The notes under the pieces: generated by a model
The model's database searches: none
Seen by the model: only the letters and a program-made list of their open reading frames with translations
Told to the model about the DNA's origin: nothing
Translations under genes and position numbers: made by a program
Shown: positions 1-64,000 of the stretch, in pieces
Position numbering within the stretch: the stretch's first letter is position 1
How the letters are laid out: every line of letters begins with the position of its first letter
Assembly (NCBI GenBank): GCA_026770025.1
Contig: JAMXDE010000030.1
Span: forward strand, 1 to 64,000
Length of the DNA: 64,000 nt
From: Craspedostauros australis
Taxonomy: Eukaryota > Bacillariophyta > Bacillariophyceae > Mastogloiales > Achnanthaceae
Direction: 5' to 3'

Positions 1-1896
1 GCCTCTGCGCGAGCTCGCAGAGCTCTGCGCGAGCTCGCAGACTTCAACGAACGAGGTCGAAAGGAAGAAGGTTATGAGAGCGATCCATCATCCAACGAGG
101 CGAGTGACGAACTCAGCGACGAGATGATCGACGACTCCAACAATGAGACTACAGATGATGAAGAAATCGAAGACGAAGATGAAGAGATCGAGATCACTCA
201 TCATAGCACAACAGGACTATACGGAATGAACGCAATCATTACCGAATCACCAGCGATCGACATCGGACTGTCGATGCAGGACGAGAACAAAGACCCAGAG
301 AAGCACATCGAACCTACAACGTTTGACGGAGCCTTCAATCACCCAGATCCTATCCATCGAAAGGGATATCGAGCAGCCATCAAGAAGGAGTTCGACTCCA
401 TGGATACACGCAAGGTGTATAGCAAGATCAAACGAGACGCCATTCCACGCGGCCGCAGATGCTGCAAGTGCAAATGGGTCTTCAAGCTGAAGCGTGACGG
501 CACACATCGAGCGCGGCTCGTTGCATGTGGCTATTCACAAGTCGCAGGAGTAGACTTCCAAGAACACTACTCACCCGTCATCCATGATGTGACCTATCGG
601 GTCATGATGGTGATCATGCTAATCAAGAAGATGGACTGCGCACTCGTCGATGTCGTAACGGCATTCCTACACCGAGACCTCGACAAGGAGATCTACATGA
701 ACTGTCCCAACGGGATGGATCATCAACCAGACGAAGCCCTGACCCTACACAAGCCAATCTACGGACTTGTACAGAGCGCCAGGCAATGGTTCAAGATGTT
801 GGTATCGACCCTCAAGAATATCAACTTCGAACAGAGCGCAGCAGACCCGTGCCTGTTCTACAGGAAGACGAACGAAGGAAGCATGATCGTGGCCATCTAC
901 GTAGACGATTGCTTCTGCTGCGGAGACTCCAAGGCACTGGAGACCTTCCTGAAGGATATCCAAGGCAGCAAATTCAAGGTGACAATCGAGCGCGGACTCG
1001 GAGACTACCTCAGCTGCAACATCGAACTGAACCATGACAAGACTAGAGCGACATTGCGTCAACCACATCTCATCCGACACCTCATCGAAGAATTCGGAAC
1101 CAAGGTTGAGAAAATGCAGCGCTATGGGACACCGGGAACCCCAGGCCAAATCATCGTACGACCATCCGAAGATAACGGACTGCAGAAGGTCGGACCGGAA
1201 GAACATGCCGAATATCGCCGAGGCGTCGGTATGCTACTCTTCCTCATCAAGCACTCGCGACCGGATATCGCGAACCCTGTGAGGGAACTCTCCAAGGTAT
1301 TGATCGAGCCCACGAAGGCTGCAATGAAGGAGATGTATCGGATCATCAAGTATGTGATCGATACAAAGGACTATGGATTGAAGATCCATCCAGCGCGTCC
1401 AGACGACGACGGCTGGGACATGGAGCTCTTCTGCGATAGCGAATATGCAGGAGACAAGAACACAAGAATCAGCGTAGGGGGATTCATCCTATACCTGTGC
1501 AAGGTACCAATCCTTTGGCGATCCAAGGCACAGAAGGCTGTCACACTCAGCTCATCCGAAGCAGAATACGTTGCCCTTTCCGAAGCGGCAAAGGAGATCT
1601 TCTTCGTCGTACAGCTACTCGAAAGTGTGGGCATCCCAGTGAAGACACCGATCAAGGTCCGTGTGGACAACATCGGAGCGATCTTCATCGCCAAGAACCC
1701 ATCAACATCCCAACGATCGCGGCACATCGACGTGCGCCATCACTACGTGAGGAACATGGTAATCAACAAAACCATCGAAATCATTTTTGTCAAATCCGAG
1801 AAGAACACAAGCGACGGATTCACCAAGAACATCAAGGCCGACTTGCAACGTGAACATGAGAAGTCGTACCTTGACACATCGAGAACATTCGAATGA
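1..1896 (+). CDS. Ty1/copia polyprotein, 3' part (reverse transcriptase and RNase H), cut by window edge
   Basis: The frame is open from base 1, so the ATG at 124 is internal and the gene continues upstream of the window. An acidic D/E-rich linker (about 124-230) is followed by a copia-type reverse transcriptase: a thumb/palm start with KCKWVFKLKRDG, the AFLHRDLDKEIYM region, and the catalytic YVDD box near 900. A Ty1-type RNase H follows, with CDSEYAGD, the SSSEAEYVAL motif and a C-terminal RHIDVRHHYVR motif. It ends 20 bp before the LTR, as expected for a Pol C-terminus. No stop or frameshift is visible in the part present, so this copy could derive from a recently active element. It is a different family from the element at 33994-39891. 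Confidence 0.88.
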   Translation, partial: ASARARRALRELADFNERGRKEEGYESDPSSNEASDELSDEMIDDSNNETTDDEEIEDEDEEIEITHHSTTGLYGMNAIITESPAIDIGLSMQDENKDPEKHIEPTTFDGAFNHPDPIHRKGYRAAIKKEFDSMDTRKVYSKIKRDAIPRGRRCCKCKWVFKLKRDGTHRARLVACGYSQVAGVDFQEHYSPVIHDVTYRVMMVIMLIKKMDCALVDVVTAFLHRDLDKEIYMNCPNGMDHQPDEALTLHKPIYGLVQSARQWFKMLVSTLKNINFEQSAADPCLFYRKTNEGSMIVAIYVDDCFCCGDSKALETFLKDIQGSKFKVTIERGLGDYLSCNIELNHDKTRATLRQPHLIRHLIEEFGTKVEKMQRYGTPGTPGQIIVRPSEDNGLQKVGPEEHAEYRRGVGMLLFLIKHSRPDIANPVRELSKVLIEPTKAAMKEMYRIIKYVIDTKDYGLKIHPARPDDDGWDMELFCDSEYAGDKNTRISVGGFILYLCKVPILWRSKAQKAVTLSSSEAEYVALSEAAKEIFFVVQLLESVGIPVKTPIKVRVDNIGAIFIAKNPSTSQRSRHIDVRHHYVRNMVINKTIEIIFVKSEKNTSDGFTKNIKADLQREHEKSYLDTSRTFE

Positions 1897-1906
1897 CCGA
1901 ATGCAC

Positions 1907-1916
1907 ACAGGAAGGG
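1907..1916 (+). other. Polypurine tract upstream of LTR
   Basis: ACAGGAAGGG directly precedes the TGTC start of the LTR. This is the expected place for the plus-strand primer, and it helps fix the LTR boundary. The same tract recurs at 3243-3252 before the second LTR. Confidence 0.6.
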
Positions 1917-2709
1917 TGTCGAGATGTACATGTGAGTATATGTCAAGATGTACGTGTATATGTGCATCGTTCACCCGCTATTCTCTCATACGCACTCGGA
2001 CGGTATAACTATACTCGTGTCGATAGTATACTGTGATTCGTCAGAATTACAGGGGAAATGGAACACACGAAAAGGGGCAAGATTTCTGGAGGAAATTTGC
2101 AAATAACGATTTCTGGGAGAATCAGAAGATTGTCCGTCCATGCATCAATGGTACCAAGAGAATCTCGAGGTACTTCCCAACTAAACCTCAGATGACGATA
2201 TCATCTGACAGACTACTGCATCACCAATGGAACGTGACATCTGGAGAGCAGAAGGACGCCTACTGACGTCGACAGGATGTCAACATGTCACCACGTTGAC
2301 AGCTGTCTCCAAGTCAGAACAGGAAGCGAAGATACGATGACCCATGAAGATCATGGATACTGAAGGTGAACTTCAAATGGTAAGTACTCATGGAGTAGAA
2401 GCCAGTACTGAATGAACGGAGTGTCGAATGCGGAGCACGCATCGAACACGGAGTATCGTGTAACATGAGCACACGATGTTGAGAGAGAGAGAGAGAGAAT
2501 ACAGAGAGGAGCGAGAGAGGATCTCGCGTACCGACTCATAGTCGGAGACCGAATCTACGAAACAGATTGAAGCGCCGAGAGCATCGGGCAAGAGAACGAA
2601 CGGACACCGAGAGTATCGGAGTGCCAACGTAATGAAATAGCAAACAGACGACTATCAACCAACACCATCTTCCACGATCGTAGGTTACCGTGAGCGGAAC
2701 TTGCCAACA
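1917..2709 (+). repeat. Copia LTR, copy 1 (793 bp)
   Basis: It starts TGTCGAGATG right after a polypurine tract and ends TTGCCAACA, giving TG...CA ends. It is homologous over its length to 3253-4062, with substitutions and small indels. It contains a GA microsatellite near 2480-2500. The sequence after it is element coding sequence rather than flanking DNA. Confidence 0.75.
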
Positions 2710-3232
2710 TGGATTGAAGATCCACCCAGTACATCCAGACGACGACGGCTGGGACATGGAGCTCTTCTGCAATAGCAAATATGCAGGAGACAAGAACAGG
2801 AGAATCAGCGTAGGAGGGTTCATCCTATACCTGTGCAAGGTACCAATCCTTTGGCGATCCAAGGCACAGAAGGCTGTCACACTCAGCTCATCCGAAGCAG
2901 AATACGTTGCCCTTTCCGAAGCGGCAAAGGAGATCTTCTTCGTCGTGCAGCTACTCGAAAGTGTGGGCGTCCCAGTGAAGACACCGATCAAGGTCCGCGT
3001 GGACAACATCGGAGCGATCTTCATCGCCAAGAACTCATCAACATCCCAACAATCGCGGCATATCGACGTGCGCCATCACTACGTGAGGAACATGGTAATC
3101 AACAAAACCATCGAAATCATTTTTGTCAAATCCGAGAAGAACACAAGCGACGGATTCACCAAGAACATCAAGGCCGACGTACAACGAGAACATGAGAAGT
3201 CGTATCTTGACACATCGAGAACATTCGAATGA
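2710..3232 (+). pseudogene. Truncated copia RNase H fragment
   Basis: This is a second copy of the C-terminal RNase H domain of the polyprotein ending at 1896. Homology starts at the sequence equivalent to about position 1375 and is nearly identical at protein level to the same stop codon. It keeps the SSSEAEYVAL and RHIDVRHHYVR motifs. The first catalytic Asp region reads CNSKYAGD instead of CDSEYAGD, so a key acidic residue is changed. There is no reverse transcriptase, gag or integrase with it, and it sits between two LTRs. It is a dead fragment. Confidence 0.82.
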
Positions 3233-3252
3233 CTGAATGCACACAGGAAGGG

Positions 3253-4062
3253 TGTCGAGATGTACATGTGAGTATATGTCGAGATGTACATGTATATGTG
3301 CATCGTTCACCTGTTATTCTCTCATACGCACTTGGACGGTACAACTACATTCGTGTCAATAGTATGCTGCGATTCGTCAGAATTACAGCGGAAATGGAAC
3401 ACATGAAAATGAGCAGAATTTCTGGAGGAAATTTGCAATCGACGATTTCTGAGAGAATTAGAAACATCGTCCGTCCATCCATCAATGGAAACGTATGGTA
3501 CCCAAGCGAATCTTGAGGTACTTCCCAACTAAACCTGAGATGACGATATCATCTGACAGACCATCGCATCACCAATGGAACGTGACATCTGGAGAGCAGA
3601 AGGATGCCTACTGACATTGACAGGATGTCATCGTGTCACCATGTTGACATCTGTCTACAAGTCAGAGCAGGAGGTGAAGATCTGATGACCAAAGGACATC
3701 AGGATCATGGATACGAGAGGTGAAGTTCAAATGATAAGTACTCATGGAGTAGGAACCAGTAGTGAACAAATGGAGTATCAAATGCGGAGTACGCATCAAA
3801 CACGGAGTATGGTGTAACACGAAGTACACGATGCTGAGACAGAGAGAGAGAATACAAAGAGCAGCAAGAGAGCATCTCGCACACAGACTCATAGTCAGAG
3901 ACTGAATCTACAAAACAGACAAACGCGCCAAGAGCATCGGGCAAGAGAACGGGCGTACACTGAGAGGATCGGAGTAGCCAAGTAATGAAATAGCAAACGA
4001 ACAACTATCAACCAACACCGTCATCCACAATCGCAGGCTTCCAATCACGGAACTTGCCAACA
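3253..4062 (+). repeat. Copia LTR, copy 2 (810 bp)
   Basis: It starts TGTCGAGATG after the purine tract at 3243-3252 and ends AACTTGCCAACA. It matches the LTR at 1917-2709 but with many scattered differences. The two LTRs are therefore older, or of more independent origin, than the nearly identical RNase H copies suggest. Confidence 0.75.
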
Positions 4063-4188
4063 AACAGCCGCCGCAGGTCGCAACAGCACCAACAACAGCA
4101 GCGGACGCAACCACGAATAATCCCACTATGGCAGAAGAAACTATTTGAGCACTATTGTAAAAATCACAAGGGGAGAGAAAAAGCAAAG

Positions 4189-4258
4189 TACCATGCCAGG
4201 ATTCAAACCTGGAACCTCAGTGAGAATTACTGGTGCTCTACCGTTGAGCTACAGGCAA
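4189..4258 (-). tRNA. tRNA-like sequence, probably a degenerate tRNA or pseudogene
   Basis: On the minus strand the sequence has a good D arm (GCTC...GAGC), an A box (TAGCTCAACGG) and a B box (GGTTTGAATCC) with a perfect five-pair T stem. The anticodon-arm triplet by position is TTC (Glu), but position 33 is not T and one stem pair is broken. The acceptor stem pairs only in about four of seven positions. It looks like a decayed tRNA or a tRNA-derived repeat rather than a functional gene. Confidence 0.4.
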
Positions 4259-4608
4259 TGCGATTGCTGAACCAAACACAAGTGAAATTTATCCCTTCAT
4301 GACCTAAACAATATAATATATCGTTTAACGTTTTCAGTTTCAGTTATGTTAAATTTTGATGACAACATCTACATGTACAATACCATTTTCTTTGCATAGT
4401 TCGAAAGCTCTTGAGTACAGCTTTCCTATGATTATTTTTAAGTTTTATGTTTCTTACTGCCATCTTATCGCTAATCGAGCCTGAAGTACTCGTGAATTAA
4501 CTCTAGACTGCGGGACTGGAGTGAAATTGCTCAGTGACACGCGGATTGTGGGCGACATACATTGCTGTCCCCTTCCAGAGGCTATCATCTCCAAGAACGA
4601 ACAGAAAG

Positions 4609-4860
4609 ATGAGCAGCACTCAACCAGTGTTGAGTGAGGAAAGGTTCATGAGCATGTATGAAGACCACAGGCAGATAGTCGACGAGGACGGAACGCAACA
4701 GCGTTGCCGATAGTGCTGCAACTTGAAGGCCACAAATAAAAATACTGGCCTAGAAAGAAACACTTCAAAGAGGTTAAAACAGATCTGCAGCTTATGCGGA
4801 TTCCAGATCTGAAAAGAAAATCGGGGTATCTACTGTGGAAGATGATGAAGTATGGTGAAA
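4609..4860 (+). pseudogene. Remnant of a Cys-rich zinc-finger ORF, possibly a transposase C-terminus
   Basis: Reading from the ATG at 4609 gives a peptide with a CxxC-like cluster (QQRCR then CC), a basic stretch, a second pair CSLCGF and a later IYC. It is interrupted by in-frame stops at the first cluster and after GFQI. The Cys spacing and basic composition recall the C-terminal zinc finger of PiggyBac-type transposases, but no catalytic domain is visible upstream. The family assignment is an inference. Confidence 0.3.
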
Positions 4861-6433
4861 CAAAAATTCAGTGGTTCCCAACGATACCACTAGTAAACGA
4901 AGGTACCGATTTAGTGTTTGCGTAGGCCGTGGTAGGACAAACACGTTAAAAAATTAACACGGTGTCAAGATAAACAATATAATAGTGTACTTATCTCTGG
5001 GTCATGAAGGGATAGATAGTGGGGGCTATGGGAGTAACGTACTTAGCACTATACGGTTTGTACTGATAGAAACGATAGGAGACCAACAATCACAGCACCA
5101 GCATGATGACCAAGAGAAAGAACTAAGAAAGGTAACTACTACTGGGATGAGGACCCGTTGGTGGTCAGCACGACAACGCCATGGTGATGCAAGTTTACCA
5201 CCTCAGCAAGGCAAACAAGAATATCATAAATAGTGGAGTCAGAATGTGCAACGTTTGTTTGTCATAACTAGACGAATCCTGCTGATGGAATGCAACAAGT
5301 CAACTGGCAAGAGAGTTGCAACAACATCCGCAACCCCCATTCGAAGAGAGGGGCTCTGTGGCTGTCGAATGTGTGGAATCGCATGGAGAGGCGAAGGATC
5401 TGTGGACCAGAATAAAAAAGCCAAAAAGCAACAAGATGCAGTCCGTGCGCAACACGATATCCCTCATGAGTTTGGCCTGGCACTGGCCTACGTGGCTTGC
5501 GTCCGCACGCAAGCGACGACTCAACGGACTAGGTCAAATACGCTTTACGCGAAGCCGTTTTTTCAAATCCTCTCGCGCTGGCCATCTCGACTCACGACAT
5601 GACTCATCTCTTAAATATATAATAATCGCTGCGGTTGCGGGAATTGAACACACAATATTAATGCTTCGTGCGCCACCCTCCTTGTTGTGTTACACCGTTG
5701 CCAGGATGTCAGTGGATGACATCGAAATAAAAAGTAAACGCTCATTACCCCAGATCCCATGACGTCGAGCAAGCAAGACAGGCGCACGGAAAGGAACCCC
5801 TGAGACATGACCAATGACGCCGCACTACGTCGTGTTATTTTTTCTTCGGAAATCGCCAATAAATGCGTTGCTCGAAGGAGTCAAGCACTCAAACAAACTC
5901 ATTTTCAGGTTTTTTTGGAGGGAAATCACGTTTTTTTTCGCAACACGGGACATCGTGGAAGAACATGGGACTTTAGTACAAGTGGCATTTTCGGCGACCT
6001 CCCATTTGCGTCCCCACGCAAGCAAAACGTCATTGGGGATATTGAGCAAAAAAGCCACAAGTTGTTTTTGAAAATACGCAAGAATGTTTCGCCATTTGGT
6101 GGCCCGCATCCCTTTTTTACTTTCGTTTTGATTCGTTGCACTTTAAAAAACGTCGTTTTCCCTTCCCCTCCTGTGCAACTGCTTCACTGTCGTGTCGTTC
6201 ATGATTGGTGCGCGTGTTCACAACGTAACGCCAATTCAACGGTTTCACACGCATCCGGGTTTGGTCGCATGGACATTTGGACGTTTTGATTCGCTAAGAA
6301 ACACAACACAGGCTGGTTGATGCAAATCAGCACTTCAAAAGGGCTGGTTGATGAATTTCCTCCTTGCTGAACTGTGCGATCGTTTGTGCAAGAGGAAGGG
6401 AGGACCGACACCACCAACACGATGGATCATCAT

Positions 6434-6489
6434 CAGCAGCCATAACAGCAGCCATAACAGCAACCATAACAGCAACCATAACAGCAGCC
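6434..6489 (+). repeat. 12-bp tandem repeat upstream of the SGNH gene
   Basis: The unit AGCCATAACAGC occurs about four to five times with small changes, ending 14 bp before the ATG at 6503. It lies in the presumed 5' leader. No function is evident. Confidence 0.7.
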
Positions 6490-6502
6490 ACTTCTGTCAG
6501 AC

Positions 6503-8107
6503 ATGACGGACTTTGCAGATGACGACAAGCCCACACCCTGGCGCAGCGATACGACCAGGAAGATGTGCAGAAAACAGCAGAACAGCAAATCCAGCACTGC
6601 GCTGGGCGACGTAGCATCAAATCCACAATCCGCAGCGCCCGTCGCATCCTTCAATGGCCGCACTCGTGGAAAGCAAAGAGGACGCATTCCATGGTTGTCC
6701 ACAGCGATCTTTTTCGTTCTGTTGGCAGTGAACAGCATGCTGTTCATAGAGGTGAACCGGAACAACGCGGATGGCCGTGGAGGCACGACGAACATTCGCA
6801 CAATCGAGCGCGCGAGCGATAGAGATGCATGGGGGACAGTCACAGATGTGATCGGCAGCATCAGCGACTTCCTCATGAAGTCCAACCGCGGCATCACGCC
6901 GCAACGCGAAAGATTGAATGAATACCAGTTTCAAAACATCATTCCCGTGTCTCCCAACGAATCGATGGCAGGTTTCGAGCTGTGCAAACACCACAACCAC
7001 GTGCTGCGTCGCTACACCAAGAACAAGATCGATCATGACGGAAGCAATGCCAAGCCCTTCTCTGCGATGTTCCTCTTCGACCAGAGTAGTGTGCAAGAAA
7101 GTGTGAGCACCACGGCGGGAGACGATGATGAGCGCGCGCATGTCACGATGCCATCGAAAGATTGCGAGACGGTGCAGGAATTCGTCACATCCATCCGAGA
7201 CGGTCACAGGGTTTGGCCAGATGCGGAGACGGCCAACAATGCCGGCTTCCCATCTTGGTTCGTCCCATTCGGCTGTCGTACAGACATGTCGCTATCAACG
7301 GAAGACGTGATAGAGATGCTGGGTCAATTTTCAAATATTTTCTGGCTGGGAGATTCCATTTCGCGGCAATCCTACATCGGGTTCCGCATGCTGCTTTCTC
7401 AGGATTTCATCTCGGGTGGCAAGCACCTTCTCAGGAACGCATCCGGAAACAACAGGGGCATAGATCCATCCGCTATCTGCCAGTGCGATGGTCTCTTCAG
7501 CGAGCACGACGTCTGCCGAGCGTACGAGGAAACATGGAGATATTTCAATGTCACGTCCATTGATCACCAAGGCGATTCGTTGACGACCGCCCTCGCCTAC
7601 GAGGAGGTGCGTGAAACTAAAATGATGGCAGAGTACGCGGAGTCGGGTTTCAAGGATATCCAATGTGGCGAGGACAAACGGCCAGTCCTCGTGATAGTGC
7701 AGGGAGGGCTGCATATGAAGGTGGAGCCAGTTCCCACCCTCGAATTGTTCCACTCCATTTGGCACCATCCCAAACTGCGCGAATGCGAAGACAACGGCAC
7801 TCCTATCGTTTTCATATGGATGGGCCTTGGCGCACAGCACAAATCTCTCGATCCGAGATTCCCACACCAAGCCTGGGAGCCCAAGGTGCGCTTCAACAGA
7901 AAGATCGACTCCGCTCTACGATCGAACAACTCCGGCATTCCCAGCAACGTCATCTTCATGGACATCCTGAACATGACGAAAAACGCGGAGACGTCGGACG
8001 GTGTGCACGCCGTCATCGACGTGAACTACATGCAGGCGGTGTACTCGTTGCACATAGCAGACGCAGTCGTTCGAGAGCAGAGCTTCGCCAGGCTGCCACG
8101 TGACTGA
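6503..8107 (+). CDS. Type II membrane SGNH/PC-esterase-like protein (paralogue 1)
   Basis: The 534-aa protein has a short cytosolic N-terminus and one membrane anchor at about residues 64-85. A lumenal domain follows. It has an SGNH nucleophile-type motif, WLGDSISRQ, near residue 280 and a C-terminal DGVH motif near 498, the spacing seen in the PMR5/TBL/Cas1 PC-esterase fold of polysaccharide acyltransferases and esterases. A CQCDGLFSEHxxCR motif around residue 330 is shared with the paralogue at 56762-58267. The anchor and motifs suggest a Golgi or cell-surface enzyme acting on glycans, but the substrate cannot be told. The ATG at 6503 is the only start before the membrane segment, and no intron is needed. 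Confidence 0.72.
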   Translation: MTDFADDDKPTPWRSDTTRKMCRKQQNSKSSTALGDVASNPQSAAPVASFNGRTRGKQRGRIPWLSTAIFFVLLAVNSMLFIEVNRNNADGRGGTTNIRTIERASDRDAWGTVTDVIGSISDFLMKSNRGITPQRERLNEYQFQNIIPVSPNESMAGFELCKHHNHVLRRYTKNKIDHDGSNAKPFSAMFLFDQSSVQESVSTTAGDDDERAHVTMPSKDCETVQEFVTSIRDGHRVWPDAETANNAGFPSWFVPFGCRTDMSLSTEDVIEMLGQFSNIFWLGDSISRQSYIGFRMLLSQDFISGGKHLLRNASGNNRGIDPSAICQCDGLFSEHDVCRAYEETWRYFNVTSIDHQGDSLTTALAYEEVRETKMMAEYAESGFKDIQCGEDKRPVLVIVQGGLHMKVEPVPTLELFHSIWHHPKLRECEDNGTPIVFIWMGLGAQHKSLDPRFPHQAWEPKVRFNRKIDSALRSNNSGIPSNVIFMDILNMTKNAETSDGVHAVIDVNYMQAVYSLHIADAVVREQSFARLPRD

Positions 8108-8845
8108 AGCAAATGAAACCAATCAATGATGGCGATACGCCCAATAATCGCAGGCAAGTGAGGAATTCCGAGCAGTTGCCAGTTCCCTTCTATCTATTTA
8201 TCTATCTCTGCAGACTGTCAGAAGAAACAAGCGCAGATTAGTTGCAAGTCCTCGTATGGTACAGACGAGCAGTACTCATCGCTCGTATGCCGAGTATTGG
8301 GATGTGGTACGAATCGTTTACTATGCTGTACGATGCCATGGTGTGCTCCACTGCACAGCCTCTACGATATGAACTATTGCATAGCCGGCCACTTGAGTAC
8401 TGCAGAGGATTTCCGCATCTTCTCGGACATTTTATCGTCGTAGATGAATGATGCCCGACAGGCCGACGTTTCTCCTTTTTGCCTCAGCGGATTCGACGCT
8501 AGTTGCCGACGAGCGCGCGGGAGACGAGCAGATAAGTGTTGAATTCTGTTGCTTTGAATGATATTCCATGGCGCACAAATTCAATGCTATTAACGCAACA
8601 TATGAGCTGCGACTGATATTCATGTAGACTTGGAATGAATGCCAGGAGACACGTGCATACTTTACACATTAGGATGTCGAAGAAATAGAGAGTATGTTTG
8701 TGGACTAGTTGAAGCAGACACGCTCACCAAGCTACCCGAATGACCAACAGCTACGATACCATCCTGCGATGCTCGGCGTTACTCGTACGAGGACGTCACT
8801 TGACAATTGTACCATATTAATACACTCTGAGCACGAGTAATCTAC
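8108..8845. other. Intergenic spacer, convergent
   Basis: It lies between the ends of two convergent genes. A short CTATCTAT-type microsatellite occurs near 8190. No supported coding sequence or RNA was found. Confidence 0.5.
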
Positions 8846-11440
8846 TCAGTTCCCGATGGTTTCCCCACATAACAAGAACACCATGGCGTCGTCTCGTCCG
8901 TACTCATGGGTGCAGCAATCGCACACCACCTCGTGATCATCTGCGCATTGCACCGCCAGTGTTCGACGACCAGGGTGCGGGAGCGATGCATTGCACATCG
9001 ATGGCGGCACCACGGCAAACGCAGCACTGTGGTACGCATTGACAAACTCCAGTCCTGCAGGTAAGACAATGCCGTGGGATGGCGCATTCGTGAAGTTGTT
9101 GAACGACACATCCAGAACTTCCAAGTCGGAGAGCGCGGTGAGCTCAGCTGGTAGGCTGCCTGAGATTAGATTCCTCCCCACCTCGAAGCTTACCAATCGT
9201 GTCGAAAGGCCGATTTCGGGTGGTATCGGTCCTGTCAGGCTGTTGTTGGTCAATTGGAGGATCCGGATGCTGGGGATAGAGAGCAGCTCCGTTGGTATTT
9301 CACCGGTGAGGCGATTCCCGCTCAACGCCAATGAGCCCAGCCGACTCAGCATGCCCATCTCGCTCGGAATGGCACCCGAAAGCCCCATTCCGGTGAAAAC
9401 GATCTCCATGAGGGATGTCATGCTCCCGATATCACCCGAAATGGTGCCACTGATGCCCTCGTTGGATGACAGATCGATCTCCCAGAGACTTGACAGATGG
9501 AACAGCGCGGATGGAAGCGTCCCGACGAGGTTATTGTTTGGGAGGGTGATGGACTGGACAATGTCGACGAACACGCAGCTGATCCCGGTCCAATCGCAGA
9601 GGTCGGAGCCTGGCTGGAACCATCCATCGCTGGATGTCCAGTCCATGCCATTCATGGCCGAATAGAATTGAGTAAGGGAGTACCATCGAATGATTGAAGT
9701 TGTCGGGATCTGCCCAGCGATGCTTTGGTCGATGCGCTTGTCAACTTCAGAGGCCATGAAAAGGATGCCCTGGTGTTCTGGCTGGCAGCCCGTTCGGTTC
9801 AGTGTCATACCTGGTGGAAGAATGCTGTTTTCATGGAGCAAATCCACCACCCAATCGTACGTGTTGACGCCCAAACCGGTTAGGTTCGACCACGCGGTTC
9901 CGGTATGCCCTTCGCACATGCATTGATGCGGGATAATGAGATTCCTGGTGTCGTCGACCATGCATCTCGGATCTCTTGGATCGGATACGCCGCTATGTCG
10001 TGTGAAAATGATCGTCAATGGAATGGCGATGCTCAAGATGATCCCGATGACGGCACACGCGATGATAATGAGGTACCGCTGTCGTGTGTTGTCGTTCTTG
10101 ATATCCTCCGCTTCGAATATAGTTTCAGAGTCTTGCACGGGCTTTGCGCTGACCAGTCCTGAGCGCACCGTGTCCAAATCAGAGACTGACACATGCCCAA
10201 GCTCAGTGCCGGCGTAGATTTGGTTACTGTGGCTAAGGCGGCTGATGTAGCTGCTATGACTGTGATGATGCGAGTTGCCATTGCTCGCGGAATGATCGAA
10301 TGGTCCCAGCGATGTGACGCTCAGATGTGAAATGCTGTCATTGTTGGGAGTGTTGGGGCCGTCGGGAATGGGATCTTGCAGATTGACGAGAATGTCGGAG
10401 CAATCGTCTCCGTCCTCCACCACTTGGCCTGCCTCTACTTCTTCACTGCCATTGGGAATGGTGAGTTGACCACGATTGTTGTGGTCGTCTTCGTCGCCGC
10501 TGCCATCGCAATTATATGAGAGGAGATAACCTTCATCCTCGTCGTTACTGCCGCTGCGATTTTCGGGATGGTCGTTGATTCCACCTTCTCTATAGGCGCC
10601 GGGACAACCGTCACGAGCAGCTTGAAGTTCGGCGTCTGTGGGCGGTGCAGCCTTCATGGCAGATAGTGAGTTCACCGCTGCAACCGGCGTTGACACCGCC
10701 GATGCCTCGGACGGAGATGCCAACGACAATAATGATGACGATTGCTTCAGCGACTGCTCCGACGATGATCTCGACGTATTTGCGGCAGAGCTGCGGCGAT
10801 ATATGCCATCGTGGGCGCAGTACCGTTGTTTCTCCAAAAAGTGGCTGGTCTGTATCTTCATGCTGTTGCAGGGACGCGACGCATTCTTCGCGACGATCAT
10901 CTGCTTTTTGCCGTGCGCGCTTTGTGCTTCGCCGTCCGCTTGGTGATGACGATTGATCCTCCACAACTCTGGATCTGTCGTCGCCTTTTCGCGATTCGTG
11001 CTTTTCATGCGGAGAGGAAGCGAGACAGCGCAAGACTTCATGGAATCTCTTGAGACGCCATCCGCCGACAGAGCAACAGCCACGGCTGCTTCCATCAGAG
11101 AAGAGCGGATCCGAGCGGGTCCTGACGCAACCGACGTCGTTGCCGAGCGTGGCGATTTCGTTGGCACCCCGCTTGAAGCTGCCCTTCTCATCTGCTTCTC
11201 CCGCTCTTTGGTGCGAGCGTCATGAACTTGCCAGATGATTTCAGGCAATTTATCATCATCTTGGTGCTCCCCTCGCGTTTCAATTTCCGGCTCTGCAGTC
11301 TGCCCCTCGCCATACTCCGAAGGACTATTCGAGGAAAGGATGTTGCCACAACCATGGGTATTGATCGTCTTGTTGCTGCTGCTGTTTTGCATTGTTGCTT
11401 CGAGGTTCGAATTACTCCTGCTGAGTCGAGATTGTGCCAT
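8846..11440 (-). CDS. Leucine-rich-repeat single-pass membrane protein (paralogue 1)
   Basis: The 864-aa protein begins with about 450 residues of low-complexity, Ser/Asp-rich sequence. One transmembrane helix follows at 456-479. A Cys-containing linker then leads to an N-cap with WTSSDGW...CDWTGISC and about six plant-type LRRs (pattern LxxLxLxxNxLxGxIPxE). It ends in a Cys-rich cap. With no signal peptide and a long N-terminus, the LRRs should face outside and the disordered part the cytosol. Just before the helix is FEAEDIKNDNTRQRYL, nearly identical in the paralogue at 46674-49055. This class is expanded in pennate diatoms and is thought to act in perception or adhesion. No kinase domain is present. 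The start is the first ATG. Confidence 0.82.
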   Translation of the reverse strand: MAQSRLSRSNSNLEATMQNSSSNKTINTHGCGNILSSNSPSEYGEGQTAEPEIETRGEHQDDDKLPEIIWQVHDARTKEREKQMRRAASSGVPTKSPRSATTSVASGPARIRSSLMEAAVAVALSADGVSRDSMKSCAVSLPLRMKSTNREKATTDPELWRINRHHQADGEAQSAHGKKQMIVAKNASRPCNSMKIQTSHFLEKQRYCAHDGIYRRSSAANTSRSSSEQSLKQSSSLLSLASPSEASAVSTPVAAVNSLSAMKAAPPTDAELQAARDGCPGAYREGGINDHPENRSGSNDEDEGYLLSYNCDGSGDEDDHNNRGQLTIPNGSEEVEAGQVVEDGDDCSDILVNLQDPIPDGPNTPNNDSISHLSVTSLGPFDHSASNGNSHHHSHSSYISRLSHSNQIYAGTELGHVSVSDLDTVRSGLVSAKPVQDSETIFEAEDIKNDNTRQRYLIIIACAVIGIILSIAIPLTIIFTRHSGVSDPRDPRCMVDDTRNLIIPHQCMCEGHTGTAWSNLTGLGVNTYDWVVDLLHENSILPPGMTLNRTGCQPEHQGILFMASEVDKRIDQSIAGQIPTTSIIRWYSLTQFYSAMNGMDWTSSDGWFQPGSDLCDWTGISCVFVDIVQSITLPNNNLVGTLPSALFHLSSLWEIDLSSNEGISGTISGDIGSMTSLMEIVFTGMGLSGAIPSEMGMLSRLGSLALSGNRLTGEIPTELLSIPSIRILQLTNNSLTGPIPPEIGLSTRLVSFEVGRNLISGSLPAELTALSDLEVLDVSFNNFTNAPSHGIVLPAGLEFVNAYHSAAFAVVPPSMCNASLPHPGRRTLAVQCADDHEVVCDCCTHEYGRDDAMVFLLCGETIGN

Positions 11441-12313
11441 CTCTGATTGCTTCGTGTTTCGAACAAATGATGGTCTCCGTAGGTTGCGTGAGATGGAGCT
11501 GGAGCCGTCGTGGAAACAGGATAGGAAGAAGGGTCAGGTGGGATAGCGATCAACCGTTCCAGGCACAAGCACAACGACGTGTGCGGAAACAATGAACAGA
11601 ACAAAAAGAAAGCCACAGCGGAAGACTCTTTTGGCGCCAACGGGCATGTATCAACCAAACTTCGGGCGAATTCAGGAATGGCCACAAGGAACGCGAAAAC
11701 GAAACGCTTCGTGAATCTAATGCGCGTGTTGGTACATACGAGCATCGACAAAGAGTCTGCAGAGGAAGACTGTCCAGAGCTCGTGCTAAAGTTCTCGCAT
11801 TCAGCTTCGCACAAGCATTGCCTCTTTCAAGCCATGATTGGACGATCTCAAAATACCTCTCCTTCTCCCATCAATCTACTTCATAGGGAAGACGTGACGG
11901 ATAGGCAACACATCAAAGAGTGAGGTACTATGCTTGTGAAACTGTGCACTTGGTACGTGCTGGCAGAAAGCAGGAGCGTCGGCGCTTGGATCAACCAGTA
12001 CCGTGAAGTGGCTGCCTCTATTCCTCGAGCATGCATAGAGCACACACTTGAAGGCGCGTATCTACGGTAGTCCGAACGGCGTTGCGAGTCAATTTGATTT
12101 ATTCTTGAGTTTCGATTATCTAGACTTTCATTGGGTTCAGGATCGACTCTGCTCGCAAGTCGGTCTGTATCTAACTCGATGGCACGTTGCTACTTGCACA
12201 TATCCTCGTGAGCCCGTATTATGCAGCATCGTCATCATCCTTATGTGGGGAAATGTTGGCTCCGGGCCACAGTCATGGATGCGTCAATCACAATACACTC
12301 ACTATAGAGCAGC
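11441..12313. other. Intergenic spacer upstream of the LRR gene
   Basis: No supported gene. A short open frame at 11579-11923 (+) has no recognisable domain and lies where the leader of the minus-strand LRR gene should be. Confidence 0.5.
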
Positions 12314-12973
12314 CTATTCGGCGTCTGTTGCGGTGGTACATCCTGTTGCGCGGATGGAAGCCAAAGCGGACGCGAAGAATGAGGCTTTGCCTTGGGCCCA
12401 GAACTCGAGGGTCTTGATGTTGGCCAGCACAGAATCGGTAGCGCAGGCGCTTGGATCGTCTGCACAAGATGCAGTGATCTCACCAGTGATAAAGTCCCAC
12501 TTGCTGCTGAAAGCAGAAATCGGGAACGCGAGCTCTCTCACGATGTGATCTGAAACAGTCTTCACGTTGACACGCCACTCAGTCAGGAACTGCTGTGGGA
12601 ATTCCGGAACGGAGTCCGAAAAGGCGAAGTAGAACCCTGCGTAGTCATCGTAACCGAAGAGTGTGATCGCGATCTCAGAACACGAAGAGATGTCAGGGTA
12701 GGGCCCTCCATCGGTGCTTCGGATCTTGACAAAGCCAGGCTTGTCGATGCTATCCTTGTTGACCACTTGGCCAACGAAGACCGAAAGGCCAGACTGTTCG
12801 GATGTCTCGAAGATGCCCATAGAGGTCTCTGATCCAGGGATGCCGGCATCATCAGAAACCTCCCATCCTGCGGTTCCCTCGGTGAAATCCGTGAGAAGGA
12901 TGTCGGCTGCGTCGGCGGTTGACGCTGCTCCGAAGAGAAGGGCAGAGAGCGAGGAGGTGATGGAGAGTTTCAT
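12314..12973 (-). CDS. Secreted CIA30-domain-like protein
   Basis: The frame is open upstream to 13381, but the ATG at 12973 is chosen because it begins a clean signal peptide (MKLSITSSLSALLFGAAS, cleavage probably after ADA). The mature part of about 195 residues reads as a beta-rich domain: ADILLTDFTEGTAGWEV, then GFVKIRSTDG, DISSCSEIAITLFG and FLTEWRVNVKTV. This order resembles the NADH:ubiquinone oxidoreductase intermediate-associated protein 30 (CIA30) fold, which also occurs in secreted algal proteins. Four Cys near the C-terminus could form disulphides. The role is unknown. The 5' side carries a GTGGGTGAT-type repeat (about 13005-13035). Confidence 0.6.
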   Translation of the reverse strand: MKLSITSSLSALLFGAASTADAADILLTDFTEGTAGWEVSDDAGIPGSETSMGIFETSEQSGLSVFVGQVVNKDSIDKPGFVKIRSTDGGPYPDISSCSEIAITLFGYDDYAGFYFAFSDSVPEFPQQFLTEWRVNVKTVSDHIVRELAFPISAFSSKWDFITGEITASCADDPSACATDSVLANIKTLEFWAQGKASFFASALASIRATGCTTATDAE

Positions 12974-14565
12974 GGTTTGTGTATTGTTTGTGCTGTTGAC
13001 GGTGGTGGGTGATGTGGGTGATGTGGGTGATGTGGATGATGGTGTGCTTCGGCGAAGAAGGCGATGTGGTTTTATGAGCAAACATTGATCCGACTCTTTC
13101 GAGAGGGAGGTGCAAAATGCAGCATGCAATGTATCACGCAATGGACCATACCCATAGGTACGGTTCAATTGGAAATTGCGTTGCCCACGGATCTCTCGTA
13201 GCAACCCTACGAACATGTACCCTGCGAGTATGAGACAATGGGTAATGTACCAAACGCCGCTCTTTCGTGCGTGGGTAAGGTGCACATTCCTGCTCCGACT
13301 GCTGGTATTCCGCGCTTGATTGTGTAATCGACGCCGCCAAGATCGCATGAGTTGCCTCCGATCTCTAAATCTCAACATCAACTTCGCTCGCCATCCAACC
13401 TGGGAGGAACGGGCTACGATCCAGCACGAACGCTCTTCCTGCCAATTCGAATGAATCTGACCTGGCCACGGCCTTTGTCATACCATACTCGATAAGTTCC
13501 TACTCTACTTCAGAGAGTACTCTGAGCACTCTACACATATCGCTACTCCGCATCACAGCACGACACATCAAACTTCATTCCTGTCGTGCACCGGGAACAT
13601 TCGAAAAATGTATGCAGCATCGAGCGTCTCAAGAGTCGGAAACGACAGAGAGCCGATTCTCAGGTCGGATGAGCGCACCACCATAAATCTGAATTGACGA
13701 GTCTCTCTCTCTCTCTCTCTGTTCGTTTCTGTGTGCAGAAAAGAGCACAGCCAATGGAAGTCGCGCTCAGCATCCACCTCACCAACTCCCGGACGCTGAT
13801 AAATCCACACAAAAAGACTCCTCATCGAGTCGCTGTTCCTTGTTTCCCTGTCCAGTGACCATGGCCATCGTCACTTGCACATGCGCCTTCGGCTTCCTTA
13901 TCATCGTCAGTACTCGGTGAGGTGAACATGATGCAGAGATGCGGAGGGAGCATTCAAGGAACTATAAATCTGACACATCACCTCAATTCCTTCCTCCTCC
14001 TCCTCCTCAGAGAAGTTGTCCGTGCCCAATCTCCGGAGGAAACGCAGCTCACATCTCCACCGAACGACGCTATCGATATCAACCGAGAGTTCTGAAGTCG
14101 TTGCGGTTTGCTGTGGAGTACTCGCATGTTGCTCTATGTACGTTGAAGCAGAAGGAAAAGAAGCACCGTCACGACTACCACCACCGCCGCGACTCGGGCT
14201 CGAGGCGCACTTTCACTTCACTCTCCGCAGCGACACATTTGGTGGCAAGCGTCAAGAACAAGCGCATCGGACTCATCTCGTCAGTCACAAAGCAGCAGCA
14301 ATACTCGTGCAGGGAGACCGACGGAGCGTACGGCGCAAGTATGTTGGAAGTGGCAACGCCAATTGCACATCAAAGATACATGATCGATCATTTGACTACA
14401 ACATTAAATCTTGTATTCGTCGTCGAGTCGTTGGTTCGCCAGTTATCGTCTTGGTCGGAGTTGCGGTGAAATTATAATTGTTGCAACCAATGCACTTTCC
14501 TTGTCGAACAAGCACACGAACAAGATGCAGAACAAGCTCCTCTGGTCACTAACACACTTGAATGT

Positions 14566-14715
14566 AGCTCGCCAACGGCTAAGACCCGGTTACTCTAGGA
14601 AGCGTGCATCTGAGCCGTAATGACTTTTATGACCTATCTGAAACTTTGCACACAGATAGACCTATAGGTGGAGGGCTACTGTGTGAAATATTGCCCCCCC
14701 TACGAGCATTATTAG
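14566..14715 (+). repeat. Dispersed repeat, copy A
   Basis: About 150 bp here match the reverse complement of 46181-46333 with few mismatches. The shared stretch includes CGGTTACTCTAGGAAGCGTG and a run of C followed by TACGAGCATTATTA. Outside these limits the sequences diverge. It is probably the end of an unidentified repeat or non-autonomous transposon. Confidence 0.75.
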
Positions 14716-15966
14716 AGTAGATATTTAAGTTTATAATTTTGGACTATACCAAGACTATTGACGTACCGCATGACAGACGGCACTTTTACACCCATTTTGC
14801 TTCCCGATATGGGGCAAAATTGGGCCTGTTGTCGGATTTTTTTTGAAATAGACAAGCCTGAAGCTAATAGTTGAATTGATGTCATTGGGGTGTGTTTGGG
14901 AATCTCGTCCGCACATCTACAATTGCAAAACCTGAAGCTACACTTTTGTCGTTCGCCTTGCCGGCTTCCAGAACAGTCGTCGCTCATCGTTTGACTTCCA
15001 ACGATTCGGTGGGATGATGCCTTCAGCTTCACTGGACAAACTCGCGTCAGTGGCCCTGCGGCCTGTTGCAGCAGTGAAACGGATACAATACACCCCTTGA
15101 GATGCTATTCACCAACCTTGATCCCTGCGGTTAATCGTCCTCACTCAAACAAAGGTCCCCTGTCTCTGATCCTCACCTGCCTGTGGTCGAACCTGCAAAC
15201 CGTATCAATGCCGGACCGCGACAATTTATCCACTTTCGGCATGTTCCTGTCTTATTTGATGCCATAAATTACTTCAACCCTGAAGTTCTTTAATGCTCCC
15301 TTGGTGTTGGAGTTGGAGCAGCTCATGGTATTTGGTATAACCTCTAGTATTCCATATCCAAGGTTGCCACAAGCGCGCTGTTTGTGAGGATTCCAATTTC
15401 GTTCAGTTTGAATGTTTCGCTTGGTTGCGGTCTGATACCGGTTTTGACATGTCCCTGCGCCGCCAGATGTATCTATCTATTTCGAATATAACGCTTGCAT
15501 TCAATGTCTCGGTTTGAATTTGTCGAGTTCATCACACAGTGACGTCAGCAATGTCAATCGGACAATGCTGCCAACGTACAATAGCCAATCAAATCACTTG
15601 TTTGGCTGCGGACGTCAGCCGGACATGTGGCCAGACGTTACGTCTGCAACCTAATCAATGCCAACAAAGCGCTTCGAGGCTCCGTTTCGGTGCGTCTCAC
15701 TTGCACGGACCTGAACGCAATAACGAATGGTGTGACGATAGCGCTCGAGAATGCTATCGGCGTGCCGAGTGAGCGAGGTGCAGTAGTACGTCCGTCCAAT
15801 CCATCCCCCTTGTGGGATTCTGTGCCCAGGGTCTTGCTCATACTCGTATTATACAGGTATGATGTTTCCCATCTTCGTCCTCAAAACACGAGGGAGTTGG
15901 CACGAAAAAGTGAGCATCACATCCATCACAGGAACGGCCGGAGCATCGCTGTTGCGGAGGAGGAGC

Positions 15967-16013
15967 GTGATGATGAGTACGACGACGAGTACGACGACGA
16001 GTACAACGACAAG
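15967..16013 (+). repeat. 12-bp tandem repeat (GACGACGAGTAC)
   Basis: About four units with the last ones slightly changed. In the + frame it would encode repeated DDEY, but there is no supported gene around it. Confidence 0.65.
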
Positions 16014-16302
16014 AAACTTAGTACTTGTCCTCCTGAGTGGGAAGTATGCTATGAATCTGAGTGATTGGTATTGCAGGCACTGTGCAAGCGCGCAGAATAG
16101 CTTGGTAATGTTTAACAGTCTCAATGATGAATCCTCTACACTGGTTTTCAAGTCGCCCATAACTGCCCCTGCAGGGCACTATCCGGATCGGTGATCCTGT
16201 CAGACCTCTGAAGCAGTGCACCAGTACTTTCGATGCAGCGTACTCCGCATTGCTTGGAGTAGCTTGTGCCTATGGCCATGCCGTGTGGCGTTCCAGAAAC
16301 AA

Positions 16303-19300
16303 TCACGAGAGCTCCAGTTTGTCAGCCTCTGCTTCTGTAGCACCCGGCTTTAACGTCCAGAGTTTGAGATTGACGATTTCGAACTTGGTTCTGTTGTTGT
16401 GCATCTTCGACAGCAACGGGCTGTTGAATGTCAGACACGGACGCGTGGTTTCATGGAGCATACCATCTCCTTCGACAACTAAACCAAATCCCCAGTTCGG
16501 CTGTTGCCGTTGTTGGTGTGCGCCATCACTGTTGTTGTTGCTGGTGTTGGCATTGAGGCCGCTGCCTCATGTCGCTGGATTACCAATGGTGTCCAGGTGA
16601 GTTGATGTGTAGTTGGTGGCCGTGCGTGGATATTCCTCTTTCTTTTCACCTGCTTCTTGGCCGCCATCGTCATCGTCATCGTCATCGTCGTAGAAGTTGT
16701 GAGAAGAGGAGGAGGATGGAACGGTGGGAATTGGCATGGGGCTGGTGATATCGGTTGGGATGCCCCATCCAACCGCAAGTCAATCGTTCGTGCAGAGCTG
16801 GATGTAGTCGTTGGCACCGGCACACGGGAAGACATCGATCCCGCTTTCCAGCCGCGCCTGCTCCAGAACGGATCAGCTCTTCGGCACCAAGCGGTGATTG
16901 CACATCCGCCACAGGAAGCATTCGCCCATGCCAAAGTACTTCCGTGTCTTGCGCCATGCCTGGCCGGTGAAGGCGCTGAACACTTAGCCATCCATCGTCT
17001 CCAGCGCCAGCATTGTGTACTGAGCTCCTCTTGCTTGCTGAAGGAAGGACCCAAGGGATGCACCATTGCGGACGAGGGATTACTTCAGATAGAAGTTTTC
17101 TTGTTTTTGGAAAATGGGAAGAATCCTTGAAGCGATTCCATCAACGGAGGGCTCAGGACATGAAGCGATACCGCCATATCGTCCACCAATGTGCCAAGGA
17201 TGGAAAATCCCAACATGCCACCACCTCCATAACCGTCCACATAATCGTCCTTCATGATGTTCCAGCTGTCCAACCGTTCATTGTCTGGCACACATGACAT
17301 ATCTGAAGCGTCCTGGTAGTTGTCATCGTCGTCGTCATCAGCATCGCCGTTGTCGCGGCCGTTGTTAGCGCGCATGCGGCAGGAATGCTGCGTATTAAAG
17401 TGGCTGAGGGTTTTCTGATCACGCGGTGTGCCAATAGTGGAGGTATCCAAGGGATAATGAGAGGAATATTCCGTCATTTCCAGATTGGGTGCAGACATTG
17501 TGGCAATGATCCCTGGCATGAATGAATGTTCGTTGTCTGCGCGACACGGCACGACGAATGCGAAAGATGTCATCGTGCACATCTTGGTTGAACAAAGCGC
17601 CCTGGTTCTGGAAACCGTCCTTGCAGTGGTAGTACGACGATTCATCAAATGAGGTTGACAGGTAATGGTTGCCATGGCTCTGATCCATCGGTGTGTTTCC
17701 ATGGCTCAACAGTCGAGAGAATCAGATGATGCTCTGCGGAGGTTGTTGCTGTGCCCGTTGTTGCAGCTGTTGCTGCCAGTGATGATAGGCCCTGTCGTTT
17801 GTCCCAGCATTCTCGACAGCGGCGCTGTGATCCACATCAGTGTAATCCAGCACTGCCGGTTCCTGCTGCTGATTTCGACCATCGGCATCGCGGCCATGTG
17901 CTGTCGCATCTGCCATTCCCTGTAACGAACCCTGCTGTTGCTGTTGCAGCATATTCTACGGACTTTCGCTGACTTCCACACCCTCACTGTCGTAATTGTT
18001 TCTTGATGCCAGGCGCAACAGGACAGGTTTTGGTGGGCTCTTCTTGGCTGTGGGCGTCTTGGATGCCCCGTTGGCGCATCATGTTCTTCCGTGGTGAGGG
18101 AAGGCATCTTGGCGTCTGATGGTGTTGACGAAGGCAAAGCTTGACTCATGGTGTCAAGATCCATTGAAGAATCTGCCGTTGCAGCAGACTCGATGGTTGT
18201 GACAGTCGATGCGGCGCTCGGTATTGTGGCCGCAGTTGGGACAGTCGGGATGGTAGCAGGAACATGATCAAGACGGAGATTTTGTTGCTGTTGTCCTTGC
18301 TCGTGTGCACTGCTGGTTTGTGACGACTACTATGTGCTTGTTGCAAATGATGACATGTTGCTGGCCGTCGCCCATGCCATAGCCACCTGATCCGATGCCT
18401 CATACTGCGCGCGCAAGATCTCTGCCGCGTTGACAGATGGTGGTGGTGGGATGGTGACGACAGCATCGCGGAAGCACAGCTGCGTAGTTGTGGTGGGAGC
18501 TGTGATCGGGATGTCGTCTTGGATGACAACTCTAGATGATTGCTGTGCTGCTGCATCGTGAAAAGTGGCGGTGGACGATTCGGACCGCATGGTGGTTGCG
18601 GGTTGGATGGGAGGGAATGTCTCAGTGGTCGCGGTTGATTGAACATGCGACGATGTTGCCAGTGCCGAATTCTGAAGCAAGGCAAGTCGCTGTCCGTCGA
18701 GATGGTGGATTGGGAACGCAACGCTGTCGTGTGGCGAATGGATGGAATGGTCGCATTCGTCGCGTCGGTGGCAACTGACTCGCCTCGCATCACAACGCCT
18801 GGTGGGAGCGGCGTGAACGTGTTGTTGGTGGCAGTTGATTCGGACTGGATGGCCGTCGCGAGTTGGATGGGTGGGATGCTGGCCTCGGTTGCGACGGATT
18901 GCCGCGCATCGCCTTGCCTGGAGGGATTGGGGGGAAACTATCGACCGTGGCTGTCGATTGCGATCGCAGCGCTGTTGCCGGTTAGATCGGTGGGATGCTC
19001 GTATTGCCAATGCTCGCCACCGTCGTGGATGAGTCGCTTCGAATGGCGGCGGCGGGGCGGATGCTGGCAAAGGACGCGATGGATCCTGCGTCAGATGCGA
19101 TCCTTGCAAGACGAGCTGTGCTTGGTCGCGACGTTGGCACAGGAGCATCGTCGATTGGCAATGACGACGACGAGGCGTAGACCAATGTGTCCGACTGTCT
19201 GCGAGTCAGAAGCTTCGGCCTGCGAAAGGTTGAAGTTGGTGTTGGAGTGGTACCATCGTTTGTTCACTCCAAAAAAGGTGACAGATTGTATCCTGTCACG

Positions 19301-20746
19301 TGCGGCCAGCGGCATTGGCGGAGATGCGAGGGCACCAAACTGTGATTTTGACATCGACGATCTCTTGGGCATTGGTAATAGCCGCAATGCTGCCATCGGC
19401 TTGTTTGCAAAGGATACTGCAGCGACGGTCAGCGATTGGGAACGCTGATATTTGCGTGTGAGTTTTGCAGTTGGGATGTCGCGTTGTTGTTGTTGTTGTT
19501 GATTTTGCTGCTGCATTTGCAACCTCTGCTGCAGAGTGACGGAGGCAGGGAGTTTGATCGATCTGCGTTGCACCTTGCTTCGGAAAATCGCGTGCGCTGC
19601 AGCATGCAAGCGATGCATGTCATCAGGGCCAACGATGATGCGGATGAGGTGGCGCTATGGACACTGCTGCTGAATGAAAGCCTCTTGTTGGTATTGGCGC
19701 GGCGGCAGAATTGTAATAACTGCTCCAGATGTTGCTGTTGCTGCTACTGTGGCTGGTGTTTCGTTGTTATTGCGGAATCCGGAGCATGGATGGGAGTGGC
19801 TGGATGACGGTCGGAGGCGTAGCTCTGGTTGACACTGATTGGTTGGTAGATTCCAAGCTGTCCCTTTGGTTGGCTTGTGCCTGCGACTGCAGCCAGAGAT
19901 GTGGTGGCGTGTCAGCTGGAACAAACAGCGTCCCCGCACCCGTCGCATTCGATGTCGTGACCAAAGTCCCCAGCCCTTGCTCATGCACCTTCCACAGAAG
20001 CATGTGCGGCGAGTCCTTGCCATCCAGTTGCTGTTGATGTCGTTGCTGCAGCACCGGGTTGCGACAGGCGGATCCCACTGACGTGGACCTGCCCATCTTC
20101 TTGTGGACGGAACCTTTTGAATTCATGCCACTCACATCACCGTTTTGAAGACCATCTGCATTGGACGCGAATGATATGGGCTTCGGGAGTCTTGGCAGCG
20201 GTGGCCTTGTGTTTGCCTTCAACTCCGCGTCAGCCAAAGTCGCAGTTGCAAAGTAGCAGCAGTTGTAGTAGTAGCAGCGGTGGAGTCAGCATCATGATTG
20301 ATGCCATTGGCTGCCTTTGTGGAATCTGCGCCAATTGGTTGATCATCTGCTGACTTGGCAGTGGCAACGTGAGAAATGGATGACATGGACATGAGCTCCC
20401 CCTGCTGCAGTCGCTCCCATACCAGTTCGATCTCGCTGTCCGTGCCACGCATCGAAAGTTCCCGCAAGAAGGTATGCTCCTTGGACGTCAGGTACACGAA
20501 GGAGGAGGCGCGTCTGCGAGATGATCCCAGCACCCCTCGTTGTTCCTTGTTGCAAATGCTGCCGTTTGCAGTGTTTCCCTCCGTGTTGTCCATGGCGTTA
20601 TCCATGTCACTCTCCATGTTAGCATTCGTGCCATTCGTGCCTTTGCTGGTGTTGCCGTTGTCTTGCGCAGCAGCTGGGCCTCCGGTGGCACCATCTACAA
20701 TCTTCGCTGCGGCTGATGTCGCCTCTATGTTCACTTCTGCTGTCAT
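16303..20746 (-). pseudogene. Decayed TLDc-domain gene with long disordered N-terminus
   Basis: On the minus strand 17090-16303 reads as a C-terminal TLDc domain. Recognisable parts in order are ENFYLK, SLVRNGASL, VFSAFTGQAWRKTRKYFGMG, GECFLWRM, GANDYIQLCTND, LAVGWGIPTD, WGFGLVVE, PCLTF and FEIVNLKLWTL, ending at a stop at 16303-16305. Five in-frame nonsense codons interrupt it (starting at 17080, 16984, 16873, 16780 and 16567). A missing base near 17093 separates it from the preceding frame, which carries SPPLMESLQGFFPFSKNK. Further upstream are Q-rich, acidic and Thr/Pro-rich pieces in shifting frames, with another stop at 17722-17724, up to an ATG at 20746. TLDc proteins act in oxidative-stress resistance and V-ATPase regulation. 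Some upstream breaks could be introns, but the stops within TLDc cannot. Confidence 0.72.
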
Positions 20747-20845
20747 GGCGCAGCTTGGACTGTCGACTCGTATCGTACTATCCGAGAGAGAAGGGTCCTA
20801 TCTACCAAGTCAACGCGAGAACGGTTGGCCGTGTCAATGATGTTG

Positions 20846-20877
<32 letters not shown>

Positions 20878-21404
20878 GGTGGCAGCGGCGGTGCTGTTGT
20901 TGTCGTGTTTTCGCTTGACGAATGGATTGATTGTGGAGAAAGGGAGTGAATGTGATGCGTTGCGTTGTGATGTGCGGAGTGCCAGGCGCCGCGCAACGGC
21001 GATGAGCGCTGTGTTGTCCTTGTGTCGTCTGTGCTGCCACTAAAACATCCGTGACATTTTCGTTTCTGGGTTCATCGCAGTGCCGTTTTCTCTGTTTGGA
21101 TCCGCGGTCGCTCCACACGATTCCATTTGTTCCTCCCCCTCCATGTTCGAGTTTGTGGGTCGCGCTGTGTGTCGGTCGTGGACTTCGATAGGAAAATCCG
21201 CTCTTGGCCGAAGTTGTACAAACCAGCGTGTCGTTCTGCCGTCCTCATCCCTCTCCGGTGACTTGTGCGCTCTTCATTGTGTTCTTCTTGCATGTTGTTT
21301 GCACCTTTGCTCCAGCATCTTGAAAGTATTCATGCTTCGTGCACCTTTGTCGACTTGCACATAATTCCACCCAATCTCAAGCCCAACATCCTTCACTGTG
21401 CAAC
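20747..21404. other. Divergent spacer with TTG/GGT microsatellite
   Basis: It lies between the 5' ends of the minus-strand TLDc pseudogene and the + strand transposase-like gene. A (TTG)n/(GGT)n tract runs about 20838-20900. No gene is supported. Confidence 0.55.
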
Positions 21405-24400
21405 ATGTATCATCCACGCGATTCCGGGTTCGGCCACACCCAGCCACCACCACCAAAGTCTCCAAGGTACGAGTATGCAAACAGTGGCCACATCAACCAT
21501 CACAACCAACCACCAAGCCCAGGCCTCGTCCACCCCAACTCGCCTGCAATGTACTCTGGCCCACCTATTGTGGCTCGCCCTGTTCCATACCCATACTCGT
21601 ACCCCTACCAGAACATGATGAACCCTGTGATGCACCCATCCTATGCATCGCCTCCACCACAGCATGGACAGCCAACATTCCATCGACCAAGTCCTGCCTG
21701 GTACCCACCACCTGCTGCGCACATCCACCACAACATGAGCTTGCCAAATGGCGGAGGGACGACGGACGATTTCAACATGCTGAGACTCCCAACTGAAGTC
21801 GCCAAGCGCAGCCTTTCTGAAAACGTCGGATCCGCCATGCACGAAAGCCGTGAATTCGCCCAAACTGCAAAGGAGGAGGGGAAGAACCGTTTCGGCATCA
21901 TGCTATGTCGTGCATGTGGTGTGCACTTCTGTTCCTGTTGTTTCCAGCAACGCGCGAAGTTGGCCGTGTGCCCAGATTGCGCGGGAAACAGAGCAATTGG
22001 AAGTGACAGCCAAGCCACTCTTGGAACCGACAGCCAAATCGAAAAACAAACTGACATCGCTCACAACAACGTGGAAAATAACACGCAACCCAAGTTGGCA
22101 GTTGGACTTCACATCAAACAGACAGACGCCGTTTCCAACAAACAGACAGTCAACGATACTAACACCACTAAAATCCACAACAACGATGACTACGAAAATC
22201 ACACTGCCATCAACAGTAGACCTACCGATACCATCATTGAGGAGGCTGCTGCAATGTATGACTATGATGATGATAGTGATGATGAGCTCCTCAGCAACAT
22301 GATGGCAAGCGATGACAGCCAGGAGGATGGCAGAGATGTTGACTATGATGAAATGGAAGATATGTGGCCAACATGGGATGGCAATACAAAGTCTTGGGAG
22401 AAACTGTCCTCCATCATCAGCATGGCCCGCCACAACATGCATGGTTTGAGAGACTTTTGCAAACAAGGCTACCACACAATTCCTGGTAAACATGAGACAC
22501 AGAAGTGGGCAATGATCAACAGAGCATGGGATCGGTTGTCCACGATCTCATCACAGATCATCTTTCCCAACAGACCATGTCTGCGCCAACTTGCCAATGT
22601 GATGAGATTTGTCAGAGATGACAAACGCCTGCCTTCACTCACCTTGGAGGAAACTGTCTGCCTGATGCTCTTCTTTGGGAACAGAGATGTGTCAAAAATG
22701 GCAGGCGCAATCCTCGCATCAACTTCAACCTGCAAAGACTGTGCTGCCATCCTCACGCACCACTACAAGCGCCTCTCCCCAGAAGATCAGGTGAAGGTCA
22801 TCTCCATGCGGACTAAAATGCACAGCTCCAAGCACAAGCAACTGATTGGTGCTGCCAGGAAAATTATCAGCGGCGGGCCAATTCCTGTTGGGGAGTCGAG
22901 AAGTCGCCTTGGTCGTGAAAAACTTCAGGAGGTAACTTCCTTCCTCGCCTCTGTCACGAATTTCAAGCCAGGCAGATCGCGCAAGGTGAAGCTCCATGGC
23001 GTGGTGTACAATGGTTTGCCTATCTTCCTACGCGGCAAACAGACTGTCAGACAGCTATTTCGCCAATACAAGCAGACAGCGACAAAACCAGTGGGCTTCA
23101 ATACTTTCCGCGAGATTTTTGCCCTCCTCACCAAACGTGGCAAGTGCGAAACAGGTCTTTCCTCCTACTATGTGGACACTTTGGAAATGTCAATCAAGTT
23201 CACTGATATGCTCACGCGAATCATCGAAATGCTGGGCACAGATGATGCCACGAACGATCTACGCAAAGAGGCACTCGAAATTGGCAAAGAGTGGAACGAA
23301 GTTTTCACCTTTGTCAAATGGGAGTACACGCATTCACATGTGCGCGTCCAATGTGAGGATGACCACCTTCACTCAGCGCAATTCGCACTCACCACCGGCG
23401 AATGTGAGGCCCAACAAGAAGTCTGTGCACGTTGTGCACATGCAATGACATTCTTCTCCTTCCGTGTCACAGACTACCTTGAACGCACCAAGGGTCACAT
23501 CCGCAACCAACAGGACCAAGCAGAGTTCAACACTATGTTTGGGGCTGTGTCTCTGTGTGACAAGCAGCTTGGTGTGTACATGTCACACAAGGTGAGGGCA
23601 ATGGTGCAATTTGAGCAAATCCGAAAGGAGAAGGAATCACTTATCAACGAACAAGACAAAATGATTGTTGTGCTTGATCACAAGCAGAAGATATTGCCCA
23701 TCTGCAGCAAAGAATGTCAATCGGCATATTTTGCCAAAAAGGGAATGTCACTTCTGGGTGTGATGACCATTACTTATGAAGGAGGTGAGTATCACTATCG
23801 CTTTGTGGACATGCTGATAAAAAACTATCATGCACAAGATCAAGTGCAGGTTGCAGGGCTTCTCAAGATACTTATGGCGGACATCTTTCCTGTCATGCAT
23901 CCGGACAAGAAAAGAATTGTCATCCAGAGTGACAACGCAAGCTGCTTCGCCAGCCCATCATTGATGCGCTACATTTATGGGCTGAACCGAGGAGAACACG
24001 GTGTGAAATTCAACCCCAATGGTACCGCAGAAGAAAAGGCCCAAGCATACACTGATGCAAAAATGGAGATCAACAACATCACCACCCATCCGATGCCTCC
24101 TGCAGGACAAGGCAATGAACAAGCCACCCAACCATCCAATGCAGGCCCCAAGATTGTCAAGTGGATCTACACTGAAGCACAGACTGGAAAAGGGCTCCTT
24201 GATGCACATTTCAGCTACATCAATGGTGGGCTCACATGGTACATTGGTGGAGCTGACAATGGTAAGGCACAGACAGAAGAGGATGTTTTCCATGTGCTTG
24301 TGGAGAAGGGCATCAAGGGCACCATCACTGTGCTTGTGGAGGGGGAAAACTTGTTGGCACCACTCTTGTTTCCAGTCAACGAGAAGCGAAAATCGACCTT

Positions 24401-25301
24401 CTCCACCACGATTAAGCCCCGGACAAGAGCAACCCACCAGGTGGACATCCTTGACAATTGTGTACATGTCACAGCATCATCCGGAGTGTCCAAACCAGAA
24501 GTTGTTCCACAGGCACAGCTTGGCCTGTACTACATGCAGGACCTTGACATCTGCTTGTCGGAAGGGGAAGTGAAACCGGTCACTGCGGCATTCACATCCA
24601 AACCACAACCCAAGCAAACCACCCAAGCAACGGCGAACGCGAAAAAAAAGAAACACAAGCAGATCGATGTCAACTGGCGCGACACTGCAGCGACCTTGGT
24701 GATGGAAAATTTGAGGCCACCCAACCTCACATTAGCGGAGGGCGACAAAACAGGAGCACCAACCATCGTCAAGGAGGGATGGGCCAAAACCTTCCAAGAC
24801 AAGCCCAGCACAAGCACAGCCACCAACGACGAGCCTGTGCCCAAGAATTTGCCATCAATGACAAAGGAGGTTGCAAAGATTGTGTGTGAAGCCAAGATCA
24901 AAGGTGAGAACAACAAGGACAAGCGGAAATCAGAGTATGTTGTGCATCAAGACTTGCTGGAAGGCCCTTTGGCTGCTGATTGGAAAGGACGTGTGAAAAT
25001 CACGATTCCATTCCTCAAATCGTTCCTGTCAGGTGATGTGAAGCGTGCACAGAACTACATGGCGAATAATGGGTACTTGACGGAGGGCTACGATGCTGTC
25101 GAAGAGGAGATGCAACCATTGGATGTGATGGAGGAAAACGAAAACGCGATGCACCTGGGGGATATCGACACCTGGATGGGTGGCATTCCAGACGATCCAG
25201 AATGTGACGATGGTGCCCATCTTCTGCACAATGGCATTTTGCTCGAAATCGAAGAACCTCCACTCGAGCTGGATCCCAACACAACCATTTATGAAGTGTG
25301 A
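21405..25301 (+). CDS. Large DDE transposase-like protein of unrecognised superfamily
   Basis: One uninterrupted 1298-codon frame from the ATG at 21405; an in-frame ATG 22 codons upstream is also possible. The N-terminus is Pro/His/Tyr-rich. A Cys cluster (CRACGVHFCSCCF...CPDC, about residues 166-195) could bind zinc, and an acidic, low-complexity stretch follows. A second Cys/His group lies near 645-680. The C-terminal half holds a candidate RNase-H-like core: LDHKQKILP near 757, IQSDNASCF near 842 and TEAQTGKGLLDAHF near 924-935. This order (D, SDN, E/D with DAHF) matches transposase-like proteins found in many invertebrates and algae whose family I cannot name. The C-terminus is basic, then acidic. 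No terminal inverted repeats were found by eye. It could be an intact transposon gene or a domesticated one. Confidence 0.6.
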   Translation: MYHPRDSGFGHTQPPPPKSPRYEYANSGHINHHNQPPSPGLVHPNSPAMYSGPPIVARPVPYPYSYPYQNMMNPVMHPSYASPPPQHGQPTFHRPSPAWYPPPAAHIHHNMSLPNGGGTTDDFNMLRLPTEVAKRSLSENVGSAMHESREFAQTAKEEGKNRFGIMLCRACGVHFCSCCFQQRAKLAVCPDCAGNRAIGSDSQATLGTDSQIEKQTDIAHNNVENNTQPKLAVGLHIKQTDAVSNKQTVNDTNTTKIHNNDDYENHTAINSRPTDTIIEEAAAMYDYDDDSDDELLSNMMASDDSQEDGRDVDYDEMEDMWPTWDGNTKSWEKLSSIISMARHNMHGLRDFCKQGYHTIPGKHETQKWAMINRAWDRLSTISSQIIFPNRPCLRQLANVMRFVRDDKRLPSLTLEETVCLMLFFGNRDVSKMAGAILASTSTCKDCAAILTHHYKRLSPEDQVKVISMRTKMHSSKHKQLIGAARKIISGGPIPVGESRSRLGREKLQEVTSFLASVTNFKPGRSRKVKLHGVVYNGLPIFLRGKQTVRQLFRQYKQTATKPVGFNTFREIFALLTKRGKCETGLSSYYVDTLEMSIKFTDMLTRIIEMLGTDDATNDLRKEALEIGKEWNEVFTFVKWEYTHSHVRVQCEDDHLHSAQFALTTGECEAQQEVCARCAHAMTFFSFRVTDYLERTKGHIRNQQDQAEFNTMFGAVSLCDKQLGVYMSHKVRAMVQFEQIRKEKESLINEQDKMIVVLDHKQKILPICSKECQSAYFAKKGMSLLGVMTITYEGGEYHYRFVDMLIKNYHAQDQVQVAGLLKILMADIFPVMHPDKKRIVIQSDNASCFASPSLMRYIYGLNRGEHGVKFNPNGTAEEKAQAYTDAKMEINNITTHPMPPAGQGNEQATQPSNAGPKIVKWIYTEAQTGKGLLDAHFSYINGGLTWYIGGADNGKAQTEEDVFHVLVEKGIKGTITVLVEGENLLAPLLFPVNEKRKSTFSTTIKPRTRATHQVDILDNCVHVTASSGVSKPEVVPQAQLGLYYMQDLDICLSEGEVKPVTAAFTSKPQPKQTTQATANAKKKKHKQIDVNWRDTAATLVMENLRPPNLTLAEGDKTGAPTIVKEGWAKTFQDKPSTSTATNDEPVPKNLPSMTKEVAKIVCEAKIKGENNKDKRKSEYVVHQDLLEGPLAADWKGRVKITIPFLKSFLSGDVKRAQNYMANNGYLTEGYDAVEEEMQPLDVMEENENAMHLGDIDTWMGGIPDDPECDDGAHLLHNGILLEIEEPPLELDPNTTIYEV

Positions 25302-26649
25302 TGAGTCTACTTGCACATCAATTCACATGATCTAAAGTATAGTAGCCATTGGATGACTGTGCCAACAGTTGCAAGAGCATGCACAATGTGCGTTGTGTTG
25401 TGCTGTGTCGTGTCGTGTTTTTTTTGTGTTGTGTTGCGTCGTGTTGTACTGTGTCATGTTGTGTCGTGTTGTGTCATGTTGTGTCGTGTTGTGTCATGTT
25501 GTGTCGTGCTGTGTGCACGCGTTCGCACTCAGCACAGAAAACTGCACGATCACACTGGTCGCGATCGGCTTCGCCAGAAACCAAAAAGTGTAGGACAACA
25601 GTTTTGGGGATGGGAGAGCACCCATCAGCAGCTTTGATGGTCGAAGATGCCATGCAAGCATCTTCCAAATCGCCAAGCCACCCATAGAAGATATGTTCAT
25701 CATTAACACAGGAAAAAAATGTTGTGAGAGTTTTAAGTAATATTGTCTGCAAGAGGCGTTATCCTAAAATAACCGCCAAGGGGCCTTTTTCGGCACCGAC
25801 AAAACGGCATGATGGGCTCATCATACGGGTGCGTACCTTCGAGAGCATGCACACCCAACCCATTCTGGATGCATCAGGATGTCTTCAGGGAACGTGGTCA
25901 CGCGCGGGGCGCACGACGAGGGGCTGCGAAGGTCGTAGGAATGAGATACGGATGCAAACAGTAGCAGCATCACGATCGGCGGTAGTTTTTCGAAATCGTT
26001 GGGCTTCAGGACGGGGACCATTTGGGGCATGGGATGCTGATATCAGTGGCGAAGCTTCATTGAAAGTCGATAGATAAAGGATATACGGAGACAGTGTGGT
26101 GCGTAGCTTGCAGCAATACGACGGTCACGGGTGCTGAGGGGAGGTCAGGCTGGCACCATCCACGATTTGGGGACTCACGAAAAAGCCGAATACATGCCGA
26201 AACGACGTTAAAAATAAAGTTGTGATAATTTTAACTTCGATGGTCACCACCGCTGATAGGAAGCTGTATACATGTACTATTTGGTTTCAACTGGAAACGA
26301 TGTGTTGTTGTGATATGGCATCATATCCAGTTGTTGGCATTGATTTTGGGCGTGTTCTGTGTGGGCGTGGTTGGCACACCTCGTGGCACGAAACTCCACG
26401 GGTAGTGCTATCACGGAGGCATTCCATGGCACGTCGCGCGCAACATGAAAGAGTTGCATCATCGTTGTTGTTGCGATTTCGTATGGTGCTCTATTTGTCT
26501 TAGCTTCGGTACCATGCGATGCTCACATGGGTCGACGTTTCAGCAACGAATGCACTGTGCCATTGCGCTGTGTTGACGTGCTTTGGGGCGACATCCTGCT
26601 GTGCTGCATGGTGCCATCGTGCTCGTATCGTGTCCATGTGCTGCCATCG
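25302..26649. other. Spacer with GTGTTGT-type microsatellite
   Basis: No supported gene. A repetitive TGTTGTGTCG/TGTTGTGTCATG tract occupies about 25390-25520. The rest is unremarkable. Confidence 0.5.
25390..25520 (+). repeat. TGTTGTGTCRTG microsatellite/minisatellite
   Basis: Repeated TGTTGTGTCG and TGTTGTGTCATG units with an internal run of eight T. ORFs through it are repeat artefacts. Confidence 0.75.
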
Positions 26650-28023
26650 ACGCAAGCGCATGCCGATTCATTGAAAAGCCCTGATCGGCATCCGACAACG
26701 TGTCTCCATCTTTCACCATACGCGCGCTTGATGTGCTCTGATGTGCTCTGATGTACTTTGATGGTGTGTGATGCGCTGGAGGATCCAACCGCAGCAGATT
26801 CGCTTCGTCATGAGGACCACCTCTGGCTGCAGCACCTCTCTTTCTATCACCATCTGCTCGCGTGTAATGGGATCGCGTGTAATGGGATTGTGTGTGATTG
26901 GCTGTGTTGGTGTTGTGTGGGTAGGATCCGCGCGCAGGATGCTTCGTTGCCCAATGAGATTCACATCCCACCGCATCTATCCATCTCTGGCGCTGTACTC
27001 GTGGGCGACGGATTCGCATACAACAGCCTGTGCCGGTCGTGCTCAGGATGACCCATGCACCGCGGATTCACTTTGCAGTCACGGTCACGTCCGGCGGCGT
27101 CTGTCTATTTCCCATCATGTGCTCGCTTGTGATGCGCCCGGTGATTCAACCGCGGAGTGATCCAACCGCGGAGTGATCCAACCGCGAAGCGATTCCCCTC
27201 GCAGTGAGGATCACGCCCGACAGCGTCTCTCCTTCTCTGACCATATGCTCCGCCGTGTTGTGCCGCGCAGATGCCGCACTGGCGATCCATGTGCACAGTG
27301 ATTCGCATCGCAATTACGATCAAATCAAACAGGCATCTCTCCATCTATCACCATATGCTCGCTCGTGGTGTGCTGTGTCGATGTTGCTTGCAGCGATGCA
27401 ATCCGCATGGCCTGGCGCTGAGCAGGGAGGGTCGCATCCGACATCGGCTCTCCGCGGCTCAACATCTGCTCGTGTGCATTCTGCTGTGTTGGTGTGTGGC
27501 GCGTAGGGTAATTCAACCGTAGCGGATCCACTTTGAAATCTTGATGGCATCGATGGCGGCCATCTATCTCTGACTCAGCATCCCCGCATGATCTGCAGTA
27601 TTGGCGCGTGCCAAGTGATCCAACCATAGAATGAATCACTCTGCAGTCATTATCACATCTGATAGCACCCCACCTTCGCTGACCCTGCGCTCGTGTGTGA
27701 CGAGGTTTGCGTGTGATGTCACGTGTTGATGTTGTCCAAAGTGATCCAAACGCATAGTGATTTCTTATGCAGTGCGCCGGCCTCCCACCGCATCCATCCA
27801 TTTGATCACATGCTGGCGTGTGGTGGGCTGTGTTGGTGTGTGCGCAAGATGATCCATGCACAGTAGATTCACTCTGCAGTGAGGATCATATCCACATCTG
27901 ACAGCATCCCTCCATTTCTGGTCTTCTGCTTGCGCATGCTATGTTGGCCTATGTTGGCCGCGTTGGTGTGTCTGTCTGACAATGGGAGCGCAATGGAGAT
28001 CGTATCCAACAACATCCCTCCAT
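26650..28023 (+). repeat. Degenerate ~120-bp satellite, left block
   Basis: A pattern of roughly 110-130 bp recurs about ten times. It consists of GTGATCCAACCGCAG, then GATTCACTTTGCAGTGAGGATCAC, then CATCCGACAGCGTC, CTCCATCTCTGACCATGTGCTCG and a GTGTGATG-type spacer. Copies differ substantially from each other. The block is cut at 28023 by the LINE and resumes at 42986 in register. ORFs within it are repeat artefacts. Confidence 0.8.
28007..28023 (+). repeat. LINE target-site duplication, left copy (17 bp)
   Basis: CAACAACATCCCTCCAT is repeated exactly at 42969-42985 on the other side of the LINE, and both copies read on into satellite sequence. Confidence 0.85.
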
Positions 28024-28079
28024 AAAAACGAGGACCAGGGAAAACAAACCAGTAGAAACACGTAAAGATAGTACAAAAC

Positions 28080-30671
28080 ATGAACCAGAACACCGACTCA
28101 GTAGTCAAGCCTACAGGTGTCAACCGTAGAAAAGATCCGGCGGCACCCGAAACAGCAGAGACGAAACAGAGCAGGATGATCATAAACCAAAGGAAGACTG
28201 CCGACGGCATAGGCGGAAACAAGGAGACTCCAGCAAGGACAGCAAAGACAACATCGACGAGTGCAGGTGGCAAGAAACCGGGCAAGATGCCGACCCTTGT
28301 GGAAGGAGAAAACGAAGAAGGAGTGGCGACATCCAGAAAGACGACCACCAGCACGTGGAAATTGCTTCCAGGCGAGATCCGCAAGGCAGCAAGGTCGTTC
28401 GCGTACAATGAAGTGCTCGCAGAAGAGGGAAGATCCATCCACAACCTAGTGAAGGGCATGATGGCACAACGATTGCAATGGACAGGCAAGGCACCGGCAC
28501 CAACAGGCAAGGTGGTACCAGTCCAAGAGATCCAAGCATTCATCAGCATGGTGGTCGATGGCCGAAAAGAAAAATTCGGAATCGCACAGGTACCCAAGGC
28601 GGACGAGCGAAGACAGAAGATCAAGCAACTGGCGGCCGACCTCAGCATGACGGACCCGAACATCGTACTCAAGGACATGAGAATCCCGGACTCCGGAGGA
28701 CTTCTGCGCAAGACAGAGATCACAATCGCATGGAGGGCATCGGTGAATGCACTGGGGTCCAGGTACCCAGACATCATGTTGATGCCGCAAGGCGCGGATG
28801 TAATCATGGGGGACGCGGAGACGGCACAGGTGACAGCAGGAGAGGACATGACTAGTAAAACTCCAACAAAAGCGAACTCGGGCAAGAAAAAACTCAAGCA
28901 GAGAAAGATCAAATTCTCAATCGACAACAAGGACGCACGGAAGAAAGAAGCAGAAAGACTTGCGAAGGCACTGCAGCACAACACAAGCAGCGAGAGTGAA
29001 GACGATCAGGACGAGGAGACAAGCGACGATGAGGAGGAATCCAGCAGTGAGGAGTCGGAAGTAGAAGACAGCGAGAGCGACACAAGCACAGTGGAGAGCA
29101 CGACGACGCACAAGGTCCAAGAAGGAATGGTGGCCAAACGATTCGATCTGACAGTACCAGTCAAGAAAGGAGCAAACCCGATCAAGAAGTATCTGAAAGC
29201 GCTCCGGAAATGGCTCAAAGCTTTGAAGGAACACGACAGCACCATCTTTCTCATGGCGTGGATGGAGAAAGATACCAAAGAGGTGATCAGCAACGAGAAG
29301 CAATTCCCAAAGAAGGAGAAGGATCTGATGGTGTACACTAGCCGAATGCGGACGACAGCGAACGGAAGGACAGTGACAGCACAGGTACGCATTGCCATGA
29401 CATGTGATCCACAAGACATCGTGTCCAAGATGGGCTCTCACCTGAACTTCTACTACCAGTCAACGGGACAGACGCTCTACAAGCGCCCGCTAGACGAGGC
29501 TGAGTACACCAAGCAGGTGGGAATGCTGACCTACACCAGCAACTTTGCCAACGCATCAGCCATATGCGCTATCATCAACAAAAGGTTGAAAGCAGATGGG
29601 GTGGAAGGCGAAGTGGGCGGAAGGATCAGAGCGGACGGACTTGTGAGTCAAGAACGGCGTGATGCCCACAAGGCAGCAGGGAAGAGCTTCAAAGTGCAGC
29701 CATGGCAAGCGCTCAGACTGGAAGCCGACATCCGATTCCACGTGAGGATCACCAAGGCACTGTGCGTGATGTTCAACGACATGCTCAAGATCGGTCCAGG
29801 AGGGCTCAGGAACCGTTTCATACCCAATCCAATGGCGATGACGCTAGGGCCAGACGGTGTACTCGCAACCAAAAGGATGAAAGGGAAACATGAGGCAGTG
29901 CTGGACATGGTGAGGGAGGTACGTATCAGAGGGGTCGAAGACCTCGATGATCCAGACACCGAGAACCCAAGGAAGACGCTGAGGACATACCTAGCAAACC
30001 AAGTCCACCCAACCACGAAGAAGCCGGTATTCATTCATGTGGACAAACAGGAGGTTCCGTGGAACGGAGAGACCGACGTAGCGTACGCATACGTGTTTCC
30101 GGAGCATCAACAGCACGCAGAAGTGATTGTCAACACGCTGGCTGCGAGATGCAGACGGGAGATCGGGCAATCCACTGCAAGGTGGTTCACTCTGGCGGAA
30201 CAAGCTGAGGCAGTCCAGGTGGAATACGACGAGACATCGGGGAAATACAAAGTCCCGCAAGTCGAGTCCATGCTGATGGTGGCAGACGAATTCCCCGACG
30301 TGGTCCTCGAAGGGCTCGACATGGTGGACAGCACGTCGTACAGGCCAATCGCATTGGACGACAAGAGTGCCTTCTCTTTCACCAACAGAACGAGCCGTAA
30401 GGGTACAGCACTGGATCAGCCCATCAAGTCGGCCATGAAGCGGAGGAAAACTGACGACGCATGCTCTGAGGCCAGCGAATCAGCCGGGTCGGAAATGTCG
30501 GTCAACACTGGCATTTCAGAACTGTCGGCGTTTGACAGCGTAGCAACCAACACGCTTGAAAACCAGTCCAAGGAAGCTCTCATGAAACGCATTGAGAAGA
30601 TCCAAGCGGCCCTCAGCAGAAAGAGAGCCAAGGAGCCAGGGGGGAAAGAGGATGACAGTATGCAAGAATGA
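28080..30671 (+). CDS. LINE ORF1 protein
   Basis: The 863-aa product starts at the first ATG after a 56-bp leader. It is Lys/Thr-rich at the N-terminus and has a strongly acidic Ser/Glu/Asp segment at about residues 303-340. A large globular part follows, containing RFDLTVPVKKG and later VFIHVDKQEVPWNGE. The C-terminus is charged. No CCHC knuckle or RRM is recognisable. By position and order it should be the RNA-binding chaperone partner of ORF2, as in other two-ORF LINEs. The last codons overlap ORF2 in an ATGA (30668-30671), so ORF2 could be translated by termination-reinitiation. No inactivating change is seen. Confidence 0.8.
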   Translation: MNQNTDSVVKPTGVNRRKDPAAPETAETKQSRMIINQRKTADGIGGNKETPARTAKTTSTSAGGKKPGKMPTLVEGENEEGVATSRKTTTSTWKLLPGEIRKAARSFAYNEVLAEEGRSIHNLVKGMMAQRLQWTGKAPAPTGKVVPVQEIQAFISMVVDGRKEKFGIAQVPKADERRQKIKQLAADLSMTDPNIVLKDMRIPDSGGLLRKTEITIAWRASVNALGSRYPDIMLMPQGADVIMGDAETAQVTAGEDMTSKTPTKANSGKKKLKQRKIKFSIDNKDARKKEAERLAKALQHNTSSESEDDQDEETSDDEEESSSEESEVEDSESDTSTVESTTTHKVQEGMVAKRFDLTVPVKKGANPIKKYLKALRKWLKALKEHDSTIFLMAWMEKDTKEVISNEKQFPKKEKDLMVYTSRMRTTANGRTVTAQVRIAMTCDPQDIVSKMGSHLNFYYQSTGQTLYKRPLDEAEYTKQVGMLTYTSNFANASAICAIINKRLKADGVEGEVGGRIRADGLVSQERRDAHKAAGKSFKVQPWQALRLEADIRFHVRITKALCVMFNDMLKIGPGGLRNRFIPNPMAMTLGPDGVLATKRMKGKHEAVLDMVREVRIRGVEDLDDPDTENPRKTLRTYLANQVHPTTKKPVFIHVDKQEVPWNGETDVAYAYVFPEHQQHAEVIVNTLAARCRREIGQSTARWFTLAEQAEAVQVEYDETSGKYKVPQVESMLMVADEFPDVVLEGLDMVDSTSYRPIALDDKSAFSFTNRTSRKGTALDQPIKSAMKRRKTDDACSEASESAGSEMSVNTGISELSAFDSVATNTLENQSKEALMKRIEKIQAALSRKRAKEPGGKEDDSMQE

Positions 30672-33600
30672 TAAGCGGTATGGTAGCGCTAGGTGAGCCA
30701 AACCTGACGCGAACCAAACGGCAAGGAATGAGGACGGCTGTTGGAACGGATGTACAACGAGCAAGTCAAAGGTGGGGGGAGGATGAAAGGAGGAAAGGCA
30801 AAGACACCATACGAATAGCAACGCTCAATGTGGGACGACTACCAAGAGACCCGACGTCACACAAACAACAAGAATTATGGCAGTGGATCAAACAGACCAA
30901 AATTGACATATGCCTATTGACAGAGGTTGGAATTAACTGGAGTAAGACAGGAGCGAGGGACAGTTGGGAGGAGCGCATAAGGCATCACTTCAGTAAAGCG
31001 AAGGATGCCAGAGCATGGAACCAGACAGAGACGGCGGGCGGAGTAACACAGTGGGGAGGGACGGCGGTGGTGGTGATGGGGCACACAGCAAGCAGAGTTC
31101 TCAGCAAAACCAACGACAGGCTGGGCAGGTGGGCTAGCATGCTCCTGCAAGGAAAAGACGGAGTCAAAGTGAGGATCGTCAGCGTCTATGTACCGGTCCG
31201 AAGCAACAATGGCCCCAGATCGGTGTATATGCAGCAGCTCACGGCCCTCCAAGAGACAGGCGCCAACGCGAGCCAGAACCCAATCCAAAGGCTGCTCGCT
31301 GACCTGCGCACCCAGATCATCGAGTGGAGAAGACAAGGAGAAGAGTTAGTGGTAGGGGGAGACATCAACATGAACGTAACGAGGTCGGAGTTCTCCAAAA
31401 TGATGGAGGAAGAAGGCTTCAAGGAGCTGGTCCTGTCAAGCAGACGCGACGAGTCGGTAGACACACACCAGTCAGGTCGAACAGGCAGAGCCATCGATGG
31501 AATATGGGGCACGGATGCGCTTCTCACGGAACGGGCGGGAATGACAGGCTTTCACGAGTGGGATCACAGGACAGTGTGGACAGATGTCAGAGAGGAGAGA
31601 GTATTCGGGCGAAAGAAACAGCGGGACGTCAAATTCACAGGGCGCAGGCTACGGCTGAGTCTGAAGAAGTCAGTGGAAAAATACAACAACGACGTCCGCA
31701 AGCAGATGAGAGAACAGAGTATTCCGGAGAGGGTCCAGGCGCTGGAAGCAACGATAGGGGACAGGATGGAGGAGTGGCAGCAGACGGAGCTAGAAGCCAT
31801 TGACAAGGCCAGAACGGCGATCATGGTGAAAGCCGAGCGCAACTGCCGGAAGGTGAAGATGGGAAGAGTGCCATTCAGTCCTACAGCGGACAAGGCGAAG
31901 AAAACGAAACTATTCTGGGACGCGGCGGTCAAACGAAGAAAGGGGAAAGTCGTGAAGTCCCGGCACATGGACAGGCTCAAGAAGAAAGCCCGGCTGGAAG
32001 TCAACACCAGGTACATGACACTCCAAGAGCTTGAGAAGAAAAGAAACGCGGCATGGGAGGCGTGGAAGGAGGTAAAACGCAACGCCATCACTTACAGGAG
32101 GAGCTTTATGGAAGAAGAAGTCCAGCAGACAACAGCGTCCGGAAAGGTAGTGGAGAGCAAGCACCGCCAGCAAATTCAAGCCAGAGAAGAAACAAAAGAA
32201 GCATGGAGGAAGATTCAATGGGCCACAGGGAAGTCCAAAGGGGCCGGCGTCGGCATGGTGACTGGAGAGATCCAAGGCCTTGGGCATAAGACGTGGACGG
32301 AACCTGAGCAGATGGCACGCTGCTTCTGCGAGGAGAACGGCAAAAAATACCAGAAGGCACTGTCAGCGCCAATATTTCAGTACAACCTGCCAAGGAGCCT
32401 GTGGACAGGACAGGATGAATGGCTTCACCACCTCACGCACACGGCTAGAGGACCAGACGAGTATACAAACTGGCTCCTACAGTGCATCGAACAGAGCCGA
32501 GGTCCGGTGTGGGAAGGGCAACAGCGAAGAGTGACCAGCGACGAACACCAAGCAGGATGGAAGAAAGCGCGTGAGCGAACGACTTCAGGTCCATCAGGTC
32601 TACACTTCGGATTGTGGAAGGCACAAAGCATGGAGCCCGACCTCAGACAAATTGATGCCTCCATGCGCAGCATCTCACTTCGGACAGGGTACAACCTGAA
32701 GAGATGGATGCAATGTACCGACGTGCAGCTAGCGAAACAGGCAGGCAACATCAACGTGGACAAATTCAGGACGATCAGTCTGCTTGAGGCGGATATGAAC
32801 ATGAACAACAAGCTGCTGGGGGCGCGAGTCATGAGGCATGCCGAGGCACACGGAATGATTGCTCCAGAGCAGTACGGGAGCAGGAAACGCCACCGATCCC
32901 AAGAAGTTAGCATCAACAACCGGCTCTCCAACGACGTCATGCGAATCCATGCGGCTCCAGGCATCATCTGTGCAAACGACGCCAAAGGCTGCTACGACAG
33001 GATTGCTCATCCCATTCTGGCCGCAAGCATGCAGGCAATGGGGGTCCCATGGACGCAGACAAAGGCAATGATCCGGAACGTAGAAGACATGAAGCATAGA
33101 ATCCAAACCATACTGGGACCATCCAAGGCTAGCTATCGCGGAAACCGGAGGGCCCCATTCCAAGGGGTGACACAAGGCCACGGGGCGGCGCCAGCATGCT
33201 GGGTAGTGGTGAGCACACCAATCATCGAAGTGATGCGCCGGCGAGGTCACGGATTCCAGCACAAAGGATGCATGACCGGGGAAGAGGTGGAGTTCGTGTG
33301 TTTCACCTTCGTGGACGACACGGATCTTATTCACACATTTCGCACTGCGGACGAGCAACAGATGGTGGCAGAAGCTCAGGAGGTGGCCGAGACGTGGAAC
33401 GGTCTGCTCAAAGCCACCGGCGGAGCCATTGAGCCAGCTAAAAGTCACTGGTACCTCATATCGTTCGTGTGGAAGAATGACAAATGGGAGTATCGGGCGA
33501 GCGAGGACGTCCCAGGCAGCATAAGGATCACGAAGCCTGACAGCCATGAACGTACGGACATCGAGCGACTGGAGGTCACCGAGGCGCGGCGAACGCTGGG

Positions 33601-34006
33601 AATTGTGGCCAGCCCCGATGGAGATCAACGCCACGCAGTCGAGGACATGTGCCAGAAAGCAAAGGAATGGGCGAGCAAAGTGCGAGCGGGCAGGCTCAGC
33701 CGAAGAGAAGTGTGGAGGGCTTTAAGGCACACCATCTGGAAAACGCTGGAGTATCCGCTACCGGCGACTACCCTGACCAAGAGCCAGTGCGAGGAAGTGA
33801 TGCGACCAGTGCTGCAAGTGGCTCTCCCAGCAGCAGGAGTCCAGCGCAACGTTGCCAGAAGCATTGTGTTCGGCCCAGCAGAAATGTTGGGGCTGGGTAT
33901 CAAGCATCTGTACTGGCAACAGCTGACGCAACACCTCTCCACTATTTTCAGGCATTGGCAGGCGTCAACGCTCACTGGAAAAATGCTGAGGGTTGTTGGA
34001 ACATGA
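30668..34006 (+). CDS. LINE ORF2, 5' part: APE endonuclease and reverse transcriptase (broken by copia insertion)
   Basis: The start ATG overlaps the ORF1 stop. Residues 1-310 are an exonuclease-endonuclease-phosphatase domain: IATLNVGRLP, LLTEVG, a GGDINMNV metal-site motif near residue 229 and a catalytic-type DHRTVW near 296. A basic, helical linker follows. The reverse transcriptase has TSGPSGLHFGLW, KFRTISLL, ANDAKGCYDRI, a GVTQGHGAAPA region and the catalytic FVDDTDL near residue 880. The genuine frame stops matching at 33993, and the last four codons are copia LTR sequence. The remainder of the protein resumes in frame at 39898. As it stands the ORF lacks its RNase H domain. Confidence 0.87.
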   Translation: MISGMVALGEPNLTRTKRQGMRTAVGTDVQRASQRWGEDERRKGKDTIRIATLNVGRLPRDPTSHKQQELWQWIKQTKIDICLLTEVGINWSKTGARDSWEERIRHHFSKAKDARAWNQTETAGGVTQWGGTAVVVMGHTASRVLSKTNDRLGRWASMLLQGKDGVKVRIVSVYVPVRSNNGPRSVYMQQLTALQETGANASQNPIQRLLADLRTQIIEWRRQGEELVVGGDINMNVTRSEFSKMMEEEGFKELVLSSRRDESVDTHQSGRTGRAIDGIWGTDALLTERAGMTGFHEWDHRTVWTDVREERVFGRKKQRDVKFTGRRLRLSLKKSVEKYNNDVRKQMREQSIPERVQALEATIGDRMEEWQQTELEAIDKARTAIMVKAERNCRKVKMGRVPFSPTADKAKKTKLFWDAAVKRRKGKVVKSRHMDRLKKKARLEVNTRYMTLQELEKKRNAAWEAWKEVKRNAITYRRSFMEEEVQQTTASGKVVESKHRQQIQAREETKEAWRKIQWATGKSKGAGVGMVTGEIQGLGHKTWTEPEQMARCFCEENGKKYQKALSAPIFQYNLPRSLWTGQDEWLHHLTHTARGPDEYTNWLLQCIEQSRGPVWEGQQRRVTSDEHQAGWKKARERTTSGPSGLHFGLWKAQSMEPDLRQIDASMRSISLRTGYNLKRWMQCTDVQLAKQAGNINVDKFRTISLLEADMNMNNKLLGARVMRHAEAHGMIAPEQYGSRKRHRSQEVSINNRLSNDVMRIHAAPGIICANDAKGCYDRIAHPILAASMQAMGVPWTQTKAMIRNVEDMKHRIQTILGPSKASYRGNRRAPFQGVTQGHGAAPACWVVVSTPIIEVMRRRGHGFQHKGCMTGEEVEFVCFTFVDDTDLIHTFRTADEQQMVAEAQEVAETWNGLLKATGGAIEPAKSHWYLISFVWKNDKWEYRASEDVPGSIRITKPDSHERTDIERLEVTEARRTLGIVASPDGDQRHAVEDMCQKAKEWASKVRAGRLSRREVWRALRHTIWKTLEYPLPATTLTKSQCEEVMRPVLQVALPAAGVQRNVARSIVFGPAEMLGLGIKHLYWQQLTQHLSTIFRHWQASTLTGKMLRVVGT
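33988..33993 (+). repeat. Copia target-site duplication, left (GAGGGT)
   Basis: GAGGGT is repeated directly after the 3' LTR at 39892-39897. The true duplication may be five bases with one chance match. Confidence 0.8.
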
Positions 34007-34656
34007 CGAATATTCAGATTCGTGTATGACCCGGTAGGGGTCACAGTTGCGCAAATGACTGCTCACACATATTTGTTTGTCCAGAACTCCTTCTCACGAT
34101 CAAATGTTCCAAACCCGAAAACGGAAATTTACAGCAGAATCCTCGAATATGACGAAAGAATCTCGGAATCTTCAGAAACAAATAATCTACGAGCCGAGAG
34201 GAATCTAACGTCAGCGGAAACGTGAGGAGCAGAGCATGAACGTCAGCAGAGGAGCAAGACCAGATATATATGGATGAGAGGAACCACTTAGGTAAGACGT
34301 CAGGATTAGAGACTGACGCAATCGAGTTCCTGAATCTCTGTCTGACACAACCAAGACCAAATAAGACAACAACACGACGAACTGCGGGAAACTGGCGCAG
34401 GTCGAGGATTCACATCGCGGTGGATCGTTAGGAATTAGGAAATGATCTGACTCAATAGGAGTCAGAACTACACGAGTTTGCAGGGCAACTGGAGATTGAC
34501 ATGAGTTGACTTTTGACAGACAAGTCGAGCTCATAAATCGCAGAGAAAGAGGAATCACCAACCTACAAACCCGGGATAACAGAACAACTAACTTAGTGAA
34601 CCAATTGTAGCCCCACCCGGTCTACATGAGCAACAGGATTGAGACCTGTTTCAACA
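33994..34656 (+). repeat. 5' LTR of copia element
   Basis: It begins TGTTGGAACATG and ends CTGTTTCAACA, with inverted TGTTG/CAACA termini. The sequence matches 39229-39891 throughout. Confidence 0.93.
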
Positions 34657-34671
34657 CGTTTTAAAACGTGT
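34654..34671 (+). other. 18-bp palindrome across the LTR/internal junction
   Basis: ACACGTTTTAAAACGTGT is perfectly self-complementary and overlaps the last three LTR bases. Outer arms (GTTTCA at 34648-34653 and TGAGAC at 34674-34679) extend the stem imperfectly. This is where a tRNA primer-binding site is normally found, and no TGG-type site is seen immediately after the LTR. Confidence 0.75.
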
Positions 34672-34727
34672 CTTGAGACACTCAGACACACGAAGTTGGG
34701 CCATCAGGGCTGAAGAACAACGACAAG

Positions 34728-37700
34728 ATGGATGAAGACGGGGTCAAGTCGGTGAAGATCGTCAAGTTCGACGGCGAGGACTTTGACGAGTGGTTGGACG
34801 TCTTCATGGCTCTCGCTGCGTGCAAGGGGTACGATGAGGTGTTGGACGAGACAGTCGCGGTACCAAGGCATGATCAGGCAGCCAAGAGCGAAGCAGAGAA
34901 GAAGGCTGAGCGGATGAACAAGGCAGCATACAGCACACTGATGCTCAGCACTGAGGGGCTGGCGAGAAGCATCGTGAGGGAGTGCAAGACAGATCACCAA
35001 CCCAAGGGTGATGCTGTGGCAGCGTTGAAGGCACTTCAGGACAGGTATGCACCGCGGGACAAGGCAGACAAGGTGACGAAGCTCAACGAGTTCACCATGT
35101 GTACACTGCAGACTCCGGAAGAGGATCCAAGCCAGTGGATGATGAGAATCAACAAGATTGTGAAGGAGCTGAAGGATTTCGGTGTGGAGAAGACGGATGA
35201 CGACTGCATTGCGCATGTGATGGTGAACCTACCGGAGGAAATCTACAGCGAGGTGAAGACTACACTGGATAGAGAGCTGAATGATGGAGACCTCAAGTGG
35301 GAGTCGCTGAAGAAGTCCCTGATCCGATTCTGGAAGAGGAAGGTGAGGACGAGTGAGGATGGGAGCACTGCGTCGACTTCAACCAACAAGGCCTTCAACA
35401 CCATGACGAAGGGGTATCAGAGCGGGTTCAAGGGCACGTGTCGCAAGTGTGGAGAATACGGACACAAGGCAGCAGAGTGCACCAAGCCACCAACCAACAA
35501 CAATGACTACCTCCAACGAATCAAGTGCTACAGATGCAAGAAGCAAGGGCACAAGGCCAAGGACTGTCCGGAGAAGAACGGACAGGGCGGACAAGCAGGA
35601 GGATCTGGGAACACCCACTCTGGAATGTTCGTTGGTATGGCAGCAATATCTCATGTAACTGGGACAGATGGCAGGCAGGCTGGAGACAAGAACAAGTGGC
35701 TGGCTGACACCGGAGCTACATGCCATGTGACCTGGTCAACCGAAGGGATCACAGATCTGGTGGCGGTCACCAATGACAGACAGGTGCAGGTGGGAGACCG
35801 CAACATGGTGACACCAACCCATGTGGGGGAATTTCATGGAGAGTGCCTGGACGGTACCGAGTTCATCTTGAAGTCAGTCTTCGTGGTCCCAGGATTCGCA
35901 CACAACATCATCAGTATTCCCCAATTCCTGGAGAAGGGATGCACGCTCAGTGGAGGCAAGGATGATATCACTTTGAAACATCCAAGCGCCAACATCAGTC
36001 TGAAGTTCCAACATGAAGATGACAATGGAGACGGCAACCTGTACTTCCTCAAATGCAAGTCAAAGGGGAAGCCAACGGAATCCATCATGGCCACGGGAAC
36101 TGTGGAGAGGAAGAGCACCATGGATGTCAATCGAGCTCATCGCATCCTGGGGCATCCAAACGAGCGCTACACCAAGCTGACAGCAGCAAAGGCAGGCTGG
36201 TCACTCACTGGGACTTGGAGAGCATGTGAGGCATGTGCAAAGGCAAAAGCAAAGGCGAAGGGAGTGAGGAAGAAGGCATTTGAGAAAGCTACCCACATCG
36301 CTCAACGCCTATACCTGGACATTTCTGGTCCATACAAGAAGACGACCAAAGGAAGCAACTACTGGCTGTTGATCGTGGATGAGGTTTCCAAGAAGAAGTG
36401 GAGTTACTTCCTGACGAACAAGAGCCAGCTTGCAGGACAGGTGGAGACTCTACTCACCAAACTCAAAGGTGCAGACCTGAAGGTGGAGGCCATTCGGTGT
36501 GACAATGCTGGTGAGAACCAAGGGAAGCTGGAGAAGGTCTGTGACGAGCATGGAATCCAACTGGAGTACACCGCCCCCAACACACCAATGATGAATGGTG
36601 TTGTCGAGAGAGGATTCGTGACGATTCGAGATTCGGCACTGGCGCTCATGTTGGATGCTGATCTCACTGATGAGGCACAAGGACGGCTTTGGGCGGAGGC
36701 AATCCACACGGCAACCCGTCTCCATAACCTGACGGTCACGACAGGCAACGACAAGAGTCCAGATGAAACCTTCTACGGCCAGAATCCCAAGCTCTATCCG
36801 CATCTGATGGAATGGGGACGCGTCGGATACGTAACGGATCGCGCCAAGAAGCCGAAGCTTACACCGAAAGCATTCAAAACGGTGATGCTGGGCTATGCTG
36901 ACAACCATGCAGGCGATACCTATCGGATGCTGAAGGTTGATACCAACAAGGTGGTGATGTCCAGAGACCTGAACTGGATGGAGTGGCATGGAGCAGGGGT
37001 CGTGGATGGTGTGGAGATCATTGCACAACCTGAGCCTGCATCCAATCCAACACCAGCAGCAACCGCAGCCGCAGTCCCAGATGAGAAGGCTGTGGTCGAT
37101 GCGGATGTTCCACTGATGATGACTCCGTCCACTGGGGAGAGAGCAGCAACCACCAAGATTCCAAAGATGGTCAGCATCGATGAACTTCCTCATGTCATTT
37201 CGGACGATGAGAGCGGTGTGATGGCGGACCCAACCGACCATGTCCGGGACGATATCAACGGAATCGTTGTAGATCCTGGGCTTGTCTCTGATTCGGATGG
37301 AAATGAGGGCATGGATGACTTCGAGATGGTGGATGTGCATCAGGCGAATGAACGGCGTGTGGCACCTGCGAACCAACGTGAGAGACATCCAACTCGTCTG
37401 GCAGTTCCGCAAGCTGGGAGAGGGTCATCCAAGATGGAGAGAGAGCGAGCGAAACTACAGACCTGGAGATCCTACGAGGTGCAAGGCCGGAATGATGGAA
37501 GGCCAAACACCAGATCCGGGAGAGTGTTGATGGTTTTCAACGCTTCCCTTACTTCTGATCCAGGGCTACCGAAGACGCTCAAGGACGCTCTGAGCAGACC
37601 AGATGGTGACAAGTGGAAGGGAGCAGCTGAAAAGGAGGTTCACAACTTCCAGAAGCGCGACTGTCTCCAAGTCATTGATCGAGGCAGCATGGGACGAGGA

Positions 37701-39176
37701 CGCACTGCACTCAAGTCTCGCTGGATATTCGTGAAGAAGTCCGAACAGGATGGGTCAACACGGTACAAAGCGAGGCTGGTGGTGAAGGGATACGAACAGA
37801 TCCCTGGAGTGGACTTCACAGAGTCATTCTCCCCGGTCGCAAGTGATACCACAATTCGAACAATGCTGGCGGTGTGCCTGGCCAACACTGGATGGGTGAT
37901 CGAAGCCCTGGATGTGGAGGCAGCATTCCTGAACGCAGAGATTGAAGAAGAGGTGTACATCGAGATCCCAGAAGGATTCGTGGACGGAGACTTTGACGGA
38001 AGGGCAGATCCAGAATATCGTCACAAGCATGTTGCAAAACTACTGAAGGCGGTGTATGGAACGGTTCAAGCACCCAGAGCATGGATGAAGACTTTCACAG
38101 CAGCACTGGTGGACATTGGATTCACCAAGAGTCTGGCAGATCCATGCTTGTTCGTGTACAAGTCGAGCGGGCAAGTCACAGCACTGGTGATAGTGTATGT
38201 TGACGATGCTGCTATCGGAGGAGACCCAGTCACAGTCGAATGGATCAAGGAAGAGATCGCACGCAAGTTCAACATCACGGACCTTGGAGAGCTCACCAAA
38301 CATCTGGGAGTATGGTACAAGAGGATGACTGATGCAGATGGCAAGTGCCTGGTGGTCAGCATGGACGACTTCGTGGAGCAGATGATCAAGGAATTCGAAC
38401 AGCACTACGGATCGAACATCAGACTCTTTGAGACCCCAGGATACCCATCAACTACCCTGGTGAAGGCGGCCGAAGATGATGAAGTGGACAATCGCGCTGG
38501 ATACCGATCCATTGTTGGCAAGCTCCTCTGGATGATGAAGAAAGTGGGACCAGAGTGTGCCAACGCTGTCAGAGAACTTGCATCACATCTGGAGCATCCA
38601 ACCAAGGAACACTGGAAGGCGATGGCGAGACTGATCGGATACATCAAGGCTGAGATTGCGAAGGAGGACAGCTATGCCATCAAACTCAGGAAGCCGCGCA
38701 GGCTGGAGATCGAAGCATGGTGCGATTCGGATTACGCAACGAACAAGGATCATCGTCGCAGCGTCTCAGGCAACATCGTGACGGTCGGAGGGTGTCTTGT
38801 GAGCTGGCAGTCCAAGACACAGCGATCGGTGACACTCTCGAGCACAGAGGCGGAGTACGTGTCGATGGCAAACTGCGCAACCGAATGCAAGTTCGCCAAG
38901 ATGCTGCTGGATGAGATGACCGGAACCAACACGCAGATCACTCTACATGGCGACAACACTGGAGCAATCTTCTTGACCAAGAACCAGCAGGTTGGACTAC
39001 GCACCAAGCACATCGATGTGGCATATCACTTCATCAAGGAGATGGTACAGGGAGGAGAGATGACCATGAAGTTCACACCATCCGAGATGAACTTCGCGGA
39101 TCCCATGACCAAGAATGTGAAGGAGAGCATTCATGAGAGGCTGGTGCCATCCATCAGACAAGGAGGGTTGAAGTGA
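34728..39176 (+). CDS. Copia Gag-Pol polyprotein
   Basis: The 1482-aa single-frame polyprotein is complete. Gag (about 1-290) ends with two CCHC knuckles, CRKCGEYGHKAAEC near 236 and CYRCKKQGHKAKDC near 266. The aspartic protease has ADTGATCHVT near 325. Integrase follows, with an HHCC finger (HRILGHP near 470, CEACAKA near 498) and a DDE core (LDISGP near 529, CDNAGEN near 590, NGVVERG near 626). The reverse transcriptase contains RYKARLVVKGYEQ, LDVEAAFLNAEIEEEVY and YVDDAAIGG (near 1156). RNase H has WCDSDYA (near 1330), SSTEAEYV and RTKHIDVAYH. Gag and Pol are in the same frame with no shift signal, as usual for copia. All catalytic residues looked for are present. It starts 72 bp after the 5' LTR. 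Confidence 0.95.
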   Translation: MDEDGVKSVKIVKFDGEDFDEWLDVFMALAACKGYDEVLDETVAVPRHDQAAKSEAEKKAERMNKAAYSTLMLSTEGLARSIVRECKTDHQPKGDAVAALKALQDRYAPRDKADKVTKLNEFTMCTLQTPEEDPSQWMMRINKIVKELKDFGVEKTDDDCIAHVMVNLPEEIYSEVKTTLDRELNDGDLKWESLKKSLIRFWKRKVRTSEDGSTASTSTNKAFNTMTKGYQSGFKGTCRKCGEYGHKAAECTKPPTNNNDYLQRIKCYRCKKQGHKAKDCPEKNGQGGQAGGSGNTHSGMFVGMAAISHVTGTDGRQAGDKNKWLADTGATCHVTWSTEGITDLVAVTNDRQVQVGDRNMVTPTHVGEFHGECLDGTEFILKSVFVVPGFAHNIISIPQFLEKGCTLSGGKDDITLKHPSANISLKFQHEDDNGDGNLYFLKCKSKGKPTESIMATGTVERKSTMDVNRAHRILGHPNERYTKLTAAKAGWSLTGTWRACEACAKAKAKAKGVRKKAFEKATHIAQRLYLDISGPYKKTTKGSNYWLLIVDEVSKKKWSYFLTNKSQLAGQVETLLTKLKGADLKVEAIRCDNAGENQGKLEKVCDEHGIQLEYTAPNTPMMNGVVERGFVTIRDSALALMLDADLTDEAQGRLWAEAIHTATRLHNLTVTTGNDKSPDETFYGQNPKLYPHLMEWGRVGYVTDRAKKPKLTPKAFKTVMLGYADNHAGDTYRMLKVDTNKVVMSRDLNWMEWHGAGVVDGVEIIAQPEPASNPTPAATAAAVPDEKAVVDADVPLMMTPSTGERAATTKIPKMVSIDELPHVISDDESGVMADPTDHVRDDINGIVVDPGLVSDSDGNEGMDDFEMVDVHQANERRVAPANQRERHPTRLAVPQAGRGSSKMERERAKLQTWRSYEVQGRNDGRPNTRSGRVLMVFNASLTSDPGLPKTLKDALSRPDGDKWKGAAEKEVHNFQKRDCLQVIDRGSMGRGRTALKSRWIFVKKSEQDGSTRYKARLVVKGYEQIPGVDFTESFSPVASDTTIRTMLAVCLANTGWVIEALDVEAAFLNAEIEEEVYIEIPEGFVDGDFDGRADPEYRHKHVAKLLKAVYGTVQAPRAWMKTFTAALVDIGFTKSLADPCLFVYKSSGQVTALVIVYVDDAAIGGDPVTVEWIKEEIARKFNITDLGELTKHLGVWYKRMTDADGKCLVVSMDDFVEQMIKEFEQHYGSNIRLFETPGYPSTTLVKAAEDDEVDNRAGYRSIVGKLLWMMKKVGPECANAVRELASHLEHPTKEHWKAMARLIGYIKAEIAKEDSYAIKLRKPRRLEIEAWCDSDYATNKDHRRSVSGNIVTVGGCLVSWQSKTQRSVTLSSTEAEYVSMANCATECKFAKMLLDEMTGTNTQITLHGDNTGAIFLTKNQQVGLRTKHIDVAYHFIKEMVQGGEMTMKFTPSEMNFADPMTKNVKESIHERLVPSIRQGGLK

Positions 39177-39216
39177 CAATCGACGTCATTTTGAGATGAA
39201 AGGAGAGGTTCTGCAC

Positions 39217-39228
39217 AAACAGGGAGAG
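39217..39228 (+). other. Polypurine tract of copia element
   Basis: AAACAGGGAGAG lies immediately before the 3' LTR and would prime plus-strand synthesis. Confidence 0.7.
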
Positions 39229-39891
39229 TGTTGGAACATGACGAATATTCAGATTCGTGTATGACCCGGTAGGGGTCACAGTTGCGCAAATGACTGCTCA
39301 CACATATTTGTTTGTCCAGAACTCCTTCTCACGATCAAATGTTCCAAACCCGAAAACGGAAATTTACAGCAGAATCCTCGAATATGACGAAAGAATCTCG
39401 GAATCTTCAGAAACAAATAATCTACGAGCCGAGAGGAATCTAACGTCAGCGGAAACGTGAGGAGCAGAGCATGAACGTCAGCAGAGGAGCAAGACCAGAT
39501 ATATATGGATGAGAGGAACCACTTAGGTAAGACGTCAGGATTAGAGACTGACGCAATCGAGTTCCTGAATCTCTGTCTGACACAACCAAGACCAAATAAG
39601 ACAACAACACGACGAACTGCGGGAAACTGGCGCAGGTCGAGGATTCACATCGCGGTGGATCGTTAGGAATTAGGAAATGATCTGACTCAATAGGAGTCAG
39701 AACTACACGAGTTTGCAGGGCAACTGGAGATTGACATGAGTTGACTTTTGACAGACAAGTCGAGCTCATAAATCGCAGAGAAAGAGGAATCACCAACCTA
39801 CAAACCCGGGATAACAGAACAACTAACTTAGTGAACCAATTGTAGCCCCACCCGGTCTACATGAGCAACAGGATTGAGACCTGTTTCAACA
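39229..39891 (+). repeat. 3' LTR of copia element
   Basis: No difference from 33994-34656 was found by eye. It is preceded by the polypurine tract and followed by the GAGGGT duplication. Confidence 0.93.
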
Positions 39892-39897
39892 GAGGGT
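39892..39897 (+). repeat. Copia target-site duplication, right (GAGGGT)
   Basis: Matches 33988-33993. Using one copy, the LINE frame continues from 33993 into 39898. Confidence 0.8.
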
Positions 39898-40036
39898 CTC
39901 GTACGAGGCGGCAGCGGCAAGCGCAGGAACCATCAATCTGTTCCAGACAACTGGGAGCAAGTGGTCCAAGATAGTCCCACAATCGTGGTGGGCAAGCGTA
40001 GCAGAAGAAGCGGCGTCGGCGAACCTCGAGGTACGG

Positions 40037-42160
40037 ATGGGGAATTCGATCTCAAGACCCAGACGGCAAGGAGATCGACCTATCATGAACGTCCTTGCAG
40101 CGATATGCGACCTGGAGGAAATGAGGCAAGCAAATCTGTGCAGACGGTCGCTACAAGTCTTCTGGATGTCCGAGATTGTATCGGCAGACGGGCGAAGTGT
40201 GCGGCAGGCCGCAATTGACGGAGACAGCACACAGATCAGACAGAGCACGATGCAAATTCCAAGAGTCGGGCGGATCAAGGCAGCCTACTGGGCAACCTGG
40301 GGAGCCAAACTGAAGTCTCTGACGACGAGAGATGGAGTGCTCCACGATCAGTACAAGCTTGGAGGATGGCGCAAAGACGAGGCAACAACGTCGATGCGGT
40401 GGTGCGAAGCCACAGGAAGGTTGCAAGTCAAAGAGGCGCAGTGGACTGTGTGGCAGGAAGTGCCCATGAGATCACGCCGACGGATGTTCCGACGCATTCC
40501 CAACGCCGTGGGGGACGGGTCCGGTGTACCAGCTGACGGGTATCTCCAGGGCGATGGTCTGCGCATGCTGACCACAGGAGAGTGGGAGGACGAAAGGCCC
40601 GCCCTCAGCACCTCGGCCATGCCAGATGCGTGGCGAAGCCTCGATGAGGACGAAGCCTGGGCCATCCAACACGTGCGCAGCGAGACAGACTGGCAAGACA
40701 TGGCGAGGAGTATTCAGGACGGGACAGCGGTTGGAGGCAGCGATGGATCGGCGAAGGGAGGTAAGGGGTCGGCAGCGTGGGTGATGGCGACAGATGCCAC
40801 GCTCGAATCGATTGCCTTCGGAACGCTTGAGGCACCGAGACGGGAAGGACCCACGTCGTCGCAGCGAGCAGAACTCGCAGGCATATTCAGTGCACTCCTA
40901 ACGATCAGGGAAATGGAGAAAAGATATGAGATGGAAGGGGGGGAAATGCGATGGAGCTGCGACAACATGCAGGCGCTCAAGTCGCTGGAGTGGGACGACG
41001 ATCCAGATCCCTCAAGCCCCGACTACGATATGATGGTGGCCACCATACGCGTGCGGAGACAACTGCGGACGAAGGTCAGCGGTCAACATGTGCGAGGTCA
41101 TCAAGACGGCCGCAAGCAGCTGCATGAGCTGGATGCATGGGAGCGCATGAACGTGATCACAGACAGACTGGCGGCGCAACGCTGGGAGCTGCTAGAGAGC
41201 ACTGACAGCTGGAGCTACCATCAACACACGGGGAAGGCAGCATGGAGTGTGTGGAAGGGCGGCGTCAAGCGATCGAGAATCACCTACGACAATATAGCTG
41301 GCGCCAACATCAGCGAAGCGATGACCAGAGTGCGGCGGGAACGGGGCATCGACACAGGCAAGGAAGACGAAGCGGACGAGGGCGCCATGCGGCGGGCGGC
41401 GACGAGTCTGTCTGAAACGCAGAGAGTGCTGACGATGAAGCTTGTGTTGAAGGAGGCAGCAGTGGGAACCAGGATGGTGCAGTGGAAGGCGCGAGTGACG
41501 GATGTGTGCCCCCGGTGCGGCGAGACTGAGACGCACGAGCATCTTTGGGTGTGCCAATCTGAAGAATCCCTTGCGTTGTGGAGAACGCAGCGACACCGGT
41601 TACGGAAGACATTACGGAAGGCGGCGACCCACCCAGGTCTTGCCAAAGTGATGGTGCGGAATGTGAAGCAAACGTCCCGAGGGCTCGGCCCGGTGGGACG
41701 CATACGGGCGAATCAAGTGGAGGCCAAGCTGATGGACGATCAAAGCGCGATCGGGTGGAGCAGGTTCCTGAAGGGGGTGATGGCCGCGTCATGGTCCACC
41801 CTGCAGGCGGAGTACTACGTGCGCATAGGTAGCAAGAGATCGGCGGAGAAATGGGCAGCGCAGGTGGTGCGGAAGGTGTGGAGAATTGCGTGGGAGCACT
41901 GGTACCAAAGGAACCAAGCCATGCACCACAGTGATCAAGGGCCCGAGGCTGAGCTGCGGCAGATGGTGAGAGACTACGCGAAGCGGCTACAGGAGGAGGG
42001 CCAGGAGCAGAGCTACCAGGACGCGGAATGGGCGCAGCTGACTCTAGATGGCCGCGGAGCGACCGATATTGTCGCGACATGGGTTATAAGCGTTAATTTC
42101 TTGTGTTCATGCAGGGCGTGGACTGGCTCCGTGGTTCGATTCCGCAGCGCGCTATTTTGA
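40037..42160 (+). CDS. LINE ORF2, 3' part: RNase H domain and CCHC knuckle (separated fragment)
   Basis: The frame is open from 39898, where it joins the 5' part exactly. The ATG at 40037 is simply the first one present and is not a natural start. A type I RNase H domain is clear: GGSDGSAKGGKGSAAWV (first Asp), SQRAELAGI (Glu), WSCDNMQAL (Asp) and GHQDGRK...DRLAA (His/Asp region). A CCHC knuckle, VCPRCGETETHEHLWVC, lies near 41508-41560. From 42070 the frame reads into a second insertion, so the last 30 codons up to the stop at 42158-42160 are not LINE sequence. It is probably not expressed by itself. Confidence 0.8.
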   Translation: MGNSISRPRRQGDRPIMNVLAAICDLEEMRQANLCRRSLQVFWMSEIVSADGRSVRQAAIDGDSTQIRQSTMQIPRVGRIKAAYWATWGAKLKSLTTRDGVLHDQYKLGGWRKDEATTSMRWCEATGRLQVKEAQWTVWQEVPMRSRRRMFRRIPNAVGDGSGVPADGYLQGDGLRMLTTGEWEDERPALSTSAMPDAWRSLDEDEAWAIQHVRSETDWQDMARSIQDGTAVGGSDGSAKGGKGSAAWVMATDATLESIAFGTLEAPRREGPTSSQRAELAGIFSALLTIREMEKRYEMEGGEMRWSCDNMQALKSLEWDDDPDPSSPDYDMMVATIRVRRQLRTKVSGQHVRGHQDGRKQLHELDAWERMNVITDRLAAQRWELLESTDSWSYHQHTGKAAWSVWKGGVKRSRITYDNIAGANISEAMTRVRRERGIDTGKEDEADEGAMRRAATSLSETQRVLTMKLVLKEAAVGTRMVQWKARVTDVCPRCGETETHEHLWVCQSEESLALWRTQRHRLRKTLRKAATHPGLAKVMVRNVKQTSRGLGPVGRIRANQVEAKLMDDQSAIGWSRFLKGVMAASWSTLQAEYYVRIGSKRSAEKWAAQVVRKVWRIAWEHWYQRNQAMHHSDQGPEAELRQMVRDYAKRLQEEGQEQSYQDAEWAQLTLDGRGATDIVATWVISVNFLCSCRAWTGSVVRFRSALF
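42064..42069 (+). repeat. Target-site duplication of 450-bp element, left (CGATAT)
   Basis: CGATAT recurs at 42520-42525. Collapsing the two keeps the LINE reading frame. Confidence 0.6.
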
Positions 42161-42519
42161 CATGGTAGTGTGCTGCGGAATCGAACCGCTCTGCCTACCA
42201 GGCCACCTTAGTCGAAACTGCTACTGTCTAGATACAAATACCTGTTCTGACACCCTTCCTATTGGTAACTAGACTAGCCCTTCAGCCCCTACCAGCCCTT
42301 CCGGCTACGTAGTCAGACCGCTCACACTCTATGTTTATCCTCCCGCTGTAGGGAGACGGCATTTCGTCCCAGTCGCCAACAAGGCATGATGTTTTCGAGG
42401 ACTCGAACCCGCGACCTTACCATGTTACGACATAAGGTGCTGCGGAATCGAACCGCTCTGCCTACCAGGCCACCTTAGTCGAAACTGCTACTGTCTAGAT
42501 ACAAATACCTGTTCTGACA
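42070..42519 (+). mobile_element. 450-bp non-autonomous element with tRNA-like segments, inserted in LINE ORF2
   Basis: It begins TGTCGCGAC and ends CTGACA. Its outer nine bases pair with one another at about seven positions. CGATAT flanks it on both sides. It contains a GGTTCGATTCC B-box-like motif on the + strand (about 42133) and, inverted, GGAATCGAACC twice on the other strand. A second tRNA-like motif, GGACTCGAACC, lies near 42399. An 84-bp segment is exactly duplicated inside it. It has no coding capacity. A tRNA-derived SINE or a miniature retrotransposon is the likely class. Confidence 0.6.
42170..42253 (+). repeat. 84-bp direct repeat, copy 1
   Basis: It matches 42437-42520 exactly by eye, starting GTGCTGCGGAATCGAACC and ending TGTTCTGACAC. 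On the minus strand it reads like a tRNA 3' half joined to an A-box-like TGGCCTGGTAGGC. Confidence 0.85.
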
Positions 42520-42520
42520 C
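42437..42520 (+). repeat. 84-bp direct repeat, copy 2
   Basis: Second copy of 42170-42253, separated from it by 183 bp. Its end coincides with the end of the 450-bp element. Confidence 0.85.
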
Positions 42521-42525
42521 GATAT

Positions 42526-42628
42526 CGCTACAGTGGCCGTGTGGATCGGGCAAGTGCAGCGCGTGCGTGGACTGCCGGCAGATCATGCTCCAGCAGAGGT
42601 ACGCAACTGGCTACGACGCCGCAAATGA
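42526..42628 (+). pseudogene. Original C-terminal codons of LINE ORF2, cut off by the 450-bp insertion
   Basis: When read in register from 42069 across one CGATAT, this stretch continues ORF2 for about 34 codons. It ends with RNWLRRRK and a TGA at 42626-42628. The following 340 bp to 42968 would be the natural 3' UTR of the LINE. Confidence 0.6.
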
Positions 42629-42955
42629 TCGTAGTGCTACGTCGCACGAGGCTCCAGGCTCACCGACGCCTCCGACGCAGCCACGGCGACGCACTCGCCG
42701 ATCAAGGTGCTGGCACCAAGCCGCCGGTTCCACCGACAAACAGAAAACACAAGAAAAAGAACTACACAAGCAGATACATACGAATCAGATGCGGGGGCGA
42801 CGAGGAGGATCTCACGGGTGACTCGACGACCGGTTAGCGCATACATGCATATGAATTGATAGTGCCGTGCTGCCTCGTGCTCCACACGAGAATAAAGCGG
42901 GCGGCGTAAAAGCGCCTACGGCGCAGACTGCCACAGTAACAGTCTAATCCATGAG

Positions 42956-42968
42956 TTATATATATATA
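42956..42968 (+). other. LINE 3' tail, (TA)n
   Basis: GTTATATATATATA ends directly at the right target duplication. A short simple-repeat tail replaces poly(A), as seen in several LINE clades. Confidence 0.6.
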
Positions 42969-42985
42969 CAACAACATCCCTCCAT
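42969..42985 (+). repeat. LINE target-site duplication, right copy (17 bp)
   Basis: Exact copy of 28007-28023. Satellite sequence continues after it. Confidence 0.85.
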
Positions 42986-44850
42986 CTCTCCCCAAGCACT
43001 CGCATGTGATGTGTTGACACGTGACATCCTGTGCTGGTGGTGGGTCAGGTGATCCAACCAAGGGTGATCCAACCGCAGATGATCCAACCGCAGATGATTA
43101 ATTTTGCAGCAAGGATTACATGCGACAGCGTTCACCCGTCTCTGACCCTGCATTCGCGTGCGGTGTGCTGCGTTGATGTTGCATATGGTGATTCAACCGT
43201 TGCAGATTCATTTCGCAGCGGAGATGGCACCTGGCAGTGTCCACCCGCCTCCAAACATGTGCTCGTTTCTAGCATTCTCGCGTGTGATAGCATTTGTTGG
43301 CAGTGTGCACAGTGATCTATGCGCAAGGCCATTCACTTTGCAGTGACAATCACATCTGACAGCGCCCTTGCATCTCCGACCCAATGCTTGTGCATGGTGA
43401 CCTGTCTCGATGTGCGCGCTGGGTGATCCAACTCACACTGGATTCACCTCGCAGTGAGGATCACGTCAACAGCTCGCAGCGTCCCTCCATGTACCATCCA
43501 CCATGTGTTCGAGTGTGTTGCGCCGGGTTCTCCAACCGCGGCGCGGTTCACTTGCAGCAACAATCACATCTGAACTCGTCTCCGCATCTTTGAACATGTG
43601 CTCGTGTATGCTGATGCTGCGTTGCCACTGCGCGAGGTGGTCCAAGCACAGCGAATTTACGTTGCAGCGAAGGTGGCATCCGACATCACCCATCCCTCTG
43701 TGACCATGTGCTCGTTTGTGATCTTTCCACGAGTGATGTACTCGCATGTGATGGGCTGCATGGATGGTGCACAGGTTGATCCTTCATTGTGCAGTTGTGA
43801 TGACATCCAAGAGTGCCTCTCCATATCCGACCATGTACTTGGATGTGATATGCATGGTGGCCTCTGCGTGGCGACCTCTGTATGAACTCATTCATTGCCC
43901 ATCGCGGATCGCATCCAACAGTGTCCCCCATTCTTGGCCTTTTACTTGATGTCATGTGTTGTGGCGGCCTGTGCTGGGTGATCCATGCTCAGTGTGATCC
44001 ATATGCAGGGTGATCCACTTCGCAGTTGTGATTGTATCAGAGAGCGCCTCTCCACACGCGACCATGTGTGCTCAAATGTGATGTGCCAACTGTGCTATGC
44101 TATGTTGGTGCTGCGTAGGGTGACCCAACCGCATCTCCAGTTGCTGTGCATTGAGGATCATATGCAATAGCGTCCATCCATCTCTGACCTAGTAGTCGCG
44201 TGTGGTTGGTTTGCATGGATTGGCCTATGCTGGTCTGCATTGATGGCATGCAACGTGATCCAAACTCAGGATAGACTCTCTCGCTCCAAGGAGAGAATCG
44301 CCTATCACAGCGCCCCTCTATCTCTCGCCATGTGCTCACGTTGGATGTGCCGTGTTCATGTGTGTGCAGGGTGATCAACCGCAACGGATTCATCTTGCTG
44401 TGACGATCACATTCGCCCGCGCCCACCCATCTCTGGCCTTGTTGTGGTGTGTGATGTTCTGTGTTGGAGATGACATTGCACACACCTTGCCTCCCTCTCT
44501 GAAAATGTGCTTGCATGTGCTGTGCCATGCTGAGGATCGTCGTGATGTTGGGTAACAGATCCACTTCGCGATGGGGGTTACATCGAACAGCCCCTCTGCG
44601 TCTCTCACAGCATGCTTCATGTGCTGAGCTCTGTTGATGTTGTGTTGAGTGCTCGAACGCCAGTGGACTCATTCGGTGACGAGGACAACATTCACCATCA
44701 TCCCTTCATCTCTCACCCTGTGTGCTCAAGTGTGTTGTGCGATCGCGTGCTGGGTTCAGATTGGGCAGGGCGATCTGACTGCATGTCAAGTGACTGAACA
44801 GCGAGGACTGTATCCCACAATGTCTGTCAATCATCCAACAGAAGAGAGCT
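42986..44850 (+). repeat. Degenerate ~120-bp satellite, right block
   Basis: About fifteen diverged copies of the unit described at 26650-28023, with recurring GTGATCCAACCGCAG, CACTTTGCAGTGA, CCATGTGCTCG and GTGATGTGCTGTG-like elements. No gene is supported in it. Confidence 0.78.
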
Positions 44851-44854
44851 GTGG

Positions 44855-45240
44855 TGATATGCTGCGATGTCATGCTGTGATGCCATGCCGTGGTGCCATG
44901 TCGTGACGCCATGCTATGGTGTGATGCTGTGCCGTGATGCCATGCCGTGATGACATGTTGTGATGCTGTGCTGCGATGGCATTCTGCGATGCCATGCTGC
45001 GATGCCATGCTGTGATGCCATGCCGTGACGCTGTGCCGCGACGCCATGCCGTTGCGCCATTTTGTGATGCCATGTTGTGATGCCATCTTGTGGTGCGATA
45101 CCGTGCCGTGATGATCTGCCATTCTGTGATGCCATGCTGTGATGTCATGCGTCGATGCCATTCTGCGATGCCATGCCATGATGTCATGTTAGGGTGTCAT
45201 GCTCGGATGTCACTTTCGGATGTTCCGTTGATGCTGTGCT
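44855..45240 (+). repeat. 15-bp minisatellite (TGTGATGCCATGCCG-like)
   Basis: About 25 imperfect units with frequent T/C changes. Because the period is a multiple of three, all frames stay open, producing repeat ORFs such as a five-residue ITAWH/MASQH pattern on the minus strand. These are not taken as genes. Confidence 0.8.
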
Positions 45241-46673
45241 TCGATGGTAGTCGTATTGCGGCGTTGGATGCCTCTCCTTTGTTGTGAATACAGCCCACCA
45301 GGGCGCTCGTCCTCAATGAACGTTGCAGTGCGTTGGACATCGTGCTTGCGTGTGGAATAGCAAAAGATCGACGAGACCAAATGACTGCGAAAACGCATTT
45401 GCTTCCACCCCAACAAGAACGACGGCGAACAAGTCTGCTTTCTCTGTGTGAACATCTGTCATCAGCCAGTGGGCGGGCTCTTCCAAACTTCACGACTTGA
45501 TGATTTCGGCGCCTCAAGACGTGTTGTGTGTTGCCTGCGAGCCCAAGAGACCACCTCCAGAGACACAAGAAGACCCTCCCAAAATCCAAATCGACACTTG
45601 ATCGATCTGGTCGAGAGCCATCAATTCGACACACAGTTCGTTTGGTAGGCCACCCGTCGTCTCTGGCAACAAAGTCAACGACGTATGCATTTGTCACATC
45701 GGGACATTTCTTCATTTAAGGAAGCATGAAACGAAAGTTGTGGACAGATGGGACATTGACATGTGTTAACGTCCGTCCAACCGAATAAGGAGCATGCCAA
45801 CCCGCAAGCCGAAACGGAAATGGAGAATCCTGTTCTCCCCAGAAGCTAATCGAACATCGACGACTTCGATCGAAGCGAAATCGAGAAGCCCAGGAAATTG
45901 AAGAAGGCAATTCCACGTCTATCCGCGGTACGAGAATCTCGAAAGATGTGTGTGGATAGCGTCTGGAGAACGTCGAATGAGACTGTCTTCCGACCATGTG
46001 TACGACGTCCAAAAGCCAAGCCATCCAGGTTTGGACACATGTTGTTGTCTAAACTCACAACATCCTTGGCTTGACGGGCGATGTCGGAGGAAAGGCTAAA
46101 AAGTTTTAACACGGGCCACTGCGAGGGTATCTTGTGGCGCGGCCGGCGTGTAGAGGTTAGCCTAGATGCTTATAACTCTTATAATAATGCTCGTAGGGGG
46201 GGCAATATTTCACACAGTAACCCTCCACCTATAGGTCTATCTGTGTGCAAAGTTTCTGATAGGTCATAAAAGTCATTACGGCTCAGATGCACGCTTCCTA
46301 GAGTAACCGGGTCCTAACGGGCTACAAGTGCTCGATAGATTGCTGGCTCGTACGGTACCATACCATACACGCTCGTAAAATACGTACTTGCACTCGTCTT
46401 GGAGTCCATTCCAACAGTACGCGTCGCCCCGTGGCCCATGCTCCGACCGACACCTGGATACGCTCGTGCTCATTTGCTCACACGTCACCATCTCGATCTT
46501 TCTATCTCTCACTTTTTCTACTTTGGTACTCGTCCCACGCATTTCAAGCGATGCCAATGAGTGCAATGAAGCTCCTGTTGTGTGAAGCGTAGTTGATTTA
46601 AACTAATTTTGTTGTATGCAGCGCTGTTATGCTCGAGTCGATTGTATGGATATGGATATTGACGGGCTCTACT
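45241..46673. other. Spacer with dispersed repeat, no supported gene
   Basis: A 172-codon minus-strand frame starts with ATG at 45715 and runs to 45197. It has no recognised domain and its end lies in the minisatellite, so it is not called. The dispersed repeat copy B is at 46181-46333. Confidence 0.4.
46181..46333 (-). repeat. Dispersed repeat, copy B
   Basis: Reverse-complement match to 14566-14715, with the same core and few mismatches. Confidence 0.75.
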
Positions 46674-49055
46674 CTATGTGTCTATGAGCTCCCCACAGAA
46701 CAGATGAACCAACGCATCCTCGTCGTTGAACTCTCGCGTACAGCAGTCGCAATCCAGAGTCGCGGTGGCGCCGCAATCGATCGCCACCGTGCGGAGCCCT
46801 GGGTTGGGGAGGGTTTCGTTGCAAATGGATGTTGGCAATACCGTAAATGCATTGCTGCGGTAGGCATTGATGAACTCCAATCGCCCTGGCAGGACGAGGT
46901 CTTGCGGAAAAATTTTCTCTGTGAAGTTGTTCAAGGAAACGTCGATCACTTCGAGATTGCTCAGCAGACCAAGCTGGGATGGAACTGTGCCCGTGAGCTG
47001 GTTTCCGCCGACCTCTAAGCTGACGAGCCGCAATGCATTGCCGATCTCTGTCGGTATCGACCCGGTGAGGTCGTTGTTGGACACTTTGAAGAATCGTATG
47101 TTGGGGATGTTGAATATCTCCGTCGGGATCGTGCCATTGAAACCGTTGTCGTTGAACTCGAGGGCATCCATGCGGTTCAGGAGGCCAAGTTCTGTCGGGA
47201 TTGTTCCCGTGAACGAAACTTCGGAGAGCTTGAGCTCGGTGAGGGAGGTCATGAGACCGATCTGGGTGGGGATGATGCCCTTGAGGCCTTCTTCGGAGGC
47301 GAACTCGAGCTCACGGATGTTGGATAGATGCAGCAGCGCCGTTGGAAGCGTCCCGTCGAGGTTGTTTTCCTCCGTCTCGAGACCTGCGATGGTGTCAATG
47401 AAGACGCATTCGATGCCGATCCATTCGCACACGTGCTCGCCAGGTTCGTACCAATCATCATTGTTGGTCCAGTTGACCCCGTTGGTCGCTTCGTAAAACT
47501 GCGTCATGGCGAAGAGTTGGACGACGAAGCTGTTGGAGGGGGCAGGCTTCGTGTCACCGTCGGTGATGGTGTCGATCTCGGATGCCACGTACAGGATCCC
47601 GTTGTGTTCGGGCTGACAGCCCGTCTTGTTGAGCACGAGGGTCGGTTCGATGATACCGCTGTCGATGAGCATCGTCTTGATCGTATCGTACCTGGCCACT
47701 CCAGTTTCGGTGAGGTTCGACCATGCCGCTTCGGTGGTGCCAAGGCAAAGGCACTGGTGGGGGATGATGAGATCGACGGCCTCGCCGATGCACCGAGGAT
47801 CGATCGGCTCGTTGGCGGTGTTGTCGGGGCGCGAGAGGACGATTGCGATCGGGATCGACACGCTGAGAATCACGCCAATGATGCAGCACGCCGCGATCAT
47901 GAGATACCGCTGGCGTGTATTATCCTCCTTGATATCCTCCGCCTCGAAGATGGCCTCGGAATCCTGGATGGGTTTGGCGCTGACGAGGCCCGATCCCGCA
48001 GCATCCGTCTCGGGCGCAGGAGACAGCTCCTGGACCGTGCCGTCGAGATTGCCTTGCTCTGGATCAACGCGATTGCTGTTGTTGTAGTCGTATTCGTCAA
48101 AGTCATCATCCTGTCCAGTGCTGGGGTCAAATCCGGCCTGTCGGTAGGCGCCGGGGCGTGGCTGCGACGCGGAATGGAGCTCCGGCGGGGTCGTCTCCGT
48201 GATGTTTGTAGAGAAGGTGGAGGCCGATACAGCGGATATGCCGGGCTCGAAGTTCGGTGGCATGGGTGCGCGCAATGAGGTTGTTGAAATTTCCTTTTCT
48301 TTCCCTTCGCTGTAATGGGATACCCCTGGCGTCAGCAACCTGGCCGATCCCGTTGTTGGCGTGAGCATCTTCTCGTAGACGACAGGATCTGCTCGCGCAG
48401 TTTTGGCAGAGCCGCTGGTGCCGCTGTTGGCGGTGTATCCCTTCTTTGCATCATTGGAATAGAGCCTCTCCTTTTCAAGGTAGGCCTGGTTTCGGCGACT
48501 TGCGATGGTGGAGGTGAGAGGCGCCCCTTGCGTGGCGGAGACCTGCTTCTTGTCTGTATCTCTGGTCGTGGACAGGCTGGCTCTACTTCCCCTGCTGGCC
48601 CGGCTGCTGGTGCTCGCTCGACTGCTGGTGCTCGCTCGACCGCCGCGGCTGATCCTGCGAGCCTGGGAGCCGTAGGCCGGCTGCTTGTCGTCGGGATCGT
48701 CCACGTCGATGGGAGCGGCGAGCATGCTGGAGTTGATGGATTCCCTGGACACCCCGTCCGCGGACAAGGCGATGGCCAGGGCGGCTTCTGCCTGCGAAGC
48801 GCTGGACTGGGAAGATCGCTGGCCTGCATATGCCATGGTCGACCTCGGCAGCGGCAGCGCTGCTGCATTCGCCGTGCTCGTTCGGATCTCCTTCTCGGCC
48901 TCCTTCGATCGAGCGTCGTACATCTGCTGGACGATATCTGACATGTCGTTGTTTTCGTTGCCGTCGTTGTTTCCGTTGCCATTATGGCTATCGTCCAAAC
49001 CTCGGGACGATCCCTTGGCAGATATATCGGTCAGGCTGCTGTTGCTTGTGTTCAT
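46674..49055 (-). CDS. Leucine-rich-repeat single-pass membrane protein (paralogue 2)
   Basis: The 793-aa product uses the ATG at 49055; the frame is open to 49154 but begins there only with GTG. The plan matches the gene at 8846-11440. A Ser/Arg/Thr-rich disordered N-terminus includes repeated SRASTSSRAS. The conserved juxtamembrane FEAEDIKEDNTRQRYL is followed by a transmembrane helix at about 385-406. A Cys-bearing linker and the LRR cap WTNNDDWYEPGEHVCEWIGIEC precede about six LRRs of the NxLxGxIPTEIG type. The protein ends in a Cys-rich cap with CDCCTREF. The LRR side should be extracellular. No kinase is present. It lies about 35 kb from its paralogue, on the same strand. Confidence 0.82.
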   Translation of the reverse strand: MNTSNSSLTDISAKGSSRGLDDSHNGNGNNDGNENNDMSDIVQQMYDARSKEAEKEIRTSTANAAALPLPRSTMAYAGQRSSQSSASQAEAALAIALSADGVSRESINSSMLAAPIDVDDPDDKQPAYGSQARRISRGGRASTSSRASTSSRASRGSRASLSTTRDTDKKQVSATQGAPLTSTIASRRNQAYLEKERLYSNDAKKGYTANSGTSGSAKTARADPVVYEKMLTPTTGSARLLTPGVSHYSEGKEKEISTTSLRAPMPPNFEPGISAVSASTFSTNITETTPPELHSASQPRPGAYRQAGFDPSTGQDDDFDEYDYNNSNRVDPEQGNLDGTVQELSPAPETDAAGSGLVSAKPIQDSEAIFEAEDIKEDNTRQRYLMIAACCIIGVILSVSIPIAIVLSRPDNTANEPIDPRCIGEAVDLIIPHQCLCLGTTEAAWSNLTETGVARYDTIKTMLIDSGIIEPTLVLNKTGCQPEHNGILYVASEIDTITDGDTKPAPSNSFVVQLFAMTQFYEATNGVNWTNNDDWYEPGEHVCEWIGIECVFIDTIAGLETEENNLDGTLPTALLHLSNIRELEFASEEGLKGIIPTQIGLMTSLTELKLSEVSFTGTIPTELGLLNRMDALEFNDNGFNGTIPTEIFNIPNIRFFKVSNNDLTGSIPTEIGNALRLVSLEVGGNQLTGTVPSQLGLLSNLEVIDVSLNNFTEKIFPQDLVLPGRLEFINAYRSNAFTVLPTSICNETLPNPGLRTVAIDCGATATLDCDCCTREFNDEDALVHLFCGELIDT

Positions 49056-50182
49056 GGTTTCAGTTGTGGCCGCGCCTTTCTTGTGATCGTGCGAATGCTC
49101 GACGTGGAGGATCCGTTCGTGTTGTTTCCTTTGCACTGGTCTGCGAGCATCCACCGTCGTCGTCGTCGTCGTTGCTGATGCTGATGCCTGTCTGGTGATC
49201 GTTCACAGTGGTTCGCGGTTGTTGACGGTGGCTGGTGGTGATTGGTGGTGATTGGTGGTGATTGGTGGTGATTGGTAACCCTCTTGCTCGTTGTCTTGCT
49301 CTCCTTGCTTTGGGTTGTCAACAGTGTGGTTTATGTCTGAATCAGAGTCATCCTCGTGGATATAATACCAATAGAATAGCAAGTATTGGAGTATACAATG
49401 AGGCAGAGAGCAGGCGAAAACCAAACAACCAGGGTGTGCTTGTGACCCGCTGGCCTCCCTGGCGGAACTCAATGCTGTCGTTGTCGCAACTCCTTCTGTT
49501 GATGCATGTGTCTTCTTGTTGCCTCTCTTGGTCTCTTGCTTCTTGTTTGTCGCGGAACGGGTGAGTGAGAGGCTGATGACTCTTCGCGTTGAAGCACTTT
49601 GTGGTAACCAGTGGGATACCGGCTGTCGCATGTCCCTTGTCTTGGTGACATGAGCATTTGGAAGGGACCAATCGCACTTTGTGTGACACCTCGACGGTTG
49701 GTTGCAGGCGAACAATCGATCGGACAGTCTTCGGCGAATTGTCTCCTGAGCAAAAAGTCATCACGCAAACCAATTGGGCATTCATCTACATTAATTATTC
49801 GTAGATTCCTCATGATCTATCAATTCACGAGTGAGATCATTCACGAATTGAGGATTCATTGATTGATTCAGTCACGAAAAATCGTATCTTTTGTCTCGAA
49901 GCCGCACAACCACACAAAAAGAGCAAAAAGCAACAAACGTGACACCACATGAACCCGAAGACGGACACGAACGCCATGGATCCATGCTCGTGGAGCATCA
50001 TCCATCATCCACCATCCATCCCTGTCTGTGCTGTCACTACCAACACTCGGACCCATACGCGTAGCACACTACCGGCGACAGATCATCACCAAAGATTTGC
50101 AGCCGCCATCGAGTCTCAGGGGTTGGATACCGTCAGAGCCGTTGCGTTGCGTTGCGTCGCATCCAAGCCGCCTTTTCCAACA
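49056..50182. other. Divergent spacer
   Basis: Upstream of both the LRR gene (-) and the RNase H2C-like gene (+). A GGTGGTGATT tandem repeat runs about 49226-49276. No gene is supported. Confidence 0.5.
49226..49276 (+). repeat. GGTGGTGATT tandem repeat
   Basis: Four to five nearly perfect 10-bp units in the 5' region of the LRR gene. Confidence 0.75.
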
Positions 50183-50869
50183 ATGAGCGCCAACGACGAC
50201 AAGAACGGCAATGGTGCGCAGACGACGGATGCTGGTGAACCATGCCATGTTCTGCCATGCAACGTATCCTATTCCGGCATGGCGCAAACGCACATCTACT
50301 TCCCAACTGCCGATCTTTCAGAGACGGAATGCGCCGCAGCGATGTTTCGCGGTCGACCTCTCCTCGCAGCATCTGCACGTGATGCTGTTGCACTCGACTC
50401 CACGCGAGGTGCCTTGCTGTCCGTGACCAGCGACGGAATCCAAATGACATCGACGTTCCAGGATATGATGTGCTGGTCGCATGAGCATAGCACGCAGACA
50501 GTCCAGCTCGCAGCGCATGCGCAGAATAAGGCAGCGGCAGCAAAAGTTGCAGCTTGCGAATGGTTGGAAGTCAGCAATGCCGTGAGTGCTTTCGGAGTTT
50601 TGCCCATTGAGCGCACTCTAGCAAACTATGATTTCCTGTGGGGAGCTTGGTGTGCGCATCTCTGCTGTCTTATAACACACGCAGGACTTATCATGCTCGC
50701 ATCAGTGGGTCGTCAATGCGACGCCGCACGCACAGCTGAAAGGCAGCCAATTGCTAACGCTTTGCCTTTGCTCTCCTCTCCAATTCCATGTTGCCTGATA
50801 CCTTTTTTCAATTTTCTATTCTGCTCGGAACCGCTGCAGTTGCACGATCCTCTCCCCGTCACTGATTGA
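50183..50869 (+). CDS. RNASEH2C: Ribonuclease H2 subunit C-like protein
   Basis: The frame is open from 49949, but the ATG at 50183 is preferred because homology starts soon after it. The product has CHVLPCNVSYSGMAQTHIYF, then AAMFRGRPLLAA and a WLEVSNAV motif. This fits the LPCxIxxxGxAxxxxYF...FRGRxL...WxxxxxAx pattern of the non-catalytic subunit C, which with subunit B supports the catalytic subunit A in removing ribonucleotides and RNA from RNA/DNA hybrids in the nucleus. Family members end shortly after the last motif. Here a GTGAGT at 50582 and CAG at 50684 could define a 103-bp intron, so the last 90 codons may be wrong. No catalytic residues are expected. Confidence 0.62.
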   Translation: MSANDDKNGNGAQTTDAGEPCHVLPCNVSYSGMAQTHIYFPTADLSETECAAAMFRGRPLLAASARDAVALDSTRGALLSVTSDGIQMTSTFQDMMCWSHEHSTQTVQLAAHAQNKAAAAKVAACEWLEVSNAVSAFGVLPIERTLANYDFLWGAWCAHLCCLITHAGLIMLASVGRQCDAARTAERQPIANALPLLSSPIPCCLIPFFNFLFCSEPLQLHDPLPVTD

Positions 50870-51303
50870 AGGGCCATCACGAGACAAGTGAGAATAGAGC
50901 GAGAGCTTGAAAAGAGCCAACATGGATCGGGTCGATCTTCTTGCTGCCGCAAAACGAAGTCATGAAAGGCTTGGATGCCGACGAAAGGAGGACAAAGTTC
51001 GTACGCCTCATCAACATTATGAAAGGTACGAGTGATGGTTGTGATTAGCGGTGCCTGGCATGATTGTTCCGACAATGCTGCGAACGACGCCGTCGTTGAT
51101 ATCATACACGCAAGTACTCAAATACAAATGTGCTCATACCCAAACACACACCATTCCTGCTTGCCACGTATGGCGCTGGAAGGTTGGAGAGCATCAGAAA
51201 AGCGTCGCAAGAACCAACGCTGGAACAAACGATATCCTCAATACTTCAAATTCTTGGACGTACGTACATCCAATCATCGCCAGTTTTGCTGTGTGCTTGC
51301 TCT
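50870..51303. other. Spacer, convergent
   Basis: About 430 bp between convergent gene ends. No gene or repeat was recognised. Confidence 0.5.
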
Positions 51304-54300
51304 TCACTCTACGCTCTGCGCTGGTTGCAATGATGTAAGGTACTCTGCCAACTCAGCATGTCCTCTCATCGCAGCAACATCCTGAGGCCTCCAGCCGTAC
51401 GTATTCCGGATATTCATGTCCACTTGGACACCTGGCGTGTTGATCAAATCTCGCACCATCTGGAGACGCCCGTACCAGCACAGAACATGCAAAGGCGCGT
51501 AGCCATCGATGTCGACGATGTTGACATCTGCGTGGCCTTCTTTCACCAACACTTCGATGACAACGGCAAAGATGTCGTTGACAGCCGAGAATATCTTGCA
51601 CGCGATGAGCAACGGAGTCTCGTTTCTCCTATTGGTCAGGTTGGTTCTGATCTGTCTTGTGTTCATCAAGACGTTGAGGATCTTTCTGTAGCTGCCATTG
51701 CTGTCACGGTCGTAATTCATAGCTGTCATGTGCATCGGGGTGTTGCCCTCACTATTCTGGACATTGACATCGACACCTTCCAGTTCAGTCACATACTCTA
51801 CAACATCAAGGTGCCCACGTGCACACGCAAAGTGCAGAGGTGCGTGTCCCAGGGCGTCCCGGACATTGATGTTAGCGTTTGGAAGCTCGAGGAGGCGTTT
51901 CATCACGCCAAGGTGCCCACGAGCTGCTGCAACTTGCAAGAGCGTGCTTGCGTTACTGTACCGAGCATCAATGTGAAGGTTGGCTCGTGCGATGAGATAT
52001 TCGATCACAGAAAGCTGTTCATATCCGCAGGCAAGGAGCAACGGTGTGTAGCCTTGCTGGTCTTGAGTATTGATATCAGCATGTGCCGCTTCAACCAGAT
52101 GTTTCACCACCCCAATGTGTCCGCGCACGCACGCAAAGTGCAACGGGGTCTGGCCCGCGCCATCCGGGTCGTCCGCGCCCACATCTGTCTCCCCAACAAA
52201 AAATTTCACTACCTCGAGATGCCCTTTCATGCTCGCAAAATGCAATGGAGTTTGATCAGCACTGTTGGCAACGTCAACACGAGCTTGCCACTCCTTCACA
52301 AGATTCCGGATTCCATCAACATACGCATGTTCGGCAGAGCACATGAAGTGCAAGGGCGTATTACCCTCGTGATCTTCATCATTGGCAGAGATGCTCACTT
52401 CGTCCAGAAGGTGCTGGATGATGGCATCGTACTGACGGCCTTCCTCTTCCGCATACTCCACATCCGAGAACTGTTGTTTACTGCACGCGATGTGCAACAG
52501 CGTTTGGCCAGCATTGTTCCGAACACGCATTTGGGTGCCCTGTGTACGGGCCAGGTATGTGAAGATGTTGAAGTACCCGCCCTGGCAGATGATGTGCAAC
52601 GGCGTGTTGCCGTCGCCATCTGCGATATTGACGTCCGCGCCTGCGTTCACGAGTCCTCTGATGAAGATGACGTACCCACTCTCGGGTGTGTACTGCTTGC
52701 ATACTTCCATCAGCGGCGTTTGGTGCTGTTGATTGACGATGTTGACATCGATTTGCGGTTGTTGCAAGAGCAGGTCACAGACTTCCCTATGGCCGTCGAC
52801 CAATCCCGGATCATACTCTCGGCAGGCAAGATGCAATGGGGTGTTTCCATCACTGTCCTGGGCGTTGATGTTGATATTGATGTTGGTAATGCCGATCAAG
52901 TACTGTACGGTCTTGTGTTGTCCAGATTGCGCGGCACAATGGAGTCCAGTTCTGCCATCCTTGGTCGTGAGACCAGGGTTGAAGCCAACAGACTCAATGA
53001 GATACCGAACGGTCTCTACATAGCCAAGGCGACACGCGGAGTGCAGCGGTGTGTCCTCATATTGTATGTTGATGCCGTTGCCACGCAGACCTGTCAAGTA
53101 CTCGACCACGTCTTTGCGTCTGTATTGACAAGCGAGGTCAAGGGGGGTGTCGCCTTGTTCTGATTGGCTGTTGATGATGGTGTTGATAGCCTCTAGATTG
53201 GATTCCACGAGGAGTTTAATCGCACTCCTGTGACCTTGCTGGCATGCTATGTGCAATGGCGTGCGCCCATCGTTGTTGGAGATGGTCACGCCAACCCTGG
53301 CGCCACCCGAATCCAAGCCGAGCAAGTATTTGATTACCGGGATGTTCCCAAACCAACAGGCAAGGTACAGTCCTGTCTTGCCTTTGTTGTTGCGGGCGTT
53401 GATATCGATGCTGGTCTTCTTTGATTCCACCAAACAACGAACGACGTCGATTTGCGTAGAACTGCAGGCGTCATGGAATGGTGTGTTTCCATTGTTGAAG
53501 TTTCTGACGTTGACACTGGCGCGGACGTTTGCCTGACTCGATTGCACAAAGCATTGGACCACTTTGATGTGCTGGTGTTGGCAAGCAAGATGGAGTGCTG
53601 TCGCGCCAAATGAGTTCCGGGCGTCGACAACACCGTCGATCCGACTGGATTTCATCAGGTGCTCAACCACCTCCCAACGCCCAAGGTGGCATGCGGCATG
53701 GAGCGGCGTGCACCTGTTGTCATTGAGGATGCTGAAATTGATTCTACGGCACACATCCATCTGAATCATGCGTTCAACGATACCGAGTTGTCCGTATCGG
53801 CATGCCAGATGCAGTGGCGAATCACCGTTCTCGTTTTTGATGTTGAACTTGGCGACGTTCTCACCACATCCAAACAAGAATTCGACGACCTCCTTGTGCC
53901 CATACTGGCACGCGCGATGGAGCGGCGTGTACCCATGCTCGTCTGTTGTATTGAGCTCGATGTGGATTTGTTTTGATAGGATGAGACGGCCAACGGTGTT
54001 CATTTGCCCATGTCTGCTTGAGTCAGAGTCAATTCCAGCTCTTTCCAATTTGATGAGATCCTTTGCAAGATTTGCGTCTCCGTACTTGCAAGCAACCTCA
54101 AGCGGCATGAAACCCTGATTGTTACAAATGCGAAGTTTAATGTTGGTTCGACCCGACTCCACCATGTATTCCACAACGTCCCTTTTTCGCTTGCGGCAAG
54201 CAAGGTGAATTGACGTGTCGCCGTTTTCGTCTTGCACGTTGACGTCAACGTTGGCTTGATCTGATTCGATGAGGTGTTTGACAACGTCGATGTAGCCGTT

Positions 54301-55947
54301 TCGACAGGCGTAGTGAAGTGGCGCATATCCCTTGTTGTTTTGGGTATTGACATCAACAGGTTTTCTGCCGTTGCATTCGAACATGTACTGGATCAAGTCC
54401 TGGACCACATTCACCTGTCCGTGGCGACAGGCGACGTGCAACGGCGTGTTCCCGTTGTTGTTTGCGGCGTTGACGTCCATCTTCTCTTGATGATGCTCCA
54501 GCATGCAATCGATCACATGTCTCTTGCCATGCCGGCATGCAACATGCAGCGGTGTGTTTCCGTTGCTGTTGGGTGCGTTGCCACCGCTATCGCCGTTGCC
54601 GGTGCTTTGATCGAGCCCCAGCAAGAAGTCGGCAACGCCATCGTGCCCACGGCGACAGGCACTGTGAAGCGGCGTATTCTTGTTCTTGTTCTCCGTTTTG
54701 GTGTCAACGTTGAGTTGTTGCGAATTCACCAAATATCTGGCGAGATCTCGATGCCCGGATACGCAGGCGACGTGGAATGGCGTGTTTCCGAACTTGTTGC
54801 GGACATCAAAGGAGATTTTGTCTATCTGTGACTCTATGAGGTATTCAACCGTATCTATGTGCCCATGCCGGCAAGCAAGGTGCAATGGCGTATCCTCATT
54901 TGTGTTTTGAACATTCACTTTGATGACGGGTGTCTCTGACTCGATCAAATTCGTCACTACGCCTGTGTGACCGTGCCAACAGGCATATTGCAGAGGCGTG
55001 TTGCGTTTGTTGTTGATGACGTTGATATCGATGTCAGTTCGTTGTCGCTTCTCTCTCAACAGGAGTTGCACAATTTCTTCGGCTCCGCGCCAGCAGGCAA
55101 GGTGGAAGGGTGTATCGCCATCCGCGTTCTTGATGGAGAGGTCGAGCATCGTGCTCACACGATCGGACTGTAGCAAGTATTCGATCACATGTGTGTGTCC
55201 TTTCTGGCACGCATAATGCAATGCTGTGTACCCCAGGCTATTCTCCGCATTGGCATCAACCGAGATCTCGGTGGATTCGACGAGAGCGCGCACCACTTCT
55301 AGAAGTCCTGATAAACAGGCAAGGTGGAGCGCGGTGTTCTTCTCATCATTGCCAGCGAACGAGGCGTGTCCTTCCTGGTTGACCAGATAGGACGCGACCA
55401 AAGAACGGATCCACTCCTCGTCACGTTCTTCTGAAACGTAATCGAACGGCGTCAAACCATGGCCGTCTCTGATGTTGAAATCGGCATGGATGTGGCTGTC
55501 GCTGCGATTGAGGTGCAGGAAGTATTCAACCACATCCTTGTGTCGCTTTCGGCACGCGTAATGTAGCGGCGTCCAACCGTTGTTGTTCTGCAGATTGATG
55601 TCGATGCTGACAGCGGTATTGGTTGTGCTGTTGTTGTGGATGGATTGAATCAACGTATTGACCACGTTTCTGTAACCTTTGCGGCAGGCCAGGTGGAGGG
55701 GCGTGTTCCCATCGTTGTTTTGGATGCGAGCACACACGTTGTCGGGATCGAATCCCAGCAAACGCCAGATGATGTCTCTGTGTCCAAATTCGCAAGCCAC
55801 ATGCAGTGGAGTGTTGCCCCTTTTGTCTCGAGCGCTGATCTTCTCGATTGAACCATCGGCTGCGATGAGTTCCTGCACTCTCGCTACGTCGCCAGCACGG
55901 CAAGCATCGTGAAGCTCCATGTTCTGTCTGAGTTGTTGGTCCTGCAT
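51304..55947 (-). CDS. Giant ankyrin-repeat protein
   Basis: The 1547-aa protein uses the ATG at 55947; the open frame upstream starts only at TTG. Nearly the whole length is ankyrin repeats, about 40 of them, each about 33-36 residues with the GxTPLHxACxxGHxxVVxxLI pattern, starting with LHDACRAGDVARVQELI. Between helices many repeats carry DVNxxNxxGNTPLH-type hairpins. A few units are irregular, such as the one containing SSRHGQMNTVGRLI. No transmembrane segment, kinase, channel or other domain is visible, so it is a soluble or peripheral scaffold binding unknown partners. It has no intron and no inactivating change. Confidence 0.9.
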   Translation of the reverse strand: MQDQQLRQNMELHDACRAGDVARVQELIAADGSIEKISARDKRGNTPLHVACEFGHRDIIWRLLGFDPDNVCARIQNNDGNTPLHLACRKGYRNVVNTLIQSIHNNSTTNTAVSIDINLQNNNGWTPLHYACRKRHKDVVEYFLHLNRSDSHIHADFNIRDGHGLTPFDYVSEERDEEWIRSLVASYLVNQEGHASFAGNDEKNTALHLACLSGLLEVVRALVESTEISVDANAENSLGYTALHYACQKGHTHVIEYLLQSDRVSTMLDLSIKNADGDTPFHLACWRGAEEIVQLLLREKRQRTDIDINVINNKRNTPLQYACWHGHTGVVTNLIESETPVIKVNVQNTNEDTPLHLACRHGHIDTVEYLIESQIDKISFDVRNKFGNTPFHVACVSGHRDLARYLVNSQQLNVDTKTENKNKNTPLHSACRRGHDGVADFLLGLDQSTGNGDSGGNAPNSNGNTPLHVACRHGKRHVIDCMLEHHQEKMDVNAANNNGNTPLHVACRHGQVNVVQDLIQYMFECNGRKPVDVNTQNNKGYAPLHYACRNGYIDVVKHLIESDQANVDVNVQDENGDTSIHLACRKRKRDVVEYMVESGRTNIKLRICNNQGFMPLEVACKYGDANLAKDLIKLERAGIDSDSSRHGQMNTVGRLILSKQIHIELNTTDEHGYTPLHRACQYGHKEVVEFLFGCGENVAKFNIKNENGDSPLHLACRYGQLGIVERMIQMDVCRRINFSILNDNRCTPLHAACHLGRWEVVEHLMKSSRIDGVVDARNSFGATALHLACQHQHIKVVQCFVQSSQANVRASVNVRNFNNGNTPFHDACSSTQIDVVRCLVESKKTSIDINARNNKGKTGLYLACWFGNIPVIKYLLGLDSGGARVGVTISNNDGRTPLHIACQQGHRSAIKLLVESNLEAINTIINSQSEQGDTPLDLACQYRRKDVVEYLTGLRGNGINIQYEDTPLHSACRLGYVETVRYLIESVGFNPGLTTKDGRTGLHCAAQSGQHKTVQYLIGITNINININAQDSDGNTPLHLACREYDPGLVDGHREVCDLLLQQPQIDVNIVNQQHQTPLMEVCKQYTPESGYVIFIRGLVNAGADVNIADGDGNTPLHIICQGGYFNIFTYLARTQGTQMRVRNNAGQTLLHIACSKQQFSDVEYAEEEGRQYDAIIQHLLDEVSISANDEDHEGNTPLHFMCSAEHAYVDGIRNLVKEWQARVDVANSADQTPLHFASMKGHLEVVKFFVGETDVGADDPDGAGQTPLHFACVRGHIGVVKHLVEAAHADINTQDQQGYTPLLLACGYEQLSVIEYLIARANLHIDARYSNASTLLQVAAARGHLGVMKRLLELPNANINVRDALGHAPLHFACARGHLDVVEYVTELEGVDVNVQNSEGNTPMHMTAMNYDRDSNGSYRKILNVLMNTRQIRTNLTNRRNETPLLIACKIFSAVNDIFAVVIEVLVKEGHADVNIVDIDGYAPLHVLCWYGRLQMVRDLINTPGVQVDMNIRNTYGWRPQDVAAMRGHAELAEYLTSLQPAQSVE

Positions 55948-56761
55948 GTTGGATGCAAGAGAGAAACGATGGGCGAGAGAAACAAAATGCAAAGGACACT
56001 CAGATGAGGATGATGAACAAATCCGGCCGCTGTTTGAATCATGCCCAGCTCACAGGAGCTTCAGCAGGTACCCGTACGGCATGCGACCATGCCATCCATC
56101 GACATGACTGTTTCCTTTCGTCATTCCCCAATTCAGACACTCACATCATGCACGGAAGCCGCAGCAAAACGAGCAACGGATGCACACCCAAAAAGGAGAC
56201 AGTACAAATACTCACTTGGTGTGACGAGGATCTCTCGTGAGTATAGTACGTCGCTGTATGTATGTAGTCGCAGAACGGATTGATGATGAGCTCGCCTCGA
56301 CGGCCAGAAGAAGTCGATGGGTGGGGGAGATGAGAATCTTGTGATGGGGTGGGAAATTGTCGCCGTGCCCGAAATGTCGATCGTTGCGGTGCGATGCCCC
56401 AAAGGGTATCCGTGACTCAAGCGCGCCCGACTGCAAGTGCACCGAATCACGGGAACAAATGGGAAAGGCAGAATTCTGCCATCAACAAGACAAGCAGACA
56501 CGCACAAGAACAGAACGGTATGTGAGAAGGGAAGAACCGAATTCGCACGGGTACAGGCAAACGAGATGACAAACAAACACGCAGTCCTCGAACTTGCGAT
56601 GTGCTCATCTCATCCGCTGACATCGCGAGTGTCCTGCCTCCACCCTCGCACGAGGTATAATAGTAGTGCCATTCGATACACATCGACAGCCCAGCACCCT
56701 TCTTCTCGCCACCTTAGATCGTATAATAGCTCGTAAAGCTCTCAGCTTGTGCCGTTCCTTG
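55948..56761. other. Divergent spacer
   Basis: Shared 5' region of the ankyrin gene (-) and the SGNH gene (+). Small ORFs here, including 56133-56576 on the minus strand, show no domain and are not called. Confidence 0.5.
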
Positions 56762-58267
56762 ATGCTGACAAAGAGCACAGCATGGCGGGGCCGAGTTGTG
56801 CAGCTGGCGGTGCTCACCATCATCGCTGCGGTCATTTTCATCGCCGAGGATGACTCGATGCTGAAGAACCTAACAGTGGATGGCACGGACAGAAGCAAGG
56901 CGGGCGCAGCTGAAGGCGCCAGAAGATACAGTTCGGCCGCTGTTGGCGTTGCTGGCGACGATGGTCGCCCTCAAGCTGCAACGGTTCATCACAAAGAATC
57001 GCAATCCACAGCGTCGCAGCCATCTTCAAAGTCCGACTACTGCATCCAACCACTCCCGCTGGCAAAGGCAGAGACAGCCTTCCAGCACTGCAAGTCAGCG
57101 AATCATGTCTTGGACAAGAAAGACTCTCACTCATTGCAGTTGCACCAGATGCCGTCCAATGCACGACATTTCTCCTTGCAGCATCTCCCCCATTCCTCCG
57201 GTGACGCGGACGAAGACCAAACCTCACGGAAGCAATGCGCCACATCTAATGCTATTCTGCGATCTTTGAAGCATGGTCGTCGGCGTTGGGAAGCAGCATG
57301 TACGCATGAAAGCGCTGCCGCAAATTCCTCCGATCCGGCATGTTCCGATGAAGCCCTGGAAAAGCAGCCGTCATGGTTTGTCCCTGCAAATCATTGCGAG
57401 ATGGATTTTGCCATGCATCACCACCGGATGCGATCCATCGTCACTCGCTTTTCCAACGTCGTCATAATCGGAGACTCGTTGGCAAGGCATATCATGCTTG
57501 GATTCCACATTCACCTCTCCAGCGATGTCCAAACCGCTGGCAATCACATCTTCGATCCTCGTTTGACCGACCATTTGGAGACCAAGCCATCGGAAGTGTG
57601 TCAATGCGACGGCCTATTCAGCGAGCACGCCTTTTGTCGCAAGTACGGTAAAGACATGTACGACTTCGTGGTGTCGCAGCAAATAGATACGCATGGCAAC
57701 GACAGCCAGGAGGAGCCCGTCCACGACACGGCTGCACCATCCTCCACATCAGTGCACTATCAATCCTCTGCGTACAACGGAGGCGCCAAACGATTTAAAG
57801 CGCAGTACGATTTCAACGACATCCAATGCAGCAGCGAGGACACGCGTCCCATCCTTCTTGTACTGCAAGGCGGCATGCATTTCGCCGTCCGAGCATCCGC
57901 AACGTTTCGCTTCTTTCAACCCGTATGGCATCATCCCAAATTGGTCAAGTGTTCTCGTAAGTTCATCGTGCTCTGGATGTCGATGAGTTCGCAATCGACC
58001 TCCTTGGATGAAGCGTACCCGCACCAAGATCGACGTCATCGCCTGCTCTTCAATCAACAATTCCCAAAGCTGTTGGACAGCGCGGTCCAAAATGCGACGG
58101 TGATGGATTGGATGAATCTCACGACGCGCGCGCAAACATCGGACGGTGTCCACTTCTTGATGGACGTGAACTATGTGAAAGTGTTATACATCTTGCGTGC
58201 GGCCGAAGCCTTGTTGCAGGAGGGGCACTTTGCGACATTTGTCAATCAGAAGCGCGCGGCTGATTAA
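56762..58267 (+). CDS. Type II membrane SGNH/PC-esterase-like protein (paralogue 2)
   Basis: The 501-aa protein uses the ATG at 56762, just before the membrane anchor (about residues 13-31); the open frame upstream begins with GTG at 56666. The lumenal part has VVIGDSLARHIMLGF near 235, then CQCDGLFSEHAFCRKYG, a LQGGMHF motif and the C-terminal TSDGVHFLMDVNYVK near 460. These match the first paralogue at 6503-8107 in order and spacing. GDS and DGVH are the expected catalytic Ser and Asp-His blocks of a PC-esterase/SGNH fold. A role in acylating or de-acylating glycans in the Golgi is an inference from family and topology. Confidence 0.72.
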   Translation: MLTKSTAWRGRVVQLAVLTIIAAVIFIAEDDSMLKNLTVDGTDRSKAGAAEGARRYSSAAVGVAGDDGRPQAATVHHKESQSTASQPSSKSDYCIQPLPLAKAETAFQHCKSANHVLDKKDSHSLQLHQMPSNARHFSLQHLPHSSGDADEDQTSRKQCATSNAILRSLKHGRRRWEAACTHESAAANSSDPACSDEALEKQPSWFVPANHCEMDFAMHHHRMRSIVTRFSNVVIIGDSLARHIMLGFHIHLSSDVQTAGNHIFDPRLTDHLETKPSEVCQCDGLFSEHAFCRKYGKDMYDFVVSQQIDTHGNDSQEEPVHDTAAPSSTSVHYQSSAYNGGAKRFKAQYDFNDIQCSSEDTRPILLVLQGGMHFAVRASATFRFFQPVWHHPKLVKCSRKFIVLWMSMSSQSTSLDEAYPHQDRRHRLLFNQQFPKLLDSAVQNATVMDWMNLTTRAQTSDGVHFLMDVNYVKVLYILRAAEALLQEGHFATFVNQKRAAD

Positions 58268-58528
58268 TGGGGGCTACGCTACAGAATTGATGAACCACGC
58301 TTGGTACCTGCTGTAAACTCTTTAGCCTTACTTGTAGCTTCTACAATCCCAAAATAGGTGCAATTCTCAGGGCAGGGAACGCCCGCATGACCTGGCGTAT
58401 CCATGATACAGCCTTCCAGCCTGCCGTTACGAATGCAAGTGCGTCCGCACGTTGTTGTGCACAATGGTTTCCGGTCCAGCGTGGATTTATACCCAACGGG
58501 TTATTCCAGAGGCCACGCTGCTGCATCC

Positions 58529-59425
58529 TCATTGGCCCACATTCGTTGGCATGGCCGACAGTTTGTAGATAAAGCGAATAGCGGGATCCCCACGTTCGTA
58601 CGCCGTGATCTCGACATCCTGCTCCAAGCCCAACCACCGCAAGGGCTGCTGCAAATTCGTGGAGGTGAATCGCCGCAGATCCATGAGATCGGCACCCGGC
58701 ACGATAATCAATGACCCGCAATCGACCTCTTCTGCCAGGTGCAGATGCATCAATTCGCTCCAACATTTGGTGAAGAGGGCGTCGAAGCTGTCGATGGAGT
58801 TTTCGGTGTACCCATGCACGACGTGGAATCGGGAAAGCACCAAGACGCGTCGGCCTTCTTCGAGGAAGTGCATGTCCAGTTCGTCGTCCTCCTTCGTCGA
58901 TTCATCGACGGGAATATTCACGAGACTGGCTTGCATCTGATCCAGAAACGTGGAAAGGACCGTGCGGTCGTTTTCCTTGTCAGGAACGCCCACATTCTCT
59001 TCCCATGGTCCATCGGCGTTCCAACCGACGCTGTCGTCGCCTTTCGATTGCAAGAAGGAAGCCACGTTGCTGTTTTGGGACATGGAACGGAAGAGCGGAT
59101 GCCACTTATCGTTGCCTTCGAAGAAGGCCTGCATGGCACCTTCGGAATCGATAATGTCAGCGATCGGCGACAGCGCGTCCTTGCCGTACGATCGCGACAG
59201 CCCGGCGCCCTTCCTCTTCTTCTGCTTCTTGTCCTTGCCTTCGTTGCTGTCGTTGCTGCTGTCATTGTTGCTGGGCGCACTGCCAAATCCCTTGGCAAGA
59301 TGAAGGACGTGCGTGCGAGAGGCGATGCTTGGCCGATGGATGGATTGCGCAGTGAATGCAACCACCGTTGCGCATTGCAAACTCGCTGTGATCGCGATCA
59401 GCATCATTCCCATCCGCTGCGTCAT
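58529..59425 (-). CDS. Probable plastid-targeted protein of unknown function
   Basis: The 298-aa product begins with a hydrophobic signal peptide (about 1-23) ending TVVA and followed directly by FTAQS. Phe at the predicted cleavage site plus a Ser/Arg-rich, acid-free stretch is the bipartite signal that sends proteins into diatom plastids. A Lys-rich linker (KDKKQKKRKG) follows. The mature domain contains FLEEGRRVLVLSRFHVVHGYTENSIDSFDALF, SLIIVPGADLMDLRRFT and a C-terminal AIRFIYKLSAMP. No family was recognised. It overlaps no other gene. Confidence 0.72.
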   Translation of the reverse strand: MTQRMGMMLIAITASLQCATVVAFTAQSIHRPSIASRTHVLHLAKGFGSAPSNNDSSNDSNEGKDKKQKKRKGAGLSRSYGKDALSPIADIIDSEGAMQAFFEGNDKWHPLFRSMSQNSNVASFLQSKGDDSVGWNADGPWEENVGVPDKENDRTVLSTFLDQMQASLVNIPVDESTKEDDELDMHFLEEGRRVLVLSRFHVVHGYTENSIDSFDALFTKCWSELMHLHLAEEVDCGSLIIVPGADLMDLRRFTSTNLQQPLRWLGLEQDVEITAYERGDPAIRFIYKLSAMPTNVGQ

Positions 59426-60143
59426 GATAAGTTGTGTGGGCAGGCTTCTTGGATCTGACCTCTCTTTCGTAGCTCGACGATGTGCGTTTCTTCTTTTGGT
59501 ACTGCAAATGACGATTTACGGAGGAGGATGAGGTTGACAGTATCGTGGTCGGCTTGAGTGCGAGTGTCACGAGTGTTGGCAAGGCAAGCGTCCCCTTCTG
59601 TGTGTGGCCAGATGCAGACCGGCCAACCCATCAACCACCAACGCACCAACCCATCACCCACAACCACACAAGGATCCACAATCCAACAAGCGTCGTTCTT
59701 GCGGTCGGCACAACATTCGTGAAAGAACCATATCCACGACTGACGCACTGGATCATCATTGCAAGACTCATTATCCACGACTCCCGTTGGGTGAAAAAGT
59801 CATCGAAATTGGCATTCGGTGTCTGCACCTTTGTCATGGTTTCTGCGTGTCAGAGGTTCTGCAGAGAGCCCAAGAGGTAGCAACACACATCAACTTCACG
59901 TACGCAGCATACCACCTCCCTGTCCATTGTCTCTATCCGACGCTCAGGAATACGTACAGCACTCCAGGAGAACGCATCATTAGAGGCTGCTGCGATTCTG
60001 CATCCATCCAACTGCTGTTGAAACTGTTATTAGCGCAGCAAGGGATGGAGTGAAGACCGAGTGCATGGTATTACATCCACAGAACAAGCCATGATTTCGG
60101 AGCTGCCGAACATCCAAGGAAAGGGGGCAGCAGAGCGGTCATC
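59426..60143. other. Divergent spacer
   Basis: It lies between the plastid-protein gene (-) and the glycosyltransferase gene (+). Small ORFs are present (for example 59545-59880) without domain support. Confidence 0.5.
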
Positions 60144-61544
60144 ATGAAGTTCTCGAGGTCAACCACCAGATTGAACTTCCTAGTCGAAAGGTGCCGGAGG
60201 TGGTCGTTGCAACGGATGCTGATGACCGTCGGGGTTGCAGTGCTGATGTGGCGCGCTCTCTTTCACTCTCTCGTCTACGATGATCCCATGGCAATGACTG
60301 CCGACGCCGTGCCGTTGCGCATGTCGCCATCCGCTCTCGAGATGACCCATCCGGCCATGATTGCAAGCAAAGATGACAGTGCTGCAAGTGCAACCGCGCC
60401 ACCGATTCGGCAGACTCCTGCCCAACAGGCATCCATCTCCACGCAACCTCAAACCAATCGTTCGCGATCGCAATCCGTCGTCACCAAGCAACCATCCTCG
60501 CTTTCTGCCTGCAACAGTCGACCCGATGACGACAAGGTGTTGCGTCGAATCCGCATTGCCGACAATAACGGCGAAAGCCTCAAAGTCCTGTGCTTCCTCA
60601 TGACGCATTCCGGCAATCATGGCACGCGCGTGCGATCCATATTGGAGACATGGGGATCGAAATGTACAAAGCTCATCATCGCCACCAACAGCACCGATGG
60701 CATTGACGCGAAGCAGCATCCGTTCGTCGAGATTTACATTTCGGAAGTCTCCGGATACAAGCAATTGTGGCAACGAGCGCAAGGCGTGATGGGATACATC
60801 TGGAATGCCTACGGCACGCAGTACGATTGGTTTTACAAGGTCGACGACGACACGTACGTCATCATGGAAAATTTGAAATCCTTCCTCCAATCCGCAGTGG
60901 TGCAGCGCCGTCACGTCACGGGCGAACCGCTGGTCTACGGCCACGCCTTCGCGCTGTCGTGGAAGGCCAAGAGGGATACCTTCGTCTACAACCGCACGCA
61001 GCCCACGCCCGTCTACGACTATCGCGACTGGTATCTTCCGCCTCAAAATCGCAGGAACCCGCAGGTCTCACCGACCGACTTGACGCGTCAGCTCATCACG
61101 TTCGTCTACGCGTCGGGCGGTGCGGGGTACGTCATGAACGCGGCGCACGTGCGGGCCTTTGCCACCGTGGCGTCGCGGCATGAGGCAGAATTCAAGTCGA
61201 GACGTCCGCAACCAGAAGATGCGGCGCATTTCATGTTGATGTACCATTTTGCGGGCATTCGATTGCAATCGGCACGAGATGAGTGGGGTCGCGAGCGCTT
61301 TCATTATCGGCAACCGCACAAGGTGGGGTCGATGAAGTACCGAGATACGTGGGAGACGAAGAGCCACTATCGGATCATGAGATTGCCCAAGCCGAATGCC
61401 ACGCACGAGTTGGATGAATTGTGCTGTGCTGTGGATAGCATCGCATTCCATTATGTGGATCCGTCGTTGATGAGATACATGGACGACTACTTGTACGGGA
61501 GAAAGGCGAGCGGGGGTCACAGCCCGAATTGCGAGATGGGTTGA
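60144..61544 (+). CDS. GT31 glycosyltransferase, C1GalT/core 1 synthase-like
   Basis: The 466-aa type II membrane protein has an anchor at about residues 25-45 and a Ser/Gln-rich stem. The catalytic domain begins LKVLCFLMTHSGNHGTRVRSILETWG. The metal-binding DxD is in DWFYKVDDDTYVIMENL near residue 230. The region GGAGYVMNAAHVRAF near 327 is the usual GT31 acceptor-loop motif. The order fits beta-1,3-galactosyltransferases of the C1GalT1 branch, which extend O-linked GalNAc in the Golgi. The donor and acceptor in this organism are unknown. The ATG at 60144 comes shortly before the anchor. The C-terminus (YGRKASGGHSPNCEMG) is short and polar. Confidence 0.83.
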   Translation: MKFSRSTTRLNFLVERCRRWSLQRMLMTVGVAVLMWRALFHSLVYDDPMAMTADAVPLRMSPSALEMTHPAMIASKDDSAASATAPPIRQTPAQQASISTQPQTNRSRSQSVVTKQPSSLSACNSRPDDDKVLRRIRIADNNGESLKVLCFLMTHSGNHGTRVRSILETWGSKCTKLIIATNSTDGIDAKQHPFVEIYISEVSGYKQLWQRAQGVMGYIWNAYGTQYDWFYKVDDDTYVIMENLKSFLQSAVVQRRHVTGEPLVYGHAFALSWKAKRDTFVYNRTQPTPVYDYRDWYLPPQNRRNPQVSPTDLTRQLITFVYASGGAGYVMNAAHVRAFATVASRHEAEFKSRRPQPEDAAHFMLMYHFAGIRLQSARDEWGRERFHYRQPHKVGSMKYRDTWETKSHYRIMRLPKPNATHELDELCCAVDSIAFHYVDPSLMRYMDDYLYGRKASGGHSPNCEMG

Positions 61545-61753
61545 TACCTACAAACGTGGTTAGAGAATGAGATCTCGAGCGTCGCAACCCCATACTCGTG
61601 AGGAGATGAGATATCGTCTGATTGTTACGTATTATGTGTACTTGATGTCATGGTTGCAATCCTGCAAGTCAACCACGCTTGTATAATAAAGCACAGCAAA
61701 CATGATAGCACATGGTGGAGCAGACGAAGTGCACGCAAAAACTGATGCGGAAT

Positions 61754-62446
61754 CTACTTTTTGGTATCCTGAGCGGCGTTGAGTATTTGCAGGATCTTGG
61801 CAACGCGGTTGGCGGCCTGAATGTAGCCTTCCACGGCTGCCTTGGCATGCATCTGGGCTGTCTTCAAATCTCTGGGCGGGAAGGCACCAAACAGATCGAT
61901 GGAATTCGCAATGTGCGTCGCCGAGCCTTGCGTCTCTTCGACCGTCCATTTGTCGCTTCCAGATTCACTTGCAGTTGTCGCAACGCCACCCTTGCGCTGT
62001 CGCAGACCATCTGATGCCTGCTTCGTTGCAGCAGCCTTGGCAGAGCCGCTTTGTGATGGCTGCTCCTTGCGAGCTTTCTGCTCCTCTTGTTGCCGCGCCC
62101 AAGCATCCAAGAATCCGTATGTCGGCGCTGTGGTTTTTCGTATCTTCTGATCCTCGTCCTTGGTCGTCGCCTCTGTTTCCTTCGTTAGATCAGGCGCATC
62201 CGCGTCATCTGGCAACGCGTCGCTGTAGTCCACCTGAACGAACACGGACGCCTCCAGATCTTCGCGCACCATCTGAGGCGTGTAGAAGGACTCCATTCCC
62301 ACCACACCTCGATCCTTGTTCCGATTGGCCTTGGTGAGTGCGAACATGGCCTTCTTCCATGACTCATTGGCGACACCGATCGACTGCGATCCGTTGCTGT
62401 ATTCCTCCAGCTCGCTCAGCACATCGATGGCATGTGTTGATGTCAT
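61754..62446 (-). CDS. Vma22/CCDC115-like V-ATPase assembly factor
   Basis: The ATG at 62446 gives about 230 residues. In-frame ATGs at 62497 and 62659 are possible but add only a Thr-rich stretch made by a microsatellite and unrelated sequence. The N-terminal helical region is DVLSELEEY...SWKKAMFALTKANRNKDRGVVG, followed by ASVFVQV. The C-terminal SIDLFGAFPPRDLKTAQMHAKAAVEGYIQAANRVAKIL resembles the FG-PP-LRxAQ block of the CCDC115/Vma22 family, which helps assemble the V-ATPase membrane sector in the ER. The middle is Lys/Glu-rich and unstructured. Similarity is short, so this is a moderate call. Confidence 0.5.
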   Translation of the reverse strand: MTSTHAIDVLSELEEYSNGSQSIGVANESWKKAMFALTKANRNKDRGVVGMESFYTPQMVREDLEASVFVQVDYSDALPDDADAPDLTKETEATTKDEDQKIRKTTAPTYGFLDAWARQQEEQKARKEQPSQSGSAKAAATKQASDGLRQRKGGVATTASESGSDKWTVEETQGSATHIANSIDLFGAFPPRDLKTAQMHAKAAVEGYIQAANRVAKILQILNAAQDTKK

Positions 62447-63011
62447 ATTGCGTGTTGTCAATGTTGTCAATGTTTTCAATGTTGTGGATGTTGTCATGCG
62501 TCCTCCTGGTGGAGGCGTTCTTGTTCTTGTTCGTGCATGTGTTTGTGTTTGTGTGTTGTGGTGATGACCCTCTTTCTCTCGGTTTGTGTTTGGATCAAGC
62601 GAGCCGTTAAAAACTATCAACAGGTAAGGTAAAGCCTCATTTCTTCTGCACAACAACATTATTCCATTTTCACTGCATTAACGAGCAAATATAGGCGTGA
62701 TTCTGTTCTACAGAGTGTCATAATTGCTTAGATTCTATGCAGAAGGTCGTTTGGCCTCTACATGACGTTATCATGACGTTATACTCGGATTTTTGACAGA
62801 ACAGATCTGACTCACACAAATCGAACAAGCTGATGCAGATCGCCACTCCATCACGGCCATCCTCTTCATTGGATCTTCCACATCCCAACGCACCCTAATG
62901 CATCCCAACGCATTCCAGCCCATCGGCATGGCATTCAGATGAGATGCACTGATCCACGTTGATGATAGTTCCATTCCTCTTGCACACAGCACAGTGCAAA
63001 AGAAAACAACC
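62447..63011. other. Divergent spacer with TTGTCAATG repeat
   Basis: Intergenic region between the Vma22-like gene (-) and the SNase-like gene (+). A GTTGTCAATGTT repeat occupies about 62452-62497. No gene is supported. Confidence 0.5.
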
Positions 63012-64000
63012 ATGCAAACAACGATGTTGCTGTGGTTCATCATCACTTTCTGTCTGCTGGCAATCAGGCAGGTTGCGGGCTTTGGTTTGATGGACGTGCC
63101 TGCCAGCAACGGCGCGATGCCAACTTTTCCAGCTGCCGACGCGGGAGCTCCATTCCACAGGGAGGAATCCGCCATCTCGGCAGCAACGGCGGTCACTGCC
63201 CGGCTGGAGACTCTGCGCACCCCAAGCTCGGTGATATCAGGAACGTCCTTGCTTCTATCCGCGTCGCAAAATGACGACAATGCGTTGCCATTCTCCACCA
63301 AGGACTTTTCGAAGGATAAGGTGGTTCGAGTCGTTGATGGCAACACCATCAAGCTGGAGAAGCTGGGGCAAGTCTCGTTGGCGTCCGTCAAGATGCCGAC
63401 GCTCGGTGGCGGGGGCAACTTTCAATTCCCGGAATGCTTCAACAACAGCCCGACCTACAAGATCCGGCAACTGTTGCCGAAGGATACAGCCGTTCTCGTC
63501 AAGGTGGTGGGTGGCGGCAGCAACAGCAATAGCAACAGCAACAAAGCCATCCTGATTCGTAACGATGACAAGCTCATCGTCAATCAGGAATTGGTCAGGC
63601 AGGGCTATGCCAGGGTCAAGAACAATGGAAGCACCGACCCGTACATGCCCGACTTGGAAGCATTGCAGCAGCAGGCCAAAGACGCTGGATTGGGCATTTA
63701 CAAGCAATGTGATGCCGGCGCAGATGCGTCGATGAGCGTGGCACCGATCGCCGAATTCGAACCGCTGCAGTACACTGTCGAAACGCGATGGAGCAGCGAC
63801 GGTGGTACGCAGGTGCTCAAGGCACGGCCGGACGACGCCAACGCCGCCGTTCCCAAGAATCCCGGTGATCGCAAAGGATGCTCCGATTTCGACAACTACG
63901 AAGAAGCCTTGCAATGGTTTGAATACTACCGACCATTCTACGGCGATGTTGCCAGGCTGGACCGCGATGGCGATGGCGTGCCGTGTCCGCGATTACCGCA
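63012..64000 (+). CDS. Secreted or plastid SNase-like protein with excalibur motif, cut by window edge
   Basis: An open frame from the ATG at 63012 runs to the window end (329 codons, no stop). It starts with a hydrophobic signal (MLLWFIITFCLLAIRQVAG) followed by FGLM, which could also be a diatom plastid signal. Residues about 95-235 look like a staphylococcal-nuclease fold: VVRVVDGNTIKLEKLG, later LIVNQELVRQGYARVK and LEALQQQAKDAGLGIYK. The catalytic Arg, Asp and Glu of the usual VRLxGVDxPE segment are replaced (VSLASVKMPT), so it is probably inactive as a nuclease. A Cys-bounded excalibur Ca-binding motif (CSDFDNYEEAL...LDRDGDGVPC) follows near 290-326. SNase plus excalibur is a known pairing. 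The C-terminus is not seen. Confidence 0.68.
   Translation, partial: MQTTMLLWFIITFCLLAIRQVAGFGLMDVPASNGAMPTFPAADAGAPFHREESAISAATAVTARLETLRTPSSVISGTSLLLSASQNDDNALPFSTKDFSKDKVVRVVDGNTIKLEKLGQVSLASVKMPTLGGGGNFQFPECFNNSPTYKIRQLLPKDTAVLVKVVGGGSNSNSNSNKAILIRNDDKLIVNQELVRQGYARVKNNGSTDPYMPDLEALQQQAKDAGLGIYKQCDAGADASMSVAPIAEFEPLQYTVETRWSSDGGTQVLKARPDDANAAVPKNPGDRKGCSDFDNYEEALQWFEYYRPFYGDVARLDRDGDGVPCPRLP

Follow-up and report, generated by a model that had tools for sequence, protein, structure and literature searches.

A probable cDNA chimera of two TRIM families with tRNA-like LTR modules, inserted in a LINE of the diatom Craspedostauros australis

The stretch analysed here, called the window, comprises 64,000 nucleotides of Craspedostauros australis (GCA_026770025.1, contig JAMXDE010000030.1, positions 1 to 64,000, forward strand) and holds a LINE that carries a Copia retrotransposon and, close to the end of ORF2, a further segment of 450 bp (Table 1). 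The copies of CGATAT abut 42070-42519 without a gap on either side, as had been claimed in a preliminary description made from the sequence alone. The corresponding empty site is found in a LINE copy on C14, which lacks the insert, has CGATAT once, and in which the two flanks overlap by 6 bases; this copy is 97.8% identical to the window over 2181 bp to the left of the insert and 98.9% identical over 448 bp to the right. ORF2 of the C14 copy terminates in ...ATDIATVAVWIGQVQRVRGLPADHAPAEVRNWLRRRK followed by a stop (...EVRNWLRRRK), and its open frame matches the in-frame extension to RNWLRRRK proposed earlier. If the 450 bp belonged to the 3′ region of the LINE, other full-length copies should carry them at the same place, and the C14 copy does not. 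It is therefore confirmed that the 450 bp are a real insertion into the LINE, accompanied by a 6-bp duplication and displacing the end of ORF2. The Copia of the window is also absent from the C14 copy, where its two flanks overlap by 6 bases. Downstream of the LINE, at 43000-43500 and 44706-45196, lie degenerate repeats (TGATCCAACC-like) with long minus-strand frames of H/M/A/S repeats.

Table 1. Positions of the features discussed, numbered along the window unless a locus is named.
Feature	Position	Strand	Evidence or remark
Copia within this LINE, candidate for the type of mobilising partner	33994..39891 (stretch 33988-39897)	+	identical 663-bp LTRs, 6-bp duplication GAGGGT
Target-site duplication CGATAT, left copy	42064..42069		single copy at empty site on C14
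Complete 93-bp LTR of TRIM family A (TTTTGACA variant)	42070..42162	+	100% to solo LTR C2:1957396 (L067)
A tRNA-like module	42115..42154	+	6-bp acceptor-like stem, T arm, A at discriminator position
A PBS, first 10 nt (TGGTAGTGTG)	42163..42172	+	full-length A copies: TGGTAGCGTG
B 3′ LTR, 83 of its 97 bp (14 outer bp missing)	42170..42252	-	100% to B LTRs
B internal region, 170 bp	42253..42422	-	internal lengths as in B copies
B polypurine tract (AATAGGAAGGG)	42253..42263	-	adjoins 3′ LTR in B copies
Internal hairpin motif common to A and B (CTACAGCGG..G.ATAAA.ATAGAGTG)	42325..42351	-	pattern hits, alignment
B primer-binding site TGGTAAGGT	42414..42422	-	complementary to ACCTTA of own LTR + CCA
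Complete 97-bp B 5′ LTR	42423..42519	-	100% to LTRs of C51 and C19 copies
B tRNA-like module in complete LTR	42433..42476	-	fold, pairing, covariation
Target-site duplication CGATAT, right copy	42520..42525		single copy at empty site on C14
Displaced LINE ORF2 end (RNWLRRRK)	42520..42628	+	contiguous in C14 copy
A LTR joined to antisense Copia LTR fragment, then another Copia-like coding region	L068 731-1046 (also L133, L134)	-	

When the 450 bp were searched against the 74.8-Mb genome, at least 45 matches were returned. Among the matches listed, the whole insert (1-450) was covered by the window itself only; one of 45 was the window's own inverted repeat (64-118), and the remaining ones were confined to the first 93-103 bases or to 101-450. 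The left part is an LTR of a family that we call A, 97.8-98.9% identical to the corresponding LTRs in 13 full-length A copies, and the solo LTR to which it is identical (L067) has a perfect 6-bp duplication. It continues into the A primer-binding site (PBS), where one base (T for C) matches neither parent and where the last three nucleotides of the segment, GTG, are common to family B, the sequence being B antisense from 42170 on. The internal region and both LTR parts of the B portion together amount to 350 bp without a difference from two full-length B copies and run to the exact outer end of the B 5′ LTR at 42519. The insert therefore has no direct LTRs at its two termini, the left one being A sense and the right one B antisense.

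Several features noted earlier find their explanation in this arrangement. The B-box-like motif GGTTCGATTCC does occur in the insert in both orientations, because the A LTR faces the B LTR, and the near-inverted ends are read at the termini as TGTC...GACA. An exact duplication of 84 bp is present (42170-42253 and 42437-42520), although its last base is coincidental and the true repeat measures 83 bp; it results from the LTR pair of B, being that part of the 97-bp LTR which remains where the left copy is short of 14 bp at its outer end. A hairpin of 24 pairs at the junction (z -10.8) exists because GGTTCGATTCCGCAGC is present in both LTRs. The 450 bp are a single-copy head-to-head fusion of two gene-less mini-LTR elements, inserted as one piece.

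Both A and B are TRIMs that occur separately elsewhere in the genome. They have two direct LTRs, a total length below 1000 bp, no coding capacity, a PBS, a purine tract and a target duplication of fixed length. The LTRs start with TGTC, replaced by TGTT or TGC in part of the B LTRs, and end in ACA, TGGTA... follows the 5′ LTR, and a purine tract (GGGAGGG / GGAAGGG) precedes the 3′ LTR. Family A has LTRs of 93 bp and a total length of 357-358 bp. The 21 A places fetched outside the window comprise 13 full-length copies, all with perfect 6-bp duplications (in one the match extends to 8 in a TC run), and eight LTR-only places, two of them with perfect duplications, one with one mismatch, one without (L068) and four in one flank. 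These last four solo LTRs (L070, L071, L072, L073) have common flanks on four contigs and two to four mismatches in the duplication, and by reading they represent one old A insertion copied together with a larger surrounding repeat. Family B has LTRs of 97 bp and a total length of 364 bp, and is found in eight places: two full-length copies that are identical to each other (one duplication perfect, the other with one mismatch), a decayed copy on C6, and five LTR-only places (one perfect duplication, four with one mismatch). A SINE is excluded for A, for B and for the insert by the LTRs, the PBS, the purine tract and the constant 6-bp duplications, and the mixed termini of the insert speak against one standard TRIM; the preliminary description was right to assign the insert to neither class.

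The internal hairpin motif common to A and B gave 17 matches in a genome pattern search (A 13, B 4), none with the reversed pattern, and none in viral contigs. In the hairpin the loop TACAGC is conserved while stem pairs are changed, and ATAAANATAGAGTG follows; a role of the hairpin in packaging or dimer formation is possible. A second B-box-like T arm immediately follows the PBS in each family (42396-42412; GGTTCGATTCC in A, GGGTTCGAGTCC in B). A pattern search for a third family returned 59 rows, of which 57 fell on LTRs of A or B, an LTR often accounting for more than one row, and the other two were isolated matches on C5 and C9.

Each LTR contains a module of 40-44 nt with an acceptor-like stem of 6 bp, a D-like part, a T arm and a discriminator A, and with no anticodon arm. 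TTTT directly follows the A module (42155-42158); B has no run of four T. By reading, the B module matches TGGCNNRGYNGG and GGTTCGATTCC, and the A box of A is weak. Over six distinct natural variants 60/60 pair cells of the acceptor stem are standard, against at most 63% paired in slid controls, and two acceptor pairs differ on both sides between A and B, a covariation that in effect compares two related families. In shuffles the count of pairs changed on two sides was not unusual (245/500), whereas the cell and covariation measures were (1/500). The fold of B was better than that of shuffled sequences (z -1.55 for the module, -3.14 for the LTR) and the fold of A was not (+0.80 and +1.63). ARAGORN found no tRNA gene in the window. 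A permissive Rfam search yielded at least six matches, the listing omitting one lower-scoring match of a clan. The six listed all stayed under their gathering scores, and the tRNA family itself was not among them; five were to miRNA families, four of these lying on the junction hairpin, and one was to a tmRNA family. The insert had been called tRNA-like, and this holds for the tRNA-related modules in the LTRs but not for a whole tRNA.

A TRIM with a tRNA-like sequence in its LTR is a published kind, as Helenus TRIMs / TRIMp3 carry such a sequence (Kojima, 2024, PMC10886601, here and below as far as its text was available). A and B resemble Helenus in being short gene-less LTR elements with a PBS, a purine tract and a tRNA-like LTR with A and B boxes, their lengths fall inside the reported 311-1263 bp, and Copia, the candidate partner here, is the partner proposed in fungi (PMC10886601). 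The tRNA-derived LTR sequence that characterises Helenus is thus present (weaker in A), but its duplication of 4 bp (animals) or 5 bp (fungi and plants) is replaced by one of 6 bp, the modules are without an anticodon arm, and the host group, diatoms or red-plastid algae, is absent from Table 1 of that paper (PMC10886601). Cassandra, as described there, likewise has a Pol III-type small-RNA gene sequence within a TRIM LTR, but this is 5S rRNA and not a tRNA-like sequence (PMC10886601). The smallest TRIMs, SMART (292 bp), are similar in very small size and LTR anatomy, with no mention of a tRNA-like LTR module in the available text (PMC3281118). The 6-bp duplication, the arm-less module, a self-matching PBS, the host group and a chimera with two U3 ends were not found in the open-access literature searched, as far as its texts were available.

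The Copia of the window, with an open frame of 1499 aa, may represent the type of element that mobilises A and B. Its ends TGTTGGAACA...TTTCAACA resemble TGTCAGAACA...GTAACA of B (TGTY...ACA ends), and eight further copies, sampled from 22 exact matches (27 with mismatches), had perfect 6-bp duplications in 5/8 cases, the other three being without such ends at the expected places; no duplication length for Copia is given in the available text of PMC2806351. A Copia-type integrase fits A and B because the 6-bp duplication is shared and the ends are similar. Mobilisation by Copia is thus backed by duplication length and end motifs but not by a shared PBS, as the 5′ LTR of the window Copia is followed by a palindrome-like ACGTTTTAAAACGT and not by TGG. 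Pattern searches of the genome yielded no autonomous element with the A PBS (16 matches, 13 in A copies and three with one mismatch; five with the reversed control) and none through the internal motif (17/17 matches in A or B).

How the two elements came to be joined may be understood from LTR replication, in which plus-strand strong-stop DNA contains the LTR and the PBS. The A segment is a complete LTR with the first 7-10 nt of its PBS, and GTG lies at the junction, which points to a template switch of strong-stop DNA. On the simplest view, which is also the likely one, A strong-stop DNA formed inside the particle of a Copia-type element, annealed to B cDNA via GTG and was extended to the end of B, and the resulting linear DNA, with a U3 end at both sides, was accepted by the integrase and inserted with a 6-bp duplication. 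We consider it probable (roughly 80%) that the insert is such a cDNA chimera of two TRIM families with tRNA-like modules in their LTRs, since the parents exist separately, the junction occurs in the window only, and one duplication and one empty site account for the whole unit. A similar join is seen at L068 on C36, where an A LTR and TGG are followed by 219 bp of antisense window-type Copia LTR (99.5%, GG shared); the join resembles the event proposed for the insert, but no matching duplication was found within about 7 kb and a more complex Copia arrangement adjoins, so that it supports the proposal weakly. A B transcript serving as primer and copied through the junction would also predict the register, but two bases differ as against one for the A PBS, and this variant is not preferred.

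Counting against a chimera are the single occurrence of the junction in the genome, the PBS base that matches neither parent, and the outcome of the partner searches, in which no autonomous element with the A PBS or the internal motif was found, the window Copia having another PBS region. The single occurrence, together with the junction being known from the assembly alone, would suit an assembly artefact joining A to B; the perfect 6-bp duplication around the whole composite and the known empty site make such an error very improbable. Slightly less far-fetched, but still improbable, is a nested insertion of B into an A element in the LINE, after which deletions would have removed what remained of A and the margin of B. 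Both families are indeed present genome-wide as separate insertions, but two exact deletions would be required, the right end of B is flush with the LINE duplication with no A sequence beyond, and the left B LTR loses its 14 bp exactly where it is joined to the A PBS. Least credible of all is the suggestion of the preliminary description that the 450 bp form one undescribed non-autonomous family. The insert does behave as one unit, having TGTC...GACA at its termini and a 6-bp duplication around it; the window alone spans it, however, and apart from the inverted-repeat self-match all other listed matches fall on the A or the B part. Overall that description is borne out for the insertion, the ORF2 end and the tRNA relation, and given up for the single family.

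The chimera of A and B leaves aside which RNA primes the parents. Tf1 self-primes with the 5′ end of its own mRNA and not with a CCA-tailed tRNA-like RNA; A and B would resemble it in providing their own primer if the pairing of their PBS is taken at face value. The A PBS forms 8 pairs with the end of its own module plus CCA, followed by a wobble G.T and one more pair, in 13/13 full-length copies, and the B PBS forms 9 pairs in 2/2, while crosswise the pairing between A and B is 5. In the decayed B copy on C6 the site reads TGGTAAAT, which by eye leaves only 6 pairs with the module. Random letters with TGG fixed equalled the pairing with the own PBS in 0.11% (A) and 0.04% (B) of draws, figures to be read with the relatedness of the families in mind and with the match having been seen before it was tested. 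It is tempting to speculate that the LTR module would be transcribed, trimmed and CCA-tailed as a tRNA and would prime reverse transcription on the PBS of its own family. Judged from these pairings such self-encoded priming is plausible, not proven, and we hold it as a minority view. The same caution applies to the joint proposal, which remains tentative, that the TRIMs encode their own CCA-tailed tRNA-mimic primer without anticodon arm, its acceptor end coevolving with the PBS, and that the window insert arose by a jump of strong-stop DNA onto another element and is a cDNA that was integrated with a U3 end at each side and without any U5 end.

Somewhat favoured is the alternative that cellular tRNAs are the primers, initiator Met for A and an unseen tRNA for B, the module being only a Pol III promoter, a function proposed for it in Helenus, and the PBS match a product of chance, shared descent or a U5-PBS hairpin. 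Cellular tRNAs, matched at the 3′ end or the anticodon loop, are the primers assigned to Helenus, whose Pol III transcription is expected, not validated, and in which a PBS complementary to its own module end, as in A and B, was considered but not found (PMC10886601, section 3.6, as far as available). Our comparison set, an incomplete one, was limited to 27 distinct tRNA sequences of nuclear and organelle contigs. Among these, initiator Met (L129) came closest for the A PBS and a plastid Arg for the B PBS, each with 7 nt, and no cellular tRNA in the set paired as well as the own module. The covarying acceptor stem speaks for self-priming. Against it count that for A the initiator pairs just one fewer than the own module, the 7 nt of the plastid Arg with B, the fold of the A module, which does not surpass shuffles, and the reduced pairing in the C6 copy. 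The initiator tRNA was also sought by pattern: that for the anticodon stem gave a plastid match only, and that for the T arm gave 11 matches, of which seven were fetched and one was a tRNA-Met. Against cellular primers stands that each PBS suits its own module and not that of the other family, and that a hairpin leaves the CCA register unexplained. A genome pattern for the T arm and the end needed by the B PBS had nine matches, 9/9 in B LTRs, so that the 9-nt match of B is without a cellular counterpart by this pattern. The same type of pattern for the A PBS had 42 matches, 34 in A LTRs and eight elsewhere, and these eight yielded no ARAGORN tRNA gene; four of them look like one coding repeat. 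As the PBS pairs with the own module and no tRNA matched as well among the incomplete set, A and B either encode their primer or use unrecognised cellular tRNAs.

If self-priming holds, each element would carry in its LTR the primer that its PBS requires and would be freed from the choice of host tRNA. The chimera would document a template switch that took place naturally during the strong-stop stage, and it suggests that integration of cDNA with two U3 ends can occur. TRIMs with tRNA-like LTRs are extended to a host group outside the table of Kojima (2024, PMC10886601, available text).

Among the organelle contigs, C83 and C89 carry the same organelle tRNAs with matching spacing on both (L027/L028, L039/L040, L041/L042), and their nad-like frames suggest a mitochondrial genome that was assembled twice. 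One contig has a tmRNA and PsbV-like and Ycf66-like genes, a content that indicates a red-plastid alga, probably a diatom; in the PDB the PsbV-like protein is matched best by chains which we take to be those of diatom photosystem II.
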